29,953 bases of DNA, taken from a virus. The notes under the pieces were generated by a model. That model did not search any database. It saw only the letters and a program-made list of their open reading frames with translations, and had not been told where the DNA came from. How positions within the stretch are numbered: the first letter of the stretch is position 1; each line of letters begins with the position of its first letter. Positions 1 to 29,953 of the stretch are shown here, one piece after another. Both the position numbers and the translations under genes were made by a program. The DNA lies in the IMG/VR virus record IMGVR_UViG_3300034190_003011, positions 1 through 29,953 of that record. The stretch is one strand, 5' to 3'.

Positions 1-1769
1 TCTTTGGACTTGCCTTGAGCCGTAGCCCGAACCAAGTTCCCAAGCCGAAGATAAACAGAGTCAGTATCACTTGCGACAACATAATCATAGTCTCCTGTGT
101 CTAGAGTTTTGTTCAAAAACTCATTTAGTTTATTTGCAATGTATTGAATCGATAGTTGACCCGAAGTTGTAATCGCTTCTGCGATGTCGATGTCAAAGTA
201 TCGGAAGTATTGATTGCCCATCGCACCATAGGCTGAGTTCAGTTGAATCTTTCGCACCAGTTGGAAGTTGTGATACTTGGCAATCTCAAAGTCCAGACTT
301 TCATCGTCTGGGTTCTGTTGCTTTTTCTTCTGTGCTTCGATCATCAACTTCTTGTAGTGCTTGCGTTCTGCATAAAACTTTTCCATGAGTTCCGGCATGA
401 AGCCAAGTCGATCTTTGCGGAAACAGATTCCGTTTCCTGCGACAGAGAAGTTACGCTTTTCATACTCTTTCAGGTCTTTGTCTTTCGCTCCTGCCATGAT
501 CTCTGCCGGAGACATGGAGTTACGGAATGGGAACGGCGGCTCGCCCGACATGTCTGCACGCAACTTAGTGTCCGGTGAAATATTGTATTGCATGATGAGG
601 TGAGGATACAGGCTGTTGAGGTCAAAGGACACAACCCAGTCATGCCGACCAGTGATCGGCTCCTTCACATACGCACCGATGATCTGCCCGTCTTTCTTTC
701 CGGCGTTGATCTTGCGTGGGATCACGATGTTCTTTGCACGCAGGTGGTGATAGATGATCTGATCCCAAGTCCGAACCTGAGAGAACACATCACCAAGATT
801 GACTTTGGCGTTGTAGGCTAGTGCCATCGCTAACTCCATCAGCCCAAGTTTCTGTTCCAACTTCTGCACAAGTTTGACATCTTGATAGTTGTATTCCACA
901 AACTTTTGGAAGTCTTTTGTATAGAAATCCTTGAAGTGGTCATACTCATACTCGACTTTCTTTTCACCGAGTTCGATGAAGGCGATGTGATCCAACTTGT
1001 ATGACTCTTGATTCACATAAGTAAACTTTTGGTAGAGATCAAAGTAATCAAGAATCGTAAGACCAACAAAGTCAAAGGCGATGCGATCACCACTCTGTGT
1101 TTGGATGTTGCGTTGCTTGACAAACTCCCACGGCGAAAGTTTTCTTGCACGCTTCTCGATCACTCTGTCCATGCGAGCATAGAGATACGGCATGTCGAAG
1201 AACTTGACATTCCAACCAGTCACGATGTCGGGGTCTTCGCCCTCCCAAATCTCCAAGAACTTCAAGAGCAAGTCTTGTTCGTTCGTGAAGGTGTAGAGAT
1301 TGATTCCCTCCTGCATCGCACAATCACCAAGTGCGAAAACATACTCGCGGTCTTGCACAATCAGAGTGATGGTGATGACACGCTCGTTTGGATTCGCAAC
1401 TTGTGGGAAGCCATTCTCTGCCGTGGTTTCGATATCGATGTATGCGACTTTCAGAACCGACTGGTCATACTCAACTTCTTTGGGAAACTTGTCACCAATA
1501 AACTGATAGATGTAGTCAGTGTTGCCATAGATGTCAAAGCCCGTTACACTTTCGTGTCGCAGGATGAAGTCACGACAATCCGACATCGTTCCCGGCTGGA
1601 AAGGCTCCGCCGAACGACCATCCATCGTGTGAAACTCCGATGACTTATTTGTAGAGATAAAGAGAGTGGGGTGGTAATCAATACGACCCTCGACTCTCTT
1701 GCCATTCTCGTACCCACGGTACAGAATGTTATCTCCACGAACGCTTACATTTGTATAGAACCGACTCAT
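1..1769 (-). CDS. 43: T4-like family B DNA polymerase gp43 (N-terminal ~589 residues; C-terminus beyond window)
   Basis: Replicative phage DNA polymerase with 3'-5' proofreading exonuclease. The frame is open from the ATG at 1769 to the window edge, so the last roughly 250-300 residues (thumb, clamp-binding tail) are missing. Visible motifs: Exo I DIE at residues 112-114, the same position as the T4 D112/E114 pair; Exo II NVKFFDMPY near 187-195; Exo III YNYQD near 293-297; polymerase motif A DLNSLYP near 383-389; motif B K-x3-NSAYG near 506-513; motif C SDTDS near 566-570. Motif C has Ser where T4 has Gly just before the DTD metal ligands; I believe this is common in marine relatives, but that is from memory. 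A GGAG lies about 11 nt before the ATG and a hairpin (1793-1818) lies just upstream. It follows the DUF1599 gene with a 31-nt gap. Identification is very secure. Confidence 0.97.
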   Translation of the reverse strand, partial: MSRFYTNVSVRGDNILYRGYENGKRVEGRIDYHPTLFISTNKSSEFHTMDGRSAEPFQPGTMSDCRDFILRHESVTGFDIYGNTDYIYQFIGDKFPKEVEYDQSVLKVAYIDIETTAENGFPQVANPNERVITITLIVQDREYVFALGDCAMQEGINLYTFTNEQDLLLKFLEIWEGEDPDIVTGWNVKFFDMPYLYARMDRVIEKRARKLSPWEFVKQRNIQTQSGDRIAFDFVGLTILDYFDLYQKFTYVNQESYKLDHIAFIELGEKKVEYEYDHFKDFYTKDFQKFVEYNYQDVKLVQKLEQKLGLMELAMALAYNAKVNLGDVFSQVRTWDQIIYHHLRAKNIVIPRKINAGKKDGQIIGAYVKEPITGRHDWVVSFDLNSLYPHLIMQYNISPDTKLRADMSGEPPFPFRNSMSPAEIMAGAKDKDLKEYEKRNFSVAGNGICFRKDRLGFMPELMEKFYAERKHYKKLMIEAQKKKQQNPDDESLDFEIAKYHNFQLVRKIQLNSAYGAMGNQYFRYFDIDIAEAITTSGQLSIQYIANKLNEFLNKTLDTGDYDYVVASDTDSVYLRLGNLVRATAQGKSK

Positions 1770-1792
1770 GCCGATATTCTACTCCAAGAAAA

Positions 1793-1818
1793 GACAAAGA
1801 TCAAGAAGATTCTTTGTC
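1793..1818 (-). promoter_or_regulatory. Hairpin just upstream of gene 43, candidate gp43 translational operator
   Basis: Perfect 8-bp inverted repeat: gacaaaga at 1793-1800 pairs with tctttgtc at 1811-1818, with a 10-nt loop that may add two pairs around a bulged base. On the minus strand the stem ends about 7 nt before the GGAG of gene 43 and overlaps the 3' end of the DUF1599 gene. In T4 and RB69, gp43 represses its own translation by binding a hairpin next to its ribosome binding site, so position and form fit such an operator. The stem is AT-rich and followed by TTTTCTT, so a weak terminator is the alternative. Function is inferred. Confidence 0.4.
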
Positions 1819-2121
1819 TCCGACATAAGATGAAAGAAGCACCATGTAGTTGATGATGTCTACGCAGGAGTCGTGAAAAGATTCATTTTCAACGTGCATG
1901 GTTCCCGATTCAATAAAAGAACTCATGCGGGATAATTTATCAACAATCCGTACAAGGAATCCTTGCTCCGTGGTGCAGACACCCATCGCCTCGCAGCGAG
2001 TGAAGTTTGCAAAAGGCTCAAGTCCTCCGTTGCCTGCGTAATCTCTGTTTTTCAATTCCATAAGATTACGGGCTTCTTGACAAATAGTTTCGTGATTTTT
2101 TAGTAATTCATCGCGGGTCAT
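1801..2121 (-). CDS. DUF1599 / nucleotide-modification-associated domain 1 (Nmad1)-like protein
   Basis: Small acidic all-alpha protein of 106 residues. The pattern ARNLMELKNRDYAGN near residues 17-31, then RIVDKLSRM near 58-66 and a C-terminal DIINYMVLL, matches the DUF1599 family (MazG-like helical fold, often in phages and linked to nucleotide metabolism). I recognise this from the motif pattern only; no enzymatic activity can be assigned. Its ATG overlaps the dUTPase stop by one base (TAATG) with an AGGAG upstream, and DNA polymerase follows, so it sits in a nucleotide/replication group. A nucleotide-pool role alongside dUTPase is inference. Confidence 0.7.
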   Translation of the reverse strand: MTRDELLKNHETICQEARNLMELKNRDYAGNGGLEPFANFTRCEAMGVCTTEQGFLVRIVDKLSRMSSFIESGTMHVENESFHDSCVDIINYMVLLSSYVGDKESS

Positions 2122-2591
2122 TAGTTCACTCCTGTGCTACCAAAGCCACCATCCCGGTCGGTCTTTTGCTCTGGTCTTTCTTCGGTTTCATAAACATCAG
2201 TAATAATTTCACGCACAAGTTCAAGTTGTGCGATGCGGTCGCCGGGGTGAATGTGAAAATATTTTTCTGTATTATTCACCATCGGCACAAAGACTTCTTC
2301 GACATAATCCGAATCAATGATTCCTTGTGACACGGAAAGACCAATGCCTTTCTTTGCCGCCATTCCAGATCGAGTGTGAATTCGTGCGGAAAAGCCACGG
2401 GGAATATCCATAACCAGTCCGGTTGGGACAAGCACTCGTTCTTTTGGTTCAAGAAGAATCGGTTCATCGCTGCAAGAATACAGATCATAGCACGCAGCGT
2501 CCTCCGAACCCTTTGTCGGAAGTTTTGCATTTTCTTTTAGTTTGTAGCAGCCAAGTTTGGCAGAATACAAAGTTTCATAATCTTTACTCAT
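2121..2591 (-). CDS. dut: Trimeric dUTPase (deoxyuridine 5'-triphosphate nucleotidohydrolase)
   Basis: Hydrolyses dUTP to dUMP and pyrophosphate, keeping uracil out of phage DNA and supplying dUMP for dTMP synthesis. All five dUTPase motifs are visible in 156 residues: motif 1 around AACYDLYS (32-39), motif 2 RSGMA (74-78), motif 3 GIIDSDY (90-96) with the catalytic Asp, motif 4 GDRIAQL (117-123), and motif 5 RDGGFGSTG (146-154), the mobile C-terminal P-loop-like arm. A GTG at 2597 overlaps the AAGGAG ribosome binding site, so I chose the ATG at 2591, which has 5-nt spacing. The stop overlaps the start of the DUF1599 gene. Length is typical of homotrimeric dUTPases. Confidence 0.96.
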   Translation of the reverse strand: MSKDYETLYSAKLGCYKLKENAKLPTKGSEDAACYDLYSCSDEPILLEPKERVLVPTGLVMDIPRGFSARIHTRSGMAAKKGIGLSVSQGIIDSDYVEEVFVPMVNNTEKYFHIHPGDRIAQLELVREIITDVYETEERPEQKTDRDGGFGSTGVN

Positions 2592-2600
2592 AATCACTCC

Positions 2601-2825
2601 TTAGACAAAAACGGTTTCTGTAAAATCGTTTCGTTGTTGGATGATTATACTGATTGGATCTGTCATGTAAAGAGTAATTGTTGAATCTGTGCGATTTTGT
2701 ACGGTTAAATTTGTTTGCTCACCAGAGACTTTTGGCTCACGGGTGGTTTCAATCTCAAGAATATTATTACTATCGCCTCCTGAGATTTTAGGATCACGTT
2801 TTGTTTCAATTTCTAATTTATTCAT
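2601..2825 (-). CDS. Small hypothetical protein with a tandem ~19-residue repeat
   Basis: Unrecognised 74-residue protein. Its N-terminal half is two tandem copies of a unit of the form xxLEIETxRxPKxSGxxxN (residues 2-20 and 21-39); the C-terminal half is Thr/Ile-rich (TDSTITLYMTDPISIIIQQ) and looks beta-forming. No signal peptide or membrane segment is evident. The start overlaps the stop of the upstream virion-type gene (ATGA) and the TAA stop is part of the dUTPase ribosome binding site (TAAGGAG), so it is translationally linked to both. Being the last gene of the structural block suggests a minor virion component, but nothing in the sequence proves this. Confidence 0.6.
   Translation of the reverse strand: MNKLEIETKRDPKISGGDSNNILEIETTREPKVSGEQTNLTVQNRTDSTITLYMTDPISIIIQQRNDFTETVFV
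2709..2825 (-). repeat. Two-copy coding repeat (LEIETxRxPKxSG unit)
   Basis: The first 39 codons of the small gene encode two similar units, LEIETKRDPKISG and LEIETTREPKVSG, separated by a short Gly/Ser/Asn-rich linker. The protein repeat is clear; at DNA level the copies have diverged. Confidence 0.75.
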
Positions 2826-3244
2826 CGCGTGATGTTTGAGGTTGCCTCAAATCTTCCCTGTAAAAGTCGTGTCACTTCATCGCCGTTTACAAGTTCAAAA
2901 TCGTAGAACAGTCTACCTGTTGGAATCGTGGATGATGTGGTTGCATCGAACCGAATGAAAATACCACCAGTAACTCCAGCACCACCAGTGTTTGATCCGT
3001 TGAGCGTGATACCACCTGCACCAGTGATTCCGCTTCCGACTGTAAACTCTCCTGTTGAGCCACCACCAGTTACTCCAGAACCAGTGATGTTCAAAACAAG
3101 TTGTGTATCGTCAGGGCTACGACGAACCTGCATTCGTGCAGACTGACCAGCCAAATCAATCGCTCCGCCTGTCGATGATTTGTAGATGGCATGAAGTTTG
3201 AAAGTTGTGCCTTTATCGTGTGTGATGGTATAGTCAGCAGCCAT
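2822..3244 (-). CDS. Putative virion structural protein, baseplate/fibre-associated beta-sandwich type
   Basis: 140 residues, Gly/Thr-rich, predicted all-beta. The start (DYTITHDKGTTFKL...), the central RMQVRRSPDDTQLVL and the end (GRLFYDFELVNGDEVTRLLQGRF...) follow a layout I associate with small structural proteins beside tail-fibre genes and with BppU-like N-terminal domains: an extended strand, a material-property-like list, then 'YD-E-VNGD-VTRLLQG'. That comparison is from memory, so the function stays tentative. AGGAG lies 6-7 nt before the ATG, which begins 18 nt after the upstream beta-helix gene. The 3' end overlaps the next small gene by ATGA. It contains no visible enzymatic motif. 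Confidence 0.6.
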   Translation of the reverse strand: MAADYTITHDKGTTFKLHAIYKSSTGGAIDLAGQSARMQVRRSPDDTQLVLNITGSGVTGGGSTGEFTVGSGITGAGGITLNGSNTGGAGVTGGIFIRFDATTSSTIPTGRLFYDFELVNGDEVTRLLQGRFEATSNITR

Positions 3245-3262
3245 GAGATTCTCCTATCCTAT

Positions 3263-4522
3263 TTAGGAAACTGAAACAAACTCGAAATCTTCGTTTTGCA
3301 AAGCACCAAAGTTTCTATTTGCCAAAGTGCCTTTATAAAGAGGTGAGTCTCTACGAATTCTAAAATCTTGATTAGCAAAATCAAAGAAGTCACCTGCCGT
3401 AACACCGCTGACCTCTCTTGTTGGCAACATCGAAAGATTCTCAAATGTTCCACCGACATCACCATATGCAATTTCAAAGAAGTTGCCGTAGTCTGTGTTT
3501 GGATTAGCATTTGCATCACGGAATACTTTGCCAGCAACTTTGTAACAAAGGTTTGCATTGAAACTTTCTGCGACATTTTCATCACTAACTTCACCAGTAG
3601 AATCTATGAAGTGTCCACCCAAAGAGATTCCCGTGTTATTACAAAACAAAAGATTCTGCCTTGTTGTGCTTGATGATGTTCCCATGTTCAAGAAGTGACC
3701 ACCATGATTGTATCCAATACAATTGACCACGTTATTTGCGTGAGGTTCACCAGTTACAAACGCACTTCTACTATTAGCACCACCACCAATACTGTCCGGT
3801 GCTGCACCTGCGGTTTGTCCGTTACCTATAGCAACACAGGTGTCAAAACTGGTGTAGAAAGATCCACTCCCCCTGAATACTGATTTGTACCTCCCCGCAT
3901 AAACAGTCTCATGGAACCTGCCCTCACACATGGTCATGTTTCCGAGCGGGGAGTAAAACATTTCCAAGTTATTATTATTTGGATTGTCACACTCCATCTT
4001 TACGCCATAAAATACTCTCCGTGCAGCACCTTGGAATCCGTTGTTGTCACTATTTCTTCCGTTGCCAAATACACTTCCTCCGAAGTTACACTGAGTTGCG
4101 GTATTATGAATATGAAGGCAGTGAATGAATGTGTGTTGGTCTGATCTTGTTATGGAAGCACTGTTGGTCATGTTGAACTTTGGATAGTTTGACACATCAA
4201 GAGACATTCCTGTTTCATCAAACTTTGGCAATCCATGATCAGTCAGAGGTGTTCCGTCAGCCGAGCAGCCACGCCACATATTCGGGTTGTCATCATCCGG
4301 TGTCGTGCCTGTGTAGATCGCGGTGGTTTGCACATTATATGTTCCCGGCAAAAAGTTGAAACGCACTCTTGCCCTGTCTAGAGCCAAAAAATCAGCCGCC
4401 CAATCATCACCGCCCCCACCATCTTCGATAGCGGGGAATGCGTTTGCGACAGAGGAACCATCTTCATCCCCTGCTCCCGAAGGTGATAGAAAAAGTTCAT
4501 CATATGTTCCACCAAATGCCAT
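3263..4522 (-). CDS. Putative virion protein with right-handed beta-helix character (tail spike/fibre-associated)
   Basis: 419 residues. The N-terminus (GTYDELFLSPSGAGDEDG...AFPAI, then VRFNFLPGTYN near residues 52-62) matches the usual entry into right-handed parallel beta-helix proteins. The body is Asn/Gly/Ser-rich with short recurring strands and many GG, NN and CxxxN turns, for example HCLHIHNTATQCNFGG and NVVNCIGYNHGGHFLN. This fold is used by phage tail spikes, some with polysaccharide lyase or hydrolase activity; no catalytic residues can be identified by eye here. It starts 3 nt after the collagen-like fibre gene, so the two are probably co-expressed and may assemble together. Alternatives are an adhesin or a capsid decoration protein. 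The structural class is moderately secure; the role is inferred. Confidence 0.6.
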   Translation of the reverse strand: MAFGGTYDELFLSPSGAGDEDGSSVANAFPAIEDGGGGDDWAADFLALDRARVRFNFLPGTYNVQTTAIYTGTTPDDDNPNMWRGCSADGTPLTDHGLPKFDETGMSLDVSNYPKFNMTNSASITRSDQHTFIHCLHIHNTATQCNFGGSVFGNGRNSDNNGFQGAARRVFYGVKMECDNPNNNNLEMFYSPLGNMTMCEGRFHETVYAGRYKSVFRGSGSFYTSFDTCVAIGNGQTAGAAPDSIGGGANSRSAFVTGEPHANNVVNCIGYNHGGHFLNMGTSSSTTRQNLLFCNNTGISLGGHFIDSTGEVSDENVAESFNANLCYKVAGKVFRDANANPNTDYGNFFEIAYGDVGGTFENLSMLPTREVSGVTAGDFFDFANQDFRIRRDSPLYKGTLANRNFGALQNEDFEFVSVS

Positions 4523-4525
4523 ATA

Positions 4526-6862
4526 TTACCTACTTTCAAAAGTCAAGAAAGCCTGTGCGCCAGTTGATCCAGAGGCGTTACTGAAAATATCTAAAAACAA
4601 AAAGTTTCCGGCTGTTACACTAGGAGTGTTAAAAACTGTTGAAGATCCCGTGACTCCTTGCACGCCAAGCGAACATCCAGTCACCCTACCTGTAAGTGGA
4701 TCACCGAAGTTTGAGCCTGCGACATACACGGCAGCGGTGAATCCACCAGAGCCACTCACTTTGACATCAAAGTTTGTAAGCGTTGCGTCGTAGGGAATAC
4801 GATAGAGTGAATTTGTTTTTGTTCCAGTGGCGATTGCCGAAGATGCGTTGACGGTAAATGTTGCGACATCTGTGTTGCGACGATAAGTAGAATCAAAGGT
4901 TTCTCTGATCGTGCCACCCGTGGTCATTTCTATACTTCCCCCGGAGGCAGGATCAATGTTTACTTTTGTATTAGATGTGACGGAATCCAAATCACCGATC
5001 TGCATGTGCATATCACTTCTAACATCAAGAAATTGACCATTGCCTGTATCAAACATAATATTATTTGTTGGTGACACAGAAAATTCAGATTGGAAAATAA
5101 AAGGATCGTCGTGATCTGTCGTAAATTTGATTCCACCTCCACCTTTTAACGATATCAGTCCTGATGATGCTGTAATTGCAATTGGATCATTTGAACCAGA
5201 GATGTTAATTCCAACTCCATCACCACGATCAGTAATTGTATTCGCACTAATTGTTCCCACATTTACAAGGTTTCCACCCGATAGTCCAACATCGCCACCA
5301 GCAGCGATCAAGTTAATATCACCATTACCAGAGAAAATGTTAGCGTCTGTCTTATCGTGTTCAATACGAACATAATCATTCGCATCATTCGCATCAGCGG
5401 AGTAAACAAGGAATTGAGGATTGGTCATTCCAAGTGCAGTTTTGTCAGAGGCGGACATTGAACGATTTGAACTGTCCAGATGAAATTTATTTATAACAGC
5501 AAAGTGACCGTTGTTCCCATTCACACCCATTCCAATTGTTCCGTCACCATTGGAATTTTGTGCCATTCCTCTGTCCGAGGCATTATTGAAAAATATAGTT
5601 GCCGGTGTTCCGTCTGGAACATTTGTATTTGACATAACAACATCAGTGTCAAGTCTAATTGCTTTGGTTACTTGTGTGCCTGATTCATCAATCACATTGA
5701 CGACAGGACCGAATCCCCATTCGGTTGCATCAATTTCAATACCAAAGTGATTTCCACCCTCATCACTTGGAATGATTTGAATTGATCCGTCAGGACTATT
5801 GCGAATCACTTCACCATTATCGAAAGTAATAGCAGAGGGACCGGAGATTCCTGCACACGGCAGAGTCAGGGTGTCTGTGACAACTGCACCAGTAAGACCG
5901 TTGAAAGAGTTTACACCCTCAACATCACCAGTGACACTGTTAAAAGATTTTACGGTAAATTTACTAAGTTTTATAAACTCCAAAGGAGTATCACCTGCAA
6001 ATGCAATTCCAACGCTTTGATTGGCAAGAAGGGTGGGATCAACATCCCCGCCAAGCCCGCCGCCAGCCGCCACTATTGTGGTTGGGAATGAATAAGTTTG
6101 TGGTGCAAACGGTCCAGAACCAATGCCTGATCCGGGCTTTCCTACCCTAAATGTATTCGTCGAACTAATGTTGGCAAGACCACCCTGTGTAGTGATTCCA
6201 CCAGACGCAGAAATACCAGCAACTTCTAATGTGAGAGCAGTCGTGCTGATTGCACCAGTTAGTCCATTGAAAGATGCCACAAATTCGTGTGGTGCATGGG
6301 CAGATGATTGGAACGATCCGTCTGGGAAGGTCAGTCCCACTCCAAGTGAGATTCCGTTTGCAGGAAAAAACACACCACCAGTCACACTCACTAATCTACC
6401 TTTTGTATCTAACTCAAAAAAGGTTGGAACGGATGTGGATTCACCATTTATGTCGCCGAACGTCACCTTGCTGTTGGTTCTTGAAAAACGAGCAAGGTTG
6501 ACATTATCTCCACCAACAAAAATATCAACGTCTGTGGTAAAGCCAATGGCTCCTGACACAAGACGAATATCACCGTCAACAGTTATTCCAGAAGCACCGA
6601 CAGAGATGCCAGCAAAGGCAAAGGTCAAACCCTCGGTCGTAATCGACCCTGTTGCTCCGTTCAAAAACTCAACAAAGTCACCGACAGGTCCGGTCGCTCC
6701 GGTTGCACCAGTGGCTCCGGTCGAACCTCGGTCGCCGGTTGATCCGGTGGCTCCTGTACCACCACCCAAGCGTTCCCAGACATTTCCGGTATACTCCCAA
6801 GTGTTGTTGCCAACAGTAAGTTTTGTTCCAATTGTGGGATTATCTGGGAAGCGTAACGCCAT
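4526..6862 (-). CDS. Tail-fibre-like virion protein with collagen-like Gly-X-Thr stalk and repeated modules
   Basis: 778-residue fibrous protein. Residues 1-33 (LRFPDNPTIG..., TWEYTGNVWERLG) match the short beta N-terminal module seen on many phage fibres. Residues about 34-62 are nine collagen-type triplets, mostly G-X-T (GAT, GST), then GPV. Three copies of a module beginning with an 'NG.TG' turn (NGATGSITT, NGLTGAIST, NGLTGAVVT) and containing 'AGIS' follow at roughly 66-100, 197-229 and 319-351, with a degenerate piece near 306-317. The rest is Asn/Gly/Thr/Asp-rich beta structure to a C-terminal beta domain that is probably receptor-facing or trimerising. The start overlaps the stop of the GT2-TPR gene (TAATG), coupling the two. 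It is probably a trimeric host-contact or decoration fibre; exact placement on the virion is unknown. Confidence 0.78.
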   Translation of the reverse strand: MALRFPDNPTIGTKLTVGNNTWEYTGNVWERLGGGTGATGSTGDRGSTGATGATGATGPVGDFVEFLNGATGSITTEGLTFAFAGISVGASGITVDGDIRLVSGAIGFTTDVDIFVGGDNVNLARFSRTNSKVTFGDINGESTSVPTFFELDTKGRLVSVTGGVFFPANGISLGVGLTFPDGSFQSSAHAPHEFVASFNGLTGAISTTALTLEVAGISASGGITTQGGLANISSTNTFRVGKPGSGIGSGPFAPQTYSFPTTIVAAGGGLGGDVDPTLLANQSVGIAFAGDTPLEFIKLSKFTVKSFNSVTGDVEGVNSFNGLTGAVVTDTLTLPCAGISGPSAITFDNGEVIRNSPDGSIQIIPSDEGGNHFGIEIDATEWGFGPVVNVIDESGTQVTKAIRLDTDVVMSNTNVPDGTPATIFFNNASDRGMAQNSNGDGTIGMGVNGNNGHFAVINKFHLDSSNRSMSASDKTALGMTNPQFLVYSADANDANDYVRIEHDKTDANIFSGNGDINLIAAGGDVGLSGGNLVNVGTISANTITDRGDGVGINISGSNDPIAITASSGLISLKGGGGIKFTTDHDDPFIFQSEFSVSPTNNIMFDTGNGQFLDVRSDMHMQIGDLDSVTSNTKVNIDPASGGSIEMTTGGTIRETFDSTYRRNTDVATFTVNASSAIATGTKTNSLYRIPYDATLTNFDVKVSGSGGFTAAVYVAGSNFGDPLTGRVTGCSLGVQGVTGSSTVFNTPSVTAGNFLFLDIFSNASGSTGAQAFLTFESR
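5810..6667 (-). repeat. Three dispersed copies of an NG-TG/AGIS protein module in the fibre gene
   Basis: Codons for residues 66-100, 197-229 and 319-351 of the fibre each encode a unit starting with NGxTG, then about ten beta residues, then AGIS and a Gly/Ser-Ile-Thr turn. Spacing between copies is about 131 and 122 residues, suggesting duplicated shaft domains. DNA similarity is visible around the NGLTG codons of copies two and three. Confidence 0.7.
6677..6763 (-). repeat. Collagen-like triplet repeat, Thr at the Y position
   Basis: About 87 nt of GC-richer, internally repetitive DNA (plus strand ggctccggt / gttgcaccagt units) encoding Gly-X-Y triplets: GGT, GAT, GST, GDR, GST, GAT, GAT, GAT, GPV. 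Seven of nine triplets carry Thr at Y, a pattern compatible with O-glycosylation in bacterial collagen-like proteins. Confidence 0.85.
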
Positions 6863-8199
6863 TATCTAACCTTAACTTTTTTGCCTCTCCTTTTATTTAT
6901 CTTGGCTTCTTGCACTCTTTTTCTTTGCATTTCGATTCTTTTTTGTTTTTCTTCAAGTTCTTTTTGTGCAATTTCCTCGACGGCTTTATCGTGAGCCTGT
7001 TTTTGTGCTTCCTCTTCCTTTGCTTTTTGCTGTCCCCACTGCTCATAATGTTTGAAGTTATTTACAATTCTTTCTCTGTGTTGTTCAGGAAAAATATTAT
7101 CTTGTAAAAGTTTCATACTACATTGTAAACCAAGCATCATGTCTCCTGCCTCCGCTGCCGTGGCGGCAACTTCATCATAAATCATCCAGTCATACATTTC
7201 TTTTTGTAAGAAAAGAATATCTCCCTCTGGGAATTGGATACCAAGAGCGGACTTAGCGAACATGTAACCCAAACGAGGATTACCGTTTTGGCGATGGATT
7301 CTAGACAACTGGTACAAAGGCTCAATCCTAGACGGTCTGTAGTTCCACGCTTGTAAGAAATGATCTTGTGCGACTGCCCACGCATCTGGTTTTTTTGACA
7401 TCATAGGCTCAATACAGCAACAAATACCGCAGCGATAGATGCAATACCAAACTTCCTCTTCCCATCCACCAGCCTCAGCCCGTTTTTGGTAAGCGTCATA
7501 TGCTTTTTCATAATCACCCGCGTCAAAGTATGATTGAGCAAGATAAAATTTGTATCTTAAATTATCAGGTTCATAATTTATATTTTCTGGATTTGTTAGG
7601 CAGTCGAGTAAGACCTCAGCATCATGTCTGTATTTTGCCTGCTGATCTTCACCAAATGCTTGAGTTCTATTTCCCATAGTTCTGGCATCAATGGCATAAT
7701 TACCAGCGATTCGATCTGCTTTGAAGTTTCCCTGTTTTTCTCTAAGTTCTGGAGCATCTGCGTATTCATGAACCACTCCGACATACTGCCATCCGACGTT
7801 ATTTCTAAAAATCTGATTACGCCACCAAGTAAAATCACCTCTCGCAATGTTTAGTGAATAGGTGTCTGCTTCACCAAAATTTTCAGGGTAAACAAAATCC
7901 CCAGCCACACGGTCATCAGCATCAATGACCCAAGAGTAATCCGCACCTCCCTTGTCTGCATTACGAAGGGATGCGGTCCTCGACTTGCCGAAGCCCTCCC
8001 ACGGGTGGTCGTACACAGTTCCGGGGATGTTATTTTTTTCACCCCACTCCTTGATAATTTCTTTAGTTCTATCGGTTGATCCTGTGTCTGTAATGTCGAA
8101 ACGATCAACGTAAGGTTTCATCGTATCAAGACACTCATGGATGATGTGTTCTTCATCTTTAACAATCATACAAAGGGTAACGGTTGGTCTACTCATCAT
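6862..8199 (-). CDS. GT2-family glycosyltransferase fused to TPR repeats and a basic coiled-coil tail
   Basis: 445 residues. The N-terminal ~200 residues are a GT-A fold glycosyltransferase: TLCMIVKDEE start, nucleotide-binding ITDTGSTDRT (36-45) and metal-binding VIDADDR (91-97). Residues about 205-370 contain TPR-like helices (YKFYLAQSYFDAGDYEKAYDAY; EPLYQLSRIHRQNGN). From about 385 the chain is a charged coiled coil ending in a strongly basic tail (INKRRGKKVKVR). GT2-TPR fusions are known for sugar transfer to proteins or surface glycans, with the TPR part often binding protein. Two adjacent ATGs (8199, 8196) follow an AAGGA. The stop overlaps the start of the collagen-like fibre gene (TAATG), which makes the fibre a plausible acceptor. 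The donor sugar cannot be deduced. Confidence 0.88.
   Translation of the reverse strand: MMSRPTVTLCMIVKDEEHIIHECLDTMKPYVDRFDITDTGSTDRTKEIIKEWGEKNNIPGTVYDHPWEGFGKSRTASLRNADKGGADYSWVIDADDRVAGDFVYPENFGEADTYSLNIARGDFTWWRNQIFRNNVGWQYVGVVHEYADAPELREKQGNFKADRIAGNYAIDARTMGNRTQAFGEDQQAKYRHDAEVLLDCLTNPENINYEPDNLRYKFYLAQSYFDAGDYEKAYDAYQKRAEAGGWEEEVWYCIYRCGICCCIEPMMSKKPDAWAVAQDHFLQAWNYRPSRIEPLYQLSRIHRQNGNPRLGYMFAKSALGIQFPEGDILFLQKEMYDWMIYDEVAATAAEAGDMMLGLQCSMKLLQDNIFPEQHRERIVNNFKHYEQWGQQKAKEEEAQKQAHDKAVEEIAQKELEEKQKRIEMQRKRVQEAKINKRRGKKVKVR
6894..6901 (-). promoter_or_regulatory. Possible T4-type late promoter ahead of the fibre gene
   Basis: On the minus strand the octamer GATAAATA, one mismatch from the T4 late consensus TATAAATA, ends 31 nt before the fibre ATG, inside the 3' end of the GT2-TPR gene. 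A virion gene would be expected to have late transcription. AT-rich octamers of this kind also occur by chance a few times in 30 kb, so support is weak. Confidence 0.25.
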
Positions 8200-9525
8200 T
8201 TAGTTCCTTGTTTCAAAAAATTTGTCCACCATTGAACAAACATATTTAGTCTGCTCTTCGGTGATGACTGGACTGGTTCCCAAGAAAAAAGTATCTTTCA
8301 TTACTTTAGTGGCGACTGGATACTTTGTTTTTGCATCTAAGTTAGGATATAAATGAGAGTACGCTGGCTGCAACAAAACATTTCCTGCGAAGTAGTTTCG
8401 AGTTTGAATTTTATTTTCCTCCATCCACAGGGTGAAATCTTTTCGATCAAAAGGTGAATTATCTTTTACTGTAAGTGGGAAGGCGAACCAAGATGGATCT
8501 GCTTTGTCTTGTGCTTTGGGTAAGTGGAAATATTCTTCGTATTTTTGAAATGTTTTCAGATATGCCTTGTAGTTTCTTTTTCTCAACTCAATGATTTCTT
8601 CAAGTTTATCCAACTGAACTAATCCCATCGCTGCCTGCAAATCCATAGGTTTTAAGTTGTAACCAATTTCTTCATAAACATATTTGTGGTCAAAAATTGT
8701 GTCTGGCATCGATTCAACCCAAGGCGAAAATCTTTTCCCACACATTCCGTTCTTGAGGCAAGATGCTTTTTCTCCAGCACAGTAACAACCTCGTCCCCAC
8801 TCTCGTAAAGACTTTACAACAACTTCCTCCTCTTTTGTTGAGCAGGCAACAAATCCACCCTCTCCCATCGTGATATGATGTGCAGGATAGAAAGAACAAG
8901 ACGCAAAATTACCAAAAGAGCCAAGCAACTTACCATCATACTTTGATCCCAAAGCATCACATGTGTCCTCTAGCAAAATCAAATCATAATCCTTAACAAT
9001 TTCCATGACTCGATCCATGTTTGGAGGGTTGCCCAAAACATGTGCAAACGTAATTGCCTTTGCCCCGCTTTTTGCAGCATCCTCAAGTTGATCCACATTC
9101 AAGTTAAGTGTATCAATCTCAATGTCAACAAATACAGGCTCATATCCATTCTGTAAAATCGGATTTAATGTAGTCGGGAACCCTGCCACTGGGGTGATAA
9201 TTTTTGTTCCTTCTTTGAAGTCATACAGACGTTTCGACTTGAGTGCAGAAATCATAAGCAAGTTCGCACTTGAGCCACTATTTGTTAACGCTCCATAACT
9301 CTTATCAAACCATGTCTTAAACTTTCGCTCAAAACGAATGCCTCTTTCGCCAAGCACTAACCAACCACCTAGTAGACACTCAATTGTTTTTACAAACTCC
9401 TCATCTGTAAAATATGGACCTGCGTATTGCACCCAGTCCCCTTCTTTCCATTCTTTTTTCTGACGATAATTAGATACTAATTCTCGGATGTCTTGTTCTT
9501 GTTTTTGGGATGTTAAGTTAACCAT
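8200..9525 (-). CDS. rfbH: RfbH/E1-type CDP-4-keto-6-deoxyglucose-3-dehydrase (DegT family, PLP and Fe-S)
   Basis: PLP- and [2Fe-2S]-dependent C-3 dehydration of a CDP-4-keto-6-deoxyhexose, the first committed step to 3,6-dideoxyhexoses. In the 441-residue product the usual aminotransferase Lys is replaced by His in SFYPAHHITMGEGG (211-224), the hallmark of dehydrases. Cys189-X57-Cys247-X1-Cys249 has exactly the spacing of the E1 iron-sulfur motif, followed by Cys256 and Cys262. Length also fits E1 (about 437) rather than the shorter colitose enzyme ColD. A GTG at 9540 is possible, but the ATG at 9525 has AAAGGTG upstream and is preferred. The E3-type ferredoxin reductase partner is not in the window. 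The downstream epimerase at 21485-22546 fits the same pathway. Confidence 0.9.
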   Translation of the reverse strand: MVNLTSQKQEQDIRELVSNYRQKKEWKEGDWVQYAGPYFTDEEFVKTIECLLGGWLVLGERGIRFERKFKTWFDKSYGALTNSGSSANLLMISALKSKRLYDFKEGTKIITPVAGFPTTLNPILQNGYEPVFVDIEIDTLNLNVDQLEDAAKSGAKAITFAHVLGNPPNMDRVMEIVKDYDLILLEDTCDALGSKYDGKLLGSFGNFASCSFYPAHHITMGEGGFVACSTKEEEVVVKSLREWGRGCYCAGEKASCLKNGMCGKRFSPWVESMPDTIFDHKYVYEEIGYNLKPMDLQAAMGLVQLDKLEEIIELRKRNYKAYLKTFQKYEEYFHLPKAQDKADPSWFAFPLTVKDNSPFDRKDFTLWMEENKIQTRNYFAGNVLLQPAYSHLYPNLDAKTKYPVATKVMKDTFFLGTSPVITEEQTKYVCSMVDKFFETRN

Positions 9526-9536
9526 AGTAGCACCTT

Positions 9537-10322
9537 TCACGAAGATTGTAGCATTCTATTTTTCAAACACAAATAAGTTTTTCTAATTCCTTCACACAAA
9601 CCGATACAATCGATTGGTAAATTTGATAACCCACAGTAAAACTCCGAGTCAAAATCACTTTTCATATCAATGTCAACTGTGTGTTCATCTAATTTGTTGA
9701 TCATATCTGCTATGTTTTTTAGGGTAAATTTGTCACCGTAAGTGGCATCAATTTGTTTTGGAGGATTTTTACACTCAATATAAAACTGCACCAATGAGCA
9801 TAAGTCCTCCATGTAAAAAAAGTCCATCAGTTTATTTTTGTGAATGATCATCGATTCTTTGTTCAAGTATCTCACAATGTTTGACTTGATAAATCTTCTG
9901 TCCAATTCATTTTCATCAAAAACTGCATATACTCTAATATTGTAAAAGTTATATTTTTCATACATTGACTCTGCGATAATCTTTTTACTAAGACCATACG
10001 GGGTATCAGTCCTATGAATCTCCGCACCAGAACCAAACGAAATAAATTTGTTGAAATGTTTTTTATTCTGAGATAGGTTATAATACATCATTAAGTTTTG
10101 TTGTAGTGTCATTTGACTCTCTTGCTGTAAACGATTACCGCCAGTGATCGCCGTGTGAATTACAACATCAAACTTTTTTCCTTTGAACCAATTACTTACC
10201 TCTAGTGGATTTGTTAAGTCAAAATCATCTCTGGTGACGGACGTAATATCATAGGTTGGAGATAGTTTATCACACAAACTTTTTGCTATGTATCCGTTGC
10301 CTCCTGTGATTAGAACTTTCAT
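9537..10322 (-). CDS. Extended SDR, RmlD/GDP-fucose-synthase-like NAD(P)-dependent reductase or epimerase
   Basis: 261 residues. Rossmann motif ITGGNGYIAKSL at 5-16 and the catalytic pair Tyr109/Lys113 in YGLSK are present. The stretch DFDLTNPLEVSNWFKGKKFDVVIHTA resembles the 'DITD..AV..ll....PDVVINAA' pattern of dTDP-4-dehydrorhamnose reductase (RmlD) and GDP-L-fucose synthase. It probably reduces or epimerises a 4-keto sugar nucleotide in the cytoplasm. Substrate is uncertain; it could be the 4-reductase for the RfbH pathway (a paratose or abequose synthase role) or make a precursor for another sugar. It overlaps the upstream GT2-like gene by ATGA, with GGAG about 10 nt before the ATG. Confidence 0.72.
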   Translation of the reverse strand: MKVLITGGNGYIAKSLCDKLSPTYDITSVTRDDFDLTNPLEVSNWFKGKKFDVVIHTAITGGNRLQQESQMTLQQNLMMYYNLSQNKKHFNKFISFGSGAEIHRTDTPYGLSKKIIAESMYEKYNFYNIRVYAVFDENELDRRFIKSNIVRYLNKESMIIHKNKLMDFFYMEDLCSLVQFYIECKNPPKQIDATYGDKFTLKNIADMINKLDEHTVDIDMKSDFDSEFYCGLSNLPIDCIGLCEGIRKTYLCLKNRMLQSS

Positions 10323-11170
10323 TTAAACAACTCTCCAGAATGGATACCCATACCCCAATCATTCATGTTTGGGATTCCATATTTTTCAACGGACTCTTTG
10401 ATAAATTTATATTTGTAGCCATTTTGCAAGTCATCTTTTTCATAAACCTTTTCATCTACCTTCAAGGGAATATGGATATTCGCGTACTCCCAATCAAAAT
10501 TATTTACGGAGTGATCATAACACTCCGGTGAAATAACACTCGCACCATGTTCACGATTAGCGACGTAATCAGAAATTTTCCAGTAATATTGTTTGACTCC
10601 CACAGTTTTTTTATCTAACCACTGTAAGTGAGCGATAAACAAATCTGGGAATCCAAAAGTAAAACTATGATCGCTAGATGGCACATGCTCTGAATGACTA
10701 AATGCCTCTTTGAACACACCTCTTTTTTCGTAGCAACCTATTCTTTCGTGAAAATTTACCCTCCACGGTCCATCAACTCTAATCGTATCTTTACTTGTGT
10801 ATTGAATCCATAGGGTCTTGAAAACACAATTTTTATTTTGCTCTAAAACAGTTTCAAGATCACTCTTAGTCATCTCTCCGTCAACATACTCATCTGTATC
10901 AAGACAAATAATCTTTTCACTATGTTTATGTGCTGCATCGTACAATTTTTGTCGAACGTCTGTTTCAACATCAAGGTCGCCATCTTTAAAATCAGTGGTC
11001 AAAATTTCAAGGATATTATACTTGTCTTTATTTTCAGTTAGGTACTCATATGTTCCGTCTGTGCATCTATCGCACATGAAAACAAATCCATCCGCATACT
11101 TTTGCCACTGAGGCAACATCTCCTTTATTAAAAACAACTCATTTCTTGTCATGGTGATTTGAACAATCAT
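10319..11170 (-). CDS. GT2/GT92-like glycosyltransferase
   Basis: 283 residues with GT-A features: MIVQITMTRNE start, a DRCTDGT motif (34-40) and metal-binding LDTDEYVDG (90-98), then ERIGCYEKRGVFKE and LFIAHLQWLDKK, typical of small glycosyltransferases in surface-glycan clusters that contain the 'DxDE' signature. It transfers an unknown sugar. A GTG at 11176 overlaps the AAGGAG, so the ATG at 11170 (5-nt spacing) is the likely start; it overlaps the sugar kinase stop by ATGA. Its stop overlaps the next SDR gene in the same way. No membrane segment is apparent, so it probably acts at the cytoplasmic face. Confidence 0.78.
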   Translation of the reverse strand: MIVQITMTRNELFLIKEMLPQWQKYADGFVFMCDRCTDGTYEYLTENKDKYNILEILTTDFKDGDLDVETDVRQKLYDAAHKHSEKIICLDTDEYVDGEMTKSDLETVLEQNKNCVFKTLWIQYTSKDTIRVDGPWRVNFHERIGCYEKRGVFKEAFSHSEHVPSSDHSFTFGFPDLFIAHLQWLDKKTVGVKQYYWKISDYVANREHGASVISPECYDHSVNNFDWEYANIHIPLKVDEKVYEKDDLQNGYKYKFIKESVEKYGIPNMNDWGMGIHSGELFK

Positions 11171-12114
11171 AGCCACTCCTTAATGTAATTAACCATACCT
11201 TTGAACGGTGTCGCTGACGTATCAATGATGACATCTTTACCATACATTTCTGAAAAAACTTGTTTGAGTGCTGGTAACTTTTTTGGGATACCGCCGGTCA
11301 ACTTAATTTTTGTTTTTTGTTCATCTGAAAAGTAAACACCATACTGCTCTACGAAACTCCGTACAAGAGATCCAAAAAAATTACTTTTCGTTAAAGAACA
11401 CTCATGCAAATTTGTAATACTACCTCCTCCGCCAAATGCAACAGATTGAGGAAAAATGTTTAGGTCAAATTTAATATTTGACTCTAAGATTTCATTGACT
11501 GTTAACTCATGCAATTGATCGAATAAGTCAACTCCTAACTCTGATAAAAATTTATCGTAGCATAAGAATGTTCTTCCGGCAGGGATATACTTGTTTACGA
11601 TAATTTGATTTTTTTGCTTAGTGATTACCTGTGATCCTGTCCCTATATTCACAACGTATTCATTATCATCAATTTCGATGCTGTTAATAACACAGTCCGT
11701 ATCACCAAGAGAACTATAGATAGGCACAGTATTGATGTAACCTAATAGATTCAATCCTGTCACATGTCCTCCATGATGTTCATGGGTGTGGTAGTAAGGT
11801 GACTCGTTGAAAAGACCGCTGATCAAACAAGACTTGTGAGTGTTATTTGGTTCACTTGATTTCCAAGAGTAATAGTTATCACCATGCCAACCGCCACCTA
11901 AAATAGAGCAACAAACAACTCGATCAAATTTTGTGCTTACGATACTGCGAAGCATTGACATCAGTTCTTTTCGTGATGAAACACTTTTTTCAACGAATGG
12001 AGATTTTATCATCTTTTGATCATAAATGGGTGACCACCGCTTCTCCGAAATGGTTGTGTCGTATGTTGCCAGTTTTAAAAATGACGCACCAAAATCAATC
12101 AAAAGATATCGCAC
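11167..12114 (-). CDS. FGGY/ASKHA-type sugar kinase, sedoheptulokinase-like but short
   Basis: 315 residues with the ASKHA phosphotransfer layout: N-terminal phosphate-1 loop LLIDFGASFLKLA (4-16), catalytic GDTDC (137-141) and phosphate-2 NIGTGSQV (156-163), then the adenosine-side KLTGGIPKKLPALKQ. The SLGDTDC...NIGTGSQ part recalls sedoheptulokinases (GD-x-C ... NISTS). Canonical FGGY kinases are about 480-500 residues, so this one is markedly shorter. The GTG at 12120 lies too close to the AAGGAG; the GTG at 12114 has 7-nt spacing and is chosen. It overlaps the cyclase gene by 20 nt, so the two are probably functionally paired: the kinase may make the phosphorylated substrate that a dehydroquinate-synthase-type enzyme needs as leaving group. 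Substrate is inferred. Confidence 0.72.
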   Translation of the reverse strand: MRYLLIDFGASFLKLATYDTTISEKRWSPIYDQKMIKSPFVEKSVSSRKELMSMLRSIVSTKFDRVVCCSILGGGWHGDNYYSWKSSEPNNTHKSCLISGLFNESPYYHTHEHHGGHVTGLNLLGYINTVPIYSSLGDTDCVINSIEIDDNEYVVNIGTGSQVITKQKNQIIVNKYIPAGRTFLCYDKFLSELGVDLFDQLHELTVNEILESNIKFDLNIFPQSVAFGGGGSITNLHECSLTKSNFFGSLVRSFVEQYGVYFSDEQKTKIKLTGGIPKKLPALKQVFSEMYGKDVIIDTSATPFKGMVNYIKEWL

Positions 12115-13114
12115 AAACACGCTCCTTGAATGATTTGTCTAATTTTGTCGGCACGAACTCAGTTAGTCCCGGCTCCCTTACAACAACTAACGTAATAACT
12201 CCGTCCTTTACCTTTTTGTCAGTCTTTGTGATTTCAAAAACTTGCTCCATATCACAACACTGTAATCTTGATAGAGAGGTGAACTTCTCTACCATCTCCG
12301 TAATTTTTGGGTTATTGTCAAAAAGTTGATTTATAATTTCAATACCAAGAAGCACGGCTTCACCATGACAGATAGAATAATTTGTTGCAGACTCAATTGA
12401 GTGACCAAACGAATGACCATAATTTAAAGATTTTCTCTCCAACAATTCAAACTCATCTTTTTCAACGACTTCTTTTTTGATTGCCAGTGAGTGATATATC
12501 TTTTCATCTAGGCTCAGACTATCAAACATATCGACATATTCTTCTCCACCGGTCAGAAAAAGTTTTACAATTTCACCGTGTCCCGATAGGATGTCTCTTT
12601 CTGAAAGTGTCTCCAAAAATTTCGTGTCGATCACCACTTTTTGGGGAGCAGAAAAAAGTGCCAACTGATTTTTGAAATCTTTGAAGTTTAGTGCTGTCTT
12701 ACCACCGATGCAACTGTCGCACTGTGAAAGTAAAGTTGTTGGATAGTATGTCCATTTTATACCTCTTTTAAACATCTTTGAGACAAAAGCACCAATGTCC
12801 TGTAAGATTCCTCCACCAATCACAATCAAAGTGTTTCCTTTATCGAAGTGAAACTTTAGTAACTTTTCACAGACGAGTAAAGCGGTTTCCATTGATTTAT
12901 TTTCTTCGGTTGCATCAATCTCAATCATTCTTTTGTGACTGATGTTGTAAAGACGTTTGACATTTGAATCAACCAAAACAACATCCTTATCGGTAAAGTT
13001 CAGACTTGCCGACTCAAATACTACGTCATAGTTTTCCGGGTGAGAGGTTACCGTCAACTTGTTTTTGTTTTCAAAACAAGGGGTAAACTCAGATTTGTTA
13101 ATAATAAAACTCAT
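12095..13114 (-). CDS. 3-dehydroquinate synthase-like sugar phosphate cyclase
   Basis: 339 residues with the full DHQ-synthase signature: NAD-binding IGGGILQDIGAFV (99-111), YPTTLLSQCDSCIGGKT (124-140), FKNQLALF (147-154), metal ligands Glu181 (GEIVK), His234 and His250 (HGEA), and the R-x-x-L-N-x-G-H-x-x-x-H block (227-238) that binds substrate. Family members catalyse NAD- and metal-dependent oxidation, phosphate elimination, reduction and carbocycle closure of a sugar phosphate. Retention of the Arg and Asn in that block favours a DAHP-like acidic substrate over sedoheptulose 7-phosphate, although the neighbouring kinase hints at the latter. A phage has no obvious need for shikimate synthesis, so a specialised surface cyclitol is more likely. 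It begins 1 nt after the SDR stop. Confidence 0.85.
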   Translation of the reverse strand: MSFIINKSEFTPCFENKNKLTVTSHPENYDVVFESASLNFTDKDVVLVDSNVKRLYNISHKRMIEIDATEENKSMETALLVCEKLLKFHFDKGNTLIVIGGGILQDIGAFVSKMFKRGIKWTYYPTTLLSQCDSCIGGKTALNFKDFKNQLALFSAPQKVVIDTKFLETLSERDILSGHGEIVKLFLTGGEEYVDMFDSLSLDEKIYHSLAIKKEVVEKDEFELLERKSLNYGHSFGHSIESATNYSICHGEAVLLGIEIINQLFDNNPKITEMVEKFTSLSRLQCCDMEQVFEITKTDKKVKDGVITLVVVREPGLTEFVPTKLDKSFKERVCAISFD

Positions 13115-13115
13115 G

Positions 13116-13733
13116 TCAAAAATTCCTCAAAGAGTATCCACCGTCGATAATAATATTTTGTCCAGTCATTGACTGATTATTATTGACTATGAACGAACAC
13201 ATTTTTGCAATGTCCTTTGGTTTGGTCATGCCCAAGGGAATATATTCGTCCAAACTATTTATCCTGTCCTTAGAGTTGTTTTCAAAGGTCATTTTAGTTT
13301 CTACGAAGCCCGGAGAAACCATGTTAACCTTTATGTCTTCGTTGGACATCTCTAGTGCTAATGTTTTTACTGCACCGAGAAGGGCGTGTTTAGACATTGA
13401 GTATTGTATTCTACCCTCTTTGGTGTGAGTGGCGTACAAAGATCCCACCGCTATGATATTCGCACCTCTGTTAAATTCAACGTGTGAGCAAAGGTTCAAA
13501 AAACTAAAAGTATTAACTTGAAAAAGTTTACTTAGTTCTTCGGGGTCAATCTGATTGTATGGCTTCACAAAGTTTACACCTGCGCAATGAATTAGACCAT
13601 CAAAAACACCATCAATAGCAAAACTATCTGTCAAGTTCAACTCTTTTGACGATGGTGAAACAACATCACAGTCCAATTCATCGATAATGGATTTACCGAT
13701 GCCGCCGCTACCTCCTGTGACTAAAATACGCAT
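13116..13733 (-). CDS. Classical short-chain dehydrogenase/reductase (SDR)
   Basis: 205 residues, short for a classical SDR. The cofactor motif GGSGGIG (7-13), NAG-equivalent CAGVN (50-54), catalytic Ser98 and Tyr111-x3-Lys115 (YSMSK), then VSPGFVETKM and the C-terminal GQNIIIDGGYSL all match. It is probably an NAD(P)-dependent oxidoreductase acting on a keto sugar or cyclitol made by its neighbours. A TTG at 13739 is possible, but the ATG at 13733 places the start directly before the Rossmann strand and leaves a 2-nt gap after the ThDP gene. The ribosome binding site is poor, suggesting coupling to the upstream gene. Confidence 0.88.
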   Translation of the reverse strand: MRILVTGGSGGIGKSIIDELDCDVVSPSSKELNLTDSFAIDGVFDGLIHCAGVNFVKPYNQIDPEELSKLFQVNTFSFLNLCSHVEFNRGANIIAVGSLYATHTKEGRIQYSMSKHALLGAVKTLALEMSNEDIKVNMVSPGFVETKMTFENNSKDRINSLDEYIPLGMTKPKDIAKMCSFIVNNNQSMTGQNIIIDGGYSLRNF

Positions 13734-13735
13734 TG

Positions 13736-15460
13736 TCAAATAGTATCAGCAATTTGCATGTCTGTCAATGATCCGGGTATAATTTTTCCATCCTCACCGA
13801 CACCTTTGTGCATGACTTTGGGTTCATGTTTTTCATTTGGGTGGGTAAAAATTTCCATGATACATGGTCCGTCAATAGACATCATTTCTTTCAATTCATT
13901 TTTGATGTTATCATTTTTTGTCATTTTAAGATATGGGATGCCAAAAGCCTTTGCTACTTTTTCATACGAAGGTATTGTTACTCCCGTTTCTGGACCGCTG
14001 GCAAACTCCTGACCCGAAAAAAAAGATTCTTGAGTCATTTTTATAGAGAGGTAGCCATCATTATTAATAATCATTAGTTTGATCGGAAGTTTTTGACTCA
14101 CGACAGTTTCAAGTTCTTGAAGATTCATCATCAAACTACCGTCCCCTTCAATGCAGATGACATCTTTTCTATCATTACCCACACATGCTCCAATCGCCGC
14201 AGGCAAGCCAAAGCCCATGCTGGCACAACCAACATTTGTAAAAAGCCTTTGGTTTTTGTTTAGCCTATACATTTGCAACGTAACAACATGGGCAGTGCCG
14301 TTGCTTGTGACAATTGGAGTGTCTCCAAATACGTCGGGAGCCTGATTAATTAGGTTATAGAAACTAGTGTGACTTTTCAAGTTTTCATGTTTTCTGTGGA
14401 CGTACTCCTGAGACTCTCTGATTTTTTGTGTCTCATTGATCCAGTCACTTATTTCCATTTGTGGTACTTTGATATTATCAAAAAAATCATTAAGGTCGCT
14501 TTGATATGATAGTTCAACATCAAACTTGTGTTTTCTAATTTCACTAACATCAACATCGACTATGACCTTTTTAGATTTTGGTGAAAACTCTGGTATATTA
14601 TAGCCAGTCATTTTGACAGGTAAACGTGAACCTAAGCATAAAATTAAATCACACTCTTGAACAATCTGATTTGATGTCAATTGTCCTAAAATGCCAATCC
14701 GACCACAGTAGTTTTTCAGGGTGTTGTCAACAACATCAACACCAGAGTGTGGACCGGTTACCACGGGTATGTTTGTTTTTTTCAAAAAATGATCTAACTT
14801 GTCATAGGTGTTCGATAGCCTAACCCCGTTGCCTACAATGATCAGTGGTTTTTTAGATTCTTCGAGTAATTTTTCCAACGCAATGTAATTTTTGGCTTTT
14901 TTAGATAGTTTATTGTATGGGATGAAACTACCTTCGCTTACTTTGATGTCAGCACCCTGTATGTCAAGCGGAATGTCGATCCAAGTTGGTCCGGGTCTTC
15001 CTGTCTTGGCAAGGGCATGTGCCTTTTTTACTTCGTGTATGATGTCTTGTGGGTTCTCGATCATCACAGAATACTTTGTCATGTTTTTAACACAACTAAT
15101 AATATCAAACTCTTGATCGCCAATCTGTCTACATCCAGTGCCTCTTGATATTTGATTCAGCGGAACTTGACCTGAGATAATAACACTTGGGATACTATCA
15201 AGCCACATACCCAACAACCCTGTCAGTGTGTTAGTCCCACCCGGTCCTGTTGTCACGATGTTCAAAGACATTTTACCAGATTGACGATAGTAGCCTTCAC
15301 TAGCCATCAAAACAGACTGCTCATGGTGAGGGCATATTGTTTGTAGTTTTGATTTACGCAGCGAATCAATCAGGTGAATGCACCCACCGCCCGATATGGT
15401 AAAGCAGGTATCCACCTCATTTCTTTTAAAATATTCAATAACAAAGTCTGAAACTTTCAT
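13736..15460 (-). CDS. Acetolactate-synthase-like ThDP-dependent enzyme
   Basis: 574 residues, the length of a full ThDP enzyme with PYR, central and PP domains. The activating Glu47 lies in PHHEQSV; TTGPGGTNTLTG and GTGCRQIGDQEFD follow the acetolactate synthase order; the central domain is at about 185-340; the ThDP/Mg motif GDGSLMMN...NND spans about 439-468. Family members decarboxylate pyruvate and transfer the two-carbon unit. Clusters making branched sugars use such an enzyme (YerE) to add an acetyl branch to a CDP-3,6-dideoxy-4-keto-hexose, and an RfbH gene lies in this operon. No regulatory small subunit is present, so branched-chain amino acid synthesis is unlikely. Its ATG overlaps the NeuB-like stop (TAATG). 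The specific reaction is inference. Confidence 0.87.
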   Translation of the reverse strand: MKVSDFVIEYFKRNEVDTCFTISGGGCIHLIDSLRKSKLQTICPHHEQSVLMASEGYYRQSGKMSLNIVTTGPGGTNTLTGLLGMWLDSIPSVIISGQVPLNQISRGTGCRQIGDQEFDIISCVKNMTKYSVMIENPQDIIHEVKKAHALAKTGRPGPTWIDIPLDIQGADIKVSEGSFIPYNKLSKKAKNYIALEKLLEESKKPLIIVGNGVRLSNTYDKLDHFLKKTNIPVVTGPHSGVDVVDNTLKNYCGRIGILGQLTSNQIVQECDLILCLGSRLPVKMTGYNIPEFSPKSKKVIVDVDVSEIRKHKFDVELSYQSDLNDFFDNIKVPQMEISDWINETQKIRESQEYVHRKHENLKSHTSFYNLINQAPDVFGDTPIVTSNGTAHVVTLQMYRLNKNQRLFTNVGCASMGFGLPAAIGACVGNDRKDVICIEGDGSLMMNLQELETVVSQKLPIKLMIINNDGYLSIKMTQESFFSGQEFASGPETGVTIPSYEKVAKAFGIPYLKMTKNDNIKNELKEMMSIDGPCIMEIFTHPNEKHEPKVMHKGVGEDGKIIPGSLTDMQIADTI

Positions 15461-16533
15461 TACACGATATCACTTTTTGTAAGGGGTGAATCCTTTTTCA
15501 TATCCTTACTAAGTGTAAAGTCCTCGTCAAAATATTGTCGTGATGTGATATGTCCGATTTCTTTTTGATACGGGATTGCACTATAAAAATGCTCAAGTTT
15601 AAGTTTTGTTCCCTTTTTAAGATCAGTCTTTAGATACAGACCTCGGTACAACGACTCAAGATAATTTGATTCTTTATTGTCGATAACTCTTCTTTCATCC
15701 TTTGAAGTCCCACACATCACCTTGGCTCTGTTGAAAGCCTTGAACCACTCATCAACCTGATGAGGCAGTGAACAATACTTTGATACCTCTTTTTGTTCGT
15801 GACCACTAGGGTACGGGATATCAATGTGTCTTTCCCATGTCCTTGCACCTTTGGCGTAAGAAATATACATCGAAGAGTGCCAGTCATGATACTCATGTGT
15901 TGACAATCCTACCACCAAGTCTGGATATTTTTGTTTCAGATAATCGATCTGGTTTAGTTCCAACTCACTATCCTCACTAGGATATTTTGAAACACAGTGA
16001 TTAATTGCTAAAGGGATGTTTCTGTTTGTAAAAAATTTAATCATGTCATCGATCTGCTTATCATTAGCACCACCAGTTGAAACAATCACTGGTTTCCGTG
16101 TGCTTGCAATCTTATTAAGTAAGATCCAATCATTGATATCAGAACTTGCGACCTTGATAATAGACAATCCTAATTCAACACACCAGTCAACCGACTTTTC
16201 ATCAAACGGTGTGGACATTGGGATGCAGTCATGTTTTTTAATATACTCGATTAACTCCCTGAACTCTGGCAGTGTGAGTTTTGTTTTAGATGTTTTTTGA
16301 ATGTACCGACTTCTTTTCGGTAAAGATCCTAATTCCTCTCCACTACCCTCTTTCAAAAAGGATGGGTGAATAAAATTATCTACGTCTCTAAACTGCAACT
16401 TGATCGCAGCCTTGACATTATTTTCCTTAACAACTTTCGCAAACTGACGAACAATCTTTTTACCTCTTTCTAGAGATCCCCAGTGATTGTTAGCCAATTC
16501 TAAAACAAACAAGTTTTTAAAGATGTTTCCCAT
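15460..16533 (-). CDS. NeuB-like sialic/nonulosonic acid synthase family protein with SAF domain
   Basis: 357 residues. The TIM-barrel NeuB pattern is clear: ELANNH (12-17), AIKLQF (43-48), STPFDEKSVDW (107-117), KVASSD (127-132), VSTGG (151-155), NHCVSKYP (178-185), GLSTHE (209-214) and ERHID (234-238) in place of the usual E-K/R-H-F-T. Residues about 290-350 form the antifreeze/SAF C-terminal domain. The family condenses phosphoenolpyruvate with a sugar to make 2-keto-3-deoxy acids. NeuA, NeuC and Pse/Leg genes are absent, so true sialic acid synthesis is not shown. The ThDP enzyme is coupled immediately downstream, suggesting an unusual nonulosonic or related product. GAGGG lies about 5 nt before the ATG. 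Confidence 0.85.
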   Translation of the reverse strand: MGNIFKNLFVLELANNHWGSLERGKKIVRQFAKVVKENNVKAAIKLQFRDVDNFIHPSFLKEGSGEELGSLPKRSRYIQKTSKTKLTLPEFRELIEYIKKHDCIPMSTPFDEKSVDWCVELGLSIIKVASSDINDWILLNKIASTRKPVIVSTGGANDKQIDDMIKFFTNRNIPLAINHCVSKYPSEDSELELNQIDYLKQKYPDLVVGLSTHEYHDWHSSMYISYAKGARTWERHIDIPYPSGHEQKEVSKYCSLPHQVDEWFKAFNRAKVMCGTSKDERRVIDNKESNYLESLYRGLYLKTDLKKGTKLKLEHFYSAIPYQKEIGHITSRQYFDEDFTLSKDMKKDSPLTKSDIV

Positions 16534-16540
16534 GTATCCC

Positions 16541-17497
16541 TCACCAAATGAATTTATTTTTATAATACTCTGCGATGTTTACGATCTCGTCATCAAATTG
16601 TTTTTTCGGACTCCAACCCAAAGATCGAAGTTTTGAATCGTCCAAGGCGTATCTCACATCCTGACCGACCCTAGAAAATGAAGTATCCACATAGTCAAGG
16701 ATATCATAGTCCTCACCATCAGTCAATACATTAATCAGTTTACGCACGGTTTCCATATTTGTTTGTTCAAAACCACCCGCAATATTGTAGATTTCATTTT
16801 TAACATCCGAATCAATAATTGTTAAAATAGCCTGTGCTGTGTCCTCTGCGTGTAGCCAATTACGAACAGGAGTGCCGTTATTATGAAGTGGAATTTTTCT
16901 TCCTAACTTCATAAACTTGCACGTTTTCGGAATCAACTTTTCGACATATTGACCAATCCCATAGTTATTCGTGGGGCGAACAATAACGTAAGGGATTTTG
17001 TAAGTTCTCGCCCATGCTAACACCAACATATCGGCAGCAGCCTTTGTTGCCGAGTATGGGTTTGATGGTTTAAGTAAATCGGTTTCTGTGTGTGCGCCAG
17101 TTTCAATATCACCATACACCTCATCGGTGCTAAAGTGTAGAAGCGTTGGGATTTTACTGTGTTCCTGTCTATATTCTTTGATTAACTCCAAGATATTGTG
17201 AACACCATTGATATTTGACTCTACAAAGTCATCACTGTTTGCAATTGAATTACCTACATGAGTCTCCGCTGCGGTGTTGATAATGTAATCACAGTCATAC
17301 AAAAATTTCAAATCGTTAATATCACAGTGAACAAACGAAAAGTTATCGTATGATTCAAATTCATCAAGAAGGTTTTTATTTGCCGCGTATGTGATTTTAT
17401 CCACACCCTTGACGTACCATCCTCGATCAAGACACAAACGAGTAACGTATGAACCAATGAATCCAAGACATCCTGTAACGTAAACCACTTTTTTCAT
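16541..17497 (-). CDS. dTDP-glucose 4,6-dehydratase (RmlB)-like extended SDR
   Basis: 318 residues. Glycine motif TGCLGFIG (8-15); the signature STDEVYG (123-129) with the Thr-Asp-Glu catalytic trio of 4,6-dehydratases; Tyr148/Lys152 in YSATK; and RPTNNYG plus RVGQDVRYALD near the C-terminus, as in RmlB. It converts an NDP-glucose to the 4-keto-6-deoxy sugar, the common precursor of most deoxysugars. The nucleotide (dTDP or CDP) cannot be fixed by eye; in this operon it could feed the RfbH-type dehydrase, although RmlB proper is dTDP-specific. A TTG at 17527 is possible, but the ATG at 17497 starts just before the Rossmann strand, 1 nt after the upstream stop. Confidence 0.85.
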   Translation of the reverse strand: MKKVVYVTGCLGFIGSYVTRLCLDRGWYVKGVDKITYAANKNLLDEFESYDNFSFVHCDINDLKFLYDCDYIINTAAETHVGNSIANSDDFVESNINGVHNILELIKEYRQEHSKIPTLLHFSTDEVYGDIETGAHTETDLLKPSNPYSATKAAADMLVLAWARTYKIPYVIVRPTNNYGIGQYVEKLIPKTCKFMKLGRKIPLHNNGTPVRNWLHAEDTAQAILTIIDSDVKNEIYNIAGGFEQTNMETVRKLINVLTDGEDYDILDYVDTSFSRVGQDVRYALDDSKLRSLGWSPKKQFDDEIVNIAEYYKNKFIW

Positions 17498-17498
17498 T

Positions 17499-18356
17499 TT
17501 ATTCTTTCTCACTTTTGTAAAAGTCAACTAGATGCTCAATGGTGGAATCGATATCATAGTCTTGCTCATAACCATACGATTTTAGTTTCGTTGTGTCAAG
17601 ATAAGAATGTCTAACTTGTACGATATCGTGAAACTTGGTGGGATTGATATTAATAATTTTTGATTCTGACCCCGAATAATCAATCGCCTTTTTAATCATG
17701 TCAATAAATCTATGAGGTCTTCCACTACCAATATTTATGACCTCATCAGTGGGTGCTTTGTCAATGCAAGTTTTGATGCCTTTACAGATGTCATCAACAA
17801 AAATGTAATCCCTCATAACGTCACCACCGTAATACAAAGGAACATCATTACCATTTACAATTTCTTTGATCAAGAATTGTAGTGCGTTTTTCTTTTTAGA
17901 GATTTTTTTATCACCAGATCCCAGCACATTAGCGAGTCTGAAAATTCTATACTTGATATCATGAGTTTCACAAAAAGAAATCAAGAGTTGCTCGGCACAA
18001 TGTTTAGTGATCGAGTAAAACCCAGTTGGTTCACATCTTGAAAAGTCCTCTCTAAATGGAAGTTCATAATTTTTTCCATACACGAACCAAGAACTAACAA
18101 AGTTAAATGTTGTGTCGCTGTTCTTATCAATATTTTCCAATACATTCATAAGCACTTTGAGGTTTGTGTCAATATCAATGTGCAAACTGTCGTGCATGTT
18201 GTAGTTGTCAACTGTGCTTATGAAGTAAAGAATGTCTTTTGTTTTTGGTGTATGATCATCACGATCAATCGGAACAACTATTTCTGGGTACAACTCGGTA
18301 AATCTCCCACCGATAAAACCCGTTGAGCCAAAAACAGAGAGTTTACTTTGACTCAA
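17499..18356 (-). CDS. NAD-dependent epimerase/dehydratase family protein
   Basis: About 285 residues. Rossmann motif FGSTGFIGG (9-17), a Ser at SSW and the pair Tyr114/Lys118 (YSITK), RDYIFVDDICKG and VINIGSG typical of UDP-glucose-4-epimerase-like extended SDRs. The substrate is unknown; with its neighbour RmlB-like enzyme it may reduce or epimerise a 4-keto-6-deoxy sugar nucleotide. The start is uncertain: there is no ATG before the Rossmann strand. A TTG at 18356 preceded by AAAGGGG gives a 14-nt overlap with the oxygenase gene and is preferred over the TTG at 18398, which would overlap by 56 nt and lacks a good ribosome binding site. Confidence 0.75.
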   Translation of the reverse strand: MSQSKLSVFGSTGFIGGRFTELYPEIVVPIDRDDHTPKTKDILYFISTVDNYNMHDSLHIDIDTNLKVLMNVLENIDKNSDTTFNFVSSWFVYGKNYELPFREDFSRCEPTGFYSITKHCAEQLLISFCETHDIKYRIFRLANVLGSGDKKISKKKNALQFLIKEIVNGNDVPLYYGGDVMRDYIFVDDICKGIKTCIDKAPTDEVINIGSGRPHRFIDMIKKAIDYSGSESKIININPTKFHDIVQVRHSYLDTTKLKSYGYEQDYDIDSTIEHLVDFYKSEKE

Positions 18357-19128
18357 CGTACACCCCTTTTGCACTTGTTCCCTTTGATCGTTTTTCAATC
18401 AAATCTTCAATTTCAGCGTCACCCTTTTGTTTTTCAGTGGGTGTGAATAAGGCTCTTGATCTTTGGTCCACTTCGCCAACAGGATCAATCAAGTAATAAA
18501 TTGCAATGCTTTTACGATAATTACCATCAGGACACTTAACTTCCCTACTCATACCATGCCAAGAGTTTTGTGTTGTGTCAAACAAAACTGCCTTATTGAA
18601 ACCCATTGAAATTTCCTTTGATAATTCTGCGGCAGTTCCGTCCTCGTTTGAATTCCACAACCCAAAATGTCCACCATATGAATCCTTCCAGTCATCACAC
18701 AGGTAGATGATTAAGTTTAACTTTCTTTGCAAGCCGAGATTCGGATGAATTGAGTAATCGAGATGTGGATTAAGTTTTCCACCGCTTGCGTGAATGTGCC
18801 AACCTCCACCATGTAAGCCATGATCTGGCTGTAACCTAACACCTAAAGTATTTGATAAACACTCTAACATAAGTGGAGAGTTCAAGAATGAGAATAACTG
18901 GTATGTTTCCTTTGGAAACTGTCTCCAATCACTCAACAACTTTTTGTCTTCAATTTTATTTTTGTAACAAAACCATCTCGGATCATCGTACGGCAAAATT
19001 TCATCAGATAGTTTTTTTGCTAAATCATCGGGTAGGATGTTGTCAATCTCCATGTGAAAAAATGGATCAGACTGAATCTGTGTATCGGATAATTTGTTAA
19101 TTACATGGTTTTTGTCTTGATTATTCAT
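18343..19128 (-). CDS. 2-oxoglutarate/Fe(II)-dependent oxygenase
   Basis: 261 residues with a double-stranded beta-helix oxygenase core: iron ligands His122 and Asp124 in NPHLDYS, distal His191 in SWHG, and the 2-oxoglutarate-binding Arg205 in RKSIAIYY. The flanking pattern (HASGGKLNPHLD, LNLIIYLCDDW, GGHFGLW, VLFDTTQNSWHG) matches prolyl-4-hydroxylase-like (2OG-FeII_Oxy) proteins common in marine T4-like phages. It hydroxylates or oxidises an unknown target; its position between glycosyltransferase and sugar-nucleotide genes suggests a sugar or glycan, though nucleotide or protein targets are possible. AAAGGTGAT precedes the ATG, which overlaps the upstream glycosyltransferase stop by 8 nt. 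Confidence 0.87.
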   Translation of the reverse strand: MNNQDKNHVINKLSDTQIQSDPFFHMEIDNILPDDLAKKLSDEILPYDDPRWFCYKNKIEDKKLLSDWRQFPKETYQLFSFLNSPLMLECLSNTLGVRLQPDHGLHGGGWHIHASGGKLNPHLDYSIHPNLGLQRKLNLIIYLCDDWKDSYGGHFGLWNSNEDGTAAELSKEISMGFNKAVLFDTTQNSWHGMSREVKCPDGNYRKSIAIYYLIDPVGEVDQRSRALFTPTEKQKGDAEIEDLIEKRSKGTSAKGVYVESK

Positions 19129-19909
19129 CGATTATCACCTTTTGGAAGTTAGCGATGTTATGTTTATTCTTCATAACAAAGTTCTCATATGGGTATTGTT
19201 GTGTGACCTCCATACCAGTCCTCACTGAAATGGGTGTCGGGTTCATCCCTCTAATACCTTGTGGGTCTTCTTTATACTTTAGTTTCGTAAATTCATTATT
19301 GAATCTAGGTTTATTGTTTTGCCAGAAGTCCATTTTTTGGGGGTTAGATTCTGCATCATACGATGCTTTGTTGTGCAAGCCAAAGATATTAATATTGTTC
19401 ATTTCCCTTTTATTTACTTTTATAAATTGATGCACAATATCTCCATCTTCCTCTCCGTGTGCGATGAGTCTTTCATCAAAGTATTTTAGTTTGTGAAGCA
19501 TATTTTTTGTCAGCACGAAATGAGAGAATCCATTATTGATTGTAAAAAACTCATCAGATGTTTGGTCAATGTAAGTTTTGATGATATTAATGATGTCATC
19601 GTTAGTATACTCAACATCATCACACAAGAAAAAATTATACTGTGTCCTACTAAAGATTGCCAGTGTATTCCACAACTTTGGTAAACTTTTAAATTCGGGA
19701 CAAAAGATGGGATAACAGTTTGGCGTATTATCACAAAGTCGTAACATGTCCTTTCGGTAGTCATCTGGCATCAACTCACAATTGTTACCATTAATAGCAA
19801 GCACGATATCAACTCCATCTGAATTTTTGTCTTTTCTAATCTGCGATACTAACCTTTTGATATCCTCTGCACGCTCTCTAAATGTTACAATACAAATTGA
19901 AAGATCCAT
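19121..19909 (-). CDS. GT2-like glycosyltransferase
   Basis: 262 residues: beta-strand start DLSICIVTFRERAEDI, a GT-A acidic motif LCDDVEY (95-101) in the position of the DxD, then ERLIAHGEEDGDI resembling the acceptor-side 'ED' motif of GT2 enzymes. The C-terminal third (NNKPRFNNEFTKLKYKEDP) is less conserved. The sugar donor is unknown. A TTG at 19912 is rejected in favour of the ATG at 19909, which overlaps the upstream stop as TGATG with AGGAG upstream. It lies between another GT2 and the oxygenase in the coupled operon. Confidence 0.75.
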   Translation of the reverse strand: MDLSICIVTFRERAEDIKRLVSQIRKDKNSDGVDIVLAINGNNCELMPDDYRKDMLRLCDNTPNCYPIFCPEFKSLPKLWNTLAIFSRTQYNFFLCDDVEYTNDDIINIIKTYIDQTSDEFFTINNGFSHFVLTKNMLHKLKYFDERLIAHGEEDGDIVHQFIKVNKREMNNINIFGLHNKASYDAESNPQKMDFWQNNKPRFNNEFTKLKYKEDPQGIRGMNPTPISVRTGMEVTQQYPYENFVMKNKHNIANFQKVIIDE

Positions 19910-20670
19910 CAAATAAACTCCTGTAGTGGGGTAGGTGTTCCCTTGTAAAAAATATTTTCAATATCGTAGGATGATGATTTCTCTACGAATCTTGGCTCTA
20001 AAATATTAAGACCATATCGACGTTCAATCACGGTTCTTTCAAGCGGCTGTAACTCGGAGCCTGTGCTTAAACCAGTGCCTTCGTCTAAGTAAACACCCAA
20101 CACTTTATTTGTGTGTACCCCTTTACATTTTCTTCCAAGTCTCATGGCAAAATCCATGTCGCCACCAGACTTAAACTGTTCATCAAACGTACCACATTTT
20201 TCAATCACGGATTTTTTGAACATAAAAAACGGACCTAAAATCATACCGGTGGTAAGTTCATTTTCCCGTCCAGACTCATCCACTAATCTACCATACAAAT
20301 TTCCAAAGTTTGTGGAGATGACATAATTACCATAACAAAAATCAATATCATCATCAAAACACTCAACCATATTTGATATCGAATCACTTGCTCGTAAATC
20401 ATCTGCGTTATTAATACAAATCAAATCTCCACTTGAGTGATCCACACACTTATTCCATGCCGCATACAAAGAGATTACCTTTTCGTCCTCAATATGCACA
20501 ATATTGATGTGATCCTTTGCCTGATTAATACAATCTCTTTCGTAATCTGTTGTTTCGTTTGTGTGGATGACTAACTCAAAATTTTCATAGTCCTGATATT
20601 TTATGGACTCTAAAAATGTTTTGATATATCTGTCCGATTTGTAACATGAGATAATGGCACTTACTTTCAT
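19909..20670 (-). CDS. GT2-family glycosyltransferase
   Basis: 253 residues. Classic GT2 start VSAIISCYKSDRYIKTFLESI, nucleotide-binding region HTNETTD, and an acidic INNADDLR motif (86-93) where GT2 enzymes carry DxDD, so the first Asp is Asn. The later segment GTFDEQFKSGGDMDFAMRL is the acceptor/catalytic 'ED' region. It probably extends the glycan with an unknown sugar at the cytoplasmic face. A non-ATG upstream extension exists, but the ATG at 20670 overlaps the GT11 stop (ATGA) and begins precisely at the conserved first strand, so it is preferred. Confidence 0.87.
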   Translation of the reverse strand: MKVSAIISCYKSDRYIKTFLESIKYQDYENFELVIHTNETTDYERDCINQAKDHINIVHIEDEKVISLYAAWNKCVDHSSGDLICINNADDLRASDSISNMVECFDDDIDFCYGNYVISTNFGNLYGRLVDESGRENELTTGMILGPFFMFKKSVIEKCGTFDEQFKSGGDMDFAMRLGRKCKGVHTNKVLGVYLDEGTGLSTGSELQPLERTVIERRYGLNILEPRFVEKSSSYDIENIFYKGTPTPLQEFI

Positions 20671-21488
20671 ACTTTGATCCAATCTGTAGGGCATAAATCT
20701 TTGGTATCTTTGCTTGGATCGGTAAACCACTTTGATGGGTACATAACAATTTTATTTTCATTAGAATTTAGCCACGCAGCCCACCATGCAAAGGTGCTGT
20801 TTGGAATAATCTGATGCTTACACGATGACATCAGATTTAGATAATCAATGTATTTTTTACCGGCATATGATTTATCAACTACGAAGAATTTTTCATCAGT
20901 AAAGTTTTCTTTGCACCATTCAATATCATCAGAAAAAACATAAAATGTTGGCTGATCGACCAACGCTTCAATTTTTTCAATACACTCATTGAAATACTCC
21001 ATCGTAAGATCCTCAAACAATGAATCAGTCAAATAATCTGATCTTCGCACATTAATCATCACAGAGTTTTCACTCATAATTTTTTGTCTTAAATTTTCTG
21101 TTCTAGTCTCTTTGATTTCAGGAAAAGAGAAATCATGTCGAATGATGCTTTCAATGTTCTCAAAATACTTATATGACTGCCAGTATCCCGTGAGGTAAAC
21201 ATGTTGCTCTGGTTGTAATTTTGCCTCTGTAAGTCCCCATGCGTGGTGGAAATGCGGCTCAAAAACTTTCGTGTAATTGATCGTGGAGTGGTCGGTCGTA
21301 TTTTCAATGATGTTTGGGAACAAGTCAAGTTCGTAATCTCTAAAAACATTAACAAACCCCGGTGTTCTGTTTTCAAGAAAGGCTTTATCAAGATACAACT
21401 TTACATCATTAGTTTCAGCAACACTTCTTCCCAGTGCGTATTGAAACATTTGATTACCCAAACCACCCATTAAATTAATTGTAATCAC
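20667..21488 (-). CDS. GT11 alpha-1,2-fucosyltransferase (copy 1)
   Basis: 273 residues with the GT11 motif set: N-terminal MGGLGNQMFQYA (7-18), GDP-fucose-binding INVRRSDY (145-152; the usual His before VRR is Asn), VFSDDIEWC (184-192) and NSTFAWWAAWL (230-240). Family members transfer L-fucose from GDP-fucose in alpha-1,2 linkage, usually to galactose; this is how H-type antigen is made. No GDP-fucose synthesis pair (Gmd/Fcl) is evident, so the donor must come from the host or from genes elsewhere. The start is GTG at 21488, overlapping the upstream stop (GTGA) with AAGGAG 8 nt before it. A divergent second GT11 lies at 26215-26982. Confidence 0.92.
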   Translation of the reverse strand: MITINLMGGLGNQMFQYALGRSVAETNDVKLYLDKAFLENRTPGFVNVFRDYELDLFPNIIENTTDHSTINYTKVFEPHFHHAWGLTEAKLQPEQHVYLTGYWQSYKYFENIESIIRHDFSFPEIKETRTENLRQKIMSENSVMINVRRSDYLTDSLFEDLTMEYFNECIEKIEALVDQPTFYVFSDDIEWCKENFTDEKFFVVDKSYAGKKYIDYLNLMSSCKHQIIPNSTFAWWAAWLNSNENKIVMYPSKWFTDPSKDTKDLCPTDWIKV

Positions 21489-22546
21489 GCCACCATCTCC
21501 TTAATAATATCATTCATGCTTTTTGTAATGTCCCACTCAGGATAATCATTTTTAAAACTACTCAAATCACTAATATACCAAATGTGGTCGCCAACCCTAT
21601 TTTCATCTGATAACGTATAATTATCCCACTTAGTACCCATCTCCTCATTGATCAAACCAATGACTTCAAACATTGAGACTGCATTATTTCTACCCCCACC
21701 AATGTTGTAAACTGCGGCAGGAGTTGGTTTTTGATAATAGTGCCAAAAGGCATTTACCAAATCCCATGAGTGGATGTTGTCTCTAACCTGTTTTCCCTTA
21801 TAACCAAAAATAGTGTAGTGATTATTTTGTTTCATACATTTAACGAGATACGACATGAAACCATGCAACTCTGCACCTGCATGACCCCCACCTGTCAGAC
21901 ATCCTCCCCGGAAGCACACCGTGTTCATTCCGTGATACCTTCCGTATTCTTGCACCATCACATCAGCGGCTACCTTTGATGCACCGAACACAGAGTGTTT
22001 ACAGCCATCAATGGACATATCCTCAGCGACCTCATACAACTCGCCATCAGCAAACGCCTCGTACCTTGTATCAAGTTCTTTGATTTCAAAATTACAATCT
22101 TTGTAAATGCCATTTGGTCTATCACCGTAAACTTTGTTGGTGGACATAAAAATAAACGGTGCTTCTTTGCAACAATTTTTTGTCAACTCCAAAAGATTTA
22201 GAGTGGCAGTTGCGTTAATGTTAAAGTCTGTGAAAGGTTCCTTAACTGCCCAGTCATGAGATGGTTGAGCAGCACAGTGAATGACACATTCAATCTTTGA
22301 GCCATATTTCTCAAAGATATCTTGCATCGAAATAAAATCTCTAATGTCAAGATTGTAATGCTCATAACCCTCAATGGATTCTTCTAAAAATTTTCTATTT
22401 GCGGCAGTTGAAGCACCTTTACCAAAAAAGTATGATCTCATGTCATTGTCAATGCCAACAATGCGAAACCCTTTTTTGTGAAAAAACAAGCATGACTCCA
22501 TGCCAATCAAACCGCATGAACCGGTGACAATAACATATTTACTCAT
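21485..22546 (-). CDS. CDP-paratose 2-epimerase (RfbE/TyvE)-like extended SDR
   Basis: 353 residues. TGSCGLIG (8-15), GIDNDMRSYFFG, HCAAQPSHDWA, STNKVYGD, and GKQVRDNIHSWDLV match the CDP-tyvelose/paratose epimerase family, which interconverts 3,6-dideoxyhexoses at C-2. The SDR YxxxK position reads FGASK, with Phe (codon TTC) instead of Tyr; I recall this as shared by a bacterial subfamily but cannot confirm it. With RfbH in the same operon it supports a CDP-3,6-dideoxyhexose pathway. The ATG at 22546 has GGAG about 8 nt upstream and overlaps the glycosyltransferase stop by 8 nt; an earlier non-ATG start would add 15 residues. Confidence 0.87.
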   Translation of the reverse strand: MSKYVIVTGSCGLIGMESCLFFHKKGFRIVGIDNDMRSYFFGKGASTAANRKFLEESIEGYEHYNLDIRDFISMQDIFEKYGSKIECVIHCAAQPSHDWAVKEPFTDFNINATATLNLLELTKNCCKEAPFIFMSTNKVYGDRPNGIYKDCNFEIKELDTRYEAFADGELYEVAEDMSIDGCKHSVFGASKVAADVMVQEYGRYHGMNTVCFRGGCLTGGGHAGAELHGFMSYLVKCMKQNNHYTIFGYKGKQVRDNIHSWDLVNAFWHYYQKPTPAAVYNIGGGRNNAVSMFEVIGLINEEMGTKWDNYTLSDENRVGDHIWYISDLSSFKNDYPEWDITKSMNDIIKEMVA

Positions 22547-23372
22547 AACATTTCTCCAATAATTTAACGTATTCACTCGCACTCTTTTCAAGAGTCAGGT
22601 TGTCTAATATGTAGTCCCGTGGTCGGAAGGTTGATAACTTATCAAGAAACTCAGCAAGTCTGGATAAATTTTTATGTTTGATTCCACATCGGTCATCAAA
22701 ATATGGGGCTGATGAAGCGGGGCATGATACCTCTGCTCTATCATTCCAAGTGTCCTTGTCTATGACATAACATGGCACGCCCATTGAGAGAATTTCTTGA
22801 TATGCGATTCCCTGACTTTCAGTTGAAGTATTCAAAATAGCAAACAAACTTTCTCCACACGCTGCCATCAAATCTTTTTCTGAATATTCACCATACCTCA
22901 AAACAATACAATCAATTTTTAGCAGAGATAATGTCTTACGAATCTCATTTAAAACATCTTCACTACCTCTCTTATGATAAATTAGACACTTTCTACGATC
23001 CCCGGTTTGTTTCGTGAATTTTTCAGTATCAATCCCAACTGCCCATGAACTTACTTTCACTGATTGATTTTGTATTTTGAAGATAGCGTCATACAGATTT
23101 TTTACCCAGTCGGATGGAACTACAATGTTTCTACTTTGTGTCCAAAACTCTGAATTGATGTCAGTTGGTAAGGTGAACAAATTGGGACCGAGCAACCACG
23201 ATGCTGGCGTGTTCACATTTGGTACACCATGTAACCATCCTGTGAGATGGGATGGTTGGTTATGTTTTACGACAACGCCAATGTTTGTTAGTCCTTTAAT
23301 TAAATTGTCTCTAACCTTTCCGGGTCCGTTGCCTTGGTTGTCATAAAATAAACCAATCTCACTGCTTGACAT
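22539..23372 (-). CDS. GT4-like (GT-B fold) glycosyltransferase
   Basis: 277 residues, short for GT4. NIVVPSDWVKNLY and WAVGIDTEKF (110-119) mark the inter-domain region of GT-B enzymes ('P.G.D...F'), and TESQGIAYQEILSMGVPCYV (184-203) contains the C-terminal donor-binding Glu-x7-Glu motif. The N-terminal domain is small and begins GLFYDNQGNGPGKV. It probably transfers a nucleotide-activated sugar. Two ATGs are possible: 23381 abuts the GGGGAG, so 23372 (9-nt spacing) is preferred; it overlaps the FkbM gene by 14 nt. Neighbours are FkbM and the paratose epimerase-like gene. Confidence 0.8.
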   Translation of the reverse strand: MSSSEIGLFYDNQGNGPGKVRDNLIKGLTNIGVVVKHNQPSHLTGWLHGVPNVNTPASWLLGPNLFTLPTDINSEFWTQSRNIVVPSDWVKNLYDAIFKIQNQSVKVSSWAVGIDTEKFTKQTGDRRKCLIYHKRGSEDVLNEIRKTLSLLKIDCIVLRYGEYSEKDLMAACGESLFAILNTSTESQGIAYQEILSMGVPCYVIDKDTWNDRAEVSCPASSAPYFDDRCGIKHKNLSRLAEFLDKLSTFRPRDYILDNLTLEKSASEYVKLLEKCYE

Positions 23373-24003
23373 AGAGTGCATCTCCCCAAGTTTCACCCGC
23401 CCAATCTGTTGCTGCTCTGCTAAATCCGTATTTTTCAAGGAAGTTGTCTATGTCTTCTACCATTGGACAGTTTTCGTAAACCTCATCTCGGTTCACCTCA
23501 CAGTAAACAAATCTCATTTCTTTTAGGAATGAATCTGAGCCTTTTAATACCTCTAACTCATAACCTTGAACATCAATATTCATCAAGTCATAATCTAGGG
23601 GATTGATATTATTTTCTTTTGCAAACTGATCTAAAACATGAACTTCAATTTGCTCAGTTTCACCAAAGGTGATATGTTCATATTGTTCCAAATGTTTTTT
23701 TGGTTTCAAAATAGAACTTGATTGTCCTTTGTAGAGATGTGCATTTTCACCAATGAAATCTGAAAGGTTTATCGTTTCCTGTTTTTTCTCAGATCCCAAA
23801 GCAACGTCAAACATTTTAATATTTTTATCTTTCCAAATGGATAAGTTTTGCTCCATGATTTCATAGTGGGCAGAGACAGGCTCAAACACACAAACATTTG
23901 AAATACCATGTTGCAAATAGGTGTGGCACTCTTGACCGTGGTGACCGCCGACATGAACCACCCCACGAACGTGTTGGTATAAAGTGGATAAATTAATTAA
24001 CAT
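23359..24003 (-). CDS. FkbM-family methyltransferase
   Basis: 214 residues. SAM-binding motif VVHVGGHHGQE (15-25), acidic VFEPVSAHY (39-47), and the FkbM hallmark NIDVQGYELEVLKG (142-155) near the C-terminal half. FkbM enzymes O-methylate sugars, frequently in surface polysaccharide clusters and on glycosylated proteins. Here it sits between a GT10 fucosyltransferase and a GT4-like enzyme, so methylation of a glycan residue (capping) is likely. GAGGAG precedes the ATG by about 7 nt, and the start overlaps the GT10 gene by 11 nt. The acceptor is unknown. Confidence 0.92.
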   Translation of the reverse strand: MLINLSTLYQHVRGVVHVGGHHGQECHTYLQHGISNVCVFEPVSAHYEIMEQNLSIWKDKNIKMFDVALGSEKKQETINLSDFIGENAHLYKGQSSSILKPKKHLEQYEHITFGETEQIEVHVLDQFAKENNINPLDYDLMNIDVQGYELEVLKGSDSFLKEMRFVYCEVNRDEVYENCPMVEDIDNFLEKYGFSRAATDWAGETWGDALYVKQ

Positions 24004-24919
24004 CTTTCAACTCCTCTTCAATAGTTTTCCAAAATCTACTAGCAAACCCATCACCTTCAATTTCCAAAAATCTATTGTGGTTATCTTCAATTGCATCTTT
24101 CATTTCATCATACTTTTGAGGCGTAAGTGATTTTAGAATTTCAATAAGTTCTTCCGCAGTATCAAATTTTAAAATGCCGTCCATATTGTAGTAATCAGAT
24201 ACATTTGGACAACCATAGTAAATCGGAACCGTTTTTGTCATGAAGCAGTCATGCAATTTTTCTGTCATGTAATTTGGTAAAGTAGAGTTTTCAACTGCGA
24301 GATGAAACTTGTATTTCATGAGTTCTAGTTTACCATCGGGTGACGCTGATAGCGTATACTCAAGACCCTCATAGTCTGTCGGATATCTCTGACTATTATA
24401 CCCGTGCAAAGGTAAGCCAGAATATACTTGTAACGCTTTGAATACTGTGCCTATTTGGTGTCTAACATCGTAACCATCGGCTGGCTGAATTCCAAACTTT
24501 GACAAATCCTCTGGTCTATCTTTTTTATTAGTCATCGCATAAGAAACCGCATCTTTTTTATTTTCAAATGTGGTTTGATAATTATTTGACCAATGTGTTC
24601 CATACAAAAATAATTTAGCGTTTGGAAAATGTAGCAACTCTGGTCTTCTTGTTAACACCACATCAAAGTGTGGGACTTTTTTTAGTATGAGTGGTGGGGG
24701 ATATGGTGCGTAAAAATCAGGCTCATTAGAATCGAGATACACATTGATTTTTGTTTTATCTAAAATCATATCATCAAAAGGCTCTGTAAAATTACCCTCC
24801 TCATCCTCACTCAACCTCGGCATATACATGTTGTATACATCAATATCTTTTTTAATGTTATAGTCATCGGGTGGTTGCCCAATCCAATCACAATAACAAA
24901 AAAAGTGTCTTGCTACCAT
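23993..24919 (-). CDS. GT10 alpha-1,3/1,4-fucosyltransferase
   Basis: 308 residues. The GT10 donor-binding block is clear: YKFHLAVENS (203-212), NYMTEKLHDCF (216-226) and VPIYYGCPN (231-239), with LTRRPELLHFPNAKLFLYGTHW upstream for the acceptor domain. These enzymes add alpha-1,3/1,4-fucose from GDP-fucose, generally to GlcNAc or Glc, as in Lewis structures of Helicobacter and animals. The ATG at 24919 overlaps the upstream stop as TGATG with GAGG 8 nt before. Grouped with GT11 and GT6 it implies a fucosylated epitope; the real acceptor in this phage or host is unknown. Confidence 0.92.
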   Translation of the reverse strand: MVARHFFCYCDWIGQPPDDYNIKKDIDVYNMYMPRLSEDEEGNFTEPFDDMILDKTKINVYLDSNEPDFYAPYPPPLILKKVPHFDVVLTRRPELLHFPNAKLFLYGTHWSNNYQTTFENKKDAVSYAMTNKKDRPEDLSKFGIQPADGYDVRHQIGTVFKALQVYSGLPLHGYNSQRYPTDYEGLEYTLSASPDGKLELMKYKFHLAVENSTLPNYMTEKLHDCFMTKTVPIYYGCPNVSDYYNMDGILKFDTAEELIEILKSLTPQKYDEMKDAIEDNHNRFLEIEGDGFASRFWKTIEEELKDVN

Positions 24920-25530
24920 CAATCTTCCTCTTTTTCAGACAACGTAATTTTTGTCACATTTTCACTACTTGACTGATATAAAATTGGTTTTTCATTGCAG
25001 TATACATTAAAGTCTCCCATGATGTTTGCAAATCCGATATCATGATGATCTTTATGTGTGTGAATATAAAGATCCACAGCCTGTCTACATGCGTCCGCGT
25101 ATCTTCTAGACCTGTAATAGATGGCGTGGGCAGATAGCATATTTTGAATACGAACAGTGTTGGGTGCTACAGGCTGACCGCGTAAGTAGGGTCCGCTTTC
25201 ACCGTTCCATCTTGCCCATGCCGAGATACCAAGATAAAAGGCATCTGTGTTACTAGGGATCTTAATTTCTGTTGTAAAGTCATCCGTTTCAATGCAGTCA
25301 TCTTCAAGAATAATAAATCCACAGTCCGGTGCTTGTTTAAAAGCCTCGATAAAAGCAAGACCACAACCAATCAATCCCCTTTCATGTTTTACACCCGGAA
25401 TCCTAGTTACGTTTTCAAACTTGTGTTTATCAAACAGGGCTTCCATTTTTTCTTTGCGTTCTGTTGCCTCATCTAAATTAATCCAGAACACTGGAATTTT
25501 TGTAATATCAATTTCGATTGGTTCAAGCAC
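24919..25530 (-). CDS. GT25-family (LOS/LPS-type) glycosyltransferase-like protein, copy 1
   Basis: 203 residues. VFWINLDEATERKEKMEALF (14-33) and the metal-binding FIILEDDC (72-79) are GT25 hallmarks, with GCGLAFIEAFK between them as the family's 'GC..SH' region. GT25 includes bacterial LOS galactosyltransferases and collagen galactosyltransferases. Bacterial members are usually about 250 residues, so this is compact. The start is GTG at 25530 with a strong AGGAGG 6 nt upstream, overlapping the GT6 stop by 8 nt. It is a diverged paralogue of the gene at 26982-27635 (shared DAFYxGIS, IRxQ, and AxHAI motifs). Confidence 0.8.
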   Translation of the reverse strand: MLEPIEIDITKIPVFWINLDEATERKEKMEALFDKHKFENVTRIPGVKHERGLIGCGLAFIEAFKQAPDCGFIILEDDCIETDDFTTEIKIPSNTDAFYLGISAWARWNGESGPYLRGQPVAPNTVRIQNMLSAHAIYYRSRRYADACRQAVDLYIHTHKDHHDIGFANIMGDFNVYCNEKPILYQSSSENVTKITLSEKEED

Positions 25531-26218
25531 TTCTTACCTCCTCATGATTTTTTGAGAGTGCAATAATTTTAGCGGGATTTGGACTGAGTGTCAACGTATC
25601 GGGACAGCAGAAATGTAAGGGTATTAGCATATATTGTGGATTCTCAAAAATATAGTTGTTCAAATGGCTTTCGTCGTGCCAGATCGCTGTGATTCCATTT
25701 TTTTCATCCTCCAATACATTTTCAGAAATGGTCTTTGCCATCTCCATAAATTTTTCTGCTTTCCCACCGTTAAAACCACCAGCAACATAATGCTCTCCGT
25801 GACCCTCTGGAATGAAGGCTTTACTCTCCGGTCTTCTCTCAAAAGTCCATGTTGATTTTTCATTTATCATTTGAACGTGTTGAGTAACAACAATAGTCTC
25901 CGCTAATATTTCCTCACCCACAGGCTCTACAACCAACATATCCGCGTCAAGATAAAAAACATAATCAAATGTTTCAATGTATTCTCGCTCAAGCATAAAG
26001 TAGTTGTATCTTTTTAGTGTTGGTTCTGGGAAAGGTTTATGCTCAATGCTACACGTTTTCAGTGGATATTTTCTTTTGAGTTCATCACATTCTTTATCCG
26101 TAAAAAGTAAAAATGATACGTCGTGATTTGTTAAAAAGTTTTTTCGCACACTCTCGTATAATGGATCAATGAACCGATCATATTTACCAGTTGCAACCGA
26201 CATGACTAAAATTTTCAT
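25523..26218 (-). CDS. GT6-family glycosyltransferase (histo-blood-group A/B, alpha-1,3-GalT family)
   Basis: 231 residues. GT6 signatures are unmistakable: FYLDADML (88-95) with an intact DxD, YVAGGFNGG (144-152) and AIWHDESHLNNY (178-189). GT6 enzymes transfer Gal or GalNAc from a UDP donor in alpha-1,3 linkage, typically onto Fuc-alpha-1,2-Gal (A/B antigens). As far as I recall, cellular bacterial GT6s usually replace the DxD by NxN, whereas a cyanophage member keeps DxD; this gene has Asp-Ala-Asp. GGGAGG lies 4 nt before the ATG, which overlaps the GT11 stop (ATGA). Flanking GT11 genes supply the expected acceptor step. The donor specificity is not readable by eye. Confidence 0.92.
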   Translation of the reverse strand: MKILVMSVATGKYDRFIDPLYESVRKNFLTNHDVSFLLFTDKECDELKRKYPLKTCSIEHKPFPEPTLKRYNYFMLEREYIETFDYVFYLDADMLVVEPVGEEILAETIVVTQHVQMINEKSTWTFERRPESKAFIPEGHGEHYVAGGFNGGKAEKFMEMAKTISENVLEDEKNGITAIWHDESHLNNYIFENPQYMLIPLHFCCPDTLTLSPNPAKIIALSKNHEEVRSA

Positions 26219-26982
26219 AAAACCTCCCAGTGATCACAATAAATATCTTGCCAATTTTTTGGTCCGTTCTCGGCAAACCACATTTTCGGAGCGACTGTTC
26301 TTCCTCTACCCAGCCACGCCGCCCACCAACTAAAACTACTGTTTGCAATAATGTGTGAACTACACCAAGACATCAAACACATATCAACAAATATGTCATT
26401 GCTCATGTAAATTGTTTCAGCAGGAAGCCACTTCATATTTTCTCTACACCAAGTAATGTCATCCGAAAAAACAACAGGTGTTACATTTTGACCATAGTAA
26501 TCGTTATGTTTTTGAAGTGCTTGTTCATAATACTCGTCCGTCTGATTGAAATGGGTGTGGGAGAGTTGCACATAATCTGTTTTTCTAACATGTAAAGATG
26601 TTGATACGCCCTCTGGAAGTAAAAATGCAGCCCTCTCGCGGATGGATTCTTTGAATGTAAACAAGTCACGAATTTTGTTTTCACAGTGTTTAAAATATTT
26701 TTCTGATTGATAATATCCCTCAAGGTTGACATTAATATCACTGGGTATGCTATTTATTTCCTCGTTGTATGAAAAGTCTTTTTCAAAATATACACCACCC
26801 TCAGTTACTACAGCATCTTCCACACCAATCAATTCAAAACCATCTGGTAAAGTTGAGTTTGACAAATTTGCGATGGGCGTATGTCCCGTTTTCTCAGACA
26901 CTCCAAGAACGGCGGCAATCTGAAACATTTGATTGCCGCTTCTGCCAAAACTACCCAGACGATTGAATCCAAGAGTGGGCAT
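26215..26982 (-). CDS. GT11 alpha-1,2-fucosyltransferase (copy 2)
   Basis: 255 residues. GSFGRSGNQMFQIAA (10-24), SLHVRKTDY (129-137), VFSDDITWC (171-179) and NSSFSWWAAWLG (214-225) give the complete GT11 motif series. It is clearly diverged from copy 1: here the canonical His before VRK is retained. It should transfer fucose in alpha-1,2 linkage from GDP-fucose. It precedes GT6, whose standard acceptor is the GT11 product, so the pair may act in sequence. The ATG at 26982 overlaps the GT25-like stop (TGATG); a GTG one codon earlier is less likely. Confidence 0.9.
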   Translation of the reverse strand: MPTLGFNRLGSFGRSGNQMFQIAAVLGVSEKTGHTPIANLSNSTLPDGFELIGVEDAVVTEGGVYFEKDFSYNEEINSIPSDINVNLEGYYQSEKYFKHCENKIRDLFTFKESIRERAAFLLPEGVSTSLHVRKTDYVQLSHTHFNQTDEYYEQALQKHNDYYGQNVTPVVFSDDITWCRENMKWLPAETIYMSNDIFVDMCLMSWCSSHIIANSSFSWWAAWLGRGRTVAPKMWFAENGPKNWQDIYCDHWEVL

Positions 26983-27635
26983 CACATCGTCCTTGTGCTA
27001 ATTTTTTTTCTTTGTCGAAGAGGTGTTCTCGTTAGAGACTCCCATTTGTTGACATTATTTTTTGCATCTGCTTGATAAACTGATGGTGCTTCTTGTGCGT
27101 ACACAACAAAGTTTGGCTGAACCTCATACGCACACCCGACATCAAAGGGATGGTTTCTCTCATAAATCCAGTTCTTACCCACCTCAATCACTTTTTTAGA
27201 ATACTCTGGATTTATGTGTAAGATTGCGTGGGTTGCAAAAACCTTTTGCACTCGTATGATACCATCACAAACTTTTTCTGCCTCGTAATTTCCATCACCG
27301 TGTGAAATACCATAGTAAAAAGCGTCTGCATCTTCTGGTAAGGGAATCTCTTTTGTAAAAAGGTTTGAGTCAAAGTCTACGTCATCTTCAAGAATAAGAA
27401 CAGGCTTACCGTCATTGAGAATGGTTTCTTCTAAAATTTTGAAATGAGATTCCGCGCAGTTACGGTAGTGTTCTTCGCCTCTTCGTACCCCGTCATGAGG
27501 TTCGATACCAGTGACAGCGGAAAACCTTTGATGGTCTGTGAAGCCCAAGCCATCAAGAAGTTCTTGCATTTGTTTTGCTTTTTCAACGTCTTTGTCTACG
27601 TTGATCCAACGAGTTCTTACATCACAAATATTCAT
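26982..27635 (-). CDS. GT25-family glycosyltransferase-like protein, copy 2
   Basis: 217 residues. RTRWINVDKDVEKAKQMQELL near the start corresponds to the GT25 'INLdr...R...' entry; CAESHFKILEETI (60-72) and the metal-binding VLILEDDVDFD (79-89) follow at family spacing, then DAFYYGISHGDG. It probably adds a hexose to the growing glycan. It is the first gene of the glycan island in the direction of transcription. A GTG at 27638 overlaps the ribosome binding site; the ATG at 27635 with AAGGAG 5 nt upstream is preferred. The C-terminus is basic. Related to the GT25-like gene at 24919-25530. Confidence 0.8.
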   Translation of the reverse strand: MNICDVRTRWINVDKDVEKAKQMQELLDGLGFTDHQRFSAVTGIEPHDGVRRGEEHYRNCAESHFKILEETILNDGKPVLILEDDVDFDSNLFTKEIPLPEDADAFYYGISHGDGNYEAEKVCDGIIRVQKVFATHAILHINPEYSKKVIEVGKNWIYERNHPFDVGCAYEVQPNFVVYAQEAPSVYQADAKNNVNKWESLTRTPLRQRKKISTRTM

Positions 27636-27655
27636 CACAACTCCTTTTTCAAATT

Positions 27656-28108
27656 TTACTCGGTGAGTGTTCCTTTTGCAATACGAATATCACGAAGTTC
27701 TTGGAAATCTTTTTTCTTCGTGCCGCCATCGTATGACCAAGCGTAACCTTCCTCGATCATTTGCTCGTTGAGTGAAACCAAATCGTCACCGATGTAGAGC
27801 CAGCCGAGAAGTCTACCATATTTCCCCACGCCGCCATCGAGTTCGGTACGAATCACAAGGTCATCCTCACCAGAGATTGCACCATCGAGATGCTCTTTCA
27901 TCCAGTCGGTCGCGTCTTGACCAAGTGCTTTTTCTTCAAGATCCCGTGTTCTCTTTTCGGGTGTATCGACACCAGCGATACGAACACGCTCTTTCTTGTA
28001 GAGGTCAAACCCTAAGTCGATGATGACATCAATGGTATCTCCGTCAAGAACCTTGACGATCTCTGTAACTCTAAAGTTGTAACACGATTTTCTGCTGGGT
28101 GGTTTCAT
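27656..28108 (-). CDS. Thermonuclease (staphylococcal nuclease-like, SNase domain)
   Basis: 150 residues, almost entirely one SNase OB-fold domain. The catalytic pattern is complete: DGDT (22-25), RIAGVDTPE (43-51) giving Arg43, Asp48, Thr49 and Glu51 with the same mutual spacing as SNase Arg35/Asp40/Thr41/Glu43, and Arg99 in GKYGRLLGWLY. No signal peptide is visible, so it should act in the host cytoplasm, perhaps in host DNA breakdown or nucleotide recycling. Similar genes are common in marine T4-like phages. The start overlaps the regA stop (ATGA), with TAAGGA upstream. The glycan island begins 20 nt after its stop, so it marks the boundary. Confidence 0.95.
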   Translation of the reverse strand: MKPPSRKSCYNFRVTEIVKVLDGDTIDVIIDLGFDLYKKERVRIAGVDTPEKRTRDLEEKALGQDATDWMKEHLDGAISGEDDLVIRTELDGGVGKYGRLLGWLYIGDDLVSLNEQMIEEGYAWSYDGGTKKKDFQELRDIRIAKGTLTE

Positions 28109-28527
28109 TCTTCATCCTTAGACGGCTTCTTGCCGATGTGGTATTTAGGGATGAGTTCCCACTCGTCGCGGTTTTTATGGGAGATGATCTTGATTCTTTT
28201 GAGTGAAGCGATTGGTTCTGAACATTTATCCTCGTCCACAATGTCAATCAATCCCCATTCTGCGAGCAGACCAATGATAGTGTTTCGTCTACCAAAGTCT
28301 TCTTCTACCATTTTGGATGGCAAACCATCGAGTGCAAAAAGTTCTTTGAAGTGTGTGATATAATACTTGCCACGCTTGTGAAGAATGTGGCAGGATTGGT
28401 AAAGTTTGTTGCCTATGCGAGAAGAGACACCAATACGGGTCAGCGTTTCTCTTACTTTTAGGAAGTCTTGGGGGTCTTTGAGTGTGACCTCGACCAGAGA
28501 CTCCACGATATTTTCTGTATTGTCCAT
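28105..28527 (-). CDS. regA: RegA translational repressor
   Basis: 140 residues. EVTLKDPQDFLKVRETLTRIG (13-33) aligns with the T4 RegA start, followed by YQSCHIL (43-49), YITHFKELFALDG (56-68), GLLAEWGLIDIV (86-97) and WELIPKYHIG (123-132), all in T4 order. RegA binds initiation regions of early phage mRNAs and represses their translation. T4 RegA has 122 residues; this protein carries about a dozen extra N-terminal residues and a short Lys/Asp/Glu tail. The ATG at 28527 follows GGAG by 6 nt; a longer in-frame version from 28563 would run through the upstream hairpin and is less likely. In T4 gene 43 comes next; here the thermonuclease does. Confidence 0.95.
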   Translation of the reverse strand: MDNTENIVESLVEVTLKDPQDFLKVRETLTRIGVSSRIGNKLYQSCHILHKRGKYYITHFKELFALDGLPSKMVEEDFGRRNTIIGLLAEWGLIDIVDEDKCSEPIASLKRIKIISHKNRDEWELIPKYHIGKKPSKDEE

Positions 28528-28539
28528 GATAACTCCATC

Positions 28540-28572
28540 ATACGAATAGGGATACACTCCCACTATTCGTAT
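28540..28572 (-). promoter_or_regulatory. Intergenic hairpin between genes 62 and regA
   Basis: A perfect 10-bp inverted repeat, atacgaatag (28540-28549) and ctattcgtat (28563-28572), with a 13-nt loop. It begins right after the gene 62 TAA and ends about 5 nt before the regA GGAG. No U-run follows, so it is not an intrinsic terminator. Position suggests a translational control element (RegA autoregulation or coupling to gene 62) or an mRNA stabiliser; the structure is seen, the role is inferred. Confidence 0.55.
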
Positions 28573-28950
28573 TTAGGAGCCTTGCATTTTCAGGACATGC
28601 TGGTGGATATCGTCGATTTGCTCGTCGGACAAAACCTTCATGGCTTCAAGTGCCTTTTTTGTTCCAAAATTATAATAAAGTTTTACAGAATCGAGTCTTT
28701 TGTCTTCGGCTTTCTTGATCCACCGGCTGAATCTTCGACGCTTTCTGATCGAATGACGCAGATAATCAAACTGCTCCTGCTTGCCCAGATCGGCATGAGT
28801 ATTCATCTCGTTGGCTTGCAGGATCGTGTCAGGGAAGTAGGACAGACAACGATTGATGATGAAAGGGGCATATCCCTTCGCGGCTTCCTCGTCCGCGAAG
28901 AGATCGTCCTTAGAGTAGTTGATTGCGTTTAGGTAGTCGCCAAGTTTCAT
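28573..28950 (-). CDS. 62: Sliding-clamp loader small subunit gp62
   Basis: 125 residues, predicted helical. FIINRCLSYFPDTILQANEMN (30-50) followed by DYLRHSIRKRRRFSRWIKKAED corresponds to the T4 gp62 stretch around 'LSQFPECMPAVYAMN' and 'YL..A.PRGKRYGKWAK'. T4 gp62 has 187 residues, so this is a shorter form like those I recall from marine T4-likes. With gp44 it forms the ATPase that loads the gp45 clamp for gp43. The start overlaps the methyltransferase-like gene's stop by ATGA rather than gene 44 itself, unlike T4, where 44 and 62 are adjacent and coupled. Confidence 0.88.
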   Translation of the reverse strand: MKLGDYLNAINYSKDDLFADEEAAKGYAPFIINRCLSYFPDTILQANEMNTHADLGKQEQFDYLRHSIRKRRRFSRWIKKAEDKRLDSVKLYYNFGTKKALEAMKVLSDEQIDDIHQHVLKMQGS

Positions 28951-29567
28951 TCTTCGATCACCTTACCAACCATTTCTTCTGGGACTCCACACCGACACAC
29001 CAAAACGTCGGGGCAGATCAAATCTTCATTCAAACTTTTTGGTAAAACGTATGCCCTATAGTCATTATTAATATCACTTAACTCTTGGAATAATTTGTTT
29101 GTGTCAATTCCCATCACTCCGTTGATGACATTTCTAAAGTCATCCACTAAAATAACGTGATTTTTTCTTTCATGTGCCTTAATCGCTTGTAATTCGTTAT
29201 AAAGAACACAACCTTTTCCAAACCCAGTGCCTTCACCACTAGTCGCGGTATCACCACCATCATAGTGGGCATCAAGGTAAAAAAGTATTTTTTTATCGAT
29301 GCTCTCAATGACCGATGGTAAAAGTTTGGATGAGTCACCCAAGAGACACGTTACATCCATATCATCTGAAAACTTATCATCGCAAATCTTCCAGTATTTT
29401 TCTGAAAGTTCGATTGAAATTATTTTATCAAACCCAACTTTTTGTGCTGCTTCAATACCCTGTCCCATCCATGATCCTGTTTCGATAAAAACATAATCTT
29501 TTGGATCATCTCCTTGTAGGGCATGTTCAAATCTTTTTGTCAAGTTGTGTGCAAGTAAGTCGCTCAT
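28947..29567 (-). CDS. Class I SAM-dependent methyltransferase-like protein inserted between 44 and 62
   Basis: 206 residues with a Rossmann-type methyltransferase pattern: VFIETGSWMGQGIEAA (motif I), KIISIELSEKY (acidic end of strand 2), CLLGDSSKLLP (strand 3/4 region) and ILFYLDAHYDGG (motif IV), then VILVDDFRN. The LDAH-type motif recalls methyltransferase-like proteins of glycan clusters more than DNA methylases, which usually have D/NPPY; none is seen here. Its target is unknown. It overlaps gene 44 at its start and gene 62 at its end, both as ATGA, so it is fully embedded in the clamp-loader translation unit. The enzyme class is moderately secure; biological role unknown. Confidence 0.68.
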   Translation of the reverse strand: MSDLLAHNLTKRFEHALQGDDPKDYVFIETGSWMGQGIEAAQKVGFDKIISIELSEKYWKICDDKFSDDMDVTCLLGDSSKLLPSVIESIDKKILFYLDAHYDGGDTATSGEGTGFGKGCVLYNELQAIKAHERKNHVILVDDFRNVINGVMGIDTNKLFQELSDINNDYRAYVLPKSLNEDLICPDVLVCRCGVPEEMVGKVIEE

Positions 29568-29953
29568 TTGAATTCTGCCTCCATCATAATTTCAGTCAGG
29601 CACGCCATCATATTGATCTCCGAATCGGCGGCAAACGCAGCCTTGTATTGATAGTTTGCAAGAATCAGAATCACCGCAGGCACGGATTGTGGTTTCAGAT
29701 TCTCACCCAATGAATCATAAATCTTGCGATAGATTTGTGCTTGCTCGTTGCTGCCGTTGTCAACCACCCAACCACGCAACTTGGAGAAGTCCTTGTTCTT
29801 CAAGATATCCATGAGCGAGTGAATGCCGACATCACCAATCTCCGTCAGGATGCCGACATCGATTTCACCAGAGGCAGAGTATCGTTGACACTCGTTCAGG
29901 ATACGCCGCCAGTCAGGAGCATGACGCATGATCAACTTGGCAATCACACGACC
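29564..29953 (-). CDS. 44: Sliding-clamp loader large subunit gp44 (C-terminal 129 residues; start beyond window)
   Basis: The frame is open through the right edge, so this is the C-terminal part of an AAA+ clamp loader of about 315 residues. Visible: HAPDWRRILNECQRYS near the edge, matching the 'PD.R..IN.LQ..S' lid helix of phage gp44 and RFC-type loaders; then SLMDILKNKDFSKLRGWVVDN and the helical collar domain ending ADSEINMMACLTEIMMEAEFK. The Walker A and B motifs lie outside the window. A GTG at 29947 is not a true start because family homology continues upstream. The stop overlaps the methyltransferase-like start. Identification also rests on the 62-regA context. Confidence 0.9.
   Translation of the reverse strand, partial: GRVIAKLIMRHAPDWRRILNECQRYSASGEIDVGILTEIGDVGIHSLMDILKNKDFSKLRGWVVDNGSNEQAQIYRKIYDSLGENLKPQSVPAVILILANYQYKAAFAADSEINMMACLTEIMMEAEFK

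Follow-up and report, generated by a model that had tools for sequence, protein, structure and literature searches.

A five-gene cassette of a phage genome, encoding a NeuB-like synthase, a thiamine diphosphate (ThDP) carboligase, a short-chain dehydrogenase/reductase (SDR), a dehydroquinate synthase (DHQS)-like cyclase and a sugar kinase, recurs in other viruses and in marine bacteria, and its last four genes are exchanged between phages as one unit. Together with its flanking genes, the cassette may encode a phage pathway for an unusual NDP-activated surface-glycan sugar that is both C-C extended and carbocycle-bearing. Judged from family assignments, residues, co-inheritance, block exchange and cellular homologues, we give this reading slightly less than an even chance.

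The window, i.e., the whole stretch of DNA analysed, comprises the 29,953 nt of a T4-like phage contig (IMGVR_UViG_3300034190_003011). As already proposed in a preliminary description, the cassette lies end to end at positions 11167-16533, all five open reading frames being intact and on the minus strand. The first gene encodes the NeuB-like PEP-dependent 3-deoxy-2-ulosonate synthase (15460-16533; PF03102, 3.7e-39), followed by the acetolactate synthase-like ThDP carboligase (13736-15460; PF02775/PF00205/PF02776), the SDR (13116-13739; PF13561, 3.9e-34), the DHQS-like sugar-phosphate cyclase (12095-13114; PF01761/PF24621) and a short FGGY-type sugar kinase (11167-12120), which was assigned from its predicted structure; the other four family calls are supported by HMM matches. 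NeuB and the ThDP gene overlap by 1 nt, ThDP and SDR by 4 nt, and DHQS and kinase by 26 nt, with a gap of 1 nt between SDR and DHQS. The earlier statement that the genes overlap or lie within 2 nt of each other is thus right as a description of packing, but does not in itself imply a single pathway: in the window, most neighbouring gene pairs overlap or are at most 10 nt apart, and since nearly all genes of the contig touch their neighbours, the tight packing of these five is not special and is weak as evidence. The operon also extends in both directions. A dTDP-glucose 4,6-dehydratase-like gene (16541-17527, minus strand; TIGR01181, 302.9 bits, cut-off 365.1) lies 7 nt upstream of NeuB, and a GT2-like glycosyltransferase gene (10319-11176, minus strand; PF13704, 6.3e-06, slightly below cut-off) overlaps the kinase by 10 nt. 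It is followed by an extended SDR of the RmlD/Fcl type, here called epi3 (9537-10322, minus strand; PF01370, 2.2e-14). In most virus relatives epi3 comes straight after the kinase, so the position of the glycosyltransferase gives this phage a gene order unlike theirs.

The evidence for the cassette is its conservation, not its packing. With NeuB and ThDP queries, about ten further virus contigs were found to carry the same five families, in most cases with their order preserved. Clusters of the five genes are also present in marine bacterial genomes, SAR11 among them, the order differing in distant bacteria. The co-occurrence in other genomes that had been suggested as a check was therefore found. 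The distance matrices of the five genes correlate at 0.88-0.96, the cassette genes are under purifying selection (dN/dS 0.09-0.29 where unsaturated), kinase and DHQS-like genes are adjacent wherever both are found, and the 4,6-dehydratase-like flank is about 65-80% identical among virus loci. Single-protein scans of virus contigs with DHQS and kinase, and a kinase search in isolate phages and plasmids, gave no match; clostridial kinase matches were dropped, as they are without cassette neighbours. Phage and plasmid DHQS matches, most of those listed being annotated as aroB or unannotated, were taken for housekeeping AroB, and the Ebo-cluster cyclase EboD was set aside for its different gene set. 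In cellular genomes, GtrA is found near the cassette.

Among the phages, the long form of the locus (ThDP-SDR-DHQS-kinase) is exchanged as one unit against a shorter ThDP(-methyltransferase) block, while the flanking dehydratase, NeuB and epi3 genes are constant across both forms. The ThDP tree divides by block type with a single change of label and a support of 100/100 on both sides, as opposed to four changes in the NeuB tree and eight each in those of the dehydratase and epi3; one contig (L003), which stops within the ThDP gene and had earlier been labelled short for that reason, was excluded from this count. Between L008 and L026, nucleotide identity is about 87% up to the stop codon of NeuB, drops there to 62%, and homology returns at epi3; a comparable drop at the same point is seen between L017 and L018, and the exchange breakpoints coincide with gene junctions. 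A short-form phage (L027) retains a kinase stub in the region between NeuB and epi3 where the block is missing, which is read as a scar of exchange. If the junction of NeuB and ThDP is a recombination hotspot, this could explain part of the co-segregation of ThDP with the block. By analogy, the exchange may be likened to serotype switching, as it would alter the final sugar and keep the shared steps.

The five genes are thus conserved, but the preliminary view of one pathway that ties NeuB to the remaining four genes is not borne out, since the block swaps while NeuB stays, and Winogradskyella carries the block genes with a DmpG-like aldolase and without a NeuB of this clade. This separability is what would be expected if parallel pathways served one polysaccharide, with NeuB making a nonulosonic acid, the ThDP enzyme and an RfbH-type dehydrase making a yersiniose-like sugar, and DHQS, kinase and SDR making a separate cyclitol; short-form phages and NeuB-ThDP pairs that occur without cassette DHQS or kinase fit the same picture. 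We consider it improbable, however, because ThDP is strictly co-exchanged with SDR-DHQS-kinase, the five genes cluster in distant bacteria despite their differing order, and a CMP-sialate synthetase was recognised neither in the island of the window nor among those cellular cassette loci that were read.

The NeuB-like synthase has 3g8r as its nearest solved structure, and the metal-ligand histidines of the HE and E(R/K)H motifs are invariant. Its scores are far below the NeuB and PseI equivalog cut-offs (125.9 bits against 340 and 116.8 against 400), and the position of Arg314 of N. meningitidis NeuB, which we take to contact the N-acetyl group, is occupied by Ile. An N-acetylhexosamine is probably not the aldose substrate. 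NeuB-family enzymes usually accept hexose-size aldoses, not tetroses.

The cyclase has the metal ligands E181, H234 and H250 and a pocket with R227, N231 and K301, roles which we presume from DHQS biochemistry. These six residues and R117, D133, K139 and N149 are kept in 12 of 12 aligned sequences, whereas two of the 12 have Asn in place of H275. R227, N231 and K301 correspond to R264, N268 and K356 of the A. nidulans enzyme, which confirms the two pocket residues named earlier (Arg227 and Asn231). With the cyclase profile, solved DHQS structures rank top (147-218 bits), solved 2-deoxy-scyllo-inosose synthase (DOIS) scores below them, and ValA (119 bits) and DDGS (113 bits) are lowest; the comparison with EVS and DDGS consists of profile scores of structures, the residue alignment having covered DHQS-type positions. 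The best-scoring NCBIfam model in phage and cells is TIGR04425 (289 bits in the window, cut-off 400), and the AroB model TIGR01357 gives 220 bits against a cut-off of 305. The cassette cyclases form a clade of their own (100/100) apart from AroB, and in four genomes (G002, G003, G005, G006) the cassette DHQS is an extra copy beside a separate AroB-like one. The score boundary was set by L151, an apparent true aroB beside a shikimate kinase-like gene.

This pocket would also suit a mimic of the shikimate pathway, in which NeuB would join PEP to a tetrose to give a 3-deoxyheptulosonate, the kinase would add a 7-phosphate, the cyclase would form a dehydroquinate-like cyclitol acid that is reduced by the SDR, and the ThDP enzyme would act on another sugar of the same glycan. 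The DHQS-type profile and pocket and the overlap of the kinase and DHQS genes speak for this option, which had been raised before and is partly supported. But ThDP, rather than NeuB, co-segregates with SDR-DHQS-kinase, NeuB is found with ThDP where cassette DHQS and kinase are missing, and a tetrose departs from the family's usual aldoses, which leaves it rather unlikely. The second option raised before, a valiolone-type C7-cyclitol, would have the kinase deliver a ketoheptose 7-phosphate, perhaps from a ketose made by the ThDP enzyme, to a sedoheptulose-7-phosphate cyclase. FGGY kinases phosphorylate ketoses and a ThDP enzyme could supply one, yet the low ValA and DDGS scores and the N and K retained at the N268 and K356 positions speak for a DHQS-type cyclase, and we regard this route as very unlikely.

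Nor does any evidence here tie the kinase to sedoheptulose, as had been suggested. Alone it has no Pfam or NCBIfam match, and a SAR11 homologue reaches 24.6 bits with the FGGY models PF00370/PF02782, under the cut-off of 28.8. In its AF2 model (pLDDT 86), the top Foldseek matches are FGGY kinases (E 1.5e-10), and 2cgk is matched with a VIA Z of 20.9 over 304 of 317 residues; no sedoheptulokinase is among the fold matches listed. D140 and the GTGSQ motif are invariant. The kinase is, as modelled, a two-domain FGGY fold with the catalytic Asp and phosphate motifs.

Among solved proteins, the ThDP enzyme is closest to 8rph (333 bits) and not to an acetolactate synthase, and it scores below the equivalog cut-off for the latter (TIGR00118, 358 bits, cut-off 538); an open-access literature search on 8rph-type enzymes found nothing. 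Its possible role is suggested by a gene downstream (8200-9540, minus strand), first taken for an aminotransferase, which encodes an RfbH/E1-type NDP-4-keto-6-deoxyhexose 3-dehydrase (PMP, [2Fe-2S]) scoring above the curated cut-off (NF011936, 468.8 bits against 423). It has the Cys motif and SFYPAHHIT; the His at the PLP-lysine site is present in 26 of 26 aligned DegT homologues. RfbH with the upstream 4,6-dehydratase would yield a 4-keto-3,6-dideoxyhexose. Sugars of this type serve YerE-like ThDP carboligases as acceptors, and by this analogy a YerE-like role is plausible. Both genes were left out of the earlier reasoning. RfbH classically works on CDP-sugars, against which the window dehydratase scores as dTDP-type. 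Neither gene was recognised near the cassette in the approximately 20 kb read of a SAR11 locus (L060); in one SAR11-class genome NeuB comes after RfbF-RfbG-RfbH-like genes, and in L153 genes of the DdhA and DdhB types adjoin an RfbH-like gene and NeuB.

For the pathway that we propose for the C-C extended, carbocyclic sugar, we infer all substrates, the sequence in which carboligation and cyclisation occur, and a role at the surface. The 4,6-dehydratase and RfbH would provide the NDP-4-keto-3,6-dideoxyhexose, and NeuB would condense PEP with an aldose to a 3-deoxy-2-ulosonate. The ThDP enzyme would take its acyl donor either from pyruvate or, presumably, from this 2-oxo acid, and link the acyl unit to a sugar ketone or aldehyde, comparable to YerE in yersiniose. 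A phosphate, placed by the FGGY-type kinase on the hydroxyl at the end of the chain, would be eliminated by the DHQS-like enzyme with closure of the carbocycle, and the SDR, with epi3, would reduce the leftover ketone. The DHQS-type carboxylate-binding positions speak against carboligation as the earlier step, as they fit ring closure of the ulosonate itself, before any decarboxylation. Replacing ThDP-SDR-DHQS-kinase by the ThDP(-methyltransferase) block would then change the end sugar. More tentatively, and with doubt prevailing, the mobile carboligase-kinase-cyclase-reductase block could define a new class of carbocyclic C-extended sugar, formed by shikimate-type closure of a NeuB/ThDP chain, with phages trading the block to change a surface glycan of their own making.

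Carbocyclic and long branched sugars occur in a few bacterial polysaccharides, and the cassette, a compact gene set found in phages and SAR11, could be a source of them. If true, this would connect the building of glycans with ring chemistry of the shikimate type, and the exchange pattern would indicate phages that switch surface sugars by replacing an entire enzyme block, with fixed gene boundaries as the points of exchange. A limited, open-access literature search found no described pathway with this enzyme combination, in line with the preliminary description. For bradyrhizose, one of these sugars, the genes have been described as unknown, with a candidate cluster of 11 genes proposed in Bradyrhizobium and a dTDP-glucose 4,6-dehydratase gene named among them (PMC4743980).

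With the NeuB/PseI nonulosonic acid synthases, the cassette NeuB shares fold, metal ligands and SAF domain, but it differs in its low equivalog scores and in the Ile at Arg314, and the cassette is without NeuC and CMP-sialate synthetase. Sedoheptulose 7-phosphate cyclases (ValA/EEVS, DDGS) and DOIS have the DHQS superfamily fold and metal site in common with the cassette cyclase, which is set apart from the former by profile score and from the DOIS structure by Asn-Tyr/Phe-Gly-His and Asp-Lys-Lys in place of Glu-Tyr-Gly-His and Asp-Asn-Lys. TIGR04425, under whose cut-off the cyclase falls, is named "AroB-related putative sugar phosphate phospholyase (cyclizing)", the function being marked as putative in the family name itself. 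In the yersiniose A pathway (DdhA/B/C, YerE, YerF), too, one polysaccharide island combines a 4,6-dehydratase, an RfbH-type 3-dehydrase, an acetolactate synthase-like ThDP enzyme and an SDR; here NeuB, kinase and cyclase are added, the dehydratase is dTDP-type, and the window shows an incomplete set of DdhA, DdhB, DdhC, DdhD, YerE and YerF, with neither a DdhA-like nor a DdhD-like gene recognised. Compared with the shikimate pathway (DAHP synthase to AroB), the cassette has a separate kinase, a ThDP enzyme and an SDR, its synthase belongs to the NeuB family instead of being a DAHP synthase, and its cyclase is a distinct clade in addition to AroB; in both systems, a TIM-barrel synthase forms a C-C bond in a PEP-dependent manner, and the cyclases agree in DHQS fold, metal ligands and pocket residues.

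The window, an IMG/VR virus contig of 29,953 bases, carries clamp-loader subunits, a RegA-type translation repressor, a dUTPase and a DNA polymerase of the T4-like type, and its likely genes all lie on the minus strand. A sugar and glycosyltransferase island of approximately 21 kb is located between an endonuclease (27656-28108) and a fibre-like gene (4526-6862), ahead of the dUTPase and polymerase; over positions 2121-29953, this island and the fibre-like genes are flanked by gp44-gp62-RegA-endonuclease and dUTPase-DNA polymerase genes. A methyltransferase-like ORF (28947-29567) is found between the clamp-loader genes gp44 and gp62. The cassette of NeuB, ThDP carboligase, SDR, DHQS-like cyclase and kinase (11167-16533, minus strand) was recovered where the preliminary description had placed it, with all five genes intact and a G+C content of 36-39% versus mostly 43-48% in core phage genes. 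Its close packing had been taken as a sign of one pathway; such packing is general across the contig and is no evidence alone.

The five-gene co-occurrence, proposed earlier as a check, was found in other virus contigs and in marine bacterial genomes. Among the relatives recovered by scanning viral contigs with NeuB and ThDP (L002-L051), the order NeuB-ThDP-SDR-DHQS-kinase-epi3, in which epi3 is an extended SDR, occurs on one strand in ten loci (L002, L004, L005, L009, L010, L018, L019, L026, L028, L051), beyond which there are additional near copies. Adjacent cassette genes in the virus relatives mostly overlap or lie a few nt apart. L036 has the order ThDP-NeuB-SDR-DHQS without the kinase, and in L018 (9062-10757) a frameshift, possibly an assembly error, divides the ThDP gene into two overlapping ORFs. 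A genome scan with kinase alignment located the set in Pelagibacteraceae (L060; L058 partial) and in other marine MAGs (L054, L056; L055 truncated by the contig end), with gene orders differing from those of phages and strands partly opposite. The Winogradskyella locus contains DHQS, kinase, SDR and ThDP with a DmpG/HMGL-like aldolase (L053, 7204-8208), which adjoins ThDP and apparently replaces NeuB; no cassette-clade NeuB was detected in this possibly incomplete MAG at E 1e-20. The full set is rare: when the phyla of G006 and G001 were sampled (395 and 398 genomes), the kinase was found in none but the query genomes. Between the five genes, distance matrices show correlations of 0.88-0.96, and dN/dS is 0.09-0.29 where unsaturated. 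NeuB-ThDP pairs that lack the remaining cassette genes are present in further members of the SAR11 phylum (L122, L127, L128). At L128 (8328-9833) and L127 (8605-10182), NeuB comprises 501-525 aa with the ThDP gene directly downstream, and the L128 NeuB carries a C-terminal cupin. In the virus contig L049 (8001-10710), an RfbH-like gene that encodes a Cys motif comes directly after a distant ThDP gene.

NeuB, the TPP enzyme, SDR and DHQ synthase gave clear HMM family calls, yet under the equivalog cut-offs listed. The kinase protein alone gave no HMM family match; its AlphaFold model (pLDDT 86) matched xylulokinases best in Foldseek (E 1.5e-10) and aligned with L-rhamnulose kinase 2cgk at Z 20.9 over 304 residues (VIA-align), so that the predicted fold is that of FGGY kinases. 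At 370-430 aa, its homologues in bacteria are longer, and that of SAR11 shows weak FGGY_N and XylB matches. The cassette NeuB clade has Ile in place of N. meningitidis Arg314, suggesting an aldose without an N-acetyl group.

All 12 aligned cyclases keep the equivalents of A. nidulans DHQS R130, D146, K152, N162 and E194 as well as R264, N268, H271, H287 and K356. Against solved structures, the cyclase profile scored 147-218 bits for DHQS, 133 for DOIS, 119 for ValA and 113 for DDGS; moreover, DOIS has Glu where the cassette cyclase has Asn, and DNK instead of DKK. These residues, scores and differences favour a carboxylate-bearing, DAHP-like substrate rather than sedoheptulose 7-phosphate, ValA and DDGS being compared by profile score alone. 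In the tree, the cassette cyclases form a single clade apart from AroB and DOIS (support 100/100), and a second, AroB-like copy is present in four of five cassette genomes searched.

Related phages carry either the long ThDP-SDR-DHQS-kinase block or a short form, in which epi3 comes after NeuB-ThDP either directly or behind a gene that is methyltransferase-like or unidentified; the short-form contigs searched yielded no DHQS and no intact kinase. In L021, NeuB and ThDP are separated by a HAD phosphatase gene (4730-5374), and ThDP is followed by an FkbM methyltransferase gene; L023 is similar. In trees of 19 to 21 phages, the long/short label changes once for ThDP (100/100 on both sides), four times for NeuB, and eight times each for epi3 and the 4,6-dehydratase upstream of NeuB. 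The short-form L008 and the long-form L026 group as sisters in the dehydratase, NeuB and epi3 trees but fall into opposite ThDP clades; their nucleotide identity falls from ~87% across NeuB to ~62% at the NeuB stop, with homology returning at epi3. L017/L018 show the same drop, which is less sharp in L004/L013. In L027, a short-type ThDP is followed, immediately before epi3, by a broken C-terminal kinase stub (10785-11036, with stops and a frameshift), the scar expected from replacement of a long block. Label changes, breakpoints and scar together indicate that the phages exchange ThDP-SDR-DHQS-kinase as a unit and have the adjoining NeuB in common.

In the proposed pathway, a 4-hydroxy-2-oxo acid would come from NeuB or, in Winogradskyella, from the aldolase. 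As 2-oxo acids are donors for ThDP enzymes, the carboligase would join this donor to give a chain that has a ketone and ends in a free hydroxyl; kinase and DHQS-like enzyme could close this chain into a ring, and the SDR could reduce the product. The DHQS-type pocket argues for cyclisation of the ulosonate itself, before carboligation, and the co-exchange of ThDP with the block argues for cyclisation tied to the ThDP step. Our reading of this co-exchange is that ThDP, kinase and cyclase probably act on one molecule; its alternative source is a recombination hotspot.

The aminotransferase-like gene at 8200-9540 is RfbH (468.8 bits, cut-off 423), with a Cys motif; at the PLP-Lys site it has His, as do 26/26 aligned DegT homologues from related loci. 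Judged by sequence, RfbH and the 4,6-dehydratase should give an NDP-4-keto-3,6-dideoxyhexose, a compound of the type that YerE, a ThDP enzyme, takes as acceptor when yersiniose A is made. In G1372, a genome of the SAR11 class, glucose-1-phosphate cytidylyltransferase, CDP-glucose 4,6-dehydratase and an RfbH-like gene directly precede NeuB; cyclase and ThDP lie on a separate contig near GtrA and GT2. Since GtrA adjoins the SAR11 cassette L060, the product may be a lipid-linked surface sugar, to which this arrangement points; similar small membrane genes were seen by inspection in L054, L056 and L058. The isolate phages and plasmids searched yielded no close relative of either NeuB or the kinase, and no paper describing the five-enzyme combination was found in the open-access literature. 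Phage-borne polysaccharide sugar clusters are a known kind, within which there is a real chance that this cassette encodes new sugar chemistry.
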